Shown piece after piece: positions 1 to 64,000 of a stretch of DNA of 64,000 bases (its first letter is position 1; the number at the start of each line of letters is the position of its first letter). Source of the stretch: Geothrix sp. SG200. Its GTDB lineage: Bacteria > Acidobacteriota > Holophagae > Holophagales > Holophagaceae. The stretch is taken from contig NZ_JAKZFR010000001.1 of the NCBI RefSeq assembly GCF_022808935.1, positions 558,001 to 622,000 on the forward strand. The letters run 5' to 3'. The position numbers and the translations under genes were made by a program. The notes under the pieces are model-generated. The model did not search any database. It was given only the letters and a program-made list of their open reading frames with translations, and had not been told where the DNA came from.

Positions 1-776
1 CCCCCGAGTTCGTCAGCGCCCAGCGGGAGTACCTGCTGGCCCTGAAGACCCAGAAGGCCCTGAGCAGCGGCTCGCTCCAGCAGTCAGGCGGCGAGCTCCT
101 GGAGGCGGCCAAACGGCGGCTCCTGCTCTGGGACGTGCCGCCCGAGGCCATCGACCGGCTGGAGAAGACGGGCGAAGTCCAACGGGCCCTCACGCTGCGC
201 AGCCCCATCTCCGGCATCGTGACCGTGAAGAACGTGGTGGAGGGCGCCCGGCTCACCCCGGCGGACATCCCCTTCGAGATCACGGACCTGAGCCGCGTCT
301 GGGTGCAGGTGGACGTCTACGAGGCCGAGCTGAGCCGCGTGAAGGTGGGCCTTCCCGCCGAGCTGACGACCCAGGCCGCGCCGGGCAGGACCCTCAAGGG
401 CCGCATCGCCTTCGTGGATCCCGTCATGGATCCCAAGACCCGCACCGCGCGGGCCCGCCTGGAGTTCCCCAACCCCGGCGGCATCCTCAAGCCTGAGATG
501 TTCGGCGACGTGGTGATCCACGGTCCGGGCCGCAAGGGCCTCCTCGTCCCCCTGGACGCCGTGCTGGACGCGGGCACCACCAAGGTGGCGTTCGTCTCCC
601 TGGGAGACGGCAAGTTCGAGCCCCGCGAAGTCACCACCGGCGCCACGGTAGGCGAGCAGGTGGAGATCCGCTCGGGTCTGTCGGCCGGGGATGAAGTCGT
701 CGTCCGCGCCAACTTCCTGGTGGACTCCGAATCCCGCCTGAAGGCCGCCCTGGCCCAGATGACGCACAAGCACTGA
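1..776 (+). CDS. CusB/CzcB-type RND efflux periplasmic adaptor, 5' end outside window
   Basis: The reading frame is open from base 3 to the TGA at 776 (257 residues visible), so the gene starts upstream of the window. The product is a membrane-fusion protein that links an inner-membrane RND pump to an outer-membrane channel for export of heavy-metal cations. The visible part begins in the end of the alpha-hairpin (VSAQREYLLALK, typical of CusB), continues through the lipoyl/barrel region (LRSPISGIVT, then FEITDLSRVWV) and ends with the membrane-proximal domain and a short His-containing tail (THKH). The CusA-like pump lies 174 bp downstream on the same strand, which supports a metal-efflux role. 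The metal specificity cannot be read from this fragment. Confidence 0.9.
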   Translation, partial: PEFVSAQREYLLALKTQKALSSGSLQQSGGELLEAAKRRLLLWDVPPEAIDRLEKTGEVQRALTLRSPISGIVTVKNVVEGARLTPADIPFEITDLSRVWVQVDVYEAELSRVKVGLPAELTTQAAPGRTLKGRIAFVDPVMDPKTRTARARLEFPNPGGILKPEMFGDVVIHGPGRKGLLVPLDAVLDAGTTKVAFVSLGDGKFEPREVTTGATVGEQVEIRSGLSAGDEVVVRANFLVDSESRLKAALAQMTHKH

Positions 777-821
777 GGTGAGGGCCGTCATGAATCCATC
801 GCCAAAGAAACAGAATCTGAT

Positions 822-912
822 AAGCGGAGGAACGCAGAGAAGCGGAGGAAAGCTGAGTAAAACAGTTTTCTCTTTCTCCGCTCTCCTCGGCCCCTCCGCT
901 CTCCTCCGCTTT
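822..912. repeat. Imperfect inverted repeat between adaptor and pump genes
   Basis: The 174-bp gap between adaptor and pump holds an imperfect palindrome. The left arm (822-852) contains two copies of AAGCGGAGGA and the right arm (872-912) contains the complementary TCCTCCGCTT and CTCCGCTCTCCT motifs. Transcribed, it could fold into a long purine/pyrimidine hairpin. No T-tract follows, so it is not an obvious terminator. It may be an intergenic repeat or an element that sets the adaptor-to-pump expression ratio; the function is inference. Confidence 0.5.
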
Positions 913-950
913 GAGAATTCCTTGCTGTATTCCCTCACGGGGAGGCCCGC

Positions 951-3900
951 ATGAGCGGACACGCCGCCTACGATCCCGAACACCCGACCTTCCTCCAGCG
1001 GATCATCCGCTTCTCGGCGGAGAACCGCTGGCTGGTCATCGCCGCATCGGCGGTGCTGCTGGCCATGTCCTTCTGGACCATGCGGAATATCCCCCTGGAC
1101 GCGCTGCCGGACCTCAGCGACACCCAGGTCATCGTCTACAGCAAGTGGGACCGGAGCCCCGACATCGTCGAGGACCAGGTCACCTACCCCATCGTCACCA
1201 GCCTGCTGGGGGCGCCGAAGGTGAAGGCCGTGCGCGGCCTCTCGGACTTCGGGTTCTCCTACGTCTACGTGATCTTCGAGGACGGCACGGACATCTACTG
1301 GGCCCGCAGCCGGGTGATGGAGTACCTCTCGAAAATCACCGCCAACCTGCCGCCGGGGGTGCAGACCTCCCTCGGCCCCGACGCCACCTCCGTGGGCTGG
1401 GTCTACCAGTACGCCCTGGTGGACCACAGCGGCAAGCACAGCTCGGACGAGCTGCGCTCGCTCCAGGACTGGTTCCTGCGCTACGGCCTGCAGAGCACGC
1501 CCGGCGTGGCGGAAGTGGCCACCGTGGGCGGCCAGGCCCGGCAGTTCCAGGTGCAGGTGGATCCCAACAAGCTGGCGGCCTACCGCATCCCCATCGAGTC
1601 CGTCATCGGGGCGGTGAAGGGGGCCAACGCGGAAGTGGGTGGCCGCCTCGTCGAATACAGCGGCCGCGAGTACATGGTCCGGGGCCGGGGCTACGTGAAG
1701 GCCACGAAGGACCTGGAGTCGGCCGTGCTCAAGGCCGAGAACGGCACGCCGGTGCGGCTGGGCGACGTGGCCACCGTGACCCTGGGGCCCGAGATGCGCC
1801 GGGGCCTCGCGGACCTGGACGGCCAGGGCGATGTGGTGGGCGGCATCGTGGTCATGCGCCAGGGCGAGAACGCCCTGAACGTCATCGAGCGCGTGAAGGC
1901 CCGGATCGGGGAGCTGAAGCAGGGCCTGCCCGAAGGCGTGGACGTGATCACCGTCTACGACCGCTCCGAGCTGATCCACAACGCCATCAGCACCGTGAAG
2001 CACAAGCTCATCGAGGAAATGATCGTCGTCTCCATCATCATCCTCATCTTCCTGTGGCACGTCCCCTCGGCCCTGGTGCCCATCGTCACCATCCCCGTGA
2101 GCGTGGCGCTGGCCTTCATCCCGATGTACGGCATCGGGCAGAACGCCAACCTCATGAGCCTGGCGGGCATCGCCATCTCCATCGGCGTGCTGGTGGACGG
2201 CGCCATCGTGGAGGTGGAGAACGCCTACAAGAAGATCGAGAAGTGGATCGAGGCGGGAAAACCCGGCAGCTTCCATCAGGTGCGGCTGGAGGCCCTGATG
2301 GAGGTGGGGCCTTCCGTCTTCTTCTCCCTGCTGGTGGTGGCGGTGAGCTTCATGCCCATCTTCACCCTGCTGGACCAGGAGGGCCGGCTCTTCAAGCCAC
2401 TGGCGTACTCCAAGAACCTGGCCATGGCCATCGCAGCCATCCTGGCGCTGACGCTGGACCCCGCCATGCGCATGCTCTTCGCGCGGGTGGAGCCCTTCAT
2501 GTTCAAGCCCAGGTGGCTGGCCTGGACCTTCACCCAGCTCGCCGTGGGCAAGTACTACGCCGAGGAGAAGCACCCCATCAGCGTCTTCCTCCACCGCATC
2601 TACGAGGGGCCCTGCCGGTTCGTGGTGCGCCACGCCAAGGCCACCATCGCGGTGGCGGTGCTGCTGGTGGTGGCCACCATCCCCGCGTTCATGAGCCTGG
2701 GCAGCGAGTTCATGCCTCCGCTCAACGAAGGCACGATCCTCTACATGCCCTCCACGCTGCCGGGCCTCAGCCAGACCGAGGCCCAGCGCATCCTCCAGGT
2801 GCAGGACCGCCTCATCCGCACTGTGCCGGAGGTGGAGCGCGTCTTCGGCAAGGCCGGCCGCGCCGACACGGCCACCGACCCGGCCCCCTTCTCCATGATG
2901 GAGACCGTGATCGTGCTCAAGCCCGAGGACCAGTGGCGCGCGAAGCCCCGCTGGTTCAGCGCCTGGGCACCTGACTTCCTGAAGGCCGCCCTGCGTCCCA
3001 TCTGGCGGGACCGGATCACGGAGGAGGACATCGTGGCGGACCTGGACCGCGTGGTGCGGCTCCCGGCCATTCCCAACGCCTGGACCATGCCCATCAAGGC
3101 CCGCCAGGACATGCTCTCCACAGGCATCCGCACGCCCGTGGGCCTCAAGATCAACGGGGCGGACCTGGCCACCATCGAGAAGGTGGCTGTGGACGCCGAG
3201 CGCATCCTTTCGGGTGTGCCGGGCACCCGGAGCGCCTTCGCGGAGCGCACGGCCCAGGGCTACTTCCTGGACTTCGTGCTCAAGCGCGACCAGCTCGCCC
3301 GCTACGGGCTCAGCGTGGAGCAGGCCAACATGCTGGTGATGACCGCCATCGGCGGCGACAACCAGAGCACGGTCTTCGACGGCCGGGCCCGCTACCCCGT
3401 GAACGTCCGCTACGCCCGCGACTTCCGCGAGAGCCCGGATGCCCTCAAGCGGGTGCTCGTCCCCACGCCCAGCGGCGCCATGATTCCCATGGAGGAGATC
3501 GCGGAGCTCACGTGGGCCAACGGCCCCGCCATGATCCGCGACGAGAACGGCCAGATGAACGGCTACGTGCTGGTGGACTTCGACACCTCGAAGTTCGACG
3601 TGGGCACCTACGTCCAGCATGCCAAGGCCGCGGTGGAGAAGGAGCTCAAGCTGCCCGCCGGCTACAGCCTCACCTGGTCGGGGCAGTACGAGAACATGAT
3701 CCGCGTGAAGGAGCGGCTGAAGGTCATCCTGCCCATCACGCTGGTGCTGATCTTCGGCCTGCTCTACGCCAACACCAAGAGCGCCTTCAAGGCCTCCGTG
3801 GTGATGCTGGCGGTGCCCTTCAGCGCCATCGGCGCCTTCTGGCTGCTGTGGGCCCTGGGCTACAACATGAGCATCGCCGTGTGGGTGGGCCTCATCGCCC

Positions 3901-4271
3901 TCATGGGCCTGGACGCCGAGACCGGCGTGTTCATGCTGCTCTTCCTGGACCTCAGCCACGACGAGGCGAAGCGGGAAGGCCGGCTGAACAGCACCGGCGA
4001 CCTGGTGGAGGCCATCATCCACGGGGCCGTGAAGCGCGTGCGGCCCAAGGCCATGACCGTCTTCGCAGCCTTCATGGGCCTGCTGCCCATCATGTGGAGC
4101 ACCGGCACCGGCGCCGACGTCATGAAGCGCATCGCCGCGCCCATGGTGGGCGGCCTGGCCACCAGCTTCCTGCTCGAGCTGCTTGTCTATCCGTCCATCT
4201 ACTACCTCTGGAAGCGCAAGGAGGTGGTGGAGGGGCCGGCCACTCCAATGCCCGGCCTGATCCCGGGCTGA
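951..4271 (+). CDS. CusA/CzcA-family heavy-metal efflux RND transporter
   Basis: This 1106-residue protein matches the length and layout of heavy-metal RND pumps: an N-terminal membrane helix near residues 20-40, a large periplasmic loop, a helix bundle near 355-500, a second large loop and a final bundle near 920-1090. The motif LVDGAIVEVENA in the fourth-helix region and the acidic LDAETGVFML segment in the C-terminal half are the charged proton-relay signatures of the HME-RND group. It would export a metal ion from periplasm or cytoplasm with the upstream adaptor, driven by the proton gradient. The ATG at 951 follows GGGGAGG. The metal (copper/silver or zinc/cobalt) is not certain; the downstream cysteine-rich YHS proteins slightly favour a soft metal. 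Confidence 0.95.
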   Translation: MSGHAAYDPEHPTFLQRIIRFSAENRWLVIAASAVLLAMSFWTMRNIPLDALPDLSDTQVIVYSKWDRSPDIVEDQVTYPIVTSLLGAPKVKAVRGLSDFGFSYVYVIFEDGTDIYWARSRVMEYLSKITANLPPGVQTSLGPDATSVGWVYQYALVDHSGKHSSDELRSLQDWFLRYGLQSTPGVAEVATVGGQARQFQVQVDPNKLAAYRIPIESVIGAVKGANAEVGGRLVEYSGREYMVRGRGYVKATKDLESAVLKAENGTPVRLGDVATVTLGPEMRRGLADLDGQGDVVGGIVVMRQGENALNVIERVKARIGELKQGLPEGVDVITVYDRSELIHNAISTVKHKLIEEMIVVSIIILIFLWHVPSALVPIVTIPVSVALAFIPMYGIGQNANLMSLAGIAISIGVLVDGAIVEVENAYKKIEKWIEAGKPGSFHQVRLEALMEVGPSVFFSLLVVAVSFMPIFTLLDQEGRLFKPLAYSKNLAMAIAAILALTLDPAMRMLFARVEPFMFKPRWLAWTFTQLAVGKYYAEEKHPISVFLHRIYEGPCRFVVRHAKATIAVAVLLVVATIPAFMSLGSEFMPPLNEGTILYMPSTLPGLSQTEAQRILQVQDRLIRTVPEVERVFGKAGRADTATDPAPFSMMETVIVLKPEDQWRAKPRWFSAWAPDFLKAALRPIWRDRITEEDIVADLDRVVRLPAIPNAWTMPIKARQDMLSTGIRTPVGLKINGADLATIEKVAVDAERILSGVPGTRSAFAERTAQGYFLDFVLKRDQLARYGLSVEQANMLVMTAIGGDNQSTVFDGRARYPVNVRYARDFRESPDALKRVLVPTPSGAMIPMEEIAELTWANGPAMIRDENGQMNGYVLVDFDTSKFDVGTYVQHAKAAVEKELKLPAGYSLTWSGQYENMIRVKERLKVILPITLVLIFGLLYANTKSAFKASVVMLAVPFSAIGAFWLLWALGYNMSIAVWVGLIALMGLDAETGVFMLLFLDLSHDEAKREGRLNSTGDLVEAIIHGAVKRVRPKAMTVFAAFMGLLPIMWSTGTGADVMKRIAAPMVGGLATSFLLELLVYPSIYYLWKRKEVVEGPATPMPGLIPG

Positions 4272-4353
4272 CGCCCATCCGCACCCCGGCGGTCCCGTCC
4301 ACGGCCCAGGGACCGCCGGCCACTCCAGGGCCGTGATGCCCATAGGAATCCCC

Positions 4354-4581
4354 ATGCTCAATCTCCTGCTCACGCTGGCCGTCGCGGCCACGCCGCACGC
4401 CAAGCCCGCCACCAACGCCAAGTGCCCCGTCCTCGGCGGCAAGGTCAGCGAAAAGTCCAAGACCGTGGTCGTCCGCGGCCAGGAATACCGCCTCTGCTGC
4501 GGCGGCTGCGACGCCCAGCTGCTCAAGGACCCCGACAAGTACCTCGAGAAGGACGGCACTCCGAAAAATGCCCGGAAGTAG
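4354..4581 (+). CDS. Small secreted YHS/TRASH-type cysteine protein
   Basis: A 75-residue protein with a hydrophobic signal-like N-terminus (MLNLLLTLAVAA) and a compact domain holding CPVLGGK, then YRLCCGGCDAQLLKDPDKYL. This resembles the YHS/TRASH fold in which Cys residues bind soft metals. The ATG at 4354 is chosen because AGGA lies 6-10 bases upstream; GTG 4333 and ATG 4336 would only add residues ahead of the signal peptide. It follows the RND pump by 82 bp and precedes a paralogue, so a periplasmic metal-binding or chaperone role in the same efflux module is likely but inferred. Confidence 0.75.
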   Translation: MLNLLLTLAVAATPHAKPATNAKCPVLGGKVSEKSKTVVVRGQEYRLCCGGCDAQLLKDPDKYLEKDGTPKNARK

Positions 4582-4612
4582 GGGATAAACTGTAGCCCCG
4601 GAGGAGACCCCC

Positions 4613-4852
4613 ATGCTGAATGCCGCCCTGTTGAGCCTCGCCGTCCTGGCCGCCCCTGCGCCCCAGAAGGCCAAGCCTGCCGTGAACACGAAGGATCCCG
4701 TCTGCAAGATGACGGTGGATGCCAAGTCCGCCACCGTCGCCGTGCGGGGCCGCGAGTACCGCATCTGCAGCAAGTACTGCGGCGAGACCCTCATGAAGGA
4801 CCCCGATAAGTACCTGGACAAGGATGGCTCGGTGAAGGCCGAGAAGAAGTAG
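4613..4852 (+). CDS. Small secreted YHS-domain protein, paralogue of the preceding gene
   Basis: This 79-residue protein starts at ATG 4613 behind GGAGGAG. It has a signal peptide (MLNAALLSLAVLAAPAP), then DPVCKMTVDA and YRICSKYCGETLMKDPDKYLDKDG, the classic YHS arrangement of a DPVC motif followed by paired Cys. It is clearly homologous to the previous 75-residue protein: both end in a PDKYL-KDG segment, and the first has CCGGC where this one has CSKYC. A tandem duplication with divergence of the metal site is the simplest reading. A hairpin terminator follows directly, making this the likely end of the metal-efflux transcription unit. Confidence 0.8.
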   Translation: MLNAALLSLAVLAAPAPQKAKPAVNTKDPVCKMTVDAKSATVAVRGREYRICSKYCGETLMKDPDKYLDKDGSVKAEKK

Positions 4853-4870
4853 TCCCAACCAGGATCCGAA

Positions 4871-4904
4871 AGGCCCGGACGCGCAAGTGCGCGCCCGGGC
4901 CTTT
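4871..4904 (+). terminator. Rho-independent terminator after YHS pair
   Basis: AGGCCCGG-ACGCGC and GCGCG-CCCGGGCCT form a 14-bp stem with one mismatch around an AAGT loop, followed by TTTT. It sits 18 bases after the last YHS gene. Confidence 0.85.
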
Positions 4905-5049
4905 TCGTGGTTGCACAAGTCCAATACTGGTAATAATTGTTAAACATGAACGAAAAAGGTCGAAAAATTAACACAACTTAACAGGCGGGAGTAGGATCGT
5001 GGCCCCAGGTCGGGTGGACCCCCCGACCCTCCTTTCGCCTGGAGGTCCC

Positions 5050-6693
5050 ATGCGCCATGTGGTTCCCTTCCTCCTCCCCGCCTGCCTCCTGGCCGCGCCG
5101 CCGGACCAGGCCCGCACCGATGCCCTGGTCCGCGAAGCCCAGAGCCACCTGGCCGCCCGGGCCTTCCAGATGGGCCTGGGCCCGCACGCGGGCTTCACCT
5201 TCCGGAACCTCGTCTCCGATGCCCTCGGCGAGGACCATGTCCGGCTCGACCAGGCCTACAAGGGGGTGCCCGTGTTCGAGGGCGAGGCCATCGTCCACTT
5301 CCGGAACGGCCGGGTGCGGGCGGTGACCGACGACCTGGTGCGCGGCCCGGCCCTCAACGTGGAGCCCACCCTGGGTCGGGCCGAGGTCCTGGCGGCGGCC
5401 CATGCGGCCCTGGCCCCCCGCGGCACCTACGCCCATGAACCCACCGCCACCCTTGTCGTGGCGGGCCTCGAGCCGGACGGCCCGGGCCGGGCCACGCGGT
5501 ATGTCCTGGCCTACCACGTCCACACGGAGCTCGAGAATGGGGCCCAGGAGACGAAGCACACGGACTTCCTCGTGGATGCCCACACGGGCCGGATCCTCGA
5601 ATCCTGGGATACCCTCCACACCGCCGGGACCACCGGCACGGGCCAGTCGCAGTGGTACGGGACCGTGAGCCTCAGCACCAACAGCACCGCCACCGGCTAC
5701 GAGCTGCGGGACACCACCCGGGGTACGGGCGGCACCTTCGGGAACAACGTCACCACCAACCTGCTCAATGGCACCTCCGGCACGGGCACGATCTTCACCG
5801 ACGCCGACAACGCCTGGGGCGACGGGCTGCAGTACAACGGCACGCCGGGCATGAGCGCGAACGCCCAGACCGCTGGGGTGGACGGCCACCGGGGCATGCA
5901 GGCCACGTGGGACTTCTATCTGAACGCCTTCAGCCGGAACGGCATCGACGATGCCGGCGGGGCCACCTTCAGCCGCATGCACTACAGCAGCCAGTACGAC
6001 AACGCCTTCTGGTCGGACAGCTGCTTCTGCATGACCTATGGGGACGGCCAGGTGGGGGGCTCCGTGGGCGAGGCGGACCTGGACACGGCCGGCCACGAGA
6101 TGAGCCACGGCGTGTGTTCCGCCACCGCCAATCTCCAGTACCGGCGGGAGTCCGGGGGCCTCAACGAGGCCAACTCGGACATCTTCGGCACCCTGGTGGA
6201 GTTCTACACCCTGAACAACAGCACCGGCAGCTTCATCCCCAGTACGGCGGGCCCGGGTCCCATCACGGCCAACTACATGCTGTTCGAGAACAGCTGGGGC
6301 CATGGCGGCACGCCCCTGCGGTGGATGTACAAGCCCAGCCTCGACGGCCGCAGCCCGGACTTCTACAGCAAGACGCTGGGACGCCTGGATGTCCACTACA
6401 GCTCCGGCGTGGCCAACCACTTCTTCTTCCTCCTGGCCCATGGCAGCCAGGTGGATTCCCTCTCCGGCAACATCGCCTCGCCCATGACCAACGGCGTCAC
6501 CAGCATCACCGGCATCGGCAACGACAAGGCCGGCCGCATCTGGTACCGGGCTCTCACCGTCTACATGACCAAGCGCACGGACTATGCCGGGGCGCGCATG
6601 GCGACCCTGAACGCGGCGGCTGACCTCTACGGAGCCGCCTCCACCGAGTACGCCACCGTAAACACCGCCTGGCTGGCCGTGAACGTGAAGTAG
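5050..6693 (+). CDS. Secreted M4-family (thermolysin-like) metallopeptidase
   Basis: A 547-residue preproenzyme. ATG 5050 follows GGAGG and starts a signal peptide (MRHVVPFLLPACLLAAPP); an in-frame GTG at 4999 would put 17 residues before it and is rejected. FTP and PepSY-like propeptide regions cover roughly residues 35-175. The catalytic domain carries the zinc motif HEMSH near residue 349, the third ligand in GGLNEANSDIFG near 372, and the active-site His in VHYSSGVANHFFFLL near 447, all as in thermolysin. It would be exported, self-processed and degrade extracellular protein. An AT-rich stretch (4916-4985) upstream is the likely promoter region, but no clean -35/-10 pair stands out. Confidence 0.95.
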   Translation: MRHVVPFLLPACLLAAPPDQARTDALVREAQSHLAARAFQMGLGPHAGFTFRNLVSDALGEDHVRLDQAYKGVPVFEGEAIVHFRNGRVRAVTDDLVRGPALNVEPTLGRAEVLAAAHAALAPRGTYAHEPTATLVVAGLEPDGPGRATRYVLAYHVHTELENGAQETKHTDFLVDAHTGRILESWDTLHTAGTTGTGQSQWYGTVSLSTNSTATGYELRDTTRGTGGTFGNNVTTNLLNGTSGTGTIFTDADNAWGDGLQYNGTPGMSANAQTAGVDGHRGMQATWDFYLNAFSRNGIDDAGGATFSRMHYSSQYDNAFWSDSCFCMTYGDGQVGGSVGEADLDTAGHEMSHGVCSATANLQYRRESGGLNEANSDIFGTLVEFYTLNNSTGSFIPSTAGPGPITANYMLFENSWGHGGTPLRWMYKPSLDGRSPDFYSKTLGRLDVHYSSGVANHFFFLLAHGSQVDSLSGNIASPMTNGVTSITGIGNDKAGRIWYRALTVYMTKRTDYAGARMATLNAAADLYGAASTEYATVNTAWLAVNVK

Positions 6694-6699
6694 GCACTC

Positions 6700-7341
6700 T
6701 TAGGCCTGCGCCGGCTTCGCAGGGTCGGCGCAGGCCTTCAGCACATCCAGCCAGGCCTTCAGCACGAAGGCTGTCGCTCCCCAGAGCGGCGCCTGGGGCA
6801 GCTCGAGCCTGGGCACATCGAGGGCCAGGCCGTGCCGTTCGAGGCGCTCGATGGTCCAGGGGGCCTCCATGAGGGGCGCCAGGGGGAGCAGGAGGACCTG
6901 CTCGAGCTCGTGGTCCAGGCGGAAGCTGGGCTTCGGCTCCTCCCAGCGGAAGAACACCGGGGTGAACCGCACCCGGGCCTTGGCCACGCCGTCGGGAAAG
7001 CACCCGAGCTCCCAGAGGCCCGTGGACACGCCGATCTCCTCGGCCACCTCCCGCCTCGCCGTGGCGGGCAGGTCCCGGTCCCGGGGCTCCACCATGCCCC
7101 CCGGGAAGGCGATCTCGCCGGGGTGGTGCGGCGCGCCGTAGCCCCGCTGGACGAGGATGATCTTGCGCGCGCCAGCGAGGTCGCCCCAGAGGATGACCCC
7201 GACCGCCGCGCGGCGCTGATCCTCGGGGATGCGGGCGCTGATCTTGTGCGGGTCGGGCCCGAGCTGGGGCCGCCGCAGGCTCTCGGCGATGCGGGCCCAG
7301 GGGACCGGCGGGGCTTCGTCGGGGGGACGCCAGGCGCTCAT
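6700..7341 (-). CDS. NUDIX hydrolase, CoA pyrophosphatase (NudL-like)
   Basis: This 213-residue protein carries the NUDIX box in the form GGMVEPRD...REVAEEIGV, preceded by ILVQRGYGAPHHPGEIAFPGG. That is the NuCoA-type extension found in enzymes that cleave CoA or acyl-CoA to phosphopantetheine and 3',5'-ADP. Its ATG overlaps the stop of the upstream relA/spoT gene in an ATGA arrangement, so it is probably translationally coupled and may be produced during the same stress programme. Whether CoA or another nucleotide diphosphate is the real substrate cannot be decided from sequence alone. Confidence 0.85.
   Translation of the reverse strand: MSAWRPPDEAPPVPWARIAESLRRPQLGPDPHKISARIPEDQRRAAVGVILWGDLAGARKIILVQRGYGAPHHPGEIAFPGGMVEPRDRDLPATARREVAEEIGVSTGLWELGCFPDGVAKARVRFTPVFFRWEEPKPSFRLDHELEQVLLLPLAPLMEAPWTIERLERHGLALDVPRLELPQAPLWGATAFVLKAWLDVLKACADPAKPAQA
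6702..6737. terminator. Hairpin at the convergent M4 peptidase/NUDIX junction
   Basis: AGGCCTGCGCCG (6702-6713) and CGGCGCAGGCCT (6726-6737) form a perfect 12-bp stem with a 12-base loop. It lies 8 bases after the M4 stop and inside the 3' end of the convergent NUDIX gene, so that gene's last codons double as a probable terminator for the peptidase gene. The T-run is weak. Confidence 0.5.
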
Positions 7342-9563
7342 TTCACCTTCCCGAACACGGATCCCTTCACCCGCTCCACGGTGTAGACGCCGCGGATGCG
7401 GCGCAGGCCGGCCATGAGCTCCACCAGGTGGGTCCGGTCGCGCACCCGCAGGGCGATGTGGAAGAGGCCGGCCCCCTCCTCCGTGGCCGAGCCGTGGAAG
7501 CGCTGCACGTTGATGCCCACGCGCTGGATGCCTTCGGAGATGGCGGCCACCATGCCGGGCCGGTCCTCGGTGGTGAGGGCGATCTCCGTGTCGTAGAGCT
7601 CCGTCCCGTGCTTGCCCCAGGCCACGTTCACGCGGCGCTCGGGGTGCATGGTCCCCTTCGTGAGCTGGGGGCAGTCGGCCCGGTGAATGGCGGTGCCGCG
7701 GGTGCGGGTGATGTAGCCCACCACCTCGTCGCCCCAGATGGGCTTGCAGCAGGCGGCCAGGGCGTAGAGGATGCCGGCGGTGTCGCCCACCACCACCGAA
7801 TCCATGAGGTTGGAGACGTTCTCCTTGGGCTTGGCGCGCTCGGGTTCGGGGACCAGGGGCTCGAGGAGCTTGTGGACCGTGATGCGGCCGAAGCCCAGGG
7901 CGGCATGGGCCGCGTCCCAGTTCGCCAGCTTCAGCTCCACCAGCCGCACCTCGAGCTTGGCCTGGGCCTCGGGGTCGTCCAGGCGCACGCCCAGGACCCG
8001 GGCTTCCCGCTCGAGCCGTTCCCGGCCGAGGGTGACGGCGTGGGCGCGCTCCTCCTCGCGGATGAAGGCCTGGATGCGGCTCTTGGCGCCCGCGGACTTG
8101 ACGAAGCCCAGCCAGTCGCGGCTGGGCTTGTGGTCGGGCCGGGTGAGGATCTCCACGCGGTCGCCGTTCTGGAGGGTGTGCTTCAGGGGCACCATGCGCC
8201 CGTTCACCTTGGCGCCCACGCAGCGGTGGCCCACCTGGGTGTGGATGGCGTAGGCGAAGTCCACGGGCGTGCTGCCCTCCACCAGGCTGCGGAGGTCACC
8301 CTTGGGCGTGAAGACCTGGATGCGGTTGAAGGTCAGCTCGCCGCGCAGGTTGGCCACCAGGTCGCGGCTGTCCTGGGCATCCTGGTGCAGCTCCACCATG
8401 CGGCGGAGGAAGGCCACCTGGTTGATCTCCAGGCGGTTGGCGATGCGGCCGTCCTTGTAGGTCCAGTGGCTGGCGATGCCGGCCTCGGCGTGGAGGTGCA
8501 TCTCCTCCGTGCGGATCTGCACCTCGAAGATGTCGCCGGAGCTCATCAGCACCGTGGTGTGGATGCTCTGGTACCCGTTCTCCTTGGGCAGGCTGATGTA
8601 GTCCTTGAACTTGCCAGGCACGGGCCGGTAGAGGCCGTGGACGAGGCCCAGGGCCGTGTAGCAGCTGGCGCGGTCCGGGCAGATGATGCGGTAGGCCAGC
8701 CAGTCGTGGATGTCCTCGAAGCCCTTGGCCTGGGCGCCCATCTTCTTCCAGATGCCATAGAGGTGCTTGACCCGTCCGGTGACGTGGGCGTTGATGCCCT
8801 GCTGGCGGAGGATGGCCTGGAGCGAGCCGTGGATCTCCTGGATGGTGCCGGAGAGCTTGGCGCGCTTGGTCTCCACCGCGTTCTTGAGATACTCGTACTG
8901 CTCGGGCTCCAGCTGGCGGAAGGCCAGGTCTTCCAGCTCCAGGCGCACCACGCCCATGCCCAGGCGGTTGGCCAGGGGCGCGTAGAGCTCCAGCGTCTCC
9001 CTGGAAATCCGGCGGCGCTTCTCCTCCTCCATGACGCCCAGGGTCTTCATGTTGTGCAGCCGGTCCGCCAGCTTCACGAGGAGGACGCGGACATCCTTGC
9101 CCATGGCCACCAGCAGCTTGCGGACGTTCTCGGCGTTGAGCAGGTGCTTGTCCGTGAAGGCCAGCTTGCTCATCTTGGTGAGGCCGTCGACGATCTCGCC
9201 GATCTCGTCCCCGAACTGCGCCTTCACCTGGGGCAGGGTCATGAGGGTGTCTTCCACCACGTCATGGAGGAGGCCGCAGGCCACGCTCACGGCGTCCAGC
9301 CGCCAGTCCGCCAGGCTCTGGGCCACGGCCAGGGGGTGGAAGAAATAGGGCTCGCCGCTCTTGCGGAGCTGGGTGGCGTGCATGTCCCGGCCCACGGTGT
9401 AGGCGCGGCGGAGCAGGGCCACGTCTCCGTTGGGGTGGTGCTTGAGGAAGGCCGCCTTCACCCGGTCGAAGGCCCCATCGAGGGTGAGGCAACTGTCCCC
9501 TTCGCAGGCCGAGCCTTCCCCCTCGCGGAGGACGGGCTCCAGGGTTTTCCCAGGCACGGCCAT
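7338..9563 (-). CDS. RelA/SpoT-family bifunctional (p)ppGpp synthetase/hydrolase
   Basis: A long Rel protein of 741 residues from ATG 9563. An N-terminal HD hydrolase domain has FFHP near residue 76 and LLHDVVEDT near 100. A synthetase domain follows (DWLAYRIICP, NGYQSIHTTV, EVQIRTEEMH), then a TGS domain (VFTPKGDLRSL...NGDRVEILTRPDH), a helical/zinc-finger-like stretch and a C-terminal ACT domain. With hydrolase and synthetase motifs both intact it should make and degrade the stringent-response alarmone. A GTG at 9614 would add 17 residues; neither start has a strong ribosome site, and the GTG form would leave only 7 bp to the divergent gene. Confidence 0.95.
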   Translation of the reverse strand: MAVPGKTLEPVLREGEGSACEGDSCLTLDGAFDRVKAAFLKHHPNGDVALLRRAYTVGRDMHATQLRKSGEPYFFHPLAVAQSLADWRLDAVSVACGLLHDVVEDTLMTLPQVKAQFGDEIGEIVDGLTKMSKLAFTDKHLLNAENVRKLLVAMGKDVRVLLVKLADRLHNMKTLGVMEEEKRRRISRETLELYAPLANRLGMGVVRLELEDLAFRQLEPEQYEYLKNAVETKRAKLSGTIQEIHGSLQAILRQQGINAHVTGRVKHLYGIWKKMGAQAKGFEDIHDWLAYRIICPDRASCYTALGLVHGLYRPVPGKFKDYISLPKENGYQSIHTTVLMSSGDIFEVQIRTEEMHLHAEAGIASHWTYKDGRIANRLEINQVAFLRRMVELHQDAQDSRDLVANLRGELTFNRIQVFTPKGDLRSLVEGSTPVDFAYAIHTQVGHRCVGAKVNGRMVPLKHTLQNGDRVEILTRPDHKPSRDWLGFVKSAGAKSRIQAFIREEERAHAVTLGRERLEREARVLGVRLDDPEAQAKLEVRLVELKLANWDAAHAALGFGRITVHKLLEPLVPEPERAKPKENVSNLMDSVVVGDTAGILYALAACCKPIWGDEVVGYITRTRGTAIHRADCPQLTKGTMHPERRVNVAWGKHGTELYDTEIALTTEDRPGMVAAISEGIQRVGINVQRFHGSATEEGAGLFHIALRVRDRTHLVELMAGLRRIRGVYTVERVKGSVFGKVK

Positions 9564-9621
9564 GGTTGAGTGTCGCGCAGGGGCGCTTCTGAATCCAGGC
9601 GGTTTATCGGACACTCGTGGG

Positions 9622-10482
9622 ATGCCGCGCCGCTCCCCCCCTGACGATGCCTCCGCCTACAAGGGCTGGACCCGGCCCGGGCCCGTGCCTCCGGGCGGAG
9701 TGGACGCGGAGCCTGGCGAGACCCTGGACGGCCTCTGCGGGCGCTGGCGGATCTTCCAGCTGGAGAAGGGCAACCGCTTCAGCACCGACGACCTGGTGAC
9801 CGCCTGGTACGGCACCGCCTGGTGCCCCCGGGCGGGCCGCATCGCGGACCTGGGCTCGGGCATCGGAAGCGTGGCCCTCATGGCCGCCTGGCGCTGCCCC
9901 GGCGCCGTGGTGCACACGGTCGAGGCCCAGGAGGCGAGCCTGCGCCTGGCCCGGAAGAGCATCCGCTACAACGGCCAGGAAGCCCGCATCTTCCCGCGCC
10001 TGGGCGACCTCCGCGATCCTGCCCTGTTCGAAGGCGAAGCCCCCTTCGATCTGGTGACGGGCACGCCGCCCTACTGGCCCGAAGGCCACCGCCTGCCTGC
10101 GGCCCATCCCCAGTCCGTGCCCGCCCGCCTGGAGGTGCGCGGCAGCATCGCGGACTATGCCAGGACCGCGGCCCGGATCCTGGCCCCGGGCGGGATCTTC
10201 GCCTGCGTCTTCCCCAACGACCAGCGGGCGCGCGCCCTGGTGGCCCTGCGCGAGGCCGGCCTGCTGTGCCTCCACCGCCGGGAGATCGTCTTCAAGGAAG
10301 GCGAACCCTACGGCCTGGACGTCTTCGCCGCCGGCCGCCGCCAGGACTACCCCGAGGATTTCGAAGCCCGCGCCCAGTGCCCCGAGGTCGAGCCCCCCAT
10401 CCTCATCCGCCGCGCCGACGGCAGCGTGGACCCCGCCATCGCCGGCGTGAGGCTCGCCGTGGGGTTCCCGCCGGGCGTGTGA
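9622..10482 (+). CDS. TrmN6/YfiC-like N6-adenine tRNA methyltransferase
   Basis: A 286-residue class I SAM methyltransferase starting at ATG 9622. The SAM-binding loop is ADLGSGIGSVALMAA near residues 75-90 and the catalytic motif IV is TGTPPYW near 150, a variant of the NPPY/F motif of N6-adenine methylases. A short GRWRIFQLEKGNRFSTDDLV segment resembles the N-terminus of TrmN6 (YfiC), which modifies A37 of tRNA-Val. The residue before PPY is Thr rather than Asn, so target and activity are less certain. It is divergent from relA/spoT with 58 bp or less between starts. Confidence 0.75.
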   Translation: MPRRSPPDDASAYKGWTRPGPVPPGGVDAEPGETLDGLCGRWRIFQLEKGNRFSTDDLVTAWYGTAWCPRAGRIADLGSGIGSVALMAAWRCPGAVVHTVEAQEASLRLARKSIRYNGQEARIFPRLGDLRDPALFEGEAPFDLVTGTPPYWPEGHRLPAAHPQSVPARLEVRGSIADYARTAARILAPGGIFACVFPNDQRARALVALREAGLLCLHRREIVFKEGEPYGLDVFAAGRRQDYPEDFEARAQCPEVEPPILIRRADGSVDPAIAGVRLAVGFPPGV

Positions 10483-10540
10483 CGCGGCCCGCCCCCGTAT
10501 CCTGGATCAGGCCCACCCGGGTCCCCCTTGGAACGCCACC

Positions 10541-11320
10541 ATGAGCCTGCGCGCCATTCCTGTCCTGCTTCCTGCGCTCTTCCTCCACGCCGCGCCGCCG
10601 GACCTGGCGGTCCCGCCGGCGGATGCCCTCCGCACGCCCAGCGGCGTGGCCTACCGGGTGATCCAGGCCGGGAAGGGGGACGCCCGCCCCGTGCCCGGCG
10701 GATTCGTCCGCGCGCATTTCACAGGGTGGGGTGCGGATGGAGCGGTCTTCGCCAACACCCGGGCGCTGGATGAGGCGCCGTACCTGGGCCTGGACCGGCT
10801 GATGCCGGGCATGCGGGAGATGCTGCTGGCCATGGCCGTGGGCGAGCAGCGGCGGGTGTGGCTTCCGGAGGCCCAGGCCTTCGGGGGCGCCAAGGGCCGG
10901 CCGGCCGGGACGGTGGTGATGGACCTGGAGCTCCTGGATGCCGTGCCGCCCCCCGCGCAGGCCCCTGTGGATGTGGCGGCCCCCCCGGCGGATGCGACGG
11001 TGCTGCGCTCCGGTCTGGCCTTCAAGGTCCTCAGGCCCGGAACGGGAAAGGCGCACCCCGTCCCGGCCAGCTGGGTCTCGGTCCACTACACGGGTTGGAC
11101 CACGGATGGGAAAGTGTTCGACAGCTCGCTGACAAAAGGGGTTTCGGTGCCGCTACAGCTGAAGGGCACCATCCCGGGCTGGGTCGAGGGGCTCCAGCTC
11201 ATGGTGGAAGGCGAGCGCAGGCGATTCTGGATTCCCGAGAAGCTCGCCTACCAGGGCGCACGCGACATGCCTAGGGGCATGCTGGTCTTCGACGTGGAGC
11301 TGGTGCGGATCAGCCAGTGA
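10541..11320 (+). CDS. Secreted FKBP-type peptidyl-prolyl isomerase with two FKBP domains
   Basis: A 259-residue protein with a signal peptide (MSLRAIPVLLPALFLHAAPP) and two FKBP-like domains in series at about residues 30-128 and 150-259. The second keeps the typical core (VSVHYTGWTTDGKVFDSS, then PGWVEGLQLMVEGERRRFWIP). The first is more divergent (VRAHFTGWGADGAVFANT) and may act mainly in binding. It would assist folding of exported proteins in the periplasm. The gene stands alone between two divergently or convergently placed neighbours, and no strong ribosome site is seen upstream. Confidence 0.9.
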   Translation: MSLRAIPVLLPALFLHAAPPDLAVPPADALRTPSGVAYRVIQAGKGDARPVPGGFVRAHFTGWGADGAVFANTRALDEAPYLGLDRLMPGMREMLLAMAVGEQRRVWLPEAQAFGGAKGRPAGTVVMDLELLDAVPPPAQAPVDVAAPPADATVLRSGLAFKVLRPGTGKAHPVPASWVSVHYTGWTTDGKVFDSSLTKGVSVPLQLKGTIPGWVEGLQLMVEGERRRFWIPEKLAYQGARDMPRGMLVFDVELVRISQ

Positions 11321-11336
11321 TCGGCAGGTGACCCTG

Positions 11337-11351
11337 GCCGGCTTCGCCGGC
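11337..11351. terminator. Short GC hairpin in FKBP/M28 convergent gap
   Basis: GCCGGC-TTC-GCCGGC lies in the 35-bp gap between the convergent FKBP and M28 peptidase genes. It is strong but short and lacks a T-tract, so a terminator role is only a possibility. Confidence 0.3.
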
Positions 11352-11355
11352 TGGC

Positions 11356-12738
11356 CTAGTTGAACCGCACCTCCGACTGCGCCAGGGCGTAGGCGAAGCT
11401 GGCGAGGGCGGCGGCGTTCCAGGCGAGGTCGTCGGGGTTCACCTTGTCCACGGTGTCGGCCTGGGTGTGGTGGATGTCGAAGTAGTGGGTGGCGGCGTGG
11501 CCGACGCCGAGGCCGGGGACGCCTTCGGCGACCATGGGGCCCACGTCCGCGCCGGAGCCGCCCAGGCGCAGGTCGATGGTCCCGAAGGGCTCCAGCGCGT
11601 CCTTCCCGACCTTTTTCAGCGAGGCCAGGGCGCCCGCTTTGGCCTCCGGCGAGGCCTTGCGGAGGTCCAGGCTGAAGCCCTTGATGCGCTCGCTGCCGGA
11701 GTCGGTCTCGAAGGCGGCCACGATGTTCTGCAGCTCGGGGCGGTGGGCGTCGCGGTAGCCCAGGCCGCCGCGCAGGCCGTTCTCCTCGTTGGTCCAGAGC
11801 ACCACGCGGAGGGTGCGGCGGGGCTTCAGGCCCAGGGACTGGATGAGCCGCACGGCTTCCATGGCGGTGACGGTGCCCGCGCCGTCGTCCTGGGCACCCT
11901 GGCCCACGTCCCAGCTGTCCAGGTGGCCACTGAGGATCACCACCTCATCGGGCTTCTCGCTGCCGCGGATCTCGGCCACTACGTTGGCGGAGGGGGCGTC
12001 CGGGAGTGTCTTCGCGCCCATCTCAAGCCTCAGGCGGATGCGTTCGCCCCGGTCCTGCATGCGCCGCATCTGCGTGGACGTCTCGATGGTGACGGCGGCG
12101 GTGGGAATCTTCGGGAAGGCCGGGTCGTAGTCCATGACGCCGGTGTGCGGGGTGTCCAGGCTCACGGGGCCCACGGACCGCACCAGGGCGGCGACCGCAC
12201 CGTACTTGGCGGCCCGGGAGGCGCCGTCGTGGCGGTAGGCCACCGTGCGGCCATACCCCTGGAAGGGCACGTCGTAGAGGACGATCTTCCCCTTCACGAC
12301 GTCGCCGAGCTTGTCGAGCTCGTCGAAGGAGCCCACCACGACGACATCCGCCGTGAGGCCGCCTTCGGGGGTGCCCACACTGCCGCCGAGGCCCAGCAGG
12401 TTCACCCGCTGGGGGGTCGGCAGCAGCAGCTCGGCAGACTCCTTCCCGCGCACCCAGTGGGGCACCATGACCTTTTCTGCATGGACATTGACGAGGCCTG
12501 CCGCCTTCAGCCGCCCCTGGGCCCAGTCGATGGCCTGGTCCAGCTGGGGCGAGCCGCTCAGCCGGTTCCCGATCCGGTCACAGAGCCAGGCGAGGTCCGC
12601 ATAGGCGCCGTGGGTGCGGAAGGCCTCGGCGCGCAGCCGCTCGGCCGTGACATGGGCCGCCTGGGAGGGCGTCGGGAGCGGTGTCTCTGCGCCCAGGCAG
12701 GCAGCGGCTAGGAAGAGGAGGCAGAAGGTTGATTTCAT
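11356..12738 (-). CDS. Secreted M28-family zinc aminopeptidase/carboxypeptidase-Q-like
   Basis: This 460-residue protein has a signal peptide (MKSTFCLLFLAAACLGAETP), a PA-like insert around residues 120-240 and an M28 catalytic domain. The di-zinc ligands can be read in order: SGHLDSWD, GAQDDGAG, NEENG, ETDSG and DIHHTQADT. It resembles carboxypeptidase Q/PepS-type enzymes that trim dipeptides or small peptides outside the cytoplasm. It starts 8 bp after the M6-like peptidase gene and is the last gene of a three-gene unit headed by a response regulator, so it probably finishes digestion of peptides made by its neighbour. Confidence 0.9.
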   Translation of the reverse strand: MKSTFCLLFLAAACLGAETPLPTPSQAAHVTAERLRAEAFRTHGAYADLAWLCDRIGNRLSGSPQLDQAIDWAQGRLKAAGLVNVHAEKVMVPHWVRGKESAELLLPTPQRVNLLGLGGSVGTPEGGLTADVVVVGSFDELDKLGDVVKGKIVLYDVPFQGYGRTVAYRHDGASRAAKYGAVAALVRSVGPVSLDTPHTGVMDYDPAFPKIPTAAVTIETSTQMRRMQDRGERIRLRLEMGAKTLPDAPSANVVAEIRGSEKPDEVVILSGHLDSWDVGQGAQDDGAGTVTAMEAVRLIQSLGLKPRRTLRVVLWTNEENGLRGGLGYRDAHRPELQNIVAAFETDSGSERIKGFSLDLRKASPEAKAGALASLKKVGKDALEPFGTIDLRLGGSGADVGPMVAEGVPGLGVGHAATHYFDIHHTQADTVDKVNPDDLAWNAAALASFAYALAQSEVRFN

Positions 12739-12746
12739 GCCTCATC

Positions 12747-14285
12747 TTACTTGGCAGATGTCCGGGCGCGGGATTTTTTTGCCAAGGGCCGCACCAAGCT
12801 CACCCGGACTCGCATGCGGCCGCTGGCGTCAGTCTCCAGGACCTCCCAGGACAGGGGTCCGCTGCGGCCCCTGGGATTCTCGCCGGGGCCCAGGTTGAAG
12901 GCCGCGTCATCCAGCTCCCAGCGGCCGCAGGGGAAGCGGGGCTTGGGCGGTTCGGGGCTGCCAGGGTGGGCGTCCACCACGCGCACAGGGCCCTGGGGCT
13001 CGTCGGGACTGAGCAGGGAGGGATCGACGGTGGCCACCACCAGGCCTTCGTGGCCTGGCCCGAAGCGCCCGCCCACGCGGCCCCGCTCGAAGCCCCAGGG
13101 TCGGCGGACCTCCAGGCTGAAGAAGCGGCCCTTCTTCCGGGGATCGGGCAGGGTCACCCACTGGGGATCGGCGCCAGGGGCGCGGGATACGGGGGCGATC
13201 CAGCCCTCCCACGACGGGCCCTTCACGGCGAGGCGATGGACCAGGCCCCGGAACCAGCCGCGGTACCAGAGCTCCGATCGCACCCAGGCGGTGGGATGGG
13301 AGGGGCTGTAGCCGGTGTCCTCCACCCAGGGGCCCTCTTCAGGGTGGGAGCGGTCCCAGCCGCGATACTGGCCCGCGTCCATGAGATCCCAGATGCCGGC
13401 CGTGAGGGGGTCGCCGCAATCCAGGTAGAGGTCGTCCACGCGGTGCTCGCCCATGGCGTGGAAGGCCTCGTGGACGATGTTCCCCAGCGGGACTTCCTCG
13501 GTCATGAAGATCAGGGGCCAGCGCCGGGTCTTGTCCCAGGGCAGGGGCAGGAGGAGGCTCACGGCCTTGAGGTCGGCCTCGTCGGCGGTCAGCGACTGTG
13601 GCTTGCCGGGCGTGATGATCCAGAGGTGGTCGGGCTTGCCGTCCGGACGGACCGCACCGGTGCGGTTGTCGAGGCGGTCGCAGTCGCCGAGATCCTCGCC
13701 CTGCAGTCGTTCCAGAACCCAGCCGGCCATGGCCATCTTGCGGTCGTCGGTCCTCGGGGCGGGGAAATCGGCGCTCCGGAGCTTGAGGAAGCGGCCCTCG
13801 ACGAGGGACACGGCCCCCTTGCTCACCTCGTACAGGTAGTTGGCCGCGCTGGCCACGCCAGGGCGGCGCGAGAAGATCAGCTCCCGCAGGGCACCATCCG
13901 GCAGCTTGGAGCCCTCATCCGTGAAGTCGAGGCGGACGATGAAGATGGCCTCCTTGCGGAACCTGGGCTCCGGGCTGAGGGCGATGTCGCCGCGCCACTC
14001 GGCGGCCGGCACCAGGTCGCGGCGCCAGCCATCCTTCTCCACCGCAAGGATCGCATCCTCGGGTTCCAGGTCCAGGTGGAAGCGGCCTTCCGCGTCCGTC
14101 AGCGCCAGGGGCGGATCTCCGGCGGGAGACACCCTCGGCTGCCGGTCCGGGTAGACGCGGACGCCGGCGAGGCCCCGGTGGCCATCCGTGACTCGGCCTT
14201 CCACGGAGGCGGCAGGGGCAGAGGCGGCGAGGGCCACAAGGAGCCCGAAGGCGGCTCCTCTTGTTCGGCGATGGCGTGCCTTCAT
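12747..14285 (-). CDS. Secreted M6-like (immune-inhibitor-A-type) metallopeptidase with N-terminal CarboxypepD-regulatory-like domain
   Basis: A 512-residue protein with a signal peptide (ending near ASAPAA), then a carboxypeptidase-regulatory-like beta domain at about residues 28-105 (VEGRVTDGHRGLAGVRVYPD). The catalytic core has HEAFHAMGEHRVDDLY near residue 273 and a WDLMDAGQYRG segment that matches the Met-turn region of M6 peptidases (WDLMSGG-like). The usual M6 motif HExxHxLGLPDxYD is degenerate after the glycine, so the third zinc ligand is not obvious. The gene overlaps the upstream response regulator by 4 bp (ATGA) and is followed after 8 bp by the M28 peptidase. Activity is inferred. 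Confidence 0.7.
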   Translation of the reverse strand: MKARHRRTRGAAFGLLVALAASAPAASVEGRVTDGHRGLAGVRVYPDRQPRVSPAGDPPLALTDAEGRFHLDLEPEDAILAVEKDGWRRDLVPAAEWRGDIALSPEPRFRKEAIFIVRLDFTDEGSKLPDGALRELIFSRRPGVASAANYLYEVSKGAVSLVEGRFLKLRSADFPAPRTDDRKMAMAGWVLERLQGEDLGDCDRLDNRTGAVRPDGKPDHLWIITPGKPQSLTADEADLKAVSLLLPLPWDKTRRWPLIFMTEEVPLGNIVHEAFHAMGEHRVDDLYLDCGDPLTAGIWDLMDAGQYRGWDRSHPEEGPWVEDTGYSPSHPTAWVRSELWYRGWFRGLVHRLAVKGPSWEGWIAPVSRAPGADPQWVTLPDPRKKGRFFSLEVRRPWGFERGRVGGRFGPGHEGLVVATVDPSLLSPDEPQGPVRVVDAHPGSPEPPKPRFPCGRWELDDAAFNLGPGENPRGRSGPLSWEVLETDASGRMRVRVSLVRPLAKKSRARTSAK

Positions 14286-15076
14286 GCCTGGCCGACCCGT
14301 TTCTGGAGCTGGGCCAGCCGGGCCAGGAGGGCCACCCGGCGGCGGGTTTCAGTGGCCACCAGCGGCTTTTCCAGGGCGTCGCACACGGGCTCGCGGAGGC
14401 GGGACCAGGCCTCGAGCTCGCCGGGATCGTGCAGGAGGAGGATGGGCAGGTCCCTCAGATCCTGCGATCGGCCCAGGGTCGTCGCCAGATCCATGGCGCT
14501 GCCATTGGCCAGATCCGTGTCCAGCACCAGCACATCGGGGGATTCGGCGAGGATCTGGGCCCGGGCCTGGGCTTCGTCCTGGGCCTCCAGGAAGATCGCC
14601 TGGTCCTTGCCGAAGTGGTTCTGGACCTGGGTGAGCACCATGGAACTGGCAGACGCCACCAGCACCTTGGGGCGGGCGGGCGGTAGCGGACCGGTGCGGA
14701 GCGACAGGGCCCGCACGCGAAGGTGGGTCTGGATGCGCACCTGGAGGAGCAGGTTGCTCGCGGGCTTGCGGATGAAGTCATCCGCCCCGGCGGTGTAGCT
14801 GCGGTCCTTGGCGTCCCGGCTCAGGGCCGTCAGCACCAGCACGGGGATGTCCGCCGTGGCGGGATCCGTCTTGATGGCCTCGCAGGCCTTGAAGCCGTCC
14901 ATGGACGGCATCACCACATCCATGATCACCATGTCGGGCTCGGGCCGGTCCGTCTGGAGGCGCGCCAGCGCCTCCTCGCCGTTCGCCGCCACGATCAGGC
15001 GGTGCCCCAGCGGCTGGATCTGCGCCTCCAGCAGCCGCCGCTGCAGGGCATTGTCTTCTACCATCAGGATGGTCAT
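14282..15076 (-). CDS. Response regulator with an intact and a degenerate receiver domain
   Basis: A 264-residue protein from ATG 15076; an upstream TTG (15151) is rejected. Receiver domain 1 (residues 1-120) has E7/D8, phospho-acceptor D53 (MDVVMP), T83 and K104. A second receiver-like domain (about 140-255) keeps VLVLDTDLANG and ALEKPL but lacks the acidic pair, so it is probably not phosphorylated. No DNA-binding output domain is visible, so it likely acts by protein contact. It heads a coupled operon with two secreted peptidases. No histidine kinase is adjacent. Confidence 0.85.
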   Translation of the reverse strand: MTILMVEDNALQRRLLEAQIQPLGHRLIVAANGEEALARLQTDRPEPDMVIMDVVMPSMDGFKACEAIKTDPATADIPVLVLTALSRDAKDRSYTAGADDFIRKPASNLLLQVRIQTHLRVRALSLRTGPLPPARPKVLVASASSMVLTQVQNHFGKDQAIFLEAQDEAQARAQILAESPDVLVLDTDLANGSAMDLATTLGRSQDLRDLPILLLHDPGELEAWSRLREPVCDALEKPLVATETRRRVALLARLAQLQKRVGQA

Positions 15077-15184
15077 GGGAGACGCGAAGTGGGACAAGCG
15101 GACTCCTTGGCTCTCGGCCTTGAGGTTAAAGGTCCCATCGGCTCGGATCAACCACGGCTTGAGGCCCCAGTAGGTAAAACCCCG

Positions 15185-15213
15185 CAGACAGTGGGGGTTT
15201 CCAACAGTACAAT
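15185..15213 (+). promoter_or_regulatory. Candidate sigma-70-type promoter for lepA
   Basis: CAGACA (15185-15190) and TACAAT (15208-15213) are separated by 17 bases; predicted transcription would begin about 12-15 bases before the GTG start of lepA. The -35 is only a 4/6 match. A palindrome (AAACCCC...GGGGTTT, 15177-15200) overlaps it in the 157-bp gap shared with the divergent response-regulator operon. Confidence 0.4.
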
Positions 15214-15233
15214 GACCAGTTCGAGGTTCCTCA

Positions 15234-17047
<1,814 letters not shown>

Positions 17048-17051
<4 letters not shown>

Positions 17052-17914
17052 TCAGCCTTGCTGTTCTTGATCTCTCCGGATTCCACGAGGTTGGCGAGCA
17101 GGCGCTGGAGCTCGTCCTCGCCCAGGATGCCGCGCCGCTGGAAGAGGCGGACCATGCCCAGGACGATGGCGCGGGTCCCGTAGGATTCCAGGGTGGGCAC
17201 CGACTCGCGGAGCGTGCGGCCGGGGATGAGGTCGGGGGGAGCCTCAGGCGGAGGATCCGCCTTCTCGAAGAACCGGAACGGATCGAGATCCGTGGTGTCG
17301 TAGGAGGGCGCCCCGGTGGCGTCGAAGAAGGGGTCCCGCGGGAAGGCGTGTTCTGCCGCGGGGCCGGGCGCGGGCACGGGCAGCGGGTTGAGGCTGAAGG
17401 TGACCGGGAGGGCCTCGTCTTCGTCGTGGGAGCCGACCACGTCCACCGTGACCGGGGCCCCGGGAGCGGTCGCCTCGAGGTTCCGGTAGAGCTCCCCGAT
17501 GGCCTTTCGCAGCGCGCTGTGCGAAGCCACCACGGGCTGGATGTGCAGCCCGGACGCGAACCGGGCGCTGTCCATGGCGTTCAGGTCCGACGGGTCGGAC
17601 ATGGCCAGCACGAGCGATTTCGGCTCCCGGGTGGCCACGGGAAGCACGGTGAACTGGTCCGCCAGCCGGTGGGGGACCAGCTTCAGCACCTCGGGCGGCA
17701 CCGCGAGGTTCCGCACGTCCATCTGGGGCACTCCGGCCTGCTGGCTGAGGAAGTCCATGAGGACCTCCTCGCTGATGTAGCCGAGGGCCACGAGGTTGCT
17801 GCCCAGGCGGCCCCGGGCGATCTTCTGGTGGGTGATGGCGCTCTGGAGCTGGGCCGGCGTGATGAGGCCCGATTCCACGAGCAGTTCGCCAAGCCGCTTG
17901 ATCGGTTGCTGCAT
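17048..17914 (-). CDS. Stand-alone MshEN-domain (GspE/PilB N-terminal-like) protein
   Basis: A 288-residue protein from ATG 17914. Residues 5-140 match the N-terminal module of type II secretion/type IV pilus ATPases ([20 protein letters not shown], then [20 protein letters not shown], then [14 protein letters not shown] and [15 protein letters not shown]). The ATPase domain is absent. Residues 140-250 are Pro/Asp-rich and low-complexity, and residues 250-288 form a helical tail with another GIL-type segment. Related MshEN modules bind cyclic di-GMP, so a c-di-GMP-responsive adaptor is plausible, but this is inference. It lies head-to-head with a histidine-kinase-like gene and tail-to-tail with lepA. 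Confidence 0.75.
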
Positions 17915-18006
17915 GAGGGAGTCCTGGGGACGTCGGTCTTCCGGTGATGCACAGAGGGTGGCCCCCAAGGTAACGTCATTCAAGGCTTTTGTGGCCGGGA
18001 GGGGGC

Positions 18007-18633
18007 ATGGATCCTGAAGAACTCTGGCGGGCGACCCTGCATGATTTCAACAATCTGCTGACGGGGCTCCAGAGTGTGGCGGATCTGGGTGATCCGGCCC
18101 TCCCCTTCGATCCCCAGAACCACGCGCGGCTGGAGACGCTCCTGGAGGATGGGAAGGTCCTCATCGCCATGGCCCGGGCCGTGGCCCTGGGGCGGCTTCC
18201 CTATACGGAGCCCATCCCCTGGAGGGATTGGGAAGCGGGGCTGGGGAAGCGACTCGAGGCCACGGGCGCCCTTTTCCACTGCCCGGTCGGTTTGGTGGAC
18301 GCCGGGGCCGGTCAGGCATCCTGGCCAGCTCCCCTGCTCCAGGATTGGGTCGTGGCGTTCACGAGGCAGATCCTCCCCTGGGCCGCGCCCGGGCCCTTGC
18401 GCCTGGAAGCGGAAGCAGTGCCTGGGGCCTGGATCCTGCGCTGGTTCACGGACTCCCCGCTCCCGCCGTGCCTGGAGGCCGAGTGGCCTCGAGAGGCGCC
18501 ACGCAGTCTGGCCGGGCTCTGGCTGCGCGGCATGGCTGATCACATGAACCTGGCGGTCGAGGCTGCGGACGGAATCCTTCGAGTCCGCATGCCGCAGCCC
18601 GATCCTTCGAATCCCGCACACAAGGAATCCTGA
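18007..18633 (+). CDS. Minimal histidine-kinase/phosphotransferase-like protein (DHp-type, degenerate ATP domain)
   Basis: This 208-residue protein begins (ATG 18007) with MDPEELWRATLHDFNNLLTGLQSV, an H-box-like segment in which His is followed by DFNNLL as in two-component dimerisation domains. The remainder resembles a shrunken HATPase fold without readable N, G1 or G2 boxes. That combination is seen in ChpT- or Spo0B-like phosphotransferases, which pass phosphate but do not bind ATP. Its stop overlaps the ATG of the following TonB receptor (TGATG), so the two are translated together. Function is inferred; it could also be a decayed kinase. Confidence 0.55.
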   Translation: MDPEELWRATLHDFNNLLTGLQSVADLGDPALPFDPQNHARLETLLEDGKVLIAMARAVALGRLPYTEPIPWRDWEAGLGKRLEATGALFHCPVGLVDAGAGQASWPAPLLQDWVVAFTRQILPWAAPGPLRLEAEAVPGAWILRWFTDSPLPPCLEAEWPREAPRSLAGLWLRGMADHMNLAVEAADGILRVRMPQPDPSNPAHKES

Positions 18634-20684
18634 TGTTGCAAGCCCTGCCTCCCGTTCCACCCGCGGCCGTGGTGGAGGTCACCGCCACGCGCTTTCCCGA
18701 GGATCCGGCCAAGGTGCCGGCTTCCATCACCGTGCTCACCGCCCAGGAGCTTGCCGATCGCGGCGCCACGGATCTGCGCGGGGCCATGGCCCTGCTGGCG
18801 GGCGTGTTCATCGCCCCCGGCGGCGACGGCGGCCCGGCCGGGAGCGTGCCGGAATTCTGGGGACTGAAGGAGTTCGACGCCTTCCTGCTCGTGGTGGACG
18901 GCGTGCCCTGGGGCGGTGCCTTCAATCCGGCCCTCGCCACCCTGAGCCTCGAGGGCGTCGAGCGCATCGAAGTCCAGCGCGGGGCCGCTCCGGTGATGTA
19001 CGGCGCCACCTCCTTCGTGGGCGTCATCCACGTCATCCGCGGCCTGCCGCTGGACACGAAGGGTTCCGCCCGGCTGTCCGCGGGAAACCATGGAACCTTC
19101 GGGGGAGCCGTCAACCTGCGCCTTCCCGTTGGCCCAGCGGCGGACAGCACCCTCACGGTGGACCACGATACGCAGGGCTTCGAAGATCCGCGCACCGGCT
19201 TCAAGCGCAACCACCTTCTGTGGCGGAACCGCGTGCAGGCCCTGGATGGCGTGGTCCGGTTCGACCTGGAGGGCACGGCCGTGGACCAGCAGCCCGCGAG
19301 CCCCTTCCCCCGGGTGGGTCGCGCGCTGACGGATCAAGTGCCGCTGGATGCCAACCACAACCCCGGCGGGGCCTTCCTGAACGACCGGCGCGTCACCCTC
19401 ACCTTGGGCTACGATCGGGCCCTGGATGCCGCCGTGCTCTGGTCCACCACGCTCTCGGCCTCCCGGGCGCGGCAGGATGCCTTCCGTGGCTTCCTCACGG
19501 ACGTGGCCGCGACCGCTCCCAACGCGCATGGCTTCCGGGAGCGCATGGACCTCACGGACCTCTATCTCGACACGCACCTCGCGTGGACGGGCGGAGCCGG
19601 CCTCAAGATGGTGGCGGGCCTGGACCATCTGCATGGGCAGGGCCGCGGCCGCGGCGGGGACTTCGACTACGTGGTGAACCTCGACGGCTCCGGCGCGCCG
19701 GATGCCTCCGCCACGCCCAGCCAGGCGGACATCCGCATCGACGACCGGCGGGACTTCACGGGCCTCTACGCCTTCGCCCAGTGGCAGGCCGCGTCGCGCC
19801 TGACGCTGGAGGCGGGCCTGCGCCTCACCCGGGCCGAGGAGACGCGCCGGGCCGCCACGCTGGACTTCGCCAGCGGGGCCCTCGACACCGGCGTGGACGC
19901 CCGCACCACCACCCGGCTGGGCGGCAGCGCCGGGGCCACCTGGACCGCCTGGCAGGCCGGCGAGGATCGCGTGAACCTGTTCGGGGGACTGCGCAGCACC
20001 TTCAAGCCCGCGGCCATCGACTTCGGCCTGGACAGCTCCGCGCAGATCCTCAAACCCGAGACCGCCACCAGCTACGACCTGGGCGCCAAGGCCGACCTCC
20101 TGGGACGCCGCCTGGCCCTGGAAGTCAGCTTCTTCCTCATGGACTTCGAGAACCTGGTGGTGTCCCAGAGCGTGATCGATCCGGCCACCGGGACGGCGTC
20201 GCCGGTGCTCGCCAACGCCGGGACCGAGCGCTTCCAGGGCGTGGAGGTGTCAGCCTCCTGGCGCTTCGCCGGCGACCTCGCGGCCCGCCTGGCCTACAGC
20301 TACCACGACGCCCGGTTCCGGGACTACGCCAAGGATTTCGGCGACGGCACCCTCACGCAGCTGGCGGGGAAGCGGCTGGAGATGTCCCCCTACCACCTCG
20401 GCGGCCTGGGCATCTCCTACGCCCCGGCCCATGGCTTCACGGCTTCCGCGGAGATGGCCTACACCGGTGCCGCCTTCCTCAACCAGCGCAACACTGCGCC
20501 CACCGGCGGCTACGCCACCTGCGGCGCCAGCCTCGGCTGGCGCGAAAAGGCCTGGGAGCTCCGCCTGGACGGCCGCAACCTCACGGACCGCCGCAAACCT
20601 GTGGCCGAGAGCGAGCTGGGCGATAGCCAGTACTATCTGCTCCCCGGCCGCCAGCTCGCCCTGAGCGCCCGGTATCGGTTCTGA
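18633..20684 (+). CDS. TonB-dependent outer-membrane receptor
   Basis: A 683-residue TonB-dependent receptor. The plug runs from about residue 14 (EVTATRFPEDPAKVPASITVLTAQELADRGATDLRGA) to 130, with GVERIEVQRGAAPVMYG being diagnostic. The rest is a beta-barrel ending in the aromatic C-terminal residue expected for outer-membrane assembly (LALSARYRF). Ligand not identifiable. The ATG at 18633 overlaps the previous stop and has AGGAA 5 bases upstream, but the protein then starts only about a dozen residues before the plug and lacks a convincing signal peptide. No in-frame alternative exists upstream. Confidence 0.85.
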   Translation: MLQALPPVPPAAVVEVTATRFPEDPAKVPASITVLTAQELADRGATDLRGAMALLAGVFIAPGGDGGPAGSVPEFWGLKEFDAFLLVVDGVPWGGAFNPALATLSLEGVERIEVQRGAAPVMYGATSFVGVIHVIRGLPLDTKGSARLSAGNHGTFGGAVNLRLPVGPAADSTLTVDHDTQGFEDPRTGFKRNHLLWRNRVQALDGVVRFDLEGTAVDQQPASPFPRVGRALTDQVPLDANHNPGGAFLNDRRVTLTLGYDRALDAAVLWSTTLSASRARQDAFRGFLTDVAATAPNAHGFRERMDLTDLYLDTHLAWTGGAGLKMVAGLDHLHGQGRGRGGDFDYVVNLDGSGAPDASATPSQADIRIDDRRDFTGLYAFAQWQAASRLTLEAGLRLTRAEETRRAATLDFASGALDTGVDARTTTRLGGSAGATWTAWQAGEDRVNLFGGLRSTFKPAAIDFGLDSSAQILKPETATSYDLGAKADLLGRRLALEVSFFLMDFENLVVSQSVIDPATGTASPVLANAGTERFQGVEVSASWRFAGDLAARLAYSYHDARFRDYAKDFGDGTLTQLAGKRLEMSPYHLGGLGISYAPAHGFTASAEMAYTGAAFLNQRNTAPTGGYATCGASLGWREKAWELRLDGRNLTDRRKPVAESELGDSQYYLLPGRQLALSARYRF

Positions 20685-20699
20685 GGCCCTGAATAACGA

Positions 20700-20772
20700 G
20701 GACAGGATGAACAGGATTAGCCGGGATTGACAAGATTCAGGAGCCGTTGCTTGAATCCTGTTAATCCTGTCC
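20700..20772. repeat. Inverted repeat after TonB receptor (ACAGGAT type)
   Basis: Positions 20700-20718 and 20754-20772 are 19-base inverted repeats matching at 18 positions, each made of two ACAGGAT half-units. The resulting hairpin follows the TonB receptor stop by 16 bases and could end transcription, though no T-run follows. The internal units (GGGATTGACAAGATT) echo the same motif. Confidence 0.6.
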
Positions 20773-20811
20773 GGGCATCTTTTCCCGTAAAATCGAAGGT
20801 TTGGACGGGCG

Positions 20812-20992
20812 CATGAAGTTCCACATCGAAACCTGGGGCTGCCAGAACGGGGCCCCCTCCGCGATCCGGCGAAGCCGGGGAGCGGGAGCATCGCGCAGTG
20901 CGCGATGCGTTCGGGGGGTGGTCCCCTTCATCCAGCAGCGCCAGGACCGAGGCCATTCATGAAGTTCCACATCGAAACCTGGGGCTGCCAGA
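20812..20992 (+). repeat. Duplicated miaB start region flanking a REP-like hairpin segment
   Basis: A 35-base stretch covering the start of miaB occurs twice, at 20812-20846 and 20958-20992, perfectly conserved and 146 bp apart. The 111 bases between hold strong palindromes: CCGGC-GAA-GCCGG and GCATCGCGC-AGT-GCGCGATGC (20888-20908). The first copy opens a 49-codon frame that ends in TGA overlapping the ATG of the full-length gene (ATGA). The arrangement looks like an insertion with a long target duplication, or a local duplication. Confidence 0.85.
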
Positions 20993-22263
20993 TGAACGAC
21001 CACGACGGCGAGAAGCTGTCGGGGCTGCTGTCGGCGGAGGGGTTCGAGGCGGTGGACGCGGCGGAGGACGCGGAGCTGGTGCTGCTGAACACCTGCTCCA
21101 TCCGCGAGAAGGCCGTCCACAAGGTCTACTCGGAGCTGGGCCGCCTGCGGGAGGAGAAGCAGCGGCGCCCCCTGCTGGTGGGCGTCACCGGCTGCCTGGC
21201 CCAGCAGGAGCAGGCGGCACTGTTCAAGCGCGCCCCCCACATCGACTTCGTGCTGGGCACCATGGCGCTGAAGCAGCTGCCGCGCCTGGTGGCCGAGGCC
21301 CGGGCCGGCAAGCCCCGCGTCATGGACACGGGCGAGTACCCGGACAACCACCTGTTTCCGCCCTCGGTGGCCCGGCGCCGCGACACGGCCAAGGCGCTGG
21401 TGACCATCACCGAGGGCTGCAACCACGCCTGCACCTACTGCATCGTGCCCACCACCCGCGGGTCCGAGCGCCACCGCCCCTTTGCGGACGTGGTGGCCGA
21501 GGTCCGGGGTCTGGTCGAGCGCGGCTACCGCGAGGTGGAGCTGCTGGGCCAGAACGTGAACAGCTACGCCGGCGGCTGCACCTTCGCCGAGTTGCTGGAG
21601 CGCGTCTCGGAGGTGGATGGCCTGGAGTGGATCCGCTTCACCACCAGCCACCCCATGAACTTCACCAAGGGTCTGGCGCGGGTGCTCGCCACCAATCCGA
21701 AGGTCGCCCCCTTCCTGCACCTGCCTCTGCAGAGCGGGAGCGACCGGGTGCTGCGCCGCATGCTGCGCGAGTACACCGTGGCCGAGTACCTCGAGCGCCT
21801 GGGCTACCTGGGCGAGGCCCGGTCGCGCATCTGCCTCAGCACGGACTTCATCGTGGGCTTCCCCGGGGAGACGGACGAGGACTTCGAGGACACCATGCGG
21901 GTGCTGGACCAGGTGGCCTTCGACGCCTCCTTCAGCTTCATCTACTCGCCCCGCCCCGGCACGCCCTCCCTGCGCCTCAAGGACGACCTGCCCATGGCCG
22001 TGAAGTCCGAGCGTCTGGCCCGCCTGCAGAAGCGCCAGACCGAGCTGACCCGGGCCAGCAACCAGCGCTTCGTGGGCCGCGAGATCCCCGTGCGTGTCGA
22101 GACCCACGGCCCCACCGAGCATGGCTGGTGGCTGGCCCGCAGCGGCGAGTGGAAGACCGTGCACCTGGCCGCCGGACCCGGCCGGGAGCTGCCCTTCGGC
22201 GAGCTGGTGCAGGCGAGAATCACCCTGGCCAGCCCGCACTTCCTGGGCGCGGAGCTGGTGTAG
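20959..22263 (+). CDS. miaB: tRNA-2-methylthio-N6-dimethylallyladenosine synthase (MiaB)
   Basis: A 434-residue radical-SAM methylthiotransferase. The N-terminal UPF0004 domain has the three auxiliary-cluster cysteines C10 (ETWGCQMN), C46 (LLNTCSIRE) and C79. The radical-SAM cluster motif CNHACTYC (C154, C158, C161) is intact, and a TRAM domain closes the protein (residues about 370-434). It converts i6A37 to ms2i6A37 in tRNAs reading UNN codons. The start at 20959 is fixed by homology to the MiaB N-terminus; the duplicated start at 20813 leads only to a short frame and overlaps this ATG, so translation may be coupled. Confidence 0.95.
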   Translation: MKFHIETWGCQMNDHDGEKLSGLLSAEGFEAVDAAEDAELVLLNTCSIREKAVHKVYSELGRLREEKQRRPLLVGVTGCLAQQEQAALFKRAPHIDFVLGTMALKQLPRLVAEARAGKPRVMDTGEYPDNHLFPPSVARRRDTAKALVTITEGCNHACTYCIVPTTRGSERHRPFADVVAEVRGLVERGYREVELLGQNVNSYAGGCTFAELLERVSEVDGLEWIRFTTSHPMNFTKGLARVLATNPKVAPFLHLPLQSGSDRVLRRMLREYTVAEYLERLGYLGEARSRICLSTDFIVGFPGETDEDFEDTMRVLDQVAFDASFSFIYSPRPGTPSLRLKDDLPMAVKSERLARLQKRQTELTRASNQRFVGREIPVRVETHGPTEHGWWLARSGEWKTVHLAAGPGRELPFGELVQARITLASPHFLGAELV

Positions 22264-22269
22264 AAACTG

Positions 22270-22309
22270 CCAGCTGTCGGATATCAGCTGTCAGCTGTCA
22301 GCTGTCAGC
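22270..22309. repeat. Tandem CAGCTGT repeats between convergent miaB and epimerase genes
   Basis: Four CAGCTGT units, three of them in an unbroken 7-8 base register, fill the end of the convergent gap. The repeat supplies the last residues (LTADS) and the TGA stop of the minus-strand epimerase. Related CAGCTGTCAG palindromes occur at 32749-32803 and 45942-45992, also between convergent genes. Confidence 0.8.
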
Positions 22310-23169
22310 GTGATCGTGAGGTTCCAGCGACGGGTGGCGCCGGGGGGCAGGGTGAAGGCACCGGGCTTGGCGTTGAAGTCGCCGTCCCAGTCCGCGGGAT
22401 CGGCGTGGCCCTCCCAGGGCTCGAGGCAGAGGAAGGCGGGGCCGGGATCCGGCTTGGCCCAGATCCCGAGGTGGGGGAAGCCCTCCCAGCGCAGCTCCAG
22501 GCCGGGGCCGCCCTCCGCTTCGAAGCGGAGCCTGCGGCTGCGGGGTTCGAGGAAGATCAGCGCATCCTCCCGGAACAGCCCCTCGTCCAGCGGCAGCAGC
22601 CGATTCTGGATTGGGGTGGGGCGCGGCGCGGGATCCAGCAGGCCGTCGGTGTCCAGGCGGTGCAGGGCGCCGGGCTCGTCGGCCTCGAAAACCAGCCGGT
22701 GCGCGGCCTTCGCCGGGCCCGGCGCCAGGGGCCAGCGGAAGGCCGGGTGGAGGCCCAGGCTGGCGGGCAGGGGCACCTCGCCCGGATTGCGGAGGGCCAG
22801 GTCCATGCGCAGCGAGGTGGCGGTCAGCGTGTAGGCCACCCGCAGGAGGAAGGGGAACGGATAGGCGGCGCGGGTGGCTTCGTCATCCCGCAGTTCGGCG
22901 GTACAGGTGGTCGTGGTGCCTTCGATGAGGGTGAAGTCCCGGTCCCGGGCGAAGCCGTGGCGGGGAATGGGAAACGCCTTCCCCCCGTGCCGCAGGATGT
23001 CGCCCTTGACCCGTCCCACGATGGGGAAGAGCAGGGGGGCATGGCGCGGCCAGAGGGGGCCCGCCTCCCAGAGGAGGTCGTGCCCGCCCAGGCGCAGGGA
23101 CTGGAGCTCGGCGCCCGTCGCGGCGATGAGGGCTTCGGCTTCGCCGGTGTGCAATCGGTGGATGTCCAT
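22291..23169 (-). CDS. Aldose 1-epimerase-family protein
   Basis: A 292-residue galactose-mutarotase-like protein with LGGHDLLWEAGPLWPRHAPLLFPIVGRVKGD at residues 27-56, PRHGFARD near 68 (catalytic-type His) and SLGLHPAFRWPL near 138 (second His). The C-terminal part has FLCLEPWEGHAD. This subgroup resembles LacX/YihR-like epimerases acting on hexoses or hexose-6-phosphates; the substrate is unknown. The C-terminus (TLTADS) is encoded by the invading CAGCTGT repeat, so its native tail may have been lost. It is convergent with miaB. Confidence 0.85.
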   Translation of the reverse strand: MDIHRLHTGEAEALIAATGAELQSLRLGGHDLLWEAGPLWPRHAPLLFPIVGRVKGDILRHGGKAFPIPRHGFARDRDFTLIEGTTTTCTAELRDDEATRAAYPFPFLLRVAYTLTATSLRMDLALRNPGEVPLPASLGLHPAFRWPLAPGPAKAAHRLVFEADEPGALHRLDTDGLLDPAPRPTPIQNRLLPLDEGLFREDALIFLEPRSRRLRFEAEGGPGLELRWEGFPHLGIWAKPDPGPAFLCLEPWEGHADPADWDGDFNAKPGAFTLPPGATRRWNLTITLTADS

Positions 23170-23231
23170 GCACGAGATTATCGCCGTCGTGGTAGATTGC
23201 CCGCCTAGCCGCTTTCCTCCGGGAGCCCTCT

Positions 23232-23774
23232 ATGCCTTTCACGGCGGACGTCATCGCGACGACCCTCCACGCGCCCCTGGCCAACGTGGAGAAGAACTGG
23301 CCCCTGGTGGTGGAGGCCCTGGCCGCCCTCAAGATCCAGGATGCCGCCACGGAGGTGGCCGCCATCGCCACCATCGGGGCGGAAAGCTACCTGTTCGCCC
23401 CGGAGCGTGAACAGGGCAACGAGGCCTATTTCCGCCGCATGTACGAGTTCAAGCGCGCCCTGGGCAACACGGAGCCCGGCGACGGCGCCAGGTTCTGCGG
23501 CCGCGGCTTCATCCCCGTGCTGGGCCGGGCCGAGTACGCCAGGTTCGGGAAACTGGTGGGCGTCGACCTGGTGGAAGACCCTGAACGGGCGCTGGATCCG
23601 GCCCTGGCGGCCCGGATCCTGGCCTACGACTTCATGCTCAAGGAGGTCCCCAAGGCCGCGGCGGAGGGCGACTGGGTGAAGGTCCACCGGCTGGTCCGCG
23701 GCGACCTCTCCGGCTGGAAGCGGTTCAACGGGATCCTCATCCCCCTGCTGAAGCTGATGGCCGAGCCGGGGTGA
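23232..23774 (+). CDS. GH19 chitinase/endolysin-like glycoside hydrolase
   Basis: This 180-residue protein fits the small lysozyme-like GH19 proteins found in phages and bacteria: AIATIGAESYLFAPEREQGNEAYFRRMYE (with the putative catalytic Glu in IGAES), then LGNTEPGDGARFCGRGFIPVLGRAEYARFGKLVGVDLVEDPERALDP. These enzymes cut peptidoglycan or chitin. No signal peptide or holin is present, so secretion would need another route. It is convergent with tRNA-Leu(UAA), which lies only 11 bp past its stop. It may be a domesticated phage lysis gene; no other phage genes are nearby. Confidence 0.8.
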   Translation: MPFTADVIATTLHAPLANVEKNWPLVVEALAALKIQDAATEVAAIATIGAESYLFAPEREQGNEAYFRRMYEFKRALGNTEPGDGARFCGRGFIPVLGRAEYARFGKLVGVDLVEDPERALDPALAARILAYDFMLKEVPKAAAEGDWVKVHRLVRGDLSGWKRFNGILIPLLKLMAEPG

Positions 23775-23785
23775 GCATCCAGTCT

Positions 23786-23871
23786 TGGTGCGCCCGACCA
23801 GACTCGAACTGGTACTCCGTTGCCGGAAGCGGATTTTAAGTCCGCGGCGTCTGCCATTCCGCCACGGGCGC
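23786..23871 (-). tRNA. tRNA-Leu (anticodon UAA)
   Basis: On the minus strand the sequence folds as a class II tRNA of 86 nt including an encoded CCA. The acceptor GCGCCCG pairs with CGGGCGC, discriminator A follows, and the anticodon stem GCGGA/TCCGC encloses loop CTTAAAA with anticodon TAA. A long variable arm and the TTCGA T-loop are present. Confidence 0.95.
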
Positions 23872-23918
23872 AGGGTTCCAGCCTAACGGGGCCCGCGGGC
23901 CCGTGGTAGCGTCGAGCC

Positions 23919-24251
23919 ATGGGGATCCGTTCCATTGCGCTGCCGCTCCTGGTGGCCCTGTCTGCCCCCTCGGCCGCCCAGGCGAGGGATCTCCGCGAGT
24001 TCTACCGGGAGCGGTGTCTGGTCTGTCACGGGGCGGATGGCACGGGACGCGGCCCCAACGGGGTCCGGCTGGGAGGCCGGAACCTCGCGGATGGCCGCTG
24101 GTTCGCCCGCCAGGAGGTCGCCGCGCTGGCGGCTTCCATTCTCAAGGGCCGGGGCGCGATGCCGGGATTCGGCCGCCAGCTCTCGGAGGGGGATGCCCGG
24201 CGCCTGGTGTCCGACGTGCTGCGCCCCCTGGCCGCGCACAAAAAACCCTGA
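23919..24251 (+). CDS. Small secreted mono-heme cytochrome c
   Basis: A 110-residue protein with a signal peptide (MGIRSIALPLLVALSAPSAAQA), a CLVCH heme-binding motif near residue 34 and a Met-ligand region GAMPGF near 87, giving a class I cytochrome c fold. Expected in the periplasm as an electron carrier. It precedes a second c-type cytochrome by 67 bp on the same strand, so the two may be co-transcribed. No partner oxidase or reductase is encoded nearby. Confidence 0.9.
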   Translation: MGIRSIALPLLVALSAPSAAQARDLREFYRERCLVCHGADGTGRGPNGVRLGGRNLADGRWFARQEVAALAASILKGRGAMPGFGRQLSEGDARRLVSDVLRPLAAHKKP

Positions 24252-24318
24252 GGGGCCCTTGCGGAGGCCCACTTCAGGCCCATGCTAGGCACGTGTTTCA
24301 ACATTCATCGAGGTGGCC

Positions 24319-24693
24319 ATGCGGGTCGGTGTGATGATCCTCGCCCTTCTGATTCCGATCGGTCTCGCGGCCCAGGCGCCCATGAAATCCGTGGACGAGC
24401 TGCGGGCCTTCTTCGCCGAGAACTGCGTCAAGTGCCACGGACCCGATGGTTCCGCCCACAGCGCCGAGGGGAAGAAGCTGGGTGGTTTCGATTTCACGGA
24501 TGCGAAAAAGGCCGCGAAGGAAACGGACGCGGACATGATCAAGACCATCCGCAAAGGCATCTTCTTCGGCCTTGTCATGCCTTCCTTCAAGGCCAAGCTG
24601 ACGGAAGACGACGCGGCCCTCCTGGTGAAGGAGGTCCTCAGGAAGGCCGAGAAGGGCAAAGCCATCGCGCCGAAGGCAGGGACGGGCCGATAG
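24319..24693 (+). CDS. Small secreted mono-heme cytochrome c
   Basis: This 124-residue protein starts at ATG 24319, with GAGGTGG just upstream; a GTG at 24313 is disfavoured. It has a signal peptide (MRVGVMILALLIPIGLAAQA), a CVKCHGPDG heme motif near residue 37 and a candidate distal ligand in LVMPSF near 90. The Lys-rich C-terminus is likely flexible. It follows another mono-heme cytochrome c and precedes the helicase gene by 9 bp, a spacing that suggests read-through. The redox partner is unknown. Confidence 0.9.
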   Translation: MRVGVMILALLIPIGLAAQAPMKSVDELRAFFAENCVKCHGPDGSAHSAEGKKLGGFDFTDAKKAAKETDADMIKTIRKGIFFGLVMPSFKAKLTEDDAALLVKEVLRKAEKGKAIAPKAGTGR

Positions 24694-24702
24694 GATGAAG
24701 GG

Positions 24703-26994
24703 ATGCCCGATGCGTCCCGCCACCCGTCCGACCACCCCCTGCTCCGCAACCTGAACGCGCCCCAGCGGGAGGCGGTCTGCCATGCCCACGGGCCCCTGCT
24801 CCTCCTGGCCGGCGCCGGGTCGGGCAAGACCACGGTGATTACGCGCCGCATCGCCTGGCTCATCGAGGAGGAGGGCGTCCACCCGGGCTCCATCCTAGCC
24901 ATGACCTTCACCAACAAGGCGGCCGAGGAGATGCGGGAGCGCGTGCAGCGGCTGGTCTCCTTGCCCGCCGCGCAGATGTGGGTGAGCACCTTCCACAGCT
25001 TCTGCACCCGCATCCTCCGCCGCGAGGGCGAGCGCACGCCGGTGGGCCGCGACTTCGTGATCTTCGATCCGGCCGACCAGAAGAGCCTCATGAAGCAGGT
25101 GCTGGCGGAACTCAAGCTGCCCGAGAAGCAGTACCACCCCAAGCGGGTGCTGGAGCTGATCTCCGACTTCAAGAACCGCTGCCTGCTGCCCGAGGAGGCC
25201 CGGGAGGAGGCCCTGGATCCCTGGACCCGCCGGGTGCTCGACGCCTACGACCTCTACCAGAAGGGCCTGCGGAACCACCGGGCCTGCGACTTCGACGACC
25301 TGCTGCTCTACACCGAGCGGCTCTTCCGCGATCCCGTCATGCAGGCGGCCTACGGTGAGCGGTTCAAGTTCATCCTCGTGGACGAGTACCAGGACACCAA
25401 CCGCGCCCAGTACCTGCTGGTGCAGCACCTGGCCAAGCGGCACCACAACCTGTGCGTGGTGGGCGATGAAGACCAGTCGATCTATGGGTGGAGAGGCGCG
25501 GACATCCGCAACATCCTCGACTTCCAGCAGGACTTCCCCGAGGCCGTGCGCATCGAGCTGCTGCAGAACTACCGCTCGACGAAGAAGATCCTGGACGCCG
25601 CCTCGGAAGTGATCTCCAACAACTCCCAGCGCGTGGAGGGCAAGGGCGCCCTGAAGACCGACCTGGGGGAGGGCGAGACCATCACCTTCAAGCTGGCGGA
25701 CGAGGGGCGCCAGGAGGCGGAGTGGGTCGTGCAGCGCATCCAGGAGCTGCGCTTCCGCGATCCCGAGGCCAAGGTGGCCGTGCTCTACCGCGCCAACTGG
25801 CAATCCCGGCAGATGGAAGAGGCGCTGCGCGCCCAGAACCTGGCCTACCGGCTGGTGGGCGGCGTGAAGTTCTACGAGCGCCAGGAAGTGAAGGATCTCA
25901 TCTCGTATCTTCGCCTCGTCTCGAACCCCTTCGACCTGGTGAGCTTTCGGCGCTGCGTGAACGCGCCGACGCGGGGCGTGGGCCCCACCACGCTGGGGAA
26001 GATCGAGGGCGCCATCCCCGAGGGCGGCACACCCCTGGAGGGGCTGGCCATGCTGCTGCGGTCGGGGGAGCTGAAAGGCCGCGCCCAGCGGGAGATGGGC
26101 AAGTTCCTGGACCTGTTCCGTAGGGCCGGGGCCGAGCGGGAGGCCCAGGGCCTCTCCGGCCTGGTGAAGTGGGTGCTCCAGGAGAGCGGCTACCTCCAGA
26201 GCCTGGAGGACGAGGCCACCCTGGAGGCCGAGGGCCGCATCCGCAACCTGGAGGAATTCCTCAGCGCCGCCGCCGAATCCGAATCGCTGGGCCTGCGCCT
26301 GTCCGAGTTCCTGGACCGCATCACCCTGGCCGCGGACGCCGACCAGGTGGAGGAATCCGCCCACCTCAGCCTCATGACCATCCACTGCGCCAAGGGCCTG
26401 GAGTTCCCGTACGTCTTCGTCATCGGCATGGAGGAGGACGTCTTCCCCAACCGCAATGCCCGGGAAACGCCGGAGGGACTCGAGGAGGAGCGCCGGCTCT
26501 TCTACGTGGCCATCACGCGGGCCCAGCGGCGCTTGACACTGAGCGCCGCCCGGCGGCGGCGGGTCATGGGCACCGAGATGCTCTCCATGCCCAGCCGCTT
26601 CCTGAGGGAGATTCCCGCGGAGACGCTGGCGACGCCCATCCGCTGGGGCACCGAGCTCTACCAGTCCGGCGAGGGTGTGCGGCCCGGCAGTTCCTTCAGC
26701 CGGGGCGCTGGCGGATCCTCCGTGGCGACGGAACTCCAGCGCATCCGCAGCTTCTTCGACCGCGTCAAGGAGGTCCCGCCATCGGAGCCGGATGGCGGCA
26801 GCTTCCCTGAACCTGCAGAAGCAAAAGATCCGAATGCGTTCGAGGCGGGCACCCGGGTGCGGAGTCCGCGCTTCGGCGAGGGCACCGTGCTGGCGGCCAC
26901 CGGCCGTGGCGAAGGACTCACCTACACCGTGAGGTTCGACCAGGGCGGGGACAAGCGCATCATGGCCCGCTTCGGGGGATTGGTGAGAGCCTGA
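24703..26994 (+). CDS. UvrD/PcrA-type ATP-dependent DNA helicase
   Basis: A 763-residue superfamily 1A helicase with all motifs in order: Q-motif LNAPQREAV, Walker A AGAGSGKTT near residue 38, TFTNKAAEEMRERV, DEYQDTN (motif II), GDEDQSIYGWRGAD (III), LQNYRST (IV), TIHCAKGLEFPYVFVIGMEEDVFPN (V) and EEERRLFYVAITRAQ (VI). A C-terminal Tudor-like tail (GTRVRSPRFGEGTVLAA) is the RNA-polymerase-contact module of PcrA/UvrD. It unwinds 3'-5' in nucleotide-excision and transcription-coupled repair. AAGGG precedes ATG 24703. Confidence 0.95.
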   Translation: MPDASRHPSDHPLLRNLNAPQREAVCHAHGPLLLLAGAGSGKTTVITRRIAWLIEEEGVHPGSILAMTFTNKAAEEMRERVQRLVSLPAAQMWVSTFHSFCTRILRREGERTPVGRDFVIFDPADQKSLMKQVLAELKLPEKQYHPKRVLELISDFKNRCLLPEEAREEALDPWTRRVLDAYDLYQKGLRNHRACDFDDLLLYTERLFRDPVMQAAYGERFKFILVDEYQDTNRAQYLLVQHLAKRHHNLCVVGDEDQSIYGWRGADIRNILDFQQDFPEAVRIELLQNYRSTKKILDAASEVISNNSQRVEGKGALKTDLGEGETITFKLADEGRQEAEWVVQRIQELRFRDPEAKVAVLYRANWQSRQMEEALRAQNLAYRLVGGVKFYERQEVKDLISYLRLVSNPFDLVSFRRCVNAPTRGVGPTTLGKIEGAIPEGGTPLEGLAMLLRSGELKGRAQREMGKFLDLFRRAGAEREAQGLSGLVKWVLQESGYLQSLEDEATLEAEGRIRNLEEFLSAAAESESLGLRLSEFLDRITLAADADQVEESAHLSLMTIHCAKGLEFPYVFVIGMEEDVFPNRNARETPEGLEEERRLFYVAITRAQRRLTLSAARRRRVMGTEMLSMPSRFLREIPAETLATPIRWGTELYQSGEGVRPGSSFSRGAGGSSVATELQRIRSFFDRVKEVPPSEPDGGSFPEPAEAKDPNAFEAGTRVRSPRFGEGTVLAATGRGEGLTYTVRFDQGGDKRIMARFGGLVRA

Positions 26995-27000
26995 GCAGGA

Positions 27001-27951
27001 TCACAGCAGATCCGCCAGCGCGCCGGCCGCTTCAGTGAACAGGAACTCGAAGCCCAGGGCCCTGGCCCGGGCCGGAACCACGAAGGCGCCCTGGAGCAGC
27101 AGAGCGTCGGCCATGTCGCCCAGCACCACTTTCATGGCGGCGGCGGTGAGGCGTCCGGGGACCGGAAGGAGGGGGCGGTGCAGCTGCCGCGCCAGGAGAT
27201 CCGTGAAGGCCTCGTTGTCCAGGAACCCCGGCGCCGTGCCGTTGAAGGGACCTTCCCAGGCGTCGTTCCGCGCCGCCTCCAGGAACATGGCCACGAGGTC
27301 ATCCCGGTGGATCCAGCTGAGGCCCTGCTTCCCCGACCCGAGCGCACAGCCGAGGTAGTACCGAACCGGCAGCGCCATCTTCGGAAGGGCGCCGCCCTCA
27401 CGGGCCAGCACGACCCCGGTGCGGATGCGAACCACGCGCACCCCGATCGCTGAGGCGGCCATGGCCTCCGCTTCCCAATCCCGGCAGGTCTCGGCGAGGA
27501 ATCCGGCCCCCGGCGCGGCGCCCTCGTCCACGGGAGTCCTGTCACGGGCCCCGTAGTAGCCGATGGCCGAGGCGTTCACCAGGGCCCTGGGTGGTTTCTG
27601 GCAGTCCCGCATGGCTTCCACGAGGCGACGGGTCGTCTGGGTCCGGCTCTGCCGGATGGCGGCCTTGCGGGCCACCGTCCAGCGCTGGTCGGCGATGCCT
27701 TCGCCCGCCAGGTTGATCACGGCGTCCGCGCCGTCCAGCAGGGCCGGAAGGTCCTCCCATCCGTGGGCATGGGCGCCAGCGGGCAGACCTGCGGCCGCGC
27801 GACGGGTCAGCACATGCACCTGGGTCCCCAGGTCCAGAAGGTCGCGGACGAGTGGCCGGCCCACCAACCCTGTCCCGCCGGCGACCACCACCCGATTCAG
27901 GACCTTCGGTTCCACAGCGCCTCCCGGGGAAACACCGACTCGATTGTCCAT
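27001..27951 (-). CDS. TIGR01777-family NAD(P)-dependent epimerase
   Basis: A 316-residue short-chain-dehydrogenase/epimerase. The nucleotide-binding motif is GGTGLVGRPLV near residue 24; VINLAGEGIADQRW, SAIGYYG and the C-terminal DUF1731 region (LLPVPGRLTAAAMKVVLGDMA) define the TIGR01777 group (YfcH-like). The substrate is unknown; cell-division or sugar-nucleotide roles have been proposed for relatives. ATG 27951 is used; no strong ribosome site is seen. The end is 6 bp from the convergent helicase stop. Confidence 0.85.
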   Translation of the reverse strand: MDNRVGVSPGGAVEPKVLNRVVVAGGTGLVGRPLVRDLLDLGTQVHVLTRRAAAGLPAGAHAHGWEDLPALLDGADAVINLAGEGIADQRWTVARKAAIRQSRTQTTRRLVEAMRDCQKPPRALVNASAIGYYGARDRTPVDEGAAPGAGFLAETCRDWEAEAMAASAIGVRVVRIRTGVVLAREGGALPKMALPVRYYLGCALGSGKQGLSWIHRDDLVAMFLEAARNDAWEGPFNGTAPGFLDNEAFTDLLARQLHRPLLPVPGRLTAAAMKVVLGDMADALLLQGAFVVPARARALGFEFLFTEAAGALADLL

Positions 27952-27995
27952 GGAAAGGCCATCGGATGAGCGGTACACCCCAGCCGATTCATAAA

Positions 27996-28026
27996 AAAGC
28001 GGCGCGGATGATTTCCGCGCCGCTTT
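27996..28026 (-). terminator. Rho-independent terminator of diheme cytochrome gene
   Basis: AAAGCGGCGCGGA and TCCGCGCCGCTTT form a perfect 13-bp stem with a 5-base loop; on the minus strand it runs into TTTTTT. It lies 17 bases after the cytochrome stop. Confidence 0.9.
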
Positions 28027-28042
28027 CAGAGATCGGGGAAGA

Positions 28043-28273
28043 CTACTTCTTGGTGGTGGTGAACTTGCCGTCCGCCCAGCCGTGGCAATCCTTGCACTGG
28101 GCTTCCTTGTATTTCGCGACCATCTTGGCGGCGGCGGCATTGAACTTCTTGTCCTTGGGGGTGCCCTCGTGGCAGGTGGTGCACTTGGCGCCCTTCACGG
28201 TGGTGGGCTTGGCCATGGCGGGCACGGTGCACAGGAAGGCGGCAGCGGCGAGAAGGAGGATGGAACGGCGCAT
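28043..28273 (-). CDS. Small secreted diheme cytochrome c (cytochrome c3/c7-like)
   Basis: This 76-residue protein starts at ATG 28273 behind AGGAG. It has a signal peptide (MRRSILLLAAAAFLCTVPAMA) and two CXXCH motifs, CTTCH near residue 31 and CKDCH near 60, on a mature chain of about 55 residues rich in Lys. The size and spacing recall fragments of multiheme c3/c7 cytochromes with bis-His ligation; only a few extra His are present. Likely a periplasmic electron shuttle. It has its own terminator and is divergent from the FAD protein gene. Confidence 0.9.
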   Translation of the reverse strand: MRRSILLLAAAAFLCTVPAMAKPTTVKGAKCTTCHEGTPKDKKFNAAAAKMVAKYKEAQCKDCHGWADGKFTTTKK

Positions 28274-28437
28274 GGAATCTCCTGGGGGGTGGGCCGCAGT
28301 GCGCGGCGTAAGGGGATGTCCCCATTCTGCATCGAGTGTCACGGGTTTGTATCCAAGAGATTCTGTCTCGATTCGCAGGGCTGACCGCTACGCTGGTACC
28401 TGGCTTTGGGCCTCGGTGGCCCCCCTGCCGAGGTCTC

Positions 28438-30081
28438 ATGCGCTACCTTTTTTCCAACCTGCCGCTCAACCTGGGAGAAGAGGCGCTCGACTTGGCCGTT
28501 CCCCTGGCCCATGCCCTGGGGGGGAAGCCGGAGGAGTACCAGGCCGTCGCCCTCGAGCGCCGCAGTCTTGACGCCCGTCACAAGGGCGCCATCCGCTTCC
28601 TGACGACCCTCAGCTTCGAAACGGACCGGAAGCTGGACCTGGGCCCCATGCCCGGCGGCTTGAAGCTGGAGGCGGCGCCGCCTGCCACGCCCTACGCGGT
28701 GGCCCCGCCGCCGCGCCGGCCCCGGGTCGTGGTGGTGGGCAGCGGTCCTGCCGGTACCTTCTGCGCCCTGCGCCTGCTGGACTACGGCATCGAGCCCGTC
28801 GTGCTCGAGCGCGGCCCCGCCATGGGCGAGCGGGTGCAGGCCATCGCGGGCCTGTGGAAGGATGCGGTGCTGGACCCCGAGGCCAATGCGCAGTTCGGCG
28901 AAGGCGGGGCGGGCACCTTCAGCGACGGCAAGCTCACCACGCGCATCGGCCACCCGGCCACCCGCTATGTGCTGGAGGCCTTCGTGCGCTTCGGGGCGAA
29001 CCCCCGGATCCTCTACCTGGCCAAGCCCCACGTGGGCACGGACGTCATCCGCCGATGCACGGTGCTCATCCGGAAGGAGGCCGAGGCCCGCGGGGCGCGG
29101 TACCGCTTCAGAGCCCGCCTGGCGGACATTCGCTTCGACGGGGAGGGCCGGGTCTGCGCCGCGGTGCTGGCTGACGGCGAGGAGATCCCCTGCGAAGCCC
29201 TGGTGCTGGCGCCGGGCCACAGCGCCCGTGACACCTTCGAGATGCTGCACGGCCACGGCGTGGCCATGCGCCAGAAGCCCTTCGCCATGGGCGTGCGGGT
29301 GGAGCATCCCCAGGACCTCATCGACCGCTCCCAGTACGGCCCCAGCGCCGGGCATCCCTCGCTGCCCGCCGCGGACTACAAGCTGGTCTGCAACTTCGGC
29401 CTGAACCGCGCCGCCTACAGCTTCTGCATGTGCCCCGGCGGCGAGGTCATCCAGTGCTCGAGCGAGGCAGGCGGGGTCGTGGTGAACGGCATGAGCAACG
29501 AGAAGCGCGACTCGGGGTTCGCCAACTCGGGGCTGGTGGCCAAGGTGAACACGGCGGATTTCGGCAGCGACCATCTCCTCGGCGGCATGTACTTCCAGCG
29601 GAAATGGGAACAGGCCGCGTTCCGCGCCGCGGGCGAGACCTACGGCGCTCCGGCCATGTCGGTGCAGGATTTCCTCAAGGGCCGCGCCACGGGCCGCCTG
29701 CCCCGCACCAGCTTCAAGCCCTTCGCGGTGGCCGCCGATCTGCGCACCTGCCTACCGGACTTCGTGCGGGACCAGCTGGCGGGCGCCCTGCCCACCTTCG
29801 ACAGGAAGATCCACGGCTTCGCCAGCAGCCAGGCCATCCTGCTGGCCATTGAGAGCCGGACCAGCAGCCCCATCCAGCTCCTGCGGGGAGAGGATGGCCA
29901 GTCCGCCTCCCACCCGGGCCTCTATCCCTGCGGCGAGGGCGCCGGCTTCGCCGGAGGCATCACCTCCGCCGCCGTGGACGGCATCCGCGTCGCCGAGTGG
30001 ATCGCCCAGTCCGCGGGCGCTCCCGTGTTCCAGCCCTTCGAGAAGCAGGTTCGGGCCGGGGATCTGGCGAACGAGTACTAG
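28438..30081 (+). CDS. FAD-dependent dehydrogenase (COG2509-type)
   Basis: A 547-residue flavoprotein starting at ATG 28438 after GAGG. An N-terminal region of about 95 residues (RRSLDARHKGAIRF) is followed by the FAD-binding Rossmann motif VVVVGSGPAGTFCALRLLDYG near residue 97. Later motifs include QFGEGGAGTFSDGKLTTR, LAPGHSARDTFEMLHGHGV and a C-terminal GEGAGFAGGITSAAVDG flavin loop. The family is widespread but its reaction is unknown. The TAG stop at 30079-30081 is formed exactly at the left end of a MITE-like element. Confidence 0.9.
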   Translation: MRYLFSNLPLNLGEEALDLAVPLAHALGGKPEEYQAVALERRSLDARHKGAIRFLTTLSFETDRKLDLGPMPGGLKLEAAPPATPYAVAPPPRRPRVVVVGSGPAGTFCALRLLDYGIEPVVLERGPAMGERVQAIAGLWKDAVLDPEANAQFGEGGAGTFSDGKLTTRIGHPATRYVLEAFVRFGANPRILYLAKPHVGTDVIRRCTVLIRKEAEARGARYRFRARLADIRFDGEGRVCAAVLADGEEIPCEALVLAPGHSARDTFEMLHGHGVAMRQKPFAMGVRVEHPQDLIDRSQYGPSAGHPSLPAADYKLVCNFGLNRAAYSFCMCPGGEVIQCSSEAGGVVVNGMSNEKRDSGFANSGLVAKVNTADFGSDHLLGGMYFQRKWEQAAFRAAGETYGAPAMSVQDFLKGRATGRLPRTSFKPFAVAADLRTCLPDFVRDQLAGALPTFDRKIHGFASSQAILLAIESRTSSPIQLLRGEDGQSASHPGLYPCGEGAGFAGGITSAAVDGIRVAEWIAQSAGAPVFQPFEKQVRAGDLANEY

Positions 30082-30353
30082 GGCCTGTTTTCAAAGTGGG
30101 ACGCCGCCGCGACGCTGCCCAGCCGCGCTCATGGCAAGGCGGCGGCCGAAGGGCGATGCGGGACATCGTTCGAGGCCGGCAACGCAGCCAGGGGTGCGGC
30201 TGGGCAGCGTCCCGGAGGGCAAGGGGCGGCGCCCGGCGCGATGCTGCGTCAAGCTCCTCGACGATGGGTCCACCATCGCCTTCGTCGCTTTCCTTGCCTC
30301 GCTTGGGCGGCGCCCCTTGCGCGGCCACGCCCCACTTTGAAAACAGGCCCTAG
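30078..30353. mobile_element. MITE-like element with perfect 23-bp ends in a CTAG target
   Basis: Positions 30078-30100 and 30331-30353 are perfect inverted repeats of 23 bases, reading from CTAGGGCCTGTTTTCAAA inward, with CTAG at both outer ends as a likely 4-bp target duplication. An inner 16-bp perfect inverted pair (30111-30126 and 30196-30211, GACGCTGCCCAGCCGC and complement) follows. There is no transposase frame, so it is non-autonomous. The CTAG target and GGGCCTGT ends suggest mobilisation by an IS5-related transposase (inference). Confidence 0.9.
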
Positions 30354-31177
30354 GGGCGCTTCGTCTGTGCGGGATCGACGGCGGGCTCCTGGAGCCTGAA
30401 AGGGATGGGCAGCCTGAACCAGGCCCACCGGGCCGCGCCGTCCTGGACCACCGGAGCGAACCGCCACTGGAGCGCGTACTGCAAGGCCGTGGCGCGCAGT
30501 TCCTGGGGCCCGTTTTCGACGACGGCCCGTACCGGGCGCCCCTCGGGGTCCACGGTGACGATCACCAGGACGGTGCCCTGGAGGCCCTTGGCCTTGGCCA
30601 GGGGCGGATAGGTCGGGGCGAGGGGCTGGTGTCGGATCTGGTCCTTGCTGAAGGCCACCTCCACGGGCTTCGGCAGGGGCGAGGGCGGAATCGGGATGGC
30701 CAGGGGCGAGGGCGTGCCGATGAGGGTCCGGGCCGCCTGGGCCTTGCCGAGGAGCGACAGGGCGATCAGGGAGGCGATCCGCGAGGCCTCCGCCGGGAGC
30801 TCCTGGCCGGCAGCGTGGGCGGAGAGGCTGGCACCCGTCCAGCGGTACTCCTCGTCCCGGGGCATTCCCTCCAGGTCCGTGAGCCGCTCCAGGGCGCCGC
30901 TGATGGCGAGGAGGTGCGCCCCTTCGGGCAGGGGCGTGACCTCCATCGCGAGGTCGAGCTTGTAGGCGCCCTGACCGGCGGCCTCCGAGGGGGTGAGGAC
31001 GCCAAGGCCGCCCTCCTTCAGGCGGGCCGCGAGGTCCGCCTCCAGCTTCGGCAGATCCAGGCCCGGGGCCATGCCCTGGAGCGACAGCCGGACCGCCCGC
31101 ACCGGGCCCTTGGGGGCGACCGGGGCCGGCGCGGCCAGGAGGCACGCGGGAAGCAGGAGAGCGGCGGATCGGATCAT
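30350..31177 (-). CDS. TonB C-terminal-domain (energy-transducer-like) exported protein
   Basis: A 275-residue protein from ATG 31177 (GGAG upstream). It has a signal peptide (MIRSAALLLPACLLAAPAP), a roughly 140-residue N-terminal region resembling lipoprotein-like secretion folds, a Pro-rich linker (PSPLAIPIPPSPLPKPVEVAF) and a C-terminal TonB-type domain (YPPLAKAKGLQGTVLVIVTVDPEGRPVRAVVENG...ALQYALQWRFAP). It lacks an N-terminal anchor helix other than the signal peptide, unlike classical TonB. Its TAG stop lies in the right CTAG of the MITE. Confidence 0.8.
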   Translation of the reverse strand: MIRSAALLLPACLLAAPAPVAPKGPVRAVRLSLQGMAPGLDLPKLEADLAARLKEGGLGVLTPSEAAGQGAYKLDLAMEVTPLPEGAHLLAISGALERLTDLEGMPRDEEYRWTGASLSAHAAGQELPAEASRIASLIALSLLGKAQAARTLIGTPSPLAIPIPPSPLPKPVEVAFSKDQIRHQPLAPTYPPLAKAKGLQGTVLVIVTVDPEGRPVRAVVENGPQELRATALQYALQWRFAPVVQDGAARWAWFRLPIPFRLQEPAVDPAQTKRP

Positions 31178-31270
31178 GGGGGCTCCAGATCCCCATGATC
31201 CCAGGAAGCGGCCTAGAATCACCCATCGCGGCGTCGGCCCGACGCGCGGACCATCCGCCCCGGAGGAACC

Positions 31271-32746
31271 ATGTTCGAATCCGCGGAGCTCGGCCACAGA
31301 ATCGAGAAGGAGGTGTGGGAGCGCGAGGTTCCCCTCCTGCGGGAGGCGCTGCTGGACGCCCAGTACGATCTGTCCTCGGCGAAGTTCCCCGTCATCATCC
31401 TCGTGGCGGGCGTGGACGGGGCCGGCAAGAGCGAGACCGTGAACACCCTCAACGAGTGGATGGACCCGCGGCACATCCAGACCCACGGCCTCGCGGAGCC
31501 CTCGGACGAGGAACGCGAGCGGCCCCACATGTACCGCTACTGGCGCCTGCTTCCGCCCAAGGGCAAGATCGGCATCTTCGACGGCTCCTGGTACACCTGG
31601 CCCATCCTGGAGCGGGCCTACGGGCGGATCAAGACCTCGGACCTGGACCAGGACATGACCCGGGTGGCGCGCTTCGAGCAGATGCTCATCCACGAAGGCG
31701 CGCTGGTGCTGAAGTTCTGGATGCACCTGGGGAAGGACGTGCAGAAGAAGCGCCTGAAAGGGCTGGAGAAGGATCCCAAGACCCGCTGGCGGGTCACGCC
31801 AGGGGACTGGAAGCGCTTCGAGATGTACGACACCTTCCGGGAGGTGTCCGAACGGGCGCTGCGGTCCACCAGCACGGGGGATGCCCCCTGGATCGTGGTG
31901 GAGGCCACCGATCCCCGCTACCAGCGGCTCACGGTGGGGAAGATCCTGCTGGAGCGGCTGCGGGCCCGACTCGACCAGCCGGCGCCCGTCATCCCGGTCC
32001 TGCCGAGCCACCCGGCCCGCAAGCCCATCGATGACGTCAACATCCTTCGGGCCCTGGACCTGACCCGGCGGATGGACAAGAAGGACTACGAGGACGAGCT
32101 CCTCACGTTGCAGGGGAAGCTGAACCTCCTCACCCGCCATCGGAACTTCCGGAAACACGCCGTGGTGCTGGCCTTCGAGGGCGTGGACGCGGCGGGGAAG
32201 GGGGGCGGCATCCGCCGCGTCACCCAGGCCCTGGACGCCCGGCTGTACCAGATCCACCCCATCGCGGCACCCACGGAGGAGGAGCGGGCCCAGCCCTACC
32301 TCTGGCGGTTCTGGCGCCACCTGCCGCGCCGCGGCCGGGTGGCCATCTTCGACCGCAGCTGGTACGGCCGGGTGCTGGTGGAGCGGGTGGAGGGGTTCTG
32401 CTCCGAGACGGACTGGCAGCGGGCCTACAGCGAGATCAACGAGTTCGAGGACCAGATCGTCCGCAGCCGGAGCATCCTCCTCAAGTTCTGGCTCTCCATC
32501 AGCCAGGAGGAGCAGCTCCGCCGCTTCCAGGAGCGCGAGACGACCCCCTTCAAGCGCTTCAAGATCACGGATGAGGATTGGCGCAACCGCGAGAAGTGGC
32601 CGGCCTACGAAACGGCCATCTGCGACATGCTCGACCGCACCAGCACCGAGATCGCCCCCTGGACCCTGGTGGAGAGCGAGGACAAGTACTACGGCCGGAT
32701 CAAGATCCTCCGGACCATCGTGAAGCGGCTGGAGGATGAGCTTTAG
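31271..32746 (+). CDS. Tandem-domain polyphosphate:AMP phosphotransferase (PPK2 class II)
   Basis: This 491-residue protein carries two PPK2 domains. Domain 1 (about 10-240) has Walker A GVDGAGKSET and FDGSWYTW; domain 2 (about 255-491) has GVDAAGKGGG and FDRSWYGRVLVERV. Class II enzymes of this length transfer phosphate from polyphosphate to AMP to make ADP; in them the C-terminal domain is usually the active one. Here the first domain has Gly for Arg in the Walker B region (FDGSWY), consistent with a reduced role. ATG 31271 follows GGAGGAA. It is divergent from the TonB-like gene. Confidence 0.9.
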   Translation: MFESAELGHRIEKEVWEREVPLLREALLDAQYDLSSAKFPVIILVAGVDGAGKSETVNTLNEWMDPRHIQTHGLAEPSDEERERPHMYRYWRLLPPKGKIGIFDGSWYTWPILERAYGRIKTSDLDQDMTRVARFEQMLIHEGALVLKFWMHLGKDVQKKRLKGLEKDPKTRWRVTPGDWKRFEMYDTFREVSERALRSTSTGDAPWIVVEATDPRYQRLTVGKILLERLRARLDQPAPVIPVLPSHPARKPIDDVNILRALDLTRRMDKKDYEDELLTLQGKLNLLTRHRNFRKHAVVLAFEGVDAAGKGGGIRRVTQALDARLYQIHPIAAPTEEERAQPYLWRFWRHLPRRGRVAIFDRSWYGRVLVERVEGFCSETDWQRAYSEINEFEDQIVRSRSILLKFWLSISQEEQLRRFQERETTPFKRFKITDEDWRNREKWPAYETAICDMLDRTSTEIAPWTLVESEDKYYGRIKILRTIVKRLEDEL

Positions 32747-32748
32747 GG

Positions 32749-32803
32749 GGCTGTCAGCTGTCAGTCAAAGAACCTGACAGCCGCCTTGACTGATAGCTGA
32801 GAG
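32749..32803. repeat. CAGCTGTCAG-type palindrome between convergent PPK2 and ppsR-like genes
   Basis: Two overlapping stems can form. GGCTGTCAG (32749-32757) pairs with CTGACAGCC (32774-32782), and AGCTGTCAGTCAA (32756-32768) pairs with TTGACTGATAGCT (32786-32798, 12 of 13). Outside them TTTAGGG (32742-32748) and CCCTAAA (32811-32817) are complementary and contain the stop codons of both convergent genes. Confidence 0.75.
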
Positions 32804-32812
32804 CTGAGAACC

Positions 32813-33640
32813 CTAAACCGCCCGCTCCTTGCCGAACACCCGGTCCAGCACCAGGCCGGCGGTCTCCTCGATGCTGCGGCCGGTGACGTCGAGGACGGGC
32901 CAGCGGCGGTGCTGCTTGAAGACCTCGTCGGCGTAGACCAGCTCCTCCAGGATGCGGCCCAGGTCGCTGTAGGTGTCCGCGGTGCCGGTGGCGCCCAGGC
33001 GCTTGAGGCGGTAGGCGCGGATCTCCTGGAGGCGGTCCGGCTGGATGGTGAGCCCCACGATGCGGCCTTGGGGGATGGAATCGAGCTCGGGGGGCGGCGG
33101 CACGCCGGGCACCAGCGGCACGTTGAGCACTTTGTAGCCTTCCATGGCGAGGTACATGGAGAGCGGCGTCTTGCTGGTGCGGCTGATGCCCACCAGCACG
33201 ATGTCGGCGTCCGGCAGGCCGGCCATGTCGATGCCGTCGTCGAACTTCAGCGCGAACTCGATGGCCTCGATGCGGCGGAAATACTTGTCGCCCACCGCGT
33301 GGAAGCTGCCCGGGCGCTCCTCCGGGCGCTCCCGGAGGTAGAGGGCCAGGGTGTCCAGCAGGTTGCCGAAGAGGTCCACCTGGGTGAGCCGCAGCTCCGC
33401 ACAGCGGTCCGCGAGGTAGAACCTCATCTCCCGAGACACCGTGGTGTGGATGATCACCGCCCGCTTGTCCGCGGCCAGCTGGAGCACCCGGTCCATGTCC
33501 TCCTTGGATCGCACGTTCTGGAATCTCCGGACCAGCGCAGAGCCCTCCCCCTTGGCGAATTGGGTCAGCGCCGCCTGCACCATCCGCATGGCGGTCTCGC
33601 CGGAACCTCCGGACACCACGTAGATGGGCTGCCTGTCCAT
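32813..33640 (-). CDS. Pyruvate,water dikinase regulatory protein (bifunctional Ser/Thr kinase/pyrophosphorylase, DUF299)
   Basis: A 275-residue PSRP/PpsR-family protein. The N-terminus IYVVSGGSGETAMRMVQA and the P-loop-like GISRTSKTPLSMYLAMEGYKVLNVPLVPGVPPP near residues 150-180 are the family signatures. It switches PEP synthase (or PPDK) off by ADP-dependent phosphorylation and on by phosphate-dependent dephosphorylation. ATG 33640 is used; ATG 33652 would add four residues and has AGGG placed too close. PEP synthase is not in the window. Only 23 bp separate it from the divergent histidine kinase. Confidence 0.9.
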   Translation of the reverse strand: MDRQPIYVVSGGSGETAMRMVQAALTQFAKGEGSALVRRFQNVRSKEDMDRVLQLAADKRAVIIHTTVSREMRFYLADRCAELRLTQVDLFGNLLDTLALYLRERPEERPGSFHAVGDKYFRRIEAIEFALKFDDGIDMAGLPDADIVLVGISRTSKTPLSMYLAMEGYKVLNVPLVPGVPPPPELDSIPQGRIVGLTIQPDRLQEIRAYRLKRLGATGTADTYSDLGRILEELVYADEVFKQHRRWPVLDVTGRSIEETAGLVLDRVFGKERAV

Positions 33641-33663
33641 GGGAATGAGCATACCCTGGGGCG

Positions 33664-34806
33664 ATGGAACCGCTGTCCCGTACCATCGTGTGGCTGGCGC
33701 TCGCCCTCCCAGCGGGAGTGGCCCTCGGCGGCCTGGCCCTCGTCCTCGTGCGCCTGGCGCGGCTGCACCGCCGGGCGAAGGCGGATCCCGAAGCCCTCCT
33801 GCTCTCGGCGGTGTCCGGCAGCCTGCGGGAGCGAGGCGAGCTGGCGAACTCCCTCGGGGAACTCCGGACCGTCCACGAGCGGCTGCTGGACGCGCTCCCC
33901 ATGGGCGTGCTCTGGGTGGATCAGCGCCAGCGGCTGGCGGCGCTGAACCAGAGGGGCTGCGACCTTCTGGGGGTGAGGCCCGGCGTGGTGGGCCTGGAGG
34001 CGGCGTTCGTGCTGGAGCCCTTCCCCTGGCTTCGGGAAGCCCTGGGGCGGGATCCCGGCCCCCCCTGGCGGTGCGCCGCCGGCGGGTGCCGCTGGCGGCT
34101 CCAGCGCATCGAGGCTCCGGATCGCATCGGCGCGCTCGTGCAGTTCGAGGATGTCACCGAGGCCGAGGCGGAGGCGCATCGCCGCCAGCTGCGGGAACGG
34201 TTCGCGGACCTGGGCGAGATGACCGCGGGCGTGGCCCATCAGCTGAAGAACGGGCTGGCGGTCCTCAAGGGTCGGGGCCAGATGCTGAAGCGGAGCGGCC
34301 ACGGCGAGGCCGCGGAGGCCCTGCTGGAGGAGACCGAGGATCTGGAGCGGCTCGTCCAGCGGTTCCTCCAGTGGGCGAAGCCGCTGGATCCGGCCGCGGA
34401 ACCGCTTCGCCTCGAGGAAACGGCCGCCCAGGCGGTGGTGGAATTGAAGCGCCGACCGGTGAGCCAGGGCCGCGTCCTGGCGGTGGAGGGGGAAGGGGAG
34501 GCCACGGGCGACCCGCTGCTGCTCCATCAGGCCCTGGTGAACCTGCTGGAGAACGCCTGTCAGGCCACGCCCCTGGGCGGGCGGATCCTGGTGAGGGTGG
34601 CCCAGGGGCGGATCGACATCCTGGACGACGGTCCCGGGCTGTCCGAGGACACGGCCATCCGCATGCTCCGGCCCTTCGAGAGCGGCCGGCCGGACGGGAC
34701 GGGGCTGGGGCTCCCCCTGGCGCTGAAGTGGCTGAACGCCCAGGGGGCGGACCTGCGTCTGGCGCGGCGCGAGGGCGGCGGCACCTGCGCGGAGATCCGC
34801 TGGTAA
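33664..34806 (+). CDS. Membrane histidine kinase with PAS-like domain
   Basis: A 380-residue kinase with one N-terminal membrane helix (about residues 8-30), a PAS-like sensor (about 60-165), DHp with H-box GVAHQLKNGLAVLKG near residue 190, and HATPase with N-box LVNLLENACQAT, G1 DDGPGL and G2 GTGLGLPLAL. The H-box AHQLKN and short ATPase domain resemble the NtrB/AtoS-like subgroup. No cognate response regulator is adjacent. NadE starts 10 bases after its stop, so they may share a transcript. The promoter must lie inside the divergent ppsR-like gene, because the gap is only 23 bp. Confidence 0.9.
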   Translation: MEPLSRTIVWLALALPAGVALGGLALVLVRLARLHRRAKADPEALLLSAVSGSLRERGELANSLGELRTVHERLLDALPMGVLWVDQRQRLAALNQRGCDLLGVRPGVVGLEAAFVLEPFPWLREALGRDPGPPWRCAAGGCRWRLQRIEAPDRIGALVQFEDVTEAEAEAHRRQLRERFADLGEMTAGVAHQLKNGLAVLKGRGQMLKRSGHGEAAEALLEETEDLERLVQRFLQWAKPLDPAAEPLRLEETAAQAVVELKRRPVSQGRVLAVEGEGEATGDPLLLHQALVNLLENACQATPLGGRILVRVAQGRIDILDDGPGLSEDTAIRMLRPFESGRPDGTGLGLPLALKWLNAQGADLRLARREGGGTCAEIRW

Positions 34807-34816
34807 CTTGTTAGCC

Positions 34817-36526
34817 ATGCGCATCGCCCTGCTCCAGCTCAACGCCCGCCTGGGAGATCCCGAAGGCAACGGCCGGGTCCTGGAGGCCGCCTACGCGGAG
34901 GCCGTGGCCGCGGGGGCGGAGCTGGTCCTGGCGCCGGAGCTCGCCATCCCCGGATACCTGGCCGAAGACCGCCTCTGGGAGCAGGGGCTGCGCCACCGGA
35001 TTGAGCGGGAGTCCCATCGGCTGGCCGCCCTCTCCGGCGCCGTGCCGCTGCTCTTCGGCACGGCGCGGCCCGCGCCCTCGGGCCGCCTCTGGAACGAGCT
35101 CTGGTGGTGCGAGGGCGGCACCCTGCGCCACTGCGCGCACAAGCGCGTGCTGCCCAGCTACGACATCTTCGACGAGCATCGCTACTTCGAGCCGGACCTC
35201 TCGCCCCAGCCGCTGGTGGCCTTCGGCGGCCACCGCATCGGCCTGTCCATCTGCGAGGACCTCTGGGCGGATCCGCAGCTGGGCAATGCGCCGGTGGACT
35301 ACGGCCTCGATCCCATCGCGGACCTGGTCGCCGCGGGCGCCACGCTGATCCTCAACGCCAGCGCGAGCCCCAGCGCCCTCGGGAGCTGGCTGCCGCCGGG
35401 GCGGACGGTCCCCTGGGCCATCCCTTCGAAGGACGCCCAGCGCCAGCGCCTGCTGCCGGGGCTCGCCAGGAAGCACACGGTTCCCATCGCCTACGCCAGC
35501 CGGGTGGGCGCCGAGAGCTGGCTGCTCTTCGATGGCGGATCGGGTCTCGCCCTTCCCGATGGGCGCTGGCAGGGCTGCGAGCCGTTCCACCAGGGCCTCT
35601 TCATGGTGGACACGGGGTGGTCCGGCGCGGCCTGGCGGCCCGTCGAGGAGGGAGCGTGGCTGCGGACAGCCCTGGTGCTGGGCATCCGCGAGAACTTGGC
35701 CAAGCAGGGGCTCGAGGCGGTGGTGATGGGGATGTCCGGCGGCATCGACAGCGCCGTGGCCGCGGCGCTTGCGGTGGAGGCCCTGGGTCCGGGCCGCGTG
35801 CTGGGCGTGGCCCTGCCCACGCGCTTCAGCAGCGGGGAGAGCTCAGCCCTGGCGGAGCAGCAGGCCCGGCAGCTCGGCCTGGGCTTCCTGCACATCAACG
35901 TGGACGCGCCGTTCGCGGGGTTCACCGCCGCGCTGGAGCAGGCGCTCCCGGGCCGCGCCTTCAGCCTCACGGACGAGAACCTGCAGAGCCGGTGCCGCGG
36001 CAGCCTGCTCATGGCGCTGACGTCGGAGCCCGAGGTCCACCGCCGCCTCGGCACCGGCCGGGTGGCCGTGCTGAACACGGGCAACAAGAGCGAAGCGGCC
36101 ACCGGATACTTCACCCTCTACGGCGACGGCATCGGGGCCTTCGCGCCGCTGGGCGACTGCCTCAAGGCCCGGGTGTACGCAGTGGCGCGGGAACTCGGCG
36201 AGGCCGTGCCCCGCGGCGTGGTGGAGCGCCCCCCCACGGCAGAATTGCGTCCGGACCAGACGGACGAGGCCAGCCTGCTGCCCTACGCCCAGTTGGATGC
36301 CATCCTGGGCGCGGCGTTGGAGGCCCAGCGACCCGAGGAGGGCCTCTCCGATGACCTGGCCCTGCTGCTGGAAGGCTCCGCCCTGGCCCAGGCCAGAGCC
36401 TCTCTGCCCCGCATCCTGGGGCTCCTGCGCCGGATGGAATTCAAGCGGCGCCAGCTCCCCTTCGCGTTCAAGGTGAGCCCCAAGGCCTTTGGAGCGGGCC
36501 GGAGGATTCCCCTCACAGCATTGTGA
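34817..36526 (+). CDS. nadE: Glutamine-dependent NAD+ synthetase
   Basis: A 569-residue two-domain NadE. The N-terminal nitrilase-like glutaminase (residues 1-270) has the triad Glu in LAPELAIPGY, Lys in AHKRVLPSYDIFDE and Cys in LSICEDLWAD. The C-terminal synthetase has GMSGGIDSAVAAALAVEALG near residue 305, NTGNKSEAATGYFTLYGDGIGAFAPLGD and PTAELRPDQTDE. It amidates nicotinate adenine dinucleotide with ammonia from glutamine, the last step of NAD synthesis. ATG 34817 is preferred to TTG 34808 by alignment with family starts. Confidence 0.95.
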   Translation: MRIALLQLNARLGDPEGNGRVLEAAYAEAVAAGAELVLAPELAIPGYLAEDRLWEQGLRHRIERESHRLAALSGAVPLLFGTARPAPSGRLWNELWWCEGGTLRHCAHKRVLPSYDIFDEHRYFEPDLSPQPLVAFGGHRIGLSICEDLWADPQLGNAPVDYGLDPIADLVAAGATLILNASASPSALGSWLPPGRTVPWAIPSKDAQRQRLLPGLARKHTVPIAYASRVGAESWLLFDGGSGLALPDGRWQGCEPFHQGLFMVDTGWSGAAWRPVEEGAWLRTALVLGIRENLAKQGLEAVVMGMSGGIDSAVAAALAVEALGPGRVLGVALPTRFSSGESSALAEQQARQLGLGFLHINVDAPFAGFTAALEQALPGRAFSLTDENLQSRCRGSLLMALTSEPEVHRRLGTGRVAVLNTGNKSEAATGYFTLYGDGIGAFAPLGDCLKARVYAVARELGEAVPRGVVERPPTAELRPDQTDEASLLPYAQLDAILGAALEAQRPEEGLSDDLALLLEGSALAQARASLPRILGLLRRMEFKRRQLPFAFKVSPKAFGAGRRIPLTAL

Positions 36527-36560
36527 GAAGCCGCGTCGCCGCGCTATCCTGGCCCTTCGT

Positions 36561-36627
<67 letters not shown>

Positions 36628-36647
<20 letters not shown>

Positions 36648-36887
36648 TCCGAGGGCCCCGACGGGGCCCTTCTCGTATCCGGTGGTCGGGCTCGAAATCG
36701 CGGATGGCGGCCAGGCTGACTCGGGGCCGACGCCCCTCGCACTTCGTGCCGCCAGCGGCTTCGCCGATGCGGTCCTATTCGCCTTTGGCGAATGGTGGCG
36801 CCGCCGGGAGCGCCGTGGCCAGCCAGCCGCGCGGCGGGAACCGGAGTCCGACCACCGGTACCATCCGAGGGCCCCGGCGGGGCCCTT
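36628..36887. repeat. tRNA-Leu(CAA) 3'-end unit: direct copy, inverted copy, direct copy
   Basis: The last 20 bases of the tRNA plus its terminator (36628-36671) recur at 36844-36887 with one mismatch in 44. Just after the first terminator, 36679-36696 carries an inverted near-copy of the T-arm/acceptor (CCGGTGGTCGGGCTCGAA). The 150 bases between inverted and second direct copies are rich in small hairpins (GCACTTCGTGC, GCGGCTTCGCCG, TTCGCCTTTGGCGAA). There is no coding potential. From 36888 to the hemerythrin start at 37059 nothing further is recognised. Confidence 0.85.
36653..36672 (+). terminator. Terminator of tRNA-Leu(CAA)
   Basis: GGGCCCC-GAC-GGGGCCC followed by TTCT, 6 bases past the CCA end. 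A second copy with a GGC loop sits at 36869-36888 in the duplicated unit. Confidence 0.8.
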
Positions 36888-37058
36888 TCCCAATTGCTGG
36901 CAGGGAATAGGTGGGAAATCACAATCTTCTTGATCTGGATGTCGTTGAAGACTACATTCACCTGGAAGTCCTCTGTGGAAAGATCCGTGTGGTGCATGCC
37001 CGCTCGCGTCGGCCTCTGTTCGGATCCCCAATCTGTCGCTGCGAAAAGGATCTGGCCC

Positions 37059-37463
37059 ATGGATGTTGTTTGGAACACCCGCTACAACACGGGCATCCAG
37101 ATCATCGACGAGCAGCACCAGGAACTCTTCTCCACCGTGGATCGACTCAGAAGTTCCGTCCAGTCCGGGGCTGACCGGACGGAGGTGGAGTCGCTCCTGG
37201 CCACGCTGGTCAGCCACTCCGAGCGCCACTTCGCCACGGAGGAATCCTTCATGGCGCGGTATGCCTACCCGGACCTGACCCAGCACGTGGCCGAGCATGC
37301 ATCCATGCTCACGAGCCTCCACGAGCTGCTCAGCAAGTTCCAGGAGAGCCCACACGCCCTGGCCCTGATGGTGCCGACCTTCATGGAGGGCTGGCTGAAG
37401 CACCACATCAGTGACGGGGATTTCGGGTTCGTGACTTTCCTGAAATCGCGGAATCTGGCCTGA
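37059..37463 (+). CDS. Bacteriohemerythrin
   Basis: A 134-residue four-helix protein with the diiron ligand set of hemerythrins: His in IIDEQHQELF near residue 22, His/Glu in HSERHFATEESFM near 58-66, His in HVAEHASM near 80 and HHISDGDFGF near 115-119. It binds O2 reversibly, for storage, delivery or sensing in the cytoplasm. ATG 37059 has AAGGA 8 bases upstream; in-frame sequence further upstream runs into the tRNA repeat and is not coding. It is a single-gene unit. Confidence 0.95.
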   Translation: MDVVWNTRYNTGIQIIDEQHQELFSTVDRLRSSVQSGADRTEVESLLATLVSHSERHFATEESFMARYAYPDLTQHVAEHASMLTSLHELLSKFQESPHALALMVPTFMEGWLKHHISDGDFGFVTFLKSRNLA

Positions 37464-37648
37464 GCGGTTCGGCATGACGGCCCGGTGAAGGTCGTTGGGA
37501 ATTGCCGGAAACTTTTCGGGTAAAAAAGGCACTTGAGTCGCTCGAACAGAATCGGAGATCCTTGGTCTTCCCCTTTTGCGGACGACCGGAATAAACCGGG
37601 ACCCGTATTTCTATTTGACGGCCAATTCCCCTGGCCCCAGGAGCGATC

Positions 37649-40600
37649 ATGAACCGACGTTGGGCAACCTTCACGCTGACGGCCCTGGCCTGCGCCACGG
37701 TCGCCTCGGCCCAGACCTCCTCCACGGCCGGCGCGGTGCGCGGCGTGGTCCGGAACAAGGCGGGTCAGGTGGTTCCTGGTGCGAGCCTTTCCCTGCGGAA
37801 CCTGGAGACGGGCCTGGTCCGCACGGCCACGACCTCTGCCCAGGGCGAGTACCAGATCGGGCTGCTGCCGGTGGGCAACTACGAACTCACGGTGGTCGCC
37901 GCCGGCATGCGGACCTTGAAGGACACTCGGGTCCAGGTGTCCCTGGGCCAGAACACCGTCGCCAACTTCAACCTGGATCTGGCCGAGGCCTCCGCCATGG
38001 TGGAGATCGTGGCCTCCTCCCAGACCCTGGACACCACTCAGGTGAACAGCGTCACCGCCGTGGACAGCAAGCTGGTGGAATCGCTTCCCCTGGCGGGCGG
38101 CCGCGACTTCACGGCCCTGGTGCAGCTCACGCCCGGCTCCGTCTACGACCCCGACAACAACCGCGTGTCCATGGAGGGCGCCCGCGGCATCCAGAACAAC
38201 CTCACCATCGACGGCGCCTCATACCAGTCGAACTTCTTCGGCGAGCAGCGCGGCTCCACCCGCATCCCCTTCGCCTTCGGCGCCGACACCATCAAGGAAC
38301 TCCAGATCATCACCAACGCCTTCGACGCCCAGTACGGCAACGCGGCGGGCGCGGTGATCAACGCCGTCTCCAAGACCGGCACCAACGAGATCAGCGGGTC
38401 TGCCCTCTACCAGGTCCGCCCCAAGTCCCTGGTCGCGAAGATCCGGCCCGTGCCCTACGATCCGCGCGGGACCACCAACACGGACAAGGCCCTGACGAAG
38501 AACTTCACCCAGACTCAGTTCAACGTGAACGTGGGCGGTCCCATCATCAAGGACAAGCTGTTCTTCTTCGTGGGCGTCGAGACCTACAAGTACAAAGAGG
38601 ACATGACGCCGGACTTCGCCATCGGCACCTCCACCTCCACGAACCTCGCGGCCTTCAACACCTTCATCGGCACCTTCGGCAGCCTGGTGATGGGGAATGA
38701 CGGACGGACCCTGGCCCAGGAGGGCGGCCGCAGCTACACGAACGACCGCACCAACACCGTCTACTTCGGGCGCCTGGACTGGACCATCAACGAGAACCAC
38801 CGGGCCACCCTGCGCGTGAACGCCCAGGACTGGAAGTCCGAGAACGGCACGACCTCCTTCACCAGCACCTTCGCCCCCACCACGGGTCAGACGCAGCAGG
38901 GCCTGGAGAAGAACAGCGGCCTTTCCTGGGTGGCCGAGCTGAACAGCATCTTCGGTTCGAACCTGGTGAACGAGGCCCGCATCCAGCGCGCCATCGAGCG
39001 CCGCCCCCGCTACGCCAACACCACGGCCGCCCCCGAGTTCCAGGTGAACAGCGGCTTCACGGCGGGCCAGAACAACTTCCTTCCCAACGGACTGGACGAG
39101 TACAGCTGGCAGGTCATCGACAACCTCACCTGGAGCCAGGGCGACTGGACGGTGAAGGGCGGCGTGGACCTCCAGTTCTTCGACTTCAAGAACACCTTCT
39201 TCCGCTACCAGAACGGCTCCTTCCAGTTCGGGAACTACGCCACGGCCAGCCGCTGGGCCGCGGGCACCGTGGGCACCGGCGACACGCTGGTCTACCAGGG
39301 CGCCTACAGCAACTACGGCGGGGCCATCTCCTACAAGTCCAAGCTCTTCGCCGGGTATGTCCAGGGCCAGTATCAGGGCCTCCTGGACCGTCGCCTGCTC
39401 CTCAGCCTCGGCCTCCGCGCCACCCGCGAGGACCAGCCGGACAACCCGCGCCCGAACCCGCAGTTCGCCGGGTTGGACCAGGCCAACGACACCACCTCGT
39501 ACGATCCCCGGTTCGGCTTCACCTACGACGTGAAGGGCGACGGCAAGACCCTCATCCGCGGCGGCTACGGCTGGTTCTCGAGCCCGAACGCCAGCCTCAC
39601 CGTGTCCAACACGATGAACAGCAATGGGAACACCACCTCCACCTATCGGATCTCCAACGGCACGTCCACCAATGCCCTGTTCAACTCCGGGCCCCTCTCC
39701 TACGCCAACCGCGTGTCCGGAACCACCCTCACCCGGCTCGACCCCACGCTGCTCTCCACGGTGGGCAACACCAACTCGAAGCAGGGTCAGGTCTGGGATC
39801 CCCGGAACGACCTGGCGGTGGCCAAGCGCGCCGCCCTGGGCGTGGAGCATGCCTACGACAGCGGCTACACCGTGGGCATCCAGGGCGTCTATGCGAAGTT
39901 CGAGAACCTCCAGTACTTCGTCAACATCAACCTGAACCAGACCGGGGCGCCCGCCGGCTCGTACTACAACGATGGCTACGCCCTCACCACCAACCAGTTC
40001 GGCGGCACCCGCCCCGGCAGGGCCGTGGTGGCGGGCCGGGTCCTGGATTTCACCGGCTTCGGGGACGTGTTCCTCAGCCGGAATGATGGGGAAGGCAAGT
40101 ACCAGGCCCTGATCCTCACCCTGTCCAAGCGGGCCGAATCCGGGTGGGGCTTCACCTCCAACGTGACCTGGTCCAAGGCCCGGGACAACAACTCCAACGA
40201 GCGCACCACCGCCAGCGCCAGCTCGGATTCCAACGTCAACAACCCGGCGGATCCCCTGGCCACCTACGCCTACAGCGACAACGACCGTCGCTGGCGCGTG
40301 GTCTTCGCCGGCTATTTCCCCGTCTACTGGGGCATCCAGGGCGCCGTGAACTACAGCTACACCTCCGGGCGACCTCACAGCTCCTTCAACACCGGGCGCA
40401 CCATCGCGGGCGTCTCCTACTCCGGCGACTTGAACGGCGACGGCGCGACGAACGACTACAGCCCCAGCACCGAGCGCAACCAGTTCCGCCAGCCCTCGGC
40501 CCGCAGCCTGGACCTGCGCCTGAGCCGGGACTTCAAAATCGCCCGGCGTTTCGAGGTGCAGACCTTCATCGACATCTTCAACCTCCCGAACTGGGCCAAC

Positions 40601-40735
40601 CAGCGCACCACGCTGACCACAGGGACCCAGGGCAACAGCACCGTCGGCTTCGTCCCCGTGAGTGATTTCGGCTACATCAACCTGCCCGATCGCAGCACCC
40701 GCGAGGTCCAGCTCGGCGTCCGGGCCAAGTTCTGA
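37649..40735 (+). CDS. Oar-like TonB-dependent receptor with CarboxypepD-regulatory domain
   Basis: A 1028-residue outer-membrane protein of the type expanded in Acidobacteriota. It has a signal peptide (MNRRWATFTLTALACATVASAQ), a carboxypeptidase-regulatory-like beta domain at residues 30-115 (VRGVVRNKAGQVVPGASLSL), a plug domain at about 120-260 (PLAGGRDFTALVQLTPGS, NAFDAQYGNAAGAVINAV) and a long barrel ending in VQLGVRAKF. Such receptors import or bind large substrates such as plant polymers, peptides or signals, but the ligand is unknown. ATG 37649 follows GGAG. The 185-bp upstream gap is AT-richer and probably holds its promoter; no single site is clear. Confidence 0.95.
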   Translation: MNRRWATFTLTALACATVASAQTSSTAGAVRGVVRNKAGQVVPGASLSLRNLETGLVRTATTSAQGEYQIGLLPVGNYELTVVAAGMRTLKDTRVQVSLGQNTVANFNLDLAEASAMVEIVASSQTLDTTQVNSVTAVDSKLVESLPLAGGRDFTALVQLTPGSVYDPDNNRVSMEGARGIQNNLTIDGASYQSNFFGEQRGSTRIPFAFGADTIKELQIITNAFDAQYGNAAGAVINAVSKTGTNEISGSALYQVRPKSLVAKIRPVPYDPRGTTNTDKALTKNFTQTQFNVNVGGPIIKDKLFFFVGVETYKYKEDMTPDFAIGTSTSTNLAAFNTFIGTFGSLVMGNDGRTLAQEGGRSYTNDRTNTVYFGRLDWTINENHRATLRVNAQDWKSENGTTSFTSTFAPTTGQTQQGLEKNSGLSWVAELNSIFGSNLVNEARIQRAIERRPRYANTTAAPEFQVNSGFTAGQNNFLPNGLDEYSWQVIDNLTWSQGDWTVKGGVDLQFFDFKNTFFRYQNGSFQFGNYATASRWAAGTVGTGDTLVYQGAYSNYGGAISYKSKLFAGYVQGQYQGLLDRRLLLSLGLRATREDQPDNPRPNPQFAGLDQANDTTSYDPRFGFTYDVKGDGKTLIRGGYGWFSSPNASLTVSNTMNSNGNTTSTYRISNGTSTNALFNSGPLSYANRVSGTTLTRLDPTLLSTVGNTNSKQGQVWDPRNDLAVAKRAALGVEHAYDSGYTVGIQGVYAKFENLQYFVNINLNQTGAPAGSYYNDGYALTTNQFGGTRPGRAVVAGRVLDFTGFGDVFLSRNDGEGKYQALILTLSKRAESGWGFTSNVTWSKARDNNSNERTTASASSDSNVNNPADPLATYAYSDNDRRWRVVFAGYFPVYWGIQGAVNYSYTSGRPHSSFNTGRTIAGVSYSGDLNGDGATNDYSPSTERNQFRQPSARSLDLRLSRDFKIARRFEVQTFIDIFNLPNWANQRTTLTTGTQGNSTVGFVPVSDFGYINLPDRSTREVQLGVRAKF

Positions 40736-40758
40736 TCCGATCGCTTTGATCCGGTTGC

Positions 40759-40800
40759 GTCACGAAGGAGGCCCCGCACCCGCGGGGCCTTCTTTGTGAC
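40759..40800. terminator. Bidirectional terminator between Oar-like receptor and mutS2
   Basis: GGCCCCGC-ACCC-GCGGGGCC with flanking GAAGGA/TTCTTT and outer GTCAC/GTGAC arms form a long hairpin with T-rich 3' sides. It sits 23 bases after the receptor and 9 bases after the convergent mutS2 gene. Confidence 0.85.
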
Positions 40801-40809
40801 GCAGGATCC

Positions 40810-43230
40810 TCATTTCAGGGTGATGACCGTGGCGCCGGCGCCGCCCTGGTTCTGGGGGGCGTCTTCCACGCGCGCGATGCCCGGATGGCCGCGCAGGGCC
40901 TCGCGGACCGCCGCCTTCAGCCTGCCGGTGCCGTGGCCGTGGACGATGCGCACGAAGCGTCGGCCGGCGGCCAGGGCCTCCTCCACGAAGCGGTAGACCT
41001 CGCTGTCCACGTCGTCGCTGGCCCGGCCGATGAGGTTGATCTCGGATTCGATGTCCTGGACCTCGGTCCGCACCCGCACCTTGCCCGCGGGCTTCGGCGC
41101 GGCCTCCCGGGCGCCGATGGGCTCCAGCTCGCCCAGGCGGCACTCCAGGCGGCGGCCCTGGGGCGTCTCCAGCGTGGCCCGATCCCCCTTGATGGAGATG
41201 ACCTTGCCTTCGACGCCCAGCCCCCGGTGGCGGGCATAGCCGCCTTCCCGGACCTCCAGGGGTGTCGCAGGCTTGGCCTTCACGCCGCGGGGCGTCAGCT
41301 CGGCTTCCGCCAGGCGCGTGAGCTGCTTCACCCGCTCGTGGGCCTCGGTGCCCAGGCGGTCCGCGTTCACCTGGGCCGTCTTCTGGCGATCCTTCAGCTC
41401 CTTCACGAGCCGCTTGCCCTCGTGGTCGAGGAAGTCCAGCACCCGGTCCACCTTCTCCTTCGATTCCTTCTGGAAGGTCTCGCGCTCGACGCGCAGCCTC
41501 TCCTCCCGCTGGCGGAGGATCTCCCGGTCCTTCTCGGCCGCGGCCACCTGCTGGCGCAGGGTCTCGGCCTCCTCCAGCAGGCGCGTGCGCTCGGCCTCCA
41601 GCTCCCGCAGGAAATCCCGCCAGTCCTGCTCCCGCTTTCCCAGCACCTTGTCGGCGTGGTCCAGCACGGTCCTGGGCAGGCCCAGCTTGGCGGCGATGGT
41701 GAGGGCGCGGCTCTGGCCCGGCTGGCCCACCAGCAGGCGGTAGGTGGGGGCCAGTCGGTCCTCGTCGAACTGCACAGAGGCGTTCTGGAAGCGGGTGTGG
41801 CGCAGGGCCCACTGGCTGATCTCGCCGAGATGGGTCGAGCAGAGGATCCAGCAGCGGCGGCGCGACAGCGTCTGGAGCATGGCGATGCCCAGGGCGGCGC
41901 CCTCCTTGGGATCCGTGCCCGTGCCCAGCTCGTCCAGCAGCACCAGGCCGCCGTCATGAACGTTTTCCAGGATCTTTTTCAGATGCAAGACATGGCTGCT
42001 GAAGGTCGAGAGGCTTCCCGTGATGGTCTGGTGGTCGCCGATGTCCGCGTGGAGGCTGGGCAGGGCGGGGAAGCTGGAGCCTTCCTTCGCCGGCACGGCG
42101 CAGCCGCAGGCGGCCAGCACCGAGAGCAGGCCCACGGTCTTCAGGACGACTGTCTTGCCGCCGGTGTTGGAGCCCGAGATGACGAGGCCGGGCTTCTCTG
42201 CCTCCAGCACCAGGTTCAGGGGCACCACCGCGTGGGGCAGCGACTCCAGGCCCATGGCCTCGCGCACGGCGGGCAGCAGCATGGGATGGCGGGCCTCCAG
42301 CAGGCAGAGGCGGCCTTGCTTGGGGTCGGTCTCCACGTCCGGCAGGCGGCCGTCGCAGAGAGCGGCCCAGCGCAGCAGGGCGAGCCCCTGGTCCGCCTGG
42401 GCCTGGAGGTCGCGCCAGCGGGCGAAGTCCTCCCGCCGGCCCCGCAGCTCCGCCAGCAGGTCGCGCAGGAAGGCCTGCACGGCCTGGGCGTAGTCGCGGT
42501 CGGCCTCCACGAAGGCGTTGTTGAGGGGCACGGCCTCCATGGGCTCGATGAAGACCGTGGCGCCGCTGCCGCTGCGGTCCAGCACCAGGCCGGGCACGAG
42601 GCCGCGCCGCTCCTGGCGCACGGGCAGGCAGAAGCGCCCGTTGCGCTCCACGATGGTGGCCTCGTTGAAGGCGTCCGGCGTGGCCCGCAGCAGCTTCTGG
42701 AGCTTGGCCTGCACGGCCTGGAACGCGTCCTGGCGCCCGCGGTGGAGGCTGGCCAGGGCGGGGATGCGCAGAGGGTCCAGGCGACCGTCGGCGTCGAAGC
42801 TCTTCGCCAGGCGCTCGGCAATGGGGCCGGGATCGGGCAGCAGGGCCGCCGTCACCTGAAGGCGGTCGATGCCCAGGTGGGTGCCCGCGGGTGCGGGACG
42901 GGACTCGGGCCAGGGCAGGGCGGCGAGGCTCTGCAGCAGGCGGGCCATGGCCCGGAGGCCCTCCCGCAGCTGCCGCCAGTGCTCCGGCTGCAGCCAGCCC
43001 GCCGGGTTGAGCAGCTCGTCCAGGGCCTCGTCCATGGGGAACACGGGGAGCAGGTCCGGCGACTGCATCCAGAGCTCCTGAAGCTCCATCTGGTGGAGCC
43101 GCCGCAGACCCGCCAGCCCGTCCCAGGGCTGCATGGCGCCCAGTGCCGTCCGGCCCGGCGCCGTGCGGGCGCCGGTCTGGATCAGGCGCACGGCATCGGG
43201 GAATTCGAGGGCGTGGAGTTCAGGGTTCAT
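40810..43230 (-). CDS. Endonuclease MutS2
   Basis: An 806-residue MutS2 protein. It has an N-terminal core/clamp (residues 1-310), the ATPase domain with Walker A ISGSNTGGKTVVLKTVGLL near 330, DELGTGTDPKEGAALG (Walker B) and STHLGEISQWA, a long coiled coil (about 510-640), a KOW-like patch and a C-terminal Smr nuclease domain (LIGRASDDVDSEVYRFVEEAL and HGHGTGRLKAAVREALRGHP). It recognises branched DNA or collided ribosomes and suppresses recombination. ATG 43230. Mismatch-specific MutS residues are absent, as is usual in this family. Confidence 0.95.
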   Translation of the reverse strand: MNPELHALEFPDAVRLIQTGARTAPGRTALGAMQPWDGLAGLRRLHQMELQELWMQSPDLLPVFPMDEALDELLNPAGWLQPEHWRQLREGLRAMARLLQSLAALPWPESRPAPAGTHLGIDRLQVTAALLPDPGPIAERLAKSFDADGRLDPLRIPALASLHRGRQDAFQAVQAKLQKLLRATPDAFNEATIVERNGRFCLPVRQERRGLVPGLVLDRSGSGATVFIEPMEAVPLNNAFVEADRDYAQAVQAFLRDLLAELRGRREDFARWRDLQAQADQGLALLRWAALCDGRLPDVETDPKQGRLCLLEARHPMLLPAVREAMGLESLPHAVVPLNLVLEAEKPGLVISGSNTGGKTVVLKTVGLLSVLAACGCAVPAKEGSSFPALPSLHADIGDHQTITGSLSTFSSHVLHLKKILENVHDGGLVLLDELGTGTDPKEGAALGIAMLQTLSRRRCWILCSTHLGEISQWALRHTRFQNASVQFDEDRLAPTYRLLVGQPGQSRALTIAAKLGLPRTVLDHADKVLGKREQDWRDFLRELEAERTRLLEEAETLRQQVAAAEKDREILRQREERLRVERETFQKESKEKVDRVLDFLDHEGKRLVKELKDRQKTAQVNADRLGTEAHERVKQLTRLAEAELTPRGVKAKPATPLEVREGGYARHRGLGVEGKVISIKGDRATLETPQGRRLECRLGELEPIGAREAAPKPAGKVRVRTEVQDIESEINLIGRASDDVDSEVYRFVEEALAAGRRFVRIVHGHGTGRLKAAVREALRGHPGIARVEDAPQNQGGAGATVITLK

Positions 43231-43270
43231 GGGGCGCAGTCTTCAATCCTCAGGTTTCAGTCTTCAGTAA

Positions 43271-43302
43271 AACAAAAGGCCCGCGTCCGCGGGCCTTTTG
43301 TT
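43271..43302 (-). terminator. Perfect hairpin terminator after rpsU
   Basis: AACAAAAGGCCCGCG and CGCGGGCCTTTTGTT form a perfect 15-bp stem with a 2-base loop; both strands carry T-runs. It lies 31 bases past the rpsU stop on the minus strand. Confidence 0.9.
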
Positions 43303-43332
43303 ATCGCAGCGCGACTGCGCTGCGCCGTGTGA

Positions 43333-43539
43333 TCAACCGATCATCCGGCGCTCCTGCGCGAGGCGCTTCAGGGTCTTCTTGCGGGCGGCGAGCATCTTGC
43401 GCTTGCGCTTGGTGCTGGGCTTCTCGTAGTGCTGGCGCTTCTTCAGCTCGCTGAGGATGCCGGACTTCTCGCACTTCCGCTTGAAGCGGCGAAGGGCGAA
43501 CTCGAAGGTTTCGTCTTCTTTGACCTTGACCAAAGGCAT
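43333..43539 (-). CDS. rpsU: 30S ribosomal protein S21
   Basis: A 68-residue basic protein whose sequence ([42 protein letters not shown]) is S21 throughout. S21 sits near the 16S 3' end and helps initiation at structured or SD-containing mRNAs. The ribosome site AAGGAGGTG before ATG 43539 is one of the strongest in the window. It is a single-gene unit with its own perfect terminator. Confidence 0.98.
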
Positions 43540-43685
43540 GTGGATGCACCTCCTTTCCCGTGGATTTGGCCGCCATCTGCCAGGCAGGGACGGACCGAAC
43601 GAAAAGTCTACTACACCAAAGGGCTTATGGCGAGGAGGAATCCCTCCCGCTACCCTGGATCCTCACTGCTTCTTCACGGAACCCC

Positions 43686-45626
43686 ATGCCGCGCCCCCTT
43701 CTGCTCATCGTGGACGGCGAGTCCCTGCGGACTCCCGGCCTGGTCTCCGCGATGGAGGGCGACGGCTGGGAAGTCCGATGGATCCGCCACGACGGGACTG
43801 CGGCCTTCCTCGAGGGCGGCCAGGACCCGGACCTTCTGCTGCTGGACTCGGCGGCCCCCGGGGGAACGGATGGCGACCTGGTCCAGCATCTGCGCACCAG
43901 GAATCCACGGCTGCCGGTGCTGGTGCTGACTGAAGGCTCTGGAAGCGGCGACAAGGCCGAGGCCGGGGTGCAGGAATACCTGGAACGGACCCGGCCCGAC
44001 GGCGAGATCGCCGCCATCCTCCGCCGCTACCGCCCGGAGGTCGCCAAGCTCACGACGAGCGACATCTTCGGTGACCTGCTGGCCGACCTGGAGGTGGGGC
44101 CGGGACCGGCTTCCCCGATTGCGGAAGCGAAGGCCCAGACGGCCCACCCCCCTCTCAGCGCCGCGGAGATCTTCGGCCGCGTCATCGAAGAGGTGGAGGC
44201 CCCGCCGGAACCGGTCCAGGGGAGGAACCTGGTGCGGGTGGTCCCGGCCATGGCCTCGGCGGCAGGCGCTTCCCGGCCCGCGGTTCCAGCCGACGGCCCG
44301 CTGGGGCCGTCGGAGTTCACGCTGAGCGGCATCTCTGGCGTCCATGATCCCTTCGCCTGGTCCGGCGGTCCGGCGGGCGCCCTTGAGGCTCCTCCGACGC
44401 AGGAAGCCACACCGGCGGTCACGGGAACGCCCGAGGTCCTGGAGGAGTACGGGAACTACTTCCTGCTGGAGAAGATCGCCATCGGCGGCATGGCGGAACT
44501 GTTCAAAGCCCAGCAGCGGGGCGTGCAGGGCTTCCAGAAGATCGTGGCCATCAAGCGCATCCTGCCGCACTTCAGCGACAACGAGGACTTCGTGACGATG
44601 TTCATCGACGAGGCCAAGCTGGCGGCCCAGCTGACCCATCCGAACATCGCGCAGATCTTCGACCTGGGGAAGGCCGGGAACTCCTACTACATCGCCATGG
44701 AGTACGTGAACGGCCGAGACCTCCGGACGCTGCTCCGGAAGGTGCGGGAATGCGGCCACCCCTTCCCCGAACAGGTGGCGGCCTTCGTGGTGATGAAGGT
44801 GGCTGCGGCCCTGGACTACGCCCACCGGAAGCGGGGATTCGACGACCGGGAGCTGAAGCTGGTCCACCGTGACATCAGCCCGCAGAACGTGATCCTCTCC
44901 ACCGACGGCGCGGTGAAGCTGGTGGATTTCGGCATCGCCAAGGCGGCCAGCAAGGCCAGCCACACCGTGGCCGGGGCGCTCAAGGGCAAGCTGCTCTACA
45001 TGAGCCCGGAGCAGGCCACGGGCCAGGTTCTCGACAACCGCTCGGACCTCTATTCCCTCGGGCTGGTGCTCTTCGAACTGCTCACGGGCGAGCGCTGCTT
45101 CCAGGCGGATTCGGAGCTGGGCGTCCTCGAGAAGGTGCGGCTCGGCCGGGTGTCCGACCTGCACACGCTGAATCCGAACGTGTCGAAGGAGATGGTGGCC
45201 ATCGTGAACCGGGCGCTCCAGAAGAGCGTCGATCACCGCTATCCTTCGGCCCGCTTCATGGAGCGCGATCTGCGCGACTACCTCCAGCAGCAGGGGCCGC
45301 CCATCACCGAGCACGATGTCGCGGAGTACATGCAGGTCCTGCTCAACGGTCCCCTCGAGCGCCTGGAAAGCCTCCTGGCGACGCGTTTCCCGCGCCCCGC
45401 CGGCGCCACGAGCGGCATTCAGCAGGTCCTGGGCCTCAAGACGGAGACCGCCGTCCGGATGGCCCCGGCCCCTGGGGCCGGCGAGTCGTTCGAACCTGTC
45501 CTGGAGCCCCTTGAGGCCCTCGAACCCATCGAAGAGATGCCCTCCCGGCCCCGCTGGATGCTGCCGGTGATCCTGGGGCTCGCAGTGATCCTGGTGATCC
45601 TGCTGGCCATCGCCCGCTGGTCCTGA
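43686..45626 (+). CDS. Ser/Thr protein kinase with N-terminal receiver-like domain and C-terminal membrane tail
   Basis: A 646-residue protein. Residues 1-115 form a receiver-like domain (LLLIVDGESLRTPGLVSAMEGDG, LLLLDSAAPGGTDGDLV) with an Asp at the acceptor site but no conserved Lys. A 140-residue acidic/Pro-rich linker follows. The kinase domain (about 255-525) has IAIGGMAELFKA, VAIKRIL, HRDISPQNVILS, DFGIAK and SPEQATGQVLDNRSDLYSLG. A single C-terminal helix (LPVILGLAVILVILLAIARWS) anchors it so that the catalytic part faces the cytoplasm. The HRDISPQN loop is typical of myxobacterial and acidobacterial kinases. No second regulator is adjacent. Confidence 0.9.
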   Translation: MPRPLLLIVDGESLRTPGLVSAMEGDGWEVRWIRHDGTAAFLEGGQDPDLLLLDSAAPGGTDGDLVQHLRTRNPRLPVLVLTEGSGSGDKAEAGVQEYLERTRPDGEIAAILRRYRPEVAKLTTSDIFGDLLADLEVGPGPASPIAEAKAQTAHPPLSAAEIFGRVIEEVEAPPEPVQGRNLVRVVPAMASAAGASRPAVPADGPLGPSEFTLSGISGVHDPFAWSGGPAGALEAPPTQEATPAVTGTPEVLEEYGNYFLLEKIAIGGMAELFKAQQRGVQGFQKIVAIKRILPHFSDNEDFVTMFIDEAKLAAQLTHPNIAQIFDLGKAGNSYYIAMEYVNGRDLRTLLRKVRECGHPFPEQVAAFVVMKVAAALDYAHRKRGFDDRELKLVHRDISPQNVILSTDGAVKLVDFGIAKAASKASHTVAGALKGKLLYMSPEQATGQVLDNRSDLYSLGLVLFELLTGERCFQADSELGVLEKVRLGRVSDLHTLNPNVSKEMVAIVNRALQKSVDHRYPSARFMERDLRDYLQQQGPPITEHDVAEYMQVLLNGPLERLESLLATRFPRPAGATSGIQQVLGLKTETAVRMAPAPGAGESFEPVLEPLEALEPIEEMPSRPRWMLPVILGLAVILVILLAIARWS

Positions 45627-45713
45627 GCCGCCGGTCCTGAGCCGGTGGCCCCAGACCCTGGACCTGGATAAGATCAGCTTTTCCGAACAGCCTTGAAGCC
45701 CCCGGGAGTACCC

Positions 45714-45944
45714 ATGGATCTGAGCCAGGATCAGAAGGCCTTTTACGAGACCACCCGCGAGCGCTGCCGCTCCGAGGTGTCCCAGATCAACAACACCATC
45801 GCCTCCGAAGTGCAGCGCGTGAAAGATCTGCTCACCAGCCTGAGCAACCGCAAGACCGCCGTGCTTCAGATGTACGGCGCGGCCTGCGAAGTGCTGGGCG
45901 AAGAGAACGACCTCGCCGAAGAGTCCATCGACATCGAGTTCTAG
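45714..45944 (+). CDS. Unknown small helical protein
   Basis: A 76-residue protein starting at ATG 45714 (GGGAG upstream). The sequence is predicted to be almost entirely helical, with heptad-like spacing (YETTRERCRSEVSQINNTIASEVQRVKDLLTSL) and an acidic tail (EENDLAEESIDIEF). No domain is recognised. It follows the kinase by 87 bp on the same strand and may be a partner or substrate, but there is no evidence beyond position. Its TAG stop is the outer end of a CAGCTGTCAG palindrome. Confidence 0.65.
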   Translation: MDLSQDQKAFYETTRERCRSEVSQINNTIASEVQRVKDLLTSLSNRKTAVLQMYGAACEVLGEENDLAEESIDIEF

Positions 45945-45992
45945 CTGTCAGCTCTCAGTTACTGACAGCTGATGGCCGATGGCTGACAGCTA
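45942..45992. repeat. CAGCTGTCAG-type palindrome joining two convergent stop codons
   Basis: TAGCTGTCAGC (45942-45952) and GCTGACAGCTA (45982-45992) are perfect inverted repeats. The outer TAG on each strand is the stop codon of the plus-strand helical protein and of the minus-strand zinc-ribbon protein. An inner CTGACAGCT gives an alternative stem. Confidence 0.8.
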
Positions 45993-46244
45993 TCCATGAA
46001 TCCGCATCAGGGGGGCTGCGCACTTCTGGCAGTTACTCTGGTGCGGCGGGTTCTTCTTCCCGCAGTGGCTGCACACGAGGGTCTGGGCCCGCTTGCGGCG
46101 CCAGATGCGCAGGTAGAGGACGCCGAGCAGCACGATCAGCAGGCAGCCCTTCTGCCAGGACTGGAGCACGAAGCCCGTGGGGCTTTCGACCTTCTTCGGG
46201 CTCTCCGGATGCTCCTGGAGGCTGAGGGTGGTGGGCTGGCTCAT
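45990..46244 (-). CDS. Small membrane protein with C-terminal zinc ribbon
   Basis: An 84-residue protein. A helix at about residues 32-50 (GCLLIVLLGVLYLRIW) is followed by Arg/Lys-rich sequence and a CXXC...CXXC zinc ribbon (CSHCGKKNPPHQSNCQKC). The N-terminus is polar. Its ATG overlaps the scpB stop (ATGA), so it is translated with scpB. The function is not known; zinc-ribbon tails of this kind often bind nucleic acid or partner proteins. Its stop is supplied by the palindromic repeat. Confidence 0.75.
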   Translation of the reverse strand: MSQPTTLSLQEHPESPKKVESPTGFVLQSWQKGCLLIVLLGVLYLRIWRRKRAQTLVCSHCGKKNPPHQSNCQKCAAPLMRIHG

Positions 46245-46915
46245 GATTCGGCCCCTTCGTCCGGCAATTCCTCGATCATCTCCATGGCCCCTTCGCCGAA
46301 GAGGCCGTCCTCGGGGAGCGGGGGCTCCAGCGAGGCCAGGGCCTGGGCCTCCAGGCGGGCCTCCCCGAAGTCCTCCAGCTGCGGCAGGTCGTGCAGGCTC
46401 TTCAGGCCGAAGTGCAGCAGAAAGGCCTGGGTGGTGGCGTACATCATGGGCCGGCCCACCACGGGCTTGCGACCCGCGGGCGTGATGAGCTGGCGCTCCA
46501 TGAGGCTCTTCACCTGGTTGGCGCTGCTGGTGACGCCGCGGATGGCGTTCAGCTCGGTGATGGTGACAGGCTGGCGGTAGGCGATGATGGCCAGGGCCTC
46601 GATCTGCGCCGGCGTGAGCTTGCCGCTGCGGGTGGTCGTCACCAGCCGGGCGACCATCTCCTTGTAGAGCGGGCTGGTGGCCATGCGCCAGCCGCCGCCG
46701 ACCTCCAGGAGGCGCAGGCCGCTGGAGCCGCATAGCCGTTCCTGCAGCTTCTCGATGCCCTGCTGGAGGGCGCCGTCGCCCAGGCCCGTCAGCTCGCGCA
46801 GCCGCGCCAAGTCGAGCACTTCTCCCGCGGCGGTGAACAGGGCCTCCAGGGCGCCCGGCAGATCGCCGCCCTCCTCCCAGAGGGGGTCCTGATGGAAGAG
46901 GTCGGATTCGCTCAC
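46241..46915 (-). CDS. scpB: Segregation and condensation protein B (ScpB)
   Basis: A 224-residue ScpB with two winged-helix domains: FTAAGEVLDLARLRELTGLGDGALQQGIEKLQ, and GKLTPAQIEALAIIAYRQPVTITELNAIRGVTSSANQVKSLMERQLITPAGRKPVVGRPMMYATT, which is the family hallmark. It joins SMC and ScpA in the condensin that organises the chromosome. The start is GTG 46915 with GGGAG 7 bases upstream, overlapping the psd stop (GTGA). scpA is not next to it, which is unusual, since scpA and scpB are often paired. Confidence 0.95.
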   Translation of the reverse strand: MSESDLFHQDPLWEEGGDLPGALEALFTAAGEVLDLARLRELTGLGDGALQQGIEKLQERLCGSSGLRLLEVGGGWRMATSPLYKEMVARLVTTTRSGKLTPAQIEALAIIAYRQPVTITELNAIRGVTSSANQVKSLMERQLITPAGRKPVVGRPMMYATTQAFLLHFGLKSLHDLPQLEDFGEARLEAQALASLEPPLPEDGLFGEGAMEMIEELPDEGAES

Positions 46916-47844
46916 CGATAGGCTCCCAATCGCTGTCCCACCTTCACGGCCCCGTCCGTGCGGAGAGGTGCCCAATCCTTGGCTTTGGGACCGCCCACGA
47001 GCAGCACCACGGTGGAACCGAACTCGAAGGTGCCAAGGTCCTCGCCCGGCGCGCAGGGCAGCAGGTTCACGGGGAATCCGCCATCCCTCGGCAGGGTCCG
47101 GCCCCCGAGCCAGCGGTCGTCGATGACCACGCCGCCCACGTGGGTGGCGCCCACCAGCACCGCGGCCACCTCCAGCCCCTCGCAGGTCCCGGCGCCCAGG
47201 GCCGTCCACACGGCCCGGCGGTTGCGTTCGTAGAGTCGCGGCACGCTGGCCGTGCTGGCGTCGTTCACGGGCCAGAGCTCGCCTTCCACGCGGCTGACGG
47301 CCGTGACCCGGCCCTCCAGCGGCACGTGGATGCGATGGTAGTCCCTGGGCGAAAGGTAGAGCGTGAGGTAGTGGCCGCCCTCGAAGCGCTCCGCGCCGCG
47401 CTCGTGCTTCAGGAGCTCCGCCACGCGGTAGGTGAGGCCCTTGGCCTGGATGGCCGTGCCGGAGGCGATGGGGCCGCCGGCGATGATGCGGGCGTCCACG
47501 GGGCTGTTCAGGAATCCGGGAACGGCCGCATCCTGGGGCCGGAGGCCCGGCTTCAGGCGCCGCGTGAACAGGGCCTGGAGGCTGGGATAGCCCGCCAGGG
47601 GCCGCTCGGCCTCCGCCAGGTCGATGCCATAGTGGCCCGCGAAACGCCCCAGCAGGGGCTCGCGCCAGGAGGCCGGCAGGGTGCGCGTGGCCGCCCAGCC
47701 GACGACCTTCGATCCCAGCTTCTTGGGATAGAGGCCCAGGATCCGCAGGGACAAGGGCCCCGGCGTCCAGACGAGTACGTAGACCGCCCAGACCAGGACG
47801 AGGACAAGCGCCAGGCGCGCCGGTGGGGGCCATGAGAGGTGCAT
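46912..47844 (-). CDS. psd: Phosphatidylserine decarboxylase proenzyme
   Basis: A 310-residue membrane-bound pyruvoyl enzyme. An N-terminal hydrophobic segment (LALVLVLVWAVYVLVWTPG) is followed by conserved NSPVDARI, SPRDYHRIHVPLEGRV and the self-cleavage motif FGST near residue 280, where the chain is cut between Gly and Ser to form the pyruvoyl group. It makes phosphatidylethanolamine at the inner membrane. The FGST form (instead of LGST) occurs in many bacteria. ATG 47844 is preferred to a GTG-type start seven codons upstream. It heads a coupled psd-scpB-zinc-ribbon unit. Confidence 0.93.
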   Translation of the reverse strand: MHLSWPPPARLALVLVLVWAVYVLVWTPGPLSLRILGLYPKKLGSKVVGWAATRTLPASWREPLLGRFAGHYGIDLAEAERPLAGYPSLQALFTRRLKPGLRPQDAAVPGFLNSPVDARIIAGGPIASGTAIQAKGLTYRVAELLKHERGAERFEGGHYLTLYLSPRDYHRIHVPLEGRVTAVSRVEGELWPVNDASTASVPRLYERNRRAVWTALGAGTCEGLEVAAVLVGATHVGGVVIDDRWLGGRTLPRDGGFPVNLLPCAPGEDLGTFEFGSTVVLLVGGPKAKDWAPLRTDGAVKVGQRLGAYR

Positions 47845-47921
47845 GCCCCAAGGATACCCCGGCATCCCTTGGTCCTGGAGGGGCGGTGTCCCACAATCGT
47901 TCCATGGGTTCCGAGGCCGCC

Positions 47922-48545
47922 ATGCCGATCGCGCTGTCCCTGCTGTGGGCGGCCTATGGCGCCCTCCACTCCCTGCTGGCGTCCACGGGCTTCAAGCGGG
48001 TCGTGGCGGCGCGATTCCCGCGTGGGATGCCCGGCTACCGATTGGCCTACAACCTGGTCGCCGCCCTGGCCCTCCTCCCGATCCTGTGGGTCCTGGCGCG
48101 CCATCCTGGGCCTTGGGTCTGGCGCTGGCACGGACCCCTGGCCTGGGTCATGAACGGCGCGGCCCTCCTGGCCGCGGGGCTGCTGCTGTCCGGTTCCGGC
48201 TACGATCTGGCGGAATTCCTCGGCCTCCGCCAGCTGCAGGAGGGGCGAACGGCAGGCGAGGACGCGGAGCCTTTTCGCATCTCCACCCTCCATCGCTTCG
48301 TGCGTCACCCCTGGTATAGCCTGTCGCTGGTGATCCTGTGGACGCGGGACATGAGCCTGTCGCTCCTGGTCTCGGCCCTGTGGATCACCGCCTACATCGT
48401 TCTCGGCGCCCGGCTGGAGGAGCGGAAGCTCCTTGCGCGGTTCGGGCCCGCCTACCGGGACTACCTGTCGCGGGTGCCCGGGCTCGTGCCCCGGCCCTGG
48501 AAGACCCTGAGCCGGGACGAGGCCCGCCGCCTGGGCGGGCCGTGA
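47922..48545 (+). CDS. NnrU/isoprenylcysteine-methyltransferase-like integral membrane protein
   Basis: A 207-residue protein with about five membrane helices and the ICMT-like C-terminal pattern: FRISTLHRFVRHPWYSLSLVILW, then LGARLEERKLLARFGPAYRDYLSRVPGLVP. MddA methanethiol methyltransferases and NnrU proteins share this pattern, so a membrane SAM-dependent methyltransferase is possible. ATG 47922 has GAGG upstream; ATG 47904 is an alternative. It is divergent from psd and coupled by a TGATG overlap to the following HutD gene, whose role does not clearly fit. Confidence 0.7.
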   Translation: MPIALSLLWAAYGALHSLLASTGFKRVVAARFPRGMPGYRLAYNLVAALALLPILWVLARHPGPWVWRWHGPLAWVMNGAALLAAGLLLSGSGYDLAEFLGLRQLQEGRTAGEDAEPFRISTLHRFVRHPWYSLSLVILWTRDMSLSLLVSALWITAYIVLGARLEERKLLARFGPAYRDYLSRVPGLVPRPWKTLSRDEARRLGGP

Positions 48546-49129
48546 TGGCCTGGCGGCGGACTCGCCCCTCGGAAGGGCGCCTCGTGCCCTGGAAGAACGG
48601 CGGGGGAACCACGCTGGAACTGGCGGTGGAGCCACCGGATGGCTCGCTGGCCACGGGTTTCCGCTGGCGCCTCAGCTCCGCGGAGGTGGCCTCTTCCGGA
48701 CCCTTCTCCGCGTTCCCTGGCCTCGAGCGGTGGCTGTGGCTGCTGGACGGTCCCGGCTTCGACATCGACTTCGGCGCCCGGGGGCGGGCGGACCTCCACG
48801 CTCCCCTGGTCCCGCTGCGCTTCCTGGGGGAGTGGTCTGCGGACGCCACCCTGCTCGATGGGCCGTCGGTGGATCTCAACCTGATGGTGGACCCGGCGAT
48901 GTACCGGGTGGTGACGGACACCCTTCGCCTGGAGACCTCCCAGGTGGTGGTTCCCGGCGGAGGGACGACGCTGCTGCTCGTCGCCCGGGGCACGGTGGCG
49001 GTGCCCGCACTGGGGCTGCACCTGGGCCGAAGGCACCTGCTCCGCCTGGAGGGGGAATCAGAGGCCTTGCCCCTGGCCCCGGGCCTGGGCGGGGCCTCCG
49101 TCATTCGGATCGACCTCAACCTCATCTGA
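48545..49129 (+). CDS. HutD/Ves-family cupin protein
   Basis: A 194-residue double-cupin protein with the HutD signature PWKNGGGTTLELAVEPPDG near the N-terminus, FRWRLSSAEVASSGPFSAFPGLERWLWLLDG and VDLNLMVDP in the middle. HutD/Ves proteins occur with histidine-utilisation genes or alone and may sense formylglutamate or cap pathway flux. No hut genes are present here. ATG 48545 overlaps the preceding stop. Confidence 0.85.
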   Translation: MAWRRTRPSEGRLVPWKNGGGTTLELAVEPPDGSLATGFRWRLSSAEVASSGPFSAFPGLERWLWLLDGPGFDIDFGARGRADLHAPLVPLRFLGEWSADATLLDGPSVDLNLMVDPAMYRVVTDTLRLETSQVVVPGGGTTLLLVARGTVAVPALGLHLGRRHLLRLEGESEALPLAPGLGGASVIRIDLNLI

Positions 49130-49188
49130 CTGCCGCGTCCGTGGTAGGGTGGCACCCACCAAACCAACCCATTCTGTCGGAGGTGCCC

Positions 49189-50337
49189 ATGACCAAGAGG
49201 ATCTTGTCCTCGCTGATGGCGTTCGGACTCGCCCTGCAGGCGCAGACGCCCGTGAAGATCGGCGTCATCAACTGCGCCACGGGCACCCAGGCGCCCATCG
49301 GCGAATACATGAGCAACGGCTACAAGCTGGCCATGGAGGATCTCCAGAAGAAGGGCATCAAGGTCGAGCTGGTCACCGAGGACGACACCGGCAAGCCCCA
49401 GGTCTCCATGTCGGCCATGGAAAAGCTGGTGACCCGCGACCGCGTGGCCGCCGTGGTGGGACCCTACAGCTCCGCCTGCGCCAACGCCGTGTCCAAGCTG
49501 GCCGAGAAGTACAGGGTGCCCCTCCTGGTGCCCGTGGCATCGAAAGAAGACATCACCCGGCAGAACCAGAAGTATGTCTTCCGCCTCAGCGCCACCACCG
49601 AGGACTACGCCTCCATCCTCATCTCCATGGCCCAGAAACTGGGCAAGCCCAAGACCATGGCCATCCTGAACGAGAACACCGACTTCGGCACCTCCGGCGC
49701 GAAGTCCGCCAAGGCCTACGCCGCCCAGGTGGGCATCCAGGTGGTGATGGAGGAGGCCTATGCCGCAGGCTCCCCCGACTACCGCTCCACCCTCGCCAAG
49801 GTCAAGGCGGCCAAGCCCGATCTCGTCTTCATGGTGTCCTACGTGGCCGACGGCATCCTGCTCATGCGCCAGGCGCGCGAGGTGGGCCTCCAGCCCCAGG
49901 CCTTCCTGGGCGCGGGCGCGGGCTTCGCGTCCTCCGAGTTCGCGCGGGAGCAGGCCATCTCCCACGGGGTGTTCTCCAGCACCCAGTGGACGACCGACGT
50001 GAACTGGCCTGGCGCCAAGGACTTCGGGGCGCGGTACAAGGCCAAGTTCGGCAAGGCCGAGGTGCCCTACCATGCCGCCAATGCCTATGCCTCGATGATG
50101 GTCATGGCGGAGACCGCCGCCAAGGTGGGCGGCGACCGCGAGAAGCTGCGCGCCGAGCTGCGCGGCGGCCACTGGGACGGCATCATGGGCGACGTCCGGT
50201 TCATCGACTACAGCGGCTACACGAACCAGAACAAGCACCAGATGCTGGTGGAGCAGATCCAGAACGGCAAGCACGAAACGGTGTGGCCCCCCCAGTACGC
50301 CACGAAGAAACCAATCTATCCATTCAAGTGGAAGTGA
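49189..50337 (+). CDS. Branched-chain amino-acid-type ABC transporter substrate-binding protein
   Basis: A 382-residue periplasmic-binding protein of the LivJ/LivK type I fold. It has a signal peptide (MTKRILSSLMAFGLALQA), PVKIGVINCATGTQAPIGEYMSNGYKLAMEDL, VAAVVGPYSSACANAVSKLAEKYRVPLLVPVAS and AILNENTDFGTSGAKSAKAYAAQ. It binds a small amino acid or related ligand in the periplasm. ATG 49189 follows GGAGGTG. The permease and ATPase genes are not adjacent, so it must work with a distant transporter or as a receptor. Confidence 0.93.
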   Translation: MTKRILSSLMAFGLALQAQTPVKIGVINCATGTQAPIGEYMSNGYKLAMEDLQKKGIKVELVTEDDTGKPQVSMSAMEKLVTRDRVAAVVGPYSSACANAVSKLAEKYRVPLLVPVASKEDITRQNQKYVFRLSATTEDYASILISMAQKLGKPKTMAILNENTDFGTSGAKSAKAYAAQVGIQVVMEEAYAAGSPDYRSTLAKVKAAKPDLVFMVSYVADGILLMRQAREVGLQPQAFLGAGAGFASSEFAREQAISHGVFSSTQWTTDVNWPGAKDFGARYKAKFGKAEVPYHAANAYASMMVMAETAAKVGGDREKLRAELRGGHWDGIMGDVRFIDYSGYTNQNKHQMLVEQIQNGKHETVWPPQYATKKPIYPFKWK

Positions 50338-50356
50338 CCGCCGCTTGAGGCGTCCC

Positions 50357-50412
50357 CAGAGCCTGTCGCACACCTCTTTCCACCGGTCCCAGGGAGTGTG
50401 TGACAGGCCCTG
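50357..50412. repeat. Short palindromic element with GGCCTGTCACAC ends
   Basis: CAGAGCCTGTCGCACAC (50357-50373) and the complement of GTGTGTGACAGGCCCTG (50396-50412) match at 15 of 17 positions around a 22-base spacer. It lies between the LivK-like gene and the TauE gene. The ends (AGGGCCTGT on one side) resemble the ends of the MITE at 30078, so it may be a remnant of the same transposon type; as a hairpin it could also end transcription of the LivK-like gene. Confidence 0.55.
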
Positions 50413-50435
50413 TGGCGCCTGTCATCTTGGGATGT

Positions 50436-51224
50436 ATGCACATCGGACACGCGCTCACCGTCATGGCCGCCGCCTTCGCCGCCGGCGCCATCAATTCCAT
50501 CGCGGGAGGCGGGACGCTGGTGTCCTTCCCCTCGCTGCTGGGCATCGGACTCACGGGCCAGCAGGCCAATGTGACGAGCACGCTGGCCCTCTGGCCGGGA
50601 TCCATCGGCGGGTTCTGGGGCCACCGCGAGGATCTGGTCGGCATCCGGGAATTCACCCTCCGGCTGATGCCGCCCTCCCTGCTGGGCGGCGCGCTGGGCG
50701 CCTGGCTCATGCTGGTCACGCCCCAGAAGGTCTTCGACAACCTCGTGCCCTGGCTGATCCTGGTGGCCACGATCCTGCTGGCGGCCAATGATCCCGTCAA
50801 CAAGCTCCTGAAGAAGATGGGAAGCCACGACCGCACGCCAGGCTGGTGGGTGTTCGCCATGATCTTCCAGTTCATCGTGGGCATCTACGGCGGCTACTTC
50901 GGCGCGGGTATCGGCATCCTCATGCTGGCGGCGCTGAGCCTCCTGGGCCTCACGGACATCCACCAGATGAACGGGCTGAAGAACCTGCTGGCCCTGTGCA
51001 TCAACGGCATCGCCATCTTCGCCTTCCTGGCGATGGAGTTCCTGCGGCACCCGGGCAACGTCCAGTGGACCCTGGTCGGCATCATGGCCGTCGCCGCGGG
51101 CCTGGGTGGTCTCTTCGGCTCCCACATGGCCCATCGTGTCGGCCGAAAGACCGTGCGCGTCGGCGTCGTGTCCATCGGCTTCATCCTCTCGGCCTGGTAC
51201 TTCTACAAGCACTACATGGCCTGA
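50436..51224 (+). CDS. TauE/SafE-family membrane transporter
   Basis: A 262-residue protein with about eight membrane helices and the paired TauE repeats: AAGAINSIAGGGTLVSFPSLLGIGL in the first half and GGYFGAGIGILMLAALSLLGL in the second. The family exports small sulfur-containing or organic acid anions; the substrate here is unknown. ATG 50436 is used, with GGGA upstream. Its last 13 bases overlap the convergent mobB gene. Confidence 0.88.
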   Translation: MHIGHALTVMAAAFAAGAINSIAGGGTLVSFPSLLGIGLTGQQANVTSTLALWPGSIGGFWGHREDLVGIREFTLRLMPPSLLGGALGAWLMLVTPQKVFDNLVPWLILVATILLAANDPVNKLLKKMGSHDRTPGWWVFAMIFQFIVGIYGGYFGAGIGILMLAALSLLGLTDIHQMNGLKNLLALCINGIAIFAFLAMEFLRHPGNVQWTLVGIMAVAAGLGGLFGSHMAHRVGRKTVRVGVVSIGFILSAWYFYKHYMA

Positions 51225-51727
51225 GGAGGCGTCCGCAGGCCCGTGTGGGCGAGGATGAACTCGGCGACCGCGGACGGATCGTTCAGGTCCAGCACCGGGA
51301 TCCTCAGCCCGGGCAACGGGCGGTCGCTGGCCACGGCCACGATTCCTGGATCCTCGGGGCAGAGCAGGGGCTTGCCTTCGGACTCCCGGTGGATCTCCAG
51401 CTTGGGGTGCAAGTGGGTCTTGAAGCCCTCGATGAGGAGCAGGTCCACGGGCGTCATGCGCTCGATCAGGGACTCGATGCTGGGCTCGGGCTCGTCCCTG
51501 GATTCGTGCATCAGCACCCAGCGCGAGGAGGTCACCACCAGCACCTCCGAGGCGCCGGCCTCCCGGTGCCGGAACGAGTCCTTTCCCGGCTTGTCCACGT
51601 CGAAGCGGTGGTGCGCGTGCTTCATGGTCGAGACCTTCAGCCCGGACTTCCTGAGAAGCGGCAGCACCTCGACCACCAGGCTGGTCTTCCCGCTGCCGCT
51701 CCAGCCGACGATGCCCATGACCTTCAT
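51212..51727 (-). CDS. mobB: Molybdopterin-guanine dinucleotide biosynthesis adaptor MobB
   Basis: A 171-residue GTPase-like protein with P-loop GWSGSGKTSLVVEVLPLLRKSGL, TMKHAHHRFDVDKPGKDSFRHREAGA and LLLIEGFK, all MobB features. It assists MobA in attaching GMP to molybdopterin for molybdoenzymes. ATG 51727 follows GGAGGG at a good distance; an upstream in-frame ATG (51748) is possible but lacks a ribosome site. mobA and molybdoenzyme genes are not in the window. It overlaps the convergent TauE gene by 13 bp. Confidence 0.9.
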   Translation of the reverse strand: MKVMGIVGWSGSGKTSLVVEVLPLLRKSGLKVSTMKHAHHRFDVDKPGKDSFRHREAGASEVLVVTSSRWVLMHESRDEPEPSIESLIERMTPVDLLLIEGFKTHLHPKLEIHRESEGKPLLCPEDPGIVAVASDRPLPGLRIPVLDLNDPSAVAEFILAHTGLRTPPQAM

Positions 51728-51843
51728 GGCGAGGCCCTCCGGTTCCATGATGGCGCGTTCGAGGTGGGGGATTCTGTGAATTCGGATCCCCCACGCTCCG
51801 CCGCATATGCGCGCCCCACCGGAGGTGGAGGCGGAACGATTCT

Positions 51844-51987
51844 GGGGGATCCGCTCCGGGGCCACCACTGTGCGGCGTCCCCTCCGGCCGCACGAATCGC
51901 TGGCACGGCCCTGACCGCCTCCGGCTGTCCACTGGACAGCCTCCGGCGGGGCCTACCTGCCAGCGATTCTGTGACTTCGAATCCCCC
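51844..51987 (-). repeat. tRNA-Ser-associated repeat unit, copy 1
   Basis: A 144-bp unit bounded by GGGGGAT (left) and GAATCCCCC (right), which copy the T-arm of the neighbouring tRNA-Ser. Conserved arms GAATCGCTGGCA (51894-51905) and TGCCAGCGATTC (51958-51969) enclose an inner hairpin GGCTGTCC-ACT-GGACAGCC. It differs from copy 2 at about five positions. It is non-coding. A further decayed T-arm/acceptor copy begins at 51781, so the repeat period is 195-196 bp. Confidence 0.85.
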
Positions 51988-52039
51988 ACGCTCCGCCAAA
52001 AAACGTGCGCCCCGCCGTAGGGCGAGGTGGGACGATCCT

Positions 52040-52183
52040 GGGGGATTCCCTCCGGGGCCACCGCTGTGCGGCGTCCCCTCCGGCCGCACGAATCGCTGGC
52101 ACGGCCCTGATCGCCTCCGGCTGTCCACTGGACAGCCTCCGGCGGGGCCTACCTGCCAGCGATTCTGTGACTTCGAATCCCCC
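52040..52183 (-). repeat. tRNA-Ser-associated repeat unit, copy 2
   Basis: A 144-bp unit nearly identical to copy 1, with arms at 52090-52101 and 52154-52165. Its right end continues into TTCGAATCCCCCACTCTCCGCCA (52172 onward), a perfect inverted copy of the 3' end of tRNA-Ser(GGA) that faces the real tRNA end across the terminator hairpin. Between copies 1 and 2 a decayed terminator (A-run, then GCGCCCCGC) is still visible at 51997-52015. Confidence 0.9.
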
Positions 52184-52193
52184 ACTCTCCGCC

Positions 52194-52223
52194 AAAAAAC
52201 GTGCGCCCCGCTTCGCGGGGCGC
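52194..52223 (-). terminator. Terminator of tRNA-Ser(GGA)
   Basis: On the minus strand GCGCCCCGC-GAA-GCGGGGCGC is a perfect 9-bp stem followed by ACG and TTTTTT, 3 bases past the tRNA CCA. Confidence 0.9.
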
Positions 52224-52226
52224 TTC

Positions 52227-52317
52227 TGGCGGAGAGTGGGGGATTCGAACCCCCGAACGGCTTTTGACCGTTACACGATTTCCAATCGTGCTCCTTCAGC
52301 CACTCGGACAACTCTCC
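52227..52317 (-). tRNA. tRNA-Ser (anticodon GGA)
   Basis: Class II tRNA of 91 nt including an encoded CCA on the minus strand. The acceptor GGAGAGT pairs with ACTCTCC, discriminator G follows, the anticodon stem CACGA/TCGTG encloses TTGGAAA with anticodon GGA, a long variable arm (TAACGGTCAAAAGCCGTTC) is present, and the T-arm is GGGGGTTCGAATCCCCC. Confidence 0.95.
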
Positions 52318-52393
52318 CGTGGCTCCGCTGATGGGCGGAAGCAGCAAGGTTATCATGGCCCCCGGCTTGAGCCAAGGGCCATGAATGGCCGGG

Positions 52394-53842
52394 TTACACG
52401 GTCTCGAGGACGGCGACGAGCAGCTTCCAGAAGTTGCCCACGGAAGGCACGCTCACGTGCTCGTCGGGGGTATGGACGTCCCACATGCTGGGGCCGAAGG
52501 ACACCATCTCCATCTCGGTGTACTTCTCGCCGATGAGGCCGCACTCCAGGCCGGCGTGGATGGCCATGATCTCCAGGGGCTTGCCGAAGACCTTCTGGTT
52601 GGTCTCGTTGACGATCTTCACCAGCGAGGCCTTGGGTTCGGGCTTCCAGCCCGGGTAGCCGCCGGTGACGTGGGACTCGAAGCCGCCCAGGGCGCAGGTG
52701 GCCGCGATGCGCTCGGAGAGGGCGGTTTTCGACGCGTTGATGGAGCTGCGGGTGAGGAGGTTCACTTCCACCTCGTTCTCGCGGGTCTCGATCACGCCCA
52801 TGTTGGTGGAGGTCTGGACGAGGCCGGGGATGTCCGGGCTCATGGCCTCGACGCCGTGGGGCAGGGCCAGCAGTAGGCGGATCAGGGCCTCGGTGTCGGC
52901 GCTGGACATGGCCTGGGTGCCTTCCCCGGCTTCGAGGGCCAGGTGCAGGCCCGGGTCGAAGGCGCCGAGAGCCGCCCGCCAGTGGGCCTCGTGGGCCGCC
53001 AGAGCGGTCCTGAAGGCCTGCTCCTGGGCAGGATCCAGGAAGATCTGGGCCGAGGCTTCGCGGGGAATGGCGTTGCGCTTGTTGCCGCCCTTGATGCCGG
53101 CCAGGGCGAAGCTGAAGTCCGCCTTCAGGGCGCCCAGGATCTGGGCGAGGATGCGGATGGCATTGCCGCGCCCGGCGTGGATGTCGATGCCCGAGTGGCC
53201 GCCCTTGAGGCCGAAGACCTTCAGGCGGTAGGCGCGGGCGCCCGCGGGCGGCGCCGTGCGGGTGAGCTTGCGGGTGGCGATGGTGTCCTCGCCGCCGGCG
53301 CAGCCGATGGTGAGGTAGCCCTCCTCCTCGCTGTCGAGGTTGAGGAGGTACTTGGCCTTGAGACGGCCGGGCTGGAGGCCGTTGGCGCCGGTCAGGCCCG
53401 TCTCTTCGTCGATGGTGATGAGGACTTCCAGGGGGCCGTGGGCGATGTCCTTGCTGGCGAGGACGGCCAGGGCGGCGCTCACGCCGATGCCGTTGTCGGC
53501 GCCGAGGGTGGTGCCGGTGGCGCGGAGGAGGTCGCCGTCACGGCGGACCTTGATGGGATCCTTGAGGAAGTCGTGGCCCGTGCCCTCGTTCTGCTCGCAG
53601 ACCATGTCCACATGGGCCTGGAGGCAGGTGGCGGGCCGGCCTTCCTTCCCGGGGGTGGCCTTCTTGCGGATGATGACGTTGCCGACCTCGTCGCGCTCCA
53701 CCTCGCAGCCCAGGGCCTTGGCCTGGTCGGCCACCCAGGCCGCGGCCGCGGCTTCGTTCTTGGATCCGCGGGGGATCTCCGACAGCCCCAGGAAGTAGGA
53801 CCAGATCGTCTTCGGTTCGAGGGATTCGAGCAACGCGTCCAC
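52394..53842 (-). CDS. pepD: Aminoacyl-histidine dipeptidase (PepD, M20C)
   Basis: A 482-residue cytoplasmic di-zinc peptidase of the M20C group. Metal-binding motifs are CLQAHVDMVCEQN (His/Asp near residue 78), TTLGADNGIGVSAAL (Asp near 115), TIDEETGLTGANGL (Glu pair near 145) and NLDSEEEGYLTIGCAGG (Asp near 172). It cleaves Xaa-His and other dipeptides. The start is GTG 53842 behind GGAGG. The gene is monocistronic, divergent from the RDD cluster across a 198-bp gap in which no clear site was identified. Confidence 0.95.
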   Translation of the reverse strand: MDALLESLEPKTIWSYFLGLSEIPRGSKNEAAAAAWVADQAKALGCEVERDEVGNVIIRKKATPGKEGRPATCLQAHVDMVCEQNEGTGHDFLKDPIKVRRDGDLLRATGTTLGADNGIGVSAALAVLASKDIAHGPLEVLITIDEETGLTGANGLQPGRLKAKYLLNLDSEEEGYLTIGCAGGEDTIATRKLTRTAPPAGARAYRLKVFGLKGGHSGIDIHAGRGNAIRILAQILGALKADFSFALAGIKGGNKRNAIPREASAQIFLDPAQEQAFRTALAAHEAHWRAALGAFDPGLHLALEAGEGTQAMSSADTEALIRLLLALPHGVEAMSPDIPGLVQTSTNMGVIETRENEVEVNLLTRSSINASKTALSERIAATCALGGFESHVTGGYPGWKPEPKASLVKIVNETNQKVFGKPLEIMAIHAGLECGLIGEKYTEMEMVSFGPSMWDVHTPDEHVSVPSVGNFWKLLVAVLETV

Positions 53843-54040
53843 AGAGCCTCCAAGGGGTGCCCACCCAGAGTACAGGTGGCCTCCACCGGTCCCCCGTGAC
53901 GGCGGTCACTTCACGGGCGCCTCCCTGGGCCGGCTCCGGATCGGAAAGGCCAGGCCGGATTCCGCGCAACACAGGCTGTTTTGGCAGGCGTTTGCCGGGG
54001 ATATTGGATAGCCTAAGGAATCCCTCCAAGCGAGCGCGCC

Positions 54041-54571
54041 ATGACCGAATTCAATCCGTACGAGGCTCCGTCCGCGGTCGTCGCGGATCTTGTCGATCCG
54101 GAAACCCAGGAGCTCGCCGACCGCGGCACGCGTCTCGGCGCCAAGCTCCTGGACGGCCTCATCATGGGCGGCGGATTCGCCGTCATCGGGATCCTGGCCG
54201 CCATCTTCATTCCCGCCTTCCTGTCCCGGCGAACCGGCGGTGCGCCCCCCACCGCGTTCTTCATCGTGTTCGCCGTGCTGGGGGGAGGCCTGCTCCTGGC
54301 CCTGATGATCTGGAACCTCATCTGGCTCAGCCGCTACGGGCAGACCATCGCCAAGCGCATCCTCCGCATCCGGATCGTCCGGAGCGATGGCGAGCCTGTG
54401 GGCATGGGACGGCTGCTGGGGCTGCGGATCATCCTCATGTGGGTGCTCGAGTCGATTCCCTTGCTGGGACCCTTGTTCTCGCTGGTCAACGCCTGCTTCA
54501 TCTTCCGGGATGACCGGCGCTGCATCCACGACCTCATCGCCGACACGATCGTGGTCAAGGTGGCCGACTAG
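54041..54571 (+). CDS. RDD-family membrane protein
   Basis: A 176-residue protein with a polar N-terminus and an RDD domain: RGTRLGAKLLDGLIMGG (Arg/Asp signature), two or three helices, GQTIAKRILRIRIVRSDGEPVGMGRLLGLRI and a final DDRRCIHDLIADTIVV. RDD proteins are small membrane proteins, some linked to ion transport, but this one's role is unknown. It starts a same-strand block of seven genes and stops two bases before the second RDD gene. Confidence 0.85.
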   Translation: MTEFNPYEAPSAVVADLVDPETQELADRGTRLGAKLLDGLIMGGGFAVIGILAAIFIPAFLSRRTGGAPPTAFFIVFAVLGGGLLLALMIWNLIWLSRYGQTIAKRILRIRIVRSDGEPVGMGRLLGLRIILMWVLESIPLLGPLFSLVNACFIFRDDRRCIHDLIADTIVVKVAD

Positions 54572-54573
54572 CC

Positions 54574-55260
54574 TTGCCGCCCGTCGACACCGTCCGGACC
54601 ATCGAGACACCCGAGGGCATCGAGCTGCACCTCCGTCCGGCGGGCCCTGTGGCCCGCTTCTGGGCCTTTTTCGTGGACCAGGCCGTGGTGTGGATGGGCC
54701 TGATGTTCGCCGGGATCGCCCTCGCCTTCCTGGGGCCGCTGGGGCTGGGGCTCTGGTTCATCCTGGTCTTCCTGGCCCAGTGGCTCTACCCGGTCTTCTT
54801 CGAGGTCCTGGGGGGCGGCCGCACCCTCGGCAAGCGCTGGCTGAACCTGCGGGTCCTGCGGACGGATGGGCGTCCCATCGGCTGGGGGCCCAGCCTCATC
54901 CGGAACCTGCTGCGGGTCGTGGACGGCCTGCCTGGGGCCTACACGGTCGGCCTGGTGAGCATCCTCCTCACACGGGACTTCCAGCGCATCGGCGACATCG
55001 TGGCCGGCACCCTCGTGGTGCACGAGGAGGCCGGCGCCCAGGCCCCGGTCCTTCCGGCGGCCGAGCCCCTGGCGCCCGCCCTGGCGCTCACCCTCGAGGA
55101 GCAGTCGGCGATCCTCGCGTTCGCCGAGCGGAGCGCGGGCCTGACGGCGTCCCGGAGCGAGGAGCTCGCGGACGTGCTGGGCCCCCTCACGGGCAGCCGG
55201 GGGGCGGGTGGCGTCAGGGCCGTGCTCGGCATGGCCCGCTACCTGTGGGGCGGCCGATGA
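54574..55260 (+). CDS. Second RDD-family membrane protein
   Basis: A 228-residue protein with an RDD domain (VARFWAFFVDQAVVWMGLMFAGI, LGGGRTLGKRWLNLRVLRTDGRPI, GDIVAGTLVVHEE) and a C-terminal cytoplasmic tail of about 80 residues. The only upstream start before the conserved region is TTG 54574, with AAGGTGG about 10 bases before it. Its end overlaps the SpoIIM gene by ATGA. The distinct C-terminal tail separates it from the preceding RDD paralogue. Confidence 0.8.
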   Translation: MPPVDTVRTIETPEGIELHLRPAGPVARFWAFFVDQAVVWMGLMFAGIALAFLGPLGLGLWFILVFLAQWLYPVFFEVLGGGRTLGKRWLNLRVLRTDGRPIGWGPSLIRNLLRVVDGLPGAYTVGLVSILLTRDFQRIGDIVAGTLVVHEEAGAQAPVLPAAEPLAPALALTLEEQSAILAFAERSAGLTASRSEELADVLGPLTGSRGAGGVRAVLGMARYLWGGR

Positions 55261-56204
55261 GGCAGCAGCGCTTCGAGCAGGAGAACCGGCCTCTCTGGGA
55301 GGATCTGCGAGGCTGGCTCGACGAGCGGGCCACCCTGGGCGCGGAGGAGGTTCCCTCGGCCTATCGCCGGCTCTGCCACCACCTGTCCGTGGCGCGGGAG
55401 CGCCAGTACAGCCCGGCCCTCGTCGAGCGGCTGCAGCAGCTCGCCCTCCGCCTCCACCAGCGGATCTACGGCGAGCGCGGCGAGGGGGTTCCGGCGGCGC
55501 TCCGCTTCCTCTGGGGCGAACTGCCCCGGCAGGTGCGGGCGGAGTGGCGGCTGGTGGCCGTGTCGAGCCTGCTGTTCTTCGGCCCCTGGATCGCGGCCTT
55601 CCTGGTCGTGCGGGCCCAGCCCAACCTCGTGCACCTGATGCTGAGCCCCGGTGAGGCGGCCAAGTACGTGCAGATGTACGATCCGAAAACCCCCGTCGCC
55701 GGCGCCATGGGCGCCACCCGCGACGTCATGATGTTCGGCTTCTACATCCTCAACAACATCGGCATCGACTTCCAGACCTTCGCCTCGGGGCTGCTGGCCG
55801 GAATCGGCCCCCTCTTCTTCCTGCCCTTCAACGGCCTCCACGGGGGCACGGTGATGGCCCACCTCACCAACCAGGGCCTGACCGCCACCTTCTACGGCTT
55901 CATCAGCGGCCACAGCTCCTTCGAGCTGATGGGGGCCGTGCTCAGCGGGGCGGGGGGCCTGCGGATGGGCTTCGCCCTGATGCATCCGGGGCGGCGGTCC
56001 CGCCTCGCGGCCTTGCGGGAGGGCGCCCGGCAGGGCTCCCGCCTCCTCTTCGGCGCCATCGCGCTCACCTTCCTGGCCGCCTGCTTCGAGGGGTTCTGGT
56101 CCGCGAACACCCTCGTGCCCTGGAAGGTCAAGGTGGGCGTGGGGATCCTGTTCTGGATCCTCCTCGCCTCGTGGTTCGTGCTGGCCGGGCGGAGGCACGA
56201 ATGA
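55257..56204 (+). CDS. SpoIIM-like (stage II sporulation protein M family) membrane protein
   Basis: A 315-residue protein with an N-terminal cytoplasmic helical part (about 1-105) and five or so helices in the C-terminal half, including NNIGIDFQTFASGLLAGIGPLFFLPFNGLHGG and the ISGHSSFELMGAVLSGAGGLRMG motif typical of the family. In non-sporulating bacteria SpoIIM homologues sit with MoxR/DUF58 genes and probably help assemble or protect the envelope; no spore genes are present here. ATGA overlaps link it to both neighbours. Confidence 0.9.
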   Translation: MRQQRFEQENRPLWEDLRGWLDERATLGAEEVPSAYRRLCHHLSVARERQYSPALVERLQQLALRLHQRIYGERGEGVPAALRFLWGELPRQVRAEWRLVAVSSLLFFGPWIAAFLVVRAQPNLVHLMLSPGEAAKYVQMYDPKTPVAGAMGATRDVMMFGFYILNNIGIDFQTFASGLLAGIGPLFFLPFNGLHGGTVMAHLTNQGLTATFYGFISGHSSFELMGAVLSGAGGLRMGFALMHPGRRSRLAALREGARQGSRLLFGAIALTFLAACFEGFWSANTLVPWKVKVGVGILFWILLASWFVLAGRRHE

Positions 56205-57805
56205 AGCCGGGCGCCATGGGCTTCATTCCCCGAACACGCGCCGCCATGGAGGCGGCGGATCTCGGCCTGAGCCTCCTCCAGGCCCACTGGCGGCCAGTGG
56301 CGAGGGTGTGGGGACTGCAGCTGGGCTTCCTCCTGGCGCTGCTCCTGCCCTTCCTGTACCAGACGCCCCTCTGGATCTTCGTGGTGCTCTGGTGGCTGAA
56401 ACCCTGGCTGGACCGGGGCGTCCTGTTCGTCCTCAGCCGGGCGGTGTTCGGCCAGCCCGCCTCCGTGTGGGACTTCCTGGGGGAGTGGCGGAGCGTCCAC
56501 CGGCGGGGGCTGGTGGCGGGCCTGCTCTGGCGGCGCCTCTCGCCCATGCGCAGCTACGTCCTGCCCGTCTCCCAGCTGGAGGGGCTCCGGGGCGCCGGGT
56601 ACCGCCACCGGGCCCGGGTGCTCACCCGGAAGGGCGGCGGCACGGGCTTCCTCCTCACCTGCTCGGGCTGGGCCTTCACCCTCCTCACCGCGGTGGGGTT
56701 CATCGCCCTGCTCCAGGCCATGATGCCCGCGGGAAGCCGGGTGCAGGTGTGGGATGGGTTCAACAACCCGGGGCTGGGCTTCCAGTGGTTCCTGCTGGGC
56801 GTCGGACTGCTGGCGCTCACCCTGACGGAGCCCCTCTTCGTGGCGGGGGGCTTCGGCCTCTACCTCAACCGCCGGACCCACCTGGAGGGATGGGACCTGG
56901 AGCTGGCCTTCCGGCGTCTGGCCGCCCGCCTGGCCACTCCCCTGGCCCTGGCGCTGCTTCTGGCCTGGGCCTTGCCCCTGGCTGCCCAGGCGCCCATCCC
57001 GGAACCGGTCGCCCAGGCGCCGGCTCCCGAGGCGTCCGAAGCCGCGCCGCAGGCCACTCCGCAATCCGACCCGCCATCCGGGCCGCAACCAGCGCCCCGG
57101 CCGGCCGAAGGCCCGCTCCGACCCGACGATGAGGCGCACCGGCGGGCCCAGCGGATCCTCGAGCAGGATCCCGCCTTCAAGCACACGAAGGAGGTCCGCA
57201 CCCTGAGCTACGAGCCCACCGGCCGCGAACCCCGGTGGCTCCGGAGCCTCCTCGACTACTTCTTCGTGAAAGAAGAGCCGGCCCAGCCCGCGAAGCCCCA
57301 GAACCTCGATTTCCTGAAGCGCATGTGGGACCTGCTGGCGCTCGCGGGCAAGGTGGTGCTGGTGGGGGGCCTGCTCGCCTTCGTCCTCTGGCTGGTGTAC
57401 CGGTTTCGCCACAGGCTGGGCCTGCCCCTCGTCGAGGCGAAGGCCTGGGAGGCGCCCGAGGCCGTCGCCGGCCTGGACATCCGCCCCGAGAGCCTTCCGC
57501 CCGATGTGCCCGAAGCGGCCCGAAACCTGTTTCTCCGGGGTGAAGCCCGGGCGGCCCTGGCCCTTCTCTACCGGGGCGCCCTGGCCGAGCTCGTGCATCG
57601 CCGGGCCATGGAGATCCCCGCCAGCGCCACGGAAGGGGACTGCCTGAGGGCGGCCGAGGGCCACCTCGAGGAGGGCCCGGCAAGCGCGTTCCACCTGCTG
57701 ACCGCCACCTGGCAGCGGCTGGCCTACAAGAACGAAGCCCCGACCCGCGATGCGTTCGAGGCCCTCTGCGATGGCTGGCCCGCGGCCTTCGGGGGAAGGC
57801 CATGA
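56201..57805 (+). CDS. DUF4129-domain membrane protein
   Basis: A 534-residue protein with several membrane helices in the first 270 residues, an Ala/Pro-rich region (about 275-310), another helix near 390-410 (VVLVGGLLAFVLWLVYRF) and a C-terminal DUF4129 domain (LFLRGEARAALALLYRGALAELVHRR...TEGDCLRAAEGHL). It is a standard partner in MoxR/DUF58 clusters. ATG 56201 overlaps the upstream stop, and its stop overlaps the next ATG, so the unit is tightly coupled. Confidence 0.85.
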   Translation: MKPGAMGFIPRTRAAMEAADLGLSLLQAHWRPVARVWGLQLGFLLALLLPFLYQTPLWIFVVLWWLKPWLDRGVLFVLSRAVFGQPASVWDFLGEWRSVHRRGLVAGLLWRRLSPMRSYVLPVSQLEGLRGAGYRHRARVLTRKGGGTGFLLTCSGWAFTLLTAVGFIALLQAMMPAGSRVQVWDGFNNPGLGFQWFLLGVGLLALTLTEPLFVAGGFGLYLNRRTHLEGWDLELAFRRLAARLATPLALALLLAWALPLAAQAPIPEPVAQAPAPEASEAAPQATPQSDPPSGPQPAPRPAEGPLRPDDEAHRRAQRILEQDPAFKHTKEVRTLSYEPTGREPRWLRSLLDYFFVKEEPAQPAKPQNLDFLKRMWDLLALAGKVVLVGGLLAFVLWLVYRFRHRLGLPLVEAKAWEAPEAVAGLDIRPESLPPDVPEAARNLFLRGEARAALALLYRGALAELVHRRAMEIPASATEGDCLRAAEGHLEEGPASAFHLLTATWQRLAYKNEAPTRDAFEALCDGWPAAFGGRP

Positions 57806-58962
57806 AGGCGGCCGGCCGCGTCCTGCTCGGGCTCCTCGCGCTCCTGGTGGCCGGCGGGCTCGTCATCGCCTGGATGAGCCGCCATTCCTTCCGGCGCGTC
57901 CCGAAGGAGATCGAGGTGGGGCTCCGTGGAGAGGCCCTGGAGAATCCCACCCTGCTGCTCCAGACGTGGCTGGAGGCCGGGGGCAGGCCGGTGGTCCGCA
58001 AGGGCGGGGAGCTCCTGGCGTCCGAGCTGCCGGAACGTGGCGTGCTCATCCTCCTGCAGCTCAGCCAGCCCATGACCCCCGCGGAAATCGAGGCCGTGCT
58101 GGCCTGGGTCCAGCGCGGCGGGCACCTGCTGACCGATGGCACGGCCGGGCCCTTCAACGACGCCCGCGGCCTGGCGGCCTTCCACAAGGCCATCGGGGTC
58201 ACCCTCCGGGACGCGAGCCCCGACGGCCTCGATATCCTGGCGCCGGGCCAGCAGATCGGCACCGACACGTTCCACAAGGGCGAAGTGCCCTACCGGCTGC
58301 GGCGGACCGCCCGCTGGCGCCTGGTGCCTGATCACCCGGAGGCCTGGGACTACACCCTGGGCCATGAGGGCCAGTACGTGCTGCTCACGCGGGAGGAGGG
58401 CCAGGGACGCCTCTCCCTCACCCCGGACCTGAACTTCGTCTACCGGCGCTCTCTGGCAGACCTCGACCACGCCGCCTACCTGGAGCGGCTCCTCGCGCTC
58501 CAGCCGGGCCAGGGGACGGTGGTGGTCTGGTCCCGTCCCGTCGAGCTCTCCCTCTTTACCTGGCTGTGGTCCCACGCCAAGGAGCCCATGCTGGCCCTGC
58601 TCCTCCTGGTCGCAGCCTGGGCCTGGCGGGGCTGGCCGCGCTTCGGGCCGCTGCTGCCGGAGCCCCTGCCCCGGCGCCGCTCTCTGCTGGAGCATCTGGC
58701 CGCCAGCGCGCGGCTGGTGTGGCGGGGCGGGGCGGGTGAGGTCCTGGTGGCCCGGACCCGGGAGGCCCTCGTGAAGCAGGCGCAGCGGCGGAATCCCGCC
58801 TTCGGCTCCCTGGACCTCGGGGCGAAGGCCGAGTGGCTGGCCCAGGCCACGGGCGCCAATCCCGACGCCATCGGCGCCGCCCTCGATGACCGGCCCGGCG
58901 CCTCCACCCATCAGCTCGCCCAGGATCTGGTCACGCTCGAACGGCTCCGCCAGCGCCTCTGA
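57802..58962 (+). CDS. DUF4350-domain membrane protein
   Basis: A 386-residue protein with an N-terminal signal-anchor (GRVLLGLLALLVAGGLVIAW), a Rossmann-like DUF4350 region (about 45-240, with GVLILLQLSQPMTPAEIEAVLAWVQRGGHLLTDG) and a second helix near 260 followed by a cytoplasmic tail. DUF4350 proteins accompany DUF4129, MoxR and DUF58 genes; some resemble GldG-like ABC accessory proteins. Function unknown. A 31-bp gap separates it from the MoxR gene. Confidence 0.85.
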   Translation: MKAAGRVLLGLLALLVAGGLVIAWMSRHSFRRVPKEIEVGLRGEALENPTLLLQTWLEAGGRPVVRKGGELLASELPERGVLILLQLSQPMTPAEIEAVLAWVQRGGHLLTDGTAGPFNDARGLAAFHKAIGVTLRDASPDGLDILAPGQQIGTDTFHKGEVPYRLRRTARWRLVPDHPEAWDYTLGHEGQYVLLTREEGQGRLSLTPDLNFVYRRSLADLDHAAYLERLLALQPGQGTVVVWSRPVELSLFTWLWSHAKEPMLALLLLVAAWAWRGWPRFGPLLPEPLPRRRSLLEHLAASARLVWRGGAGEVLVARTREALVKQAQRRNPAFGSLDLGAKAEWLAQATGANPDAIGAALDDRPGASTHQLAQDLVTLERLRQRL

Positions 58963-58993
58963 ACCGCCTTCCCCTTCCATCCCAGGATTCCCC

Positions 58994-59983
58994 ATGACGA
59001 CGCCCTCCGCCTCCCCCGATCCCGCCCGCATTTCCTGGGCCGCCGAACAGACCGAAGCCCTCCGGACCGAGATCCACCGTGCCCTGGTCGGCCAGGGACC
59101 CGTGGTGGATCAGGTGCTGGCTGCCTTCCTCGCCGGCGGGCACGTCCTGTTGGAAGGTGTTCCCGGCCTGGGCAAGACGCTCCTGGTGAGAGCCCTGGCC
59201 ACGACCTTCCAGGGAGCCTTCGCGCGCATCCAGTTCACGCCGGACCTCATGCCGAGCGATGTGACCGGCCACGCCATGTGGGACATGAAGAGCGAGCAGT
59301 TCCACCTGCGGCGGGGACCAGTCTTCACGAACCTCCTCCTGGCGGACGAGGTGAACCGCGCCCCGGCCAAGACCCAGGCAGCCCTGCTGGAGGTCATGCA
59401 GGAGCAGCAAGTGAGCCTGGAGGGCCGCACCCTGCCCGTGGAGGCCCCCTTCATGGTGCTGGCGACACAGAATCCCATCGAGCAGGAGGGGACCTACCCG
59501 CTGCCCGAGGCCCAGCTGGACCGCTTCCTGCTCAAGGTCAGGATGGACTATCCGGAAGCCGGGGAAGAGGTCGCCCTGGTCCGCCAGGTCACCACCGGTG
59601 CGGTCGGCGACGCCCTCCGCGTGGATGGCGTGCGCCCGCTCATGGCGGCGGCCGAGGTGCTGGAGCTGCAGCGCCTGGCGGCCACGGTCCGCGTGGATGA
59701 CGCGGTCCTGGACTACGCGGTCCGCATCGTCAGGGCCACCCGGCAATGGCCGGGCATCGCCCTCGGCGCCGGTCCCCGCGGCGCCATCGCCCTGGTGCGC
59801 ACGGCCCGCGCCCAGGCCCTGCTCGAAGGCCGCGACTTCGCCACGCCGGACGACGTGAAGGCCATGGCGCTCCCGGCGCTCCGCCACCGCATCCAGCGCA
59901 GCCCCGAGACGGAGATCGAGGGGCTCGGCTCCGACGATCTCCTCCTGGCCCTCCTGGCCAAGGTCCCGGCCCCCCGCGCATGA
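58994..59983 (+). CDS. MoxR-family AAA+ ATPase
   Basis: A 329-residue AAA+ protein with Walker A GVPGLGKTLLVRAL near residue 57, LLLADEVNRAPAKTQAALLEVMQEQQV (Walker B plus MoxR signature), FMVLATQNPIEQEGTYPLPEAQLDRF (sensor 1) and a C-terminal lid. MoxR proteins act as chaperones that activate or insert cofactors into partner proteins through the DUF58 protein next door. ATG 58994 has AGGA upstream. It overlaps the DUF58 gene by 4 bp. Confidence 0.95.
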   Translation: MTTPSASPDPARISWAAEQTEALRTEIHRALVGQGPVVDQVLAAFLAGGHVLLEGVPGLGKTLLVRALATTFQGAFARIQFTPDLMPSDVTGHAMWDMKSEQFHLRRGPVFTNLLLADEVNRAPAKTQAALLEVMQEQQVSLEGRTLPVEAPFMVLATQNPIEQEGTYPLPEAQLDRFLLKVRMDYPEAGEEVALVRQVTTGAVGDALRVDGVRPLMAAAEVLELQRLAATVRVDDAVLDYAVRIVRATRQWPGIALGAGPRGAIALVRTARAQALLEGRDFATPDDVKAMALPALRHRIQRSPETEIEGLGSDDLLLALLAKVPAPRA

Positions 59984-61299
59984 TCCCCACCCTCCGCCTG
60001 CTGCGCCTGCTGGGCGCCTGGACCCTGCTGGGGCTGGCCGCCTCGGTGTGGGCGCGGGTGATGCCCGCGTGGCGGGCCGCCGGCTGGATCCTGCTCGCCG
60101 CCCTGTCCATCGACCTCATCCTCTCCCTCTGGCCCAAGGGACTGACCGGCGAGCGGGAGGTGCCCGGGAGCCTCGCCCTGGGCGAGTGGCGGGAGGTGCG
60201 GCTGCGGCTGCGGAATCCTTCTCCCTTCAGGCTCCAGGTCGAATGGTTCGATCATCACCCGTCAGATTTCGAAAGCCGGGGATTGCCCTCGCACCATGCG
60301 CTTCCGGCGCGCGGGTTCCTCGACCAGGCCTACCAGGTCCGTCCCGCCGCCCGCGGCCGCCGGAATTTCGGTCCCATCCAGGTGCGCGTCACCACCGGCC
60401 TGGGCCTCTGGGCGCGGACGCTGAAGCTGCCGGCCGCCTTCCCCGTGAAGGTGTTCCCGAACTTTGCCGCCGTGGCCCGATACGCGCTCCTGGCCACGGA
60501 CCAGCGGCTGTCCATGCTCGGCATCCTGAAGCGCCCCCGGCGCGGCGAAGGGCTGGATTTCCACCAGCTGCGGGAGTACCGCCAGGGCGACACCATCCGG
60601 CAGGTGGACTGGAAGGCCAGCGCCCGCAGCCGGAAGCTCATCTGCCGCGAGTACCAGGACGAGCGGGACCAGCAGGTGGTCTTCCTGCTGGACTGCGGGC
60701 GCCGCATGAGCCCGCTGGACCGCCTGGATGGCCGGGAGCTGGGGCACTTCGACCAGGCCCTCAACGCACTGTTCCTGCTGGGCTACGTGGCCCTCAAGCA
60801 GGGGGACGCGGTGGGCGTGGCCACCTTCGCGGAGGACCGTCCGCGCACCGTGGCGCCCCACAAGAGCCTCGCCACCCTCGAGCGGCTCTTCCAGGAACTC
60901 TTCGATGTGCAGCCCACCACCCATGCCCCGGACTACCTCGCGGCGGCCGAGACCTTCCTGCGCCAGTTCCGGAAGCGGAGCCTCGTCATCCTGCTGACCA
61001 ACCTCCGGGACGAGGAGGACGCCACCCTGCTGCCCGCCCTGGACCTCCTCCGCAGCCGCCACCTGGTGCTGCTCGCGAACCTCCGGGAAGGCGTGGTCGA
61101 CGAGTTCCTCTCCCAGCCCGTGACCGGCTTCGAGGCCGCCCTCGACCATGCGGTGGCCCACGACTACATGGCCCGGCGCGGAACGCTCTTCCAGCACGTC
61201 CTCCACGGCGGCACCCGCGTCCTGGACGTAACCCCCGCCAAGCTCCCCACCGCCCTCGTCAACCGCTACCTGGAACTGAAGGCTAGCGGCGCGTTCTGA
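59980..61299 (+). CDS. DUF58-domain membrane protein (vWA-like)
   Basis: A 439-residue protein with two N-terminal membrane segments (about 8-25 and 30-48), a beta-rich central part and the DUF58 hallmark GLDFHQLREYRQGDTIRQVDWKASARSRKLICREYQDERDQQVVFLLDCGRRM. The vWA-like C-terminal domain (VVFLLDCGRRMSPLDR) is incomplete as a MIDAS. It is the usual partner of MoxR. It ends 28 bp before a tRNA-Ser 3' fragment that marks the left end of an integrated element. Confidence 0.9.
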   Translation: MIPTLRLLRLLGAWTLLGLAASVWARVMPAWRAAGWILLAALSIDLILSLWPKGLTGEREVPGSLALGEWREVRLRLRNPSPFRLQVEWFDHHPSDFESRGLPSHHALPARGFLDQAYQVRPAARGRRNFGPIQVRVTTGLGLWARTLKLPAAFPVKVFPNFAAVARYALLATDQRLSMLGILKRPRRGEGLDFHQLREYRQGDTIRQVDWKASARSRKLICREYQDERDQQVVFLLDCGRRMSPLDRLDGRELGHFDQALNALFLLGYVALKQGDAVGVATFAEDRPRTVAPHKSLATLERLFQELFDVQPTTHAPDYLAAAETFLRQFRKRSLVILLTNLRDEEDATLLPALDLLRSRHLVLLANLREGVVDEFLSQPVTGFEAALDHAVAHDYMARRGTLFQHVLHGGTRVLDVTPAKLPTALVNRYLELKASGAF

Positions 61300-61326
61300 G
61301 ATCAGAGGAGCTTCGGCAGCGGTTCT

Positions 61327-61354
61327 GCGGGTTCGAATCCCTCTCTCTCCGCCA
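61327..61354 (+). other. tRNA-Ser 3' fragment, probable attachment site of integrated element
   Basis: GCGGGTTCGAATCCCTC followed by TCTCTCCGCCA reproduces the T-arm, acceptor strand, discriminator and CCA of a tRNA-Ser. The 5' acceptor strand (GGAGAGA) and anticodon arm are missing upstream, where the DUF58 gene ends. A GAAGCCGCC-GAAA-GGCGGCTTC terminator-like hairpin follows (61357-61378). With a tyrosine integrase 411 bp away this is best read as an att remnant, a displaced core of an integrated element. Confidence 0.65.
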
Positions 61355-61395
61355 CTGAAGCCGCCGAAAGGCGGCTTCTCCGTGGCGGGGAGAGA

Positions 61396-61535
61396 GCGAT
61401 TCGAAGTCACTGAATCGCTGGCAGGTAGCCGTAGGCCTCGACAGCCCGGGGGGCTGTCGAGGCCGTAAAGCGGCGTGCCAGCGATTCGTGCGGCCGGAGG
61501 GGACACGGCGCAGCCGTGGCCCCGGAGGGAATCCC
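61396..61535 (+). repeat. tRNA-Ser-associated repeat unit, copy 3
   Basis: A 140-bp unit related to the 144-bp units at 51844 and 52040. Arms GAATCGCTGGCA (61412-61423) and TGCCAGCGATTC (61476-61487) are identical, but the inner hairpin is different: GGCCTCGACAGCCC pairs with GGGCTGTCGAGGCC. Upstream (61383-61405) lies an inverted copy of the adjacent tRNA-Ser fragment. The region 61536-61640 holds one more GTTCGGCGGA...TCCGCCGAAC palindrome; nothing coding is seen between 61300 and 61765. Confidence 0.85.
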
Positions 61536-61693
61536 GGAGCTTGATTCATCTCGCCGTTCGGCGGAGCACGATCAGGCGGCGGAGAGAGAGTCCGCCGAAC
61601 CAATACTCCACGGGATTCCACTGGGTTCAACCTAGGATTAGGCAATTGAAGCAAAAAATGTAGTTTCATCAAAAATAATTCTACAAAGTCCCA

Positions 61694-61722
61694 TTGCGTT
61701 CCGTCCCAGCCGGACCTATTGT
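61694..61722 (+). promoter_or_regulatory. Candidate promoter of the integrase gene
   Basis: TTGCGT (61694-61699) and TATTGT (61717-61722) are separated by 17 bases in an AT-richer region 44 bp before the integrase ATG. Two ATGGGTAT direct repeats overlap and follow the -10 (61724 onward) and may be an operator. Confidence 0.35.
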
Positions 61723-61765
61723 ATGGGTATAGGCATGGGTATGCACCCTGATTTGGAGAGCCGAC

Positions 61766-63112
61766 ATGGGGCGTGGAAGAGATCTCCTCAGTGCCGTCGA
61801 GGTGGCCAATTCAAAGCTGAAGCCTTCGCAGAAGAGGCGGTATCTGGTTGATGGCGGCGGTCTGTACCTGATGATCACTCGCAGGGCTCAGGGGAGCGCA
61901 GACAAGAAGGCGAGAACACCCGCCAATCAGGTCTCTAAGAGTTGGTGCTTCCGGTATCGGAGCCGAGTCACAAAAAAGCCCGTTGAGCTTGGTCTAGGGC
62001 CCCTTGCTGATGTGCCCATGGCTAGGGCCAGGGTGAAGGCCGCCGAGCTGCGTGGAATGCTCGCCGAGGGTATTGATCCAAAGACGGAGATCGAGAAAAA
62101 GCGGGCGGGGCTGAAGGCCGAGGCCGCGAAGGTCATGACATTCGACCAGGCGACAAAGGGGTGTATCCAGGACCGGAAGGGTGGATGGAAGAACGAGAAA
62201 CACCTAGCCCAGTGGGAGAACACCCTTGAGACCTATGCGAGCCCCGTCATCGGACCGCTGGACGTGGCCATCATCGACCTCGCGCTGGTGAAGAAGGTGC
62301 TGGATCCGATCTGGACCACAAAGCCGGAAACCGCGTCTAGAGTCCGCCAGCGAATCGAGGCCGTGTTGGCCTGGGCCACCGTTCATGGCCGCCGGAAAGG
62401 CCCCAACCCGGCCCAGTGGAAGAACAATCTGGATCAGATCCTTCCCCCAACTTCAAAGGTGAAGAAGAAGAAGAATCATCCTGCGCTTCCCTACCAGCAG
62501 ATTGGCGCATTCACGGCTGAATTGAGGACTCAGCACGGGGCGGGCGCTAAGGCTTTGGAGTTCCTCATCCTTACGGCCTCAAGGACCAACGAAACCCTTG
62601 GAGCCGATCCGAAGGAGTTCAACCTCGACCGCGCTATCTGGACAATCCCGGCGGAGCGCATGAAGGCGGAGAAGGAGCACACGGTTCCCCTCTGCCCCCG
62701 GGCGGTGGAGATCGTGAGGGGCCTTATCAGCGAAAGGCACAACCGAATCTTCTGCAATTCTGATGGTGAGGCGCTCTCGGACGCGGTGATGCTGCGAGTC
62801 ATCTGGCGCATGAATCAGAAGAGGGCCGCCGAAGGGAAAGATGCCTGGCAGGACTCAAAGGGACAGAAGGCTGTGCCCCATGGGTTCAGGTCAACTTTCC
62901 GTGATTGGGCTGGCGAGTGCTCCAACTTCCCAAGGGAGGTCATCGAAAATGCCCTTGCCCACCAGTTGAAGGACAAAGCCGAGGCCGCGTACTCGCGTGG
63001 CACACAGCTGGCGAAGCGGAAGTTGCTCATGAATTCGTGGGCAGCCTACTGTGCCAAGCCAAGCGAGCCGCAATCTGAAAACGTCATCCCGATCCGTGCT
63101 GAGGTCGGATAA
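61766..63112 (+). CDS. P4-type tyrosine integrase
   Basis: A 448-residue phage/island integrase with an N-terminal arm-binding DUF4102-like domain (RRYLVDGGGLYLMIT), a core-binding domain (about 115-225) and a catalytic domain with Arg in TASRTNETLG near residue 275, HGFRSTFRDW near 374-377, His in ALAHQLKD and the nucleophile Tyr in AAYSRGT near 410. It catalyses site-specific recombination, probably at the tRNA-Ser 3' end. ATG 61766 follows GGAG. Base composition is lower in GC than the chromosome to the left, in keeping with transfer. Confidence 0.95.
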   Translation: MGRGRDLLSAVEVANSKLKPSQKRRYLVDGGGLYLMITRRAQGSADKKARTPANQVSKSWCFRYRSRVTKKPVELGLGPLADVPMARARVKAAELRGMLAEGIDPKTEIEKKRAGLKAEAAKVMTFDQATKGCIQDRKGGWKNEKHLAQWENTLETYASPVIGPLDVAIIDLALVKKVLDPIWTTKPETASRVRQRIEAVLAWATVHGRRKGPNPAQWKNNLDQILPPTSKVKKKKNHPALPYQQIGAFTAELRTQHGAGAKALEFLILTASRTNETLGADPKEFNLDRAIWTIPAERMKAEKEHTVPLCPRAVEIVRGLISERHNRIFCNSDGEALSDAVMLRVIWRMNQKRAAEGKDAWQDSKGQKAVPHGFRSTFRDWAGECSNFPREVIENALAHQLKDKAEAAYSRGTQLAKRKLLMNSWAAYCAKPSEPQSENVIPIRAEVG

Positions 63113-63154
63113 CTCAACCCGCAGGGCCGTGCCCTGCACTCTCATGGAGCCAAC

Positions 63155-63775
63155 ATGGCCCGGAGTCCCGAATCAAAAGTTCCTACCGCTCCCACTAACA
63201 ATAGTGATTTTGTCACCGTTCCAAGGTCAGCCCTTCAAGCCCTGGCCGAGTGGGCTTACCCAGTGATTGGTGCTGACCGCGTCTGGGCCAAGCTCCCCCC
63301 TAAGCACCCTCGCTGGACCTCCTGGAATATCGATGACGATTTGTTTGAGCAACTCTTGCGAGAGCGGATGGCCTTCCTTAAGGGGATTTTTTGGAAGGCC
63401 GAACAAGAGGCCGCCCGGAGAGAACGGGCCATGGATCCGATCCGAGACCTTGGCCATTGCCCGTCACTGGAAACATTTATGGAGTGTGTGGCGGAAATGG
63501 ATGATCCGAACTGGGACAAGCCCCTGGCTCCCAAGGAAGTGACCAAACGGAAAAAAGAAATTAGGGCCAAGCGGGCAGAGGAGGCCAGGGTTAAGAATGC
63601 CTTTGAACATCCCACCCCCGAGAAAATAGTCGGGACTATGACTCTCCTGGCTGACACATCTGTATCTGTCATCAAGAAAAACCTGGCTAGTGATGACCCA
63701 GAGATTCAAGCCAAGGCACAGGAAGAGATCCCACGCTTGGTGGCGGAACTGGGCAAGCTGGCAACGGCCTCTTAA
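63155..63775 (+). CDS. Unknown protein of the integrated element
   Basis: A 206-residue soluble protein (ATG 63155, GGAG upstream). It has a Trp-rich N-terminal third (ALAEWAYPVIGADRVWAKLPPKHPRWTSWNIDDD), a Lys/Arg/Glu-rich coiled-coil-like middle (KEVTKRKKEIRAKRAEEARVKNAF) and a helical C-terminus. No domain is recognised. It lies 42 bp after the integrase on the same strand and shares its lower GC, so it is probably cargo or a regulator of the mobile element. Function unknown. Confidence 0.7.
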   Translation: MARSPESKVPTAPTNNSDFVTVPRSALQALAEWAYPVIGADRVWAKLPPKHPRWTSWNIDDDLFEQLLRERMAFLKGIFWKAEQEAARRERAMDPIRDLGHCPSLETFMECVAEMDDPNWDKPLAPKEVTKRKKEIRAKRAEEARVKNAFEHPTPEKIVGTMTLLADTSVSVIKKNLASDDPEIQAKAQEEIPRLVAELGKLATAS

Positions 63776-63865
63776 GATTCAAACAGGCGCGGCTAGGGTA
63801 GCTCCCGAACGCTGGTCCCACACCAGTTGCCGCGCCTCCTTTGTGGGGCATCGGTGGGGTGCTGA

Positions 63866-64000
63866 GTGGTAAAACCAAAAGTAAAGCGCAGAGACATTCC
63901 ATCTGGTTACGTATGGGAGCAGATGTGGGCGTGGTCCGGAATTTACATGAATCAAATGAACGGGTTGAACCAAACTGCACTGGTAGAACTGGCTGCTTGG
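63866..64000 (+). CDS. Possible gene start running off the window
   Basis: A frame opened by GTG 63866, directly after an in-frame TGA, stays open for 45 codons to the window end. The product would begin VVKPKVKRRDIPSGYVWEQM and contains several Trp and Met, in an amino-acid pattern like the neighbouring element gene. GGTGGGG lies upstream as a weak ribosome site. Too short to assign; it could be chance. The 90 bases before it show no other feature. Confidence 0.4.
   Translation, partial: MVKPKVKRRDIPSGYVWEQMWAWSGIYMNQMNGLNQTALVELAAW

Follow-up and report, generated by a model that had tools for sequence, protein, structure and literature searches.

Structured repeat units behind tRNA and tmRNA genes of Holophagaceae, with ends that mirror the host gene

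Results

An array behind tRNA-Ser(GGA)

The stretch of DNA considered in this study (the window) comprises 64,000 nucleotides of the genome of Geothrix sp. SG200, and the features discussed here are collected in Table 1. Along the minus strand, the gene encoding tRNA-Ser(GGA) is followed by an intrinsic terminator, an inverted copy of the 3' end of the tRNA, a body, a decayed direct piece of the T arm, and a decayed terminator, after which come a second inverted copy, a second body, and a third inverted copy. An earlier reading, made from the letters alone (the sequence-only reading), had given this order of parts as far as the second body, and it is borne out by the repeat and terminator scans. 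The first inverted copy is a 23-nt perfect complement of the tRNA 3' end, which it matches from the T loop up to and including the last A of CCA. The 23-bp perfect palindrome previously described around the terminator is indeed present, as the perfect 23-nt core of two 26-nt arms (52172-52197 and 52224-52249) that are 96% complementary overall. The period had been put at 195-196 bp, in agreement with the spacing of the inverted copies (195 and 196 nt), and the two units, each 196 nt long, share 94% identity. The description of the array therefore stands, except that three inverted copies rather than two surround the two bodies and that the far edge lies at about 51770 rather than at 51781. When treated as single-stranded DNA, the segment comprising the tRNA end, the terminator, and the inverted copy has a folding z-score of -10.9. 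A scan of the locus found no promoter-like site.

Table 1. Features of the units within the window. Coordinates are those of the window.
Feature	Position	Strand	Basis
tRNA-Ser(GGA), host gene of the array	52227-52317	-	ARAGORN
Proximal intrinsic terminator between tRNA-Ser(GGA) and first unit; 9-bp stem (52223-52203) and T run	52196-52225	-	terminator scan
Inverted copy 1 of tRNA-Ser(GGA) 3' end	52172-52194	-	inverted repeat; own-end test
Unit 1, three-way-junction body (type A) and T-arm part of helix P1	52042-52181	-	model R1, 158 bits; fold z; covariation
Remnants of a direct tRNA acceptor end and of a second terminator, both decayed (terminator 52024-52008)	52008-52041	-	repeat register; terminator scan
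Inverted copy 2 of tRNA-Ser(GGA) 3' end	51976-51998	-	inverted repeat
Unit 2, three-way-junction body (type A)	51846-51985	-	model R1, 144 bits
Inverted copy 3, end of array	51781-51802	-	inverted repeat
Related unit behind tRNA-Leu(CAA)	36648-36890	+	tRNA call; own-end test; repeat search
Unit behind detached tRNA-Ser 3' end	61330-61601	+	genome search; model R1

Two further units lie in the window. The first follows tRNA-Leu(CAA) (36561-36647) and consists of a terminator, an inverted Leu end (about 36675-36696), a body, a direct Leu end (about 36844-36863), and a second terminator. A foreign repeat (about 36717-36808) is nested within its body, and similar pieces are found in many contigs of related genomes. 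The second follows the detached 3' end of a tRNA-Ser gene (61330-61353), has its three-way junction at 61396-61535, and adjoins an integrase gene (start at about 61766) whose sequence reads like those of the DUF4102 type. An intact tRNA-Ser(CGA) (G000:C1:633227-633313) lies 14 kb from the detached end, on the opposite strand, and the history of this island perhaps included an inversion at inverted copies of the tRNA end.

Distribution and placement of the units

To refer to the body found in the tRNA-Ser(GGA) array I will use the term type A, and the covariance model R1 was built on it. The model matches 57 of 77 genomes of Holophagaceae, representing 9 of 11 genera. In an even sample of Acidobacteriota it matches 31 of the 39 Holophagaceae genomes, and it matches none of the 357 Acidobacteriota genomes sampled from outside the family. 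When about 85,000 species were scanned for a sequence pattern, matches came only from Geothrix, from Holophagaceae, and from one metagenome-assembled genome assigned to Acidobacteria. The unit family is restricted to Holophagaceae, Geothrix included. Nearly all near-complete Geothrix genomes carry at least one copy according to the model, and a search within the genus found copies in 36 of 37 genomes (the genome studied among them), a few of these being short matches to the T arm only. No copy was found in collections of plasmids, phages, and viruses, the viral scan having used one exact pattern.

Type A units lie directly 3' of their host genes and on the same strand, and the hosts comprise tRNAs for Ser, Leu, Cys, Phe, Gln, Glu, Gly, Asn, and His as well as tmRNA. 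All nine matches of the model in the genome studied are linked to tRNAs (Ser-GGA twice, Ser-GCT twice, Ser-TGA, Cys, Gln, Glu-CTC, and the detached Ser 3' end), and only one of the nine is near an integrase. A tRNA on the same strand is found no more than 1.2 kb upstream of 69 of 91 type A units. For the other 22, inspection of some showed a position at the end of a contig, a tmRNA or a detached tRNA 3' end ahead of the unit, or a run of N alongside. The placement behind tmRNA comes from direct reading of two loci, L088 and L063. At L022 and L277 the unit follows a 3' fragment of a tRNA without the rest of the gene, and the first of these appears, on a reading of its sequence, to adjoin a DUF4102-type integrase reading frame. 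The unit at L276 follows the 3' end of tRNA-Asn beside a run of N. In genera other than Geothrix, units are found behind Asn, His, Glu, Gly, Ser, and Arg tRNAs. The suggestion of an element linked to tRNAs, made when only the one locus was in view, accords with these results on two counts: there are further copies, both in the same genome and across Holophagaceae, and nearly all copies that can be placed follow a tRNA or tmRNA gene.

Ends that match the host RNA

Each copy opens with an inverted copy of the 3' end of its own host. In the genome studied, 16 of the 47 tRNAs called, about a third of the tRNA genes, are followed within 130 nt by an inverted copy of their own end, and for 14 of these 16 copies no tRNA for another amino acid fits as well as the own one. 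Genome G032 has such copies behind 10 of 49 tRNAs, with the own tRNA giving the best fit in 9 of the 10. A larger collection of 247 distinct flanks contains 97 with an inverted copy, a proportion that does not estimate frequency, since the loci were chosen in part for carrying units, a choice that leaves specificity unaffected. The own end surpasses those of all other amino acid families in 94 of these 97 cases, as compared to a single flank of 247 that attains the score when the ends are shuffled. The inverted end belongs, as had been supposed, to the local tRNA.

Amongst isoacceptors of tRNA-Ser, the own variant was the best match in 27 cases, tied in 17, and beaten in 10, the last explained mostly by G-U wobbles, as judged by eye, and for the remainder by small deletions. 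Three species with differing tRNA-Glu ends have inverted copies that track each of them (L060, L277, and L280). The same holds for tmRNA: at L088 a T loop of TTCAA is accompanied by TTGAA in the inverted copy, and at L063 one of TTCGA is accompanied by TCGAA.

Classes of bodies and evidence for a conserved fold

A unit combines the inverted 3' end of the host with a three-way-junction body and with that same 3' end in direct orientation, either whole or as its T-arm part, often together with a second terminator. In type A, the inverted copy ends in the T loop and is followed by GTCAC and then by the three-way junction. In type B, found behind Arg, Pro, Thr, Asp, Met, and similar tRNAs, the inverted copy extends over the whole T arm and is followed by GCGAGTGG and by hairpins with CTAGATG or CTTGATG loops. 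Inverted and direct ends are both present in the units behind tRNA-Val(GAC) as well. A third, shorter form of body (GGTGGAATTGCCGCTGCGGGCAGGTAG...) alternates with type A behind the tmRNA of L063, where it lies on the 5' side of the type A unit. At L116, ARAGORN calls a tRNA-Asp antisense to the type B unit behind tRNA-Arg(CCG), which looks like a false call arising from the inverted T arm.

When 55 type A units were aligned and folded by RNAalifold, the result was a helix P1, formed by the inverted copy with the direct copy, a long helix P2, and a short helix P3. Changes on both sides are seen in 31 of the 44 pairs. Paired cells make up 94.9% of the alignment positions concerned, as compared to 78.4% in shuffled alignments and less than 50% when the pairing partner is slid, and the covariation score is 0.434, a value attained by none of 500 shuffles (0.155). 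Kinship amongst the genomes inflates such counts, yet the slid controls, which retain the kinship, stay at about 0.09. The fold z-scores of unit RNA are -6.2 (the tRNA-Ser(GGA) array) and -8.1. With compensatory changes that exceed both the shuffled and the slid controls, the family behaves as a conserved structured RNA would.

The two strands of such a fold may be distinguished by the pairs G-U and A-C. Read in the sense of the tRNA, the body helices contain 70 G-U against 19 A-C (33 against 16 without one column rich in G-U), and the distal hairpin and P3 taken together contain 34 against 6. There is no G-U excess in the base helix of P2 (6 against 12), where the register is uncertain. The predominance of G-U over A-C in the tRNA sense implies that this single strand is likely to be the folded molecule under selection.

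Comparison with known families

Of the 4227 Rfam models run against positions 50000-63000, only tRNA passes its gathering score. Matches to sX4 and to several microRNA families over the palindrome fall below theirs and are probably due to the tRNA with its hairpin.

The rtT repeats of the tyrT locus of E. coli are tandem units of less than 200 bp behind a tRNA gene, each of which repeats the tRNA 3' end, and the Geothrix array shares this plan. The rtT repeats are known only from behind one tRNA and only with direct copies. The Geothrix units, in contrast, have inverted copies, many tRNA hosts in addition to tmRNA, and host-specific ends. No homology to rtT was detected: the model RF00391 exceeds its cut-off in none of 12 Geothrix genomes, though it does so in the E. 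coli control, and the Rfam scan has no rtT match in its stretch of the window. An internal tandem G-A motif, described in rtT (PMC8250186), is a further point of likeness, and rtT RNA is reported to be a by-product of the tyrT tRNA operon (cited in PMC2965389).

A second likeness is to the small RNAs RrA, RrB, and RrF of E. coli rrn operons, which lie between dual terminators and are produced by read-through (PMC8144298). In both cases a short RNA gene, predicted in Geothrix, is situated between two terminators behind the gene of a stable RNA. The rrn RNAs, however, sit behind rRNA and lack repeats of tRNA ends, and the read-through that has been demonstrated for them would have to be supposed for Geothrix.

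The units are short, non-coding, rich in hairpins, and present in multiple copies, as are REP, BIME, and REPIN sequences, but unlike those sequences they are fixed behind tRNA and tmRNA genes and their ends vary with the host gene. The Y1 transposase associated with such repeats (PF01797, RAYT) is absent from 9 of 12 genomes, including the one studied, and of 12 unit-bearing genomes 9 likewise lack reverse transcriptase (PF00078). Mobilisation by RAYT and a retroelement primed by tRNA were set aside because most carriers are without the enzyme. Two genomes possess multiple Y1 transposase genes whose scores are high and identical (G070 in 5 places and G019 in 7), and most of their relatives have none.

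Inverted terminal sequences flanking a non-coding body call to mind MITEs. The flanks showed host-matched ends (the same 94 of 97) in place of the fixed terminal inverted repeats of a MITE. As regards target-site duplications of the MITE kind, the observations are that the direct repeats at the edges of units consist of tRNA end and terminator and that the copies are not scattered. Integrative elements borne by tRNA genes are similar in having a direct repeat of the tRNA 3' end on both sides, whereas the units are about 195 bp in length, contain no gene, include an inverted copy, and differ in their ends between loci of a single genome. The opinion in the sequence-only reading that the combination matches no MITE, att scar, or REP has thus survived the tests of ends, integrase, and Y1 transposase. 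A search of the literature, largely of freely available papers, found no published account of such units. As an arrangement they stand apart from the classes checked; if rtT is counted as the same kind, they would be a variant of the rtT kind.

Gain, loss, and decay of units

For 50 units, the nearest relative outside the unit's own array was determined. It lies behind the same type of tRNA in another genome in 27 cases and at a different locus in 23, so units are inherited vertically in part and also move between loci, although the apparent movement could in part be differential loss. The unit behind tRNA-Phe is present in G000, G025, G007, G063, G017, and G008 and missing from others, and it is flanked on both sides by direct repeats of about 45 bp comprising the tRNA end and terminator. 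The tRNA-Phe flank of G024 and the tRNA-Ser(TGA) flank at L098 hold solo remnants of the inverted end with no body, as would fit deletion between direct repeats.

The outer parts of the two tRNA-end copies were compared in 54 first units. Only the inverted copy is intact in 15 and only the direct copy in 23 (Fisher p = 0.004 for exclusivity, uncorrected for kinship). Both are intact in only 4, and the acceptor part of P1 is thus often unclosed. Inversion as the source of this exclusive decay was rejected, since the bodies hold one orientation in both states.

Discussion

I propose, tentatively, that the unit is a structured RNA gene of a family that sits behind the tRNA terminator, is transcribed by read-through, and is possibly trimmed as tRNAs are. 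Some transcription of the host gene would pass the first terminator, and in the resulting RNA the inverted copy would pair with the downstream direct copy to form P1. Where the direct copy is whole, the compact RNA closed by P1 would end as a tRNA acceptor stem does, with CCA, and the enzymes that process tRNA could free it as a small RNA whose amount would track the synthesis of the tRNA. Tandem units may have multiplied through recombination between direct copies of the tRNA end and may occasionally shift between tRNA loci. The ends would stay matched to the host through selection for pairing, through hairpin-templated repair, in which one strand of the hairpin is copied from its partner strand, or through both.

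What argues for an RNA gene is the placement on the strand of the host, the covariation, the excess of G-U, the match to the host's own end, and the presence in nearly all near-complete Geothrix genomes, and on these grounds I hold it possible though well short of assured. The nearest precedents would be the RNAs between the dual terminators of rrn operons (PMC8144298) and rtT RNA (cited in PMC2965389). With a terminator ahead of the units and no promoter-like site at tRNA-Ser(GGA), the output of RNA may be low or nil. Equilibrium folding of the tRNA together with its unit adds a complication: at all 13 loci folded, the tRNA end pairs with the inverted copy and the cloverleaf is broken, so the order of folding or processing would matter, and on the proposed path the tRNA would have to fold first. 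The often unclosed acceptor part of P1 and the missing G-U excess in the base helix of P2, where the register is uncertain, also count against the proposal.

A more unusual and unlikely reading is that the unit acts on its host tRNA or tmRNA by means of an address, at most 23 nt long and complementary to that RNA from the T loop through CCA, which a conserved scaffold presents. A class of RNAs programmed by tRNA in this way could, for example, capture or mark incompletely processed tRNA, with the address rewritten for each new host gene.

Two rivals are serious: a selfish element that uses tRNA ends, and maintenance of the ends by hairpin-templated repair. The first, which I consider rather unlikely, supposes an element without proteins that integrates at the 3' ends of tRNA and tmRNA genes, probably by means of the tyrosine integrases of islands. 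The direct copies of the tRNA end would then be attachment-site repeats and the folded body would be recognised by the recombinase. The 3' ends of tRNA and tmRNA genes are classic targets of integrases, and the direct repeats of tRNA end and terminator around units, the presence or absence of a unit at one locus amongst related species, the 23 of 50 units with nearest relatives at different tRNA loci, and the two orphans that adjoin an integrase gene (61330-61601 and L022) all agree with such an element. However, the sites of a single integrase share a fixed core, and the ends of units match more than ten different RNAs. Nor do the plasmids, phages, and viral contigs searched (the last with the one exact pattern) offer a copy, and Y1 transposase and reverse transcriptase are each lacking in 9 of 12 genomes. 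Finally, those integrase-side orphans that were examined still follow a tRNA 3' end, and it is therefore probable that the island moved the array rather than the reverse.

The second serious rival makes the units a functionless by-product of DNA metabolism: template switching at the terminator hairpin would copy the tRNA end backwards, tandem duplication would follow, and hairpin-templated repair would maintain the match. That the tRNA end, terminator, and inverted copy form one near-perfect hairpin speaks for this account, as do the inverted copies that are often intact where the direct copy has decayed and the solo inverted remnant that empty sites may retain (G024 tRNA-Phe and L098 tRNA-Ser(TGA)). 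I regard it as improbable, for it leaves unexplained the homologous body common to several loci, the compensatory changes in P2 and P3 far from the tRNA copy, and the confinement to one bacterial family.

It is more doubtful still that the inverted copies and repeated terminators serve as a reinforced stop that shields downstream genes from read-through of the tRNA. The terminators do repeat along with the units, and the whole palindrome folds very stably, but a simple terminator suffices elsewhere, many tRNAs in carrier genomes have no unit, and the conserved three-way junction would be superfluous. Least probable of all, to the point that I give it scant credence, are decoy attachment sites, arrays of tRNA ends that draw islands and so spare the true tRNA: the island by the unit at 61330-61601 does end near an inverted tRNA-end copy (61578-61601), but this is a single candidate case, and the conserved body would again be superfluous.

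Whichever explanation applies, Holophagaceae, bacteria of soil and sediment, possess a family of repeats whose ends are rewritten to mirror the tRNA or tmRNA that hosts them, and which fails the tests of the repeat classes checked. In the genome studied, roughly one tRNA gene in three is a host, and in several species of the family so is the tmRNA gene. The question raised is whether the matching of ends is kept by selection for RNA pairing or by repair of DNA templated by the hairpin, and since cultured strains, such as Geothrix fermentans, carry units, it is open to testing. If the RNA is made, then these bacteria would have a layer of RNA coupled to tRNA that reaches up to one third of the tRNA genes of a genome.

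Follow-up and report, generated by a model that had tools for sequence, protein, structure and literature searches.

A structured repeat family behind tRNA genes of Geothrix with the layout of the RtT repeats of Escherichia coli

Introduction

What kind of element stands behind the 3' end of a serine tRNA, and is its shape preserved when its sequence is not? The question is raised by a locus in a 64,000-nt stretch of Geothrix sp. SG200 DNA (hereafter the window; contig NZ_JAKZFR010000001.1, positions 558,001 to 622,000), where a repeat that we call copy 3 follows a tRNA-Ser fragment, some 9 kb from two tandem copies behind tRNA-Ser(GGA). An earlier note on this DNA held that copy 3 shares its arms with the tandem copies, that it carries a different but still paired inner stem, and that this combination argues for selection on structure, in DNA or RNA. 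Our searches of open-licence PMC papers listed no report of these elements.

Results

Copy 3 and the other units in the window

The features of copy 3, of the adjoining island and of the other units in the window are collected in Table 1. As claimed, the arms GAATCGCTGGCA and TGCCAGCGATTC are exact in copy 3 and common to both tandem copies (51894-51905/51958-51969 and 52090-52101/52154-52165). The inner stem differs and yet pairs: copy 3 has GGCCTCGACAGCCC-GGG-GGGCTGTCGAGGCC (61434-61464), as against GGCTGTCC-ACT-GGACAGCC (+ strand) in the tandem copies. The inverted tRNA copy likewise fits its own fragment, with 2 mismatches in 23 to the complement of that fragment versus 4 in 23 for tRNA-Ser(GGA). 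Within the 161-nt stretch 61380-61540, folding is far outside the range of dinucleotide shuffles, none of 200 of which folds as well on either strand (z = -5.81 for the strand of the tRNA and -6.47 for its complement). The tandem units are 94% identical at a period of 196 nt, and the first of them, taken with its tRNA end, folds at z = -10.63. Because this period is no multiple of 3, dual coding was rejected.

Table 1. Coordinates (window positions) of copy 3, the adjoining island and the other units
Feature	Position	Strand	Basis
tRNA-Ser(CGA) 3' end, fragment only	61329..61354	+	26/26 identity to G000:C1:633224-633249(-)
Terminator-like hairpin GAAGCCGCC-GAAA-GGCGGCTTC; T-run weak in copy 3	61357..61378	+	sequence
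Inverted tRNA-Ser(CGA) end, positions 76-54	61383..61405	+	2/23 mismatches to own fragment
Copy 3 structured core and closing helix	61394..61536	+	model R1: 155.6 bits, E 8.2e-43
Long hairpin P2/P3	61412..61487	+	sequence, MFE, covariation
P2/P3 pieces: arms; inner stem	61412-61423/61476-61487; 61434-61447/61451-61464	+	
Hairpin P4	61499..61523	+	MFE; compensated changes in helix 6
Short direct copy of tRNA T-loop/T-stem (GAATCCC only), 3' strand of closing helix P1	61529..61535	+	sequence
tRNA-Ser-end-like island junction	61578..61601	-	inverted repeat I8 with 61330-61353, 79%
Island tyrosine integrase	61766..63112	+	Arm-DNA-bind_3, Phage_int_M, Phage_integrase; phrog_1 integrase
First tandem unit behind tRNA-Ser(GGA)	52041..52183	-	164.6 bits (R1); period 196 nt
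Second tandem unit behind tRNA-Ser(GGA)	51845..51987	-	154.2 bits (R1)
tRNA-Ser(GGA), host of the tandem units	52227..52317	-	ARAGORN
tRNA-Leu(CAA) (36561-36647) and element behind it	36561..36863	+	exact 20-nt direct copy of its 3' end, 36844-36863

The displaced tRNA of copy 3

The fragment before copy 3 matches, at all 26 nt, the 3' end of an intact tRNA-Ser(CGA) gene of the same genome (G000:C1:633227-633313, minus strand), and that gene lies about 14 kb from copy 3. An island downstream adjoins the copy 3 unit; a tyrosine integrase and a DnaC-like helicase loader are among the few genes that can be recognised between copy 3 and the intact gene. The near island junction resembles a tRNA end and is oriented like the intact tRNA-Ser(CGA). 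Because the intact gene lies on the other strand and the junction has that gene's orientation, it is copy 3 that is inverted relative to its tRNA; it is the unit that goes with tRNA-Ser(CGA), now reversed and separated from that tRNA by an island carrying an integrase. We read this arrangement as the outcome of an inversion between inverted tRNA-end copies and of an island insertion, two events whose order we infer. Near its tRNA-Ser(CGA) end the same island encodes a SRAP (SOS response associated peptidase) protein (L093:8563-9255). In another species (L083:240-600, G004:C8), a remnant unit adjoins the apparent start of a related integrase gene, also at a tRNA-Ser end.

Anatomy of a unit

Read along the tRNA strand, a unit comprises the tRNA 3' end (CCA), a terminator-like hairpin, an inverted copy of the T arm and acceptor (often starting TGG), a folded core, and a direct copy of the tRNA 3' end. 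The core is a three-way junction of helix P1, the long P2/P3 hairpin and the P4 hairpin, and it is closed by P1, in which the inverted and direct tRNA copies pair with one another (99.0% of helix 1 cells are paired). A hairpin with a T-run precedes the core in 70 of 89 units, where 21.9 are expected. The idea of a terminator behind every unit was dropped as weak, since one was found after 37 of 88 units (18.2 expected).

The inverted copy's acceptor part is more complementary to the unit's own tRNA than to other tRNAs in 73 of 83 units, though on average this does not hold for tmRNA or Val. A T-box-like reading of TGGN was set aside as not general, the exact own TGGN being present in 42 of the 83.

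The direct copy has an abrupt edge at tRNA position 56/57. Of 60 units, 6, 6 and 8 match the tRNA at positions 54, 55 and 56, and 58, 55, 59 and 60 match it at positions 57, 58, 59 and 60. Among 72 first units, these 60 have a direct copy of the T-stem and the other 12 have none; in 26 of the 60 the copy is exact over positions 58-76, to the CCA. An exact copy of this kind, together with P1, resembles the tRNA's own acceptor/T half with its CCA end.

A second structured module, CTGACTCGG...GTCCTATCCTCC...GGTCGGATGGT, is nested in several units, often between AGG and TAG (window 36700-36800; L038, L043, L063, L079, L081, L111, L146).

Linkage to tRNA genes

A tRNA or tmRNA gene lies on the same strand within 900 nt upstream of 104 of 128 distinct matches to our covariance model R1, a count that is not wholly unbiased because the loci came mostly from a blastn query holding part of the tRNA-derived arm; the whole-genome search with R1 was independent of tRNA. 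(The best 150 of 170 matches were aligned, and these were reduced to 138 by identical sequence within a genome and to 128 by opposite-strand overlaps.) The linked genes are Ser(GGA) (25), Ser(GCU) (18), tmRNA (16), Val(GAC) (11), Ser(UGA) (10), Ser(CGA) (6), Gly(CCC) (5), Gln(UUG) (4), Glu(UUC), Cys and Glu(CUC) (2 each), and Met, Phe and His (1 each). Many of the 24 unlinked matches stand at contig ends, and several of the 24, on inspection, retain no more of a tRNA or tmRNA than its last bases or its 3' half, next to unrelated sequence, as the far junction of an island would.

A model-free rule, applied to the Geothrix sp. SG200 genome, asked for an inverted copy of the gene's own positions 54-67 with at most 3 of 14 mismatches, one false tRNA-Asp call inside an element being left out. 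It found such a T-arm copy within 80 nt downstream of 16 of 46 tRNA/tmRNA genes and upstream of none, with 0.16 expected from shuffles. Some of the tRNAs so detected (Thr, Pro, Arg, Asp, Met) bear other cores, with a weak R1 match or none. These latter units, in which the inverted T-arm is followed by ...GCGAGTGG..., are in some cases tandem and form a second family (stretches L122, L130, L132, L138, L140, L143, L154).

When the nearest relative of each unit was sought among 100 of the 104 tRNA-linked matches, it stood at the same tRNA for 64 (12.9 expected) and in the same genome for 2 (4.4 expected). From this clustering by tRNA it follows that units stay long with one tRNA and exchange mainly among Ser isoacceptors.

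Distribution of the family

Searches with blastn gave 13 matches in the genome of origin, some partial or overlapping, and a match in 37 of 60 relatives. Model R1, which was built from 30 units, has matches in 43 of 47 Geothrix genomes (29 of the 30 of good quality), with up to 22 per genome. In an even sample of the phylum, 25 of 297 genomes were matched: 21 Geothrix, 3 from other genera of Holophagaceae and 1 outside the family, this last match being to a sub-hairpin only. An exact-pattern search of named genomes returned 24 stretches, of which 23 are labelled Geothrix or Holophagaceae (including G. fermentans, limicola, campi, fuzhouensis, rubra, paludis and terrae as well as uncultured members) and 1 is labelled 'Acidobacteria bacterium'. 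The G. fermentans stretch (L117) comes from strain DSM 14018. Presence is patchy between species. The plasmids searched held no match. The viral contigs gave one exact match, a truncated unit: on the IMG/VR contig (L227:12700-13430), a tRNA-Ser end is followed by the terminator-like hairpin, the inverted arm and the beginning of a core, after which the sequence is unrelated.

Covariation and core types

The earlier note proposed covariation across copies as the test of its claim. From 79 pattern matches, some of them false (unrelated genes), we picked 41 units by length and motif; alignment A2 holds 30 of these, the 11 omitted being of core type D, which is without GGTAG. Over the 30 copies, 20 of 45 pairs change on both sides, versus 12.1 in shuffled alignments, and the covariation score is 0.304, as against 0.127 for shuffled (none of 500 as high) and 0.035-0.086 for slid alignments. 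The inner region was not random, with 96.3% of cells paired compared with 85.6% when shuffled; the number of further pair types was not raised (37 versus 38.3 shuffled). RNAalifold, run without a given structure, returned most of the same helices and extended P2 by CAC/GTG, with four compensated cells; it missed P4. The unpaired GAARTC, AGGTA and GTGCGGCC are nearly invariant over the 30 copies.

Inner stems come in a few types of equal length, namely A (GCCC-CGCC-GGA), B (CGGC-CCCT-GGA) and C (CCGT-AGGC-CTC), beside type D; the replaced core that had drawn attention to copy 3 is an instance of this. Different types can stand at the same tRNA in different species, as do A and B after tRNA-Ser(GGA). 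Since the types are length-matched and the units of one tRNA's lineage often have the same type, some of the changes are not independent events; and since both strands of P1 are tRNA copies, its covariation reflects copying, not selection.

Read in this way, the claim of selection on structure is supported by the covariation; for the choice between RNA and single-stranded DNA there is only a strand bias to go by, G.T cells being about twice as frequent as A.C cells. A larger alignment, with P1 and a fixed G.T pair excluded, has 113 G.T and 61 A.C cells on the tRNA-sense strand, or 34 versus 25 when distinct pair-states are counted. This strand bias favours RNA or single-stranded DNA of the tRNA-sense strand, and is suggestive only.

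Comparison with RtT RNA

In E. coli K-12, tyrV is followed by three repeats of 178 nt. Every one of them closes with 19 nt that copy the tRNA-Tyr 3' end exactly from position 58, and contains GGGGAAGGAT, which is an inverted T-stem/acceptor sequence. The Rfam model of RtT (RF00391) has the inverted copy base-paired with the direct one. Annotation places the end of the ncRNA RttR (1287066-1287236) at the CCA of the direct copy in the first repeat. The Geothrix units are alike in being tandem repeats on the tRNA strand directly behind a tRNA (period 196 nt, versus 178 nt for rttR), in ending, for part of the units, with a 19-20-nt direct tRNA 3' copy from the T-loop (edge at 56/57, versus 57/58 in E. 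coli), and in having an inverted T-stem/acceptor copy that pairs with the direct copy around hairpins. They differ in that their core is unrelated to that of RtT, they stand behind many tRNA species and tmRNA in one genome where RtT has one, a terminator-like hairpin precedes the core, and the direct copy is often decayed. The units have the same layout as the E. coli RtT repeats but, judged by sequence, are not members of RtT.

A search with RF00391 gave no match above the Rfam gathering cut-off of 45 bits in 60 genomes, the E. coli control being positive, and at the gathering level the window contains three tRNAs only and no RtT. Assignment of copy 3 to a known RNA family was likewise rejected, as the matches of a permissive Rfam scan were far below cut-off. 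One sub-threshold RtT match of 29.5 bits is intergenic (L240:1501-1584; G000:C4:317960-318043) and has counterparts in other Geothrix genomes; two weak ones (G000:C8:110055 and G017:C9:222275) are on or beside the nested module described above, on the opposite strand.

According to PMC4986893, the RtT RNAs of E. coli are set free from tRNA transcripts, and those of Actinobacillus give a Northern blot signal and stand beside other tRNA genes; Bosl and Kersten (1991) is cited there as earlier work. PMC2658671 lists the Salmonella rtT RNA with a 175-bp variable-number repeat.

Integrons and transposases of the carriers

Geothrix and its kin have a chromosomal integron, with intI beside attC-like repeats of about 142 nt (8 in G032, 6 in G024 and 5 in G063; L235:233-3643, G032:C1:577000-588000; also L234, L237 and L238). 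The genuine attC of the genus reads GCCTAAC/GTTAGGC. The units are without the attC boxes RYYYAAC (R'') and GTTRRRY (R'), the Ser-class units reading GGATTCGAARTCAC ... GGAGGGAATCC instead. Of 16 genomes, 5 have the reverse transcriptase domain RVT_1 (G017, G024, G025, G032, G063, G201 and G169 are among those without it), and 4 have the Y1 (RAYT-like) transposase PF01797 (G000, G008 and G017 are among those without). Neither of these nor IS110 transposase correlates with the elements, and all three were rejected as partners; a tRNA-primed retroelement was rejected because several carrier genomes are without RVT_1. Y1 transposase genes with identical match scores occur in 5 places in G067 and 6 in G019 (L216-L226), probably a recent IS200/IS605-like expansion. 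In REP elements, GTAG stands 5' of an imperfect palindrome. Core types A-C are alike in having GTAG directly 5' of theirs, whereas type D is without GTAG and the units, unlike REP/RAYT, are tied to tRNA ends.

Discussion

Our preferred reading, to which we give slightly less than an even chance, is that copy 3 is a unit of an RtT-like family of tRNA-appended repeats which would be co-transcribed with the tRNA, released from its transcript, and functional. Read-through of the tRNA terminator would transcribe the unit; the transcript would fold, P1 forming a tRNA-like end; tRNA-processing enzymes could recognise this end and cut the unit out; and a role of the released RNA would keep the core conserved. 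Homologous recombination between tandem units would change their number. In favour of this RtT-like reading we count the linkage to tRNA genes, the complementarity to the own tRNA, the covariation, the sharp 56/57 edge, the clustering by tRNA, and the G.T bias, together with what is known of RtT: the pairing of both tRNA copies in the Rfam structure, the annotated RttR end at CCA, and the release from tRNA transcripts described in PMC4986893. Against it we count the patchy presence, the inexact or missing direct copies, the few terminators after units, the failure of every genome searched to reach the RtT cut-off, and the weak strand bias at the level of states. The strongest point against co-transcription is the terminator-like hairpin before the core: because it stands between tRNA and core in most units, transcription of the core is not obvious.

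The serious rival, and the best one, holds that a DNA hairpin was inserted at the T-loop. Here the unit would be a non-autonomous mobile element, placed by the tyrosine recombinase of an island, a phage or the resident integron, with the 19-20-nt direct copy as an att duplication and the covarying hairpins as a folded single-strand substrate, as in attC. A sharp edge in the T-loop with 20-nt direct copies, patchy occupancy, tandem arrays, and islands at the same tRNA ends are all features that speak for such an origin, and units and attC are alike in being long imperfect hairpins with constant outer arms and a variable paired tip. Moreover, an integron integrase is present in nearly all unit carriers, being above cut-off in 14 of 16 Holophagaceae genomes, all with elements, and absent from G152, which has no R1 match; but because this amounts to one independent contrast, the correlation may be mere kinship. 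The units nevertheless stand at tRNA ends in genomes that hold a normal attC array of other sequence, one that R1 does not match, and G067 has 4 R1 matches yet a broken IntI. With the attC boxes missing from the units and the real array different, the integron integrase is kept as a rival only, not as the partner. Units also keep one tRNA across species, with no recent jumps between tRNAs, and reverse transcriptase, Y1 and IS110 transposase are absent from most carriers. On balance we consider a mobile origin unlikely.

Two further explanations appear improbable to us, and about equally so. If the unit were a switch acting in cis on the upstream tRNA, its inverted arm would have two possible partners. 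Pairing with the tRNA's 3' half would spoil the tRNA, pairing with the direct copy as P1 would free it, and the core would decide between the two. Both mutually exclusive partners are present, the arms follow their own tRNA, and in c2 the tRNA 3' end and the inverted arm form one continuous long hairpin; however, the acceptor part of the inverted arm is decayed for Val and Gly, for tmRNA and Val it scores no better than with other tRNAs, and the element sits behind a terminator. The other explanation takes the units as functionless by-products of tandem duplication at tRNA ends, whose stems are kept paired by hairpin-templated correction. That imperfect palindromes undergo such correction by mutation is established, and the inner stems do come as a few interchangeable types of equal length, but the near-invariance of the unpaired stretches over 30 copies and the related units in other genera of Holophagaceae speak against it.

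Whatever their origin, orphan units such as copy 3 mark tRNA ends displaced by islands, and can aid in reading the DNA beside tRNA genes. Returning to the RtT-like reading, RtT has so far been an odd feature of E. coli, of unclear role and known from few tRNAs. That its layout recurs in a distant phylum, at about one third of the tRNA genes of one genome and with a structurally constrained core, makes it look general. A bolder extension, which we regard as doubtful, is that Holophagaceae make tRNA-specific partner RNAs, acceptor/T-half mimics with CCA on a shared scaffold that would serve, isoacceptor by isoacceptor, as decoys or regulators, the E. coli RtT being a lone outpost. If this were true, the targets of such partner RNAs would be the enzymes that act on tRNA and tmRNA 3' ends. 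Because the genus offers many natural variants, some of them in cultured species (Geothrix fermentans and others), the function of RtT becomes testable, as does its origin, by site-specific insertion at the T-loop or by copying.
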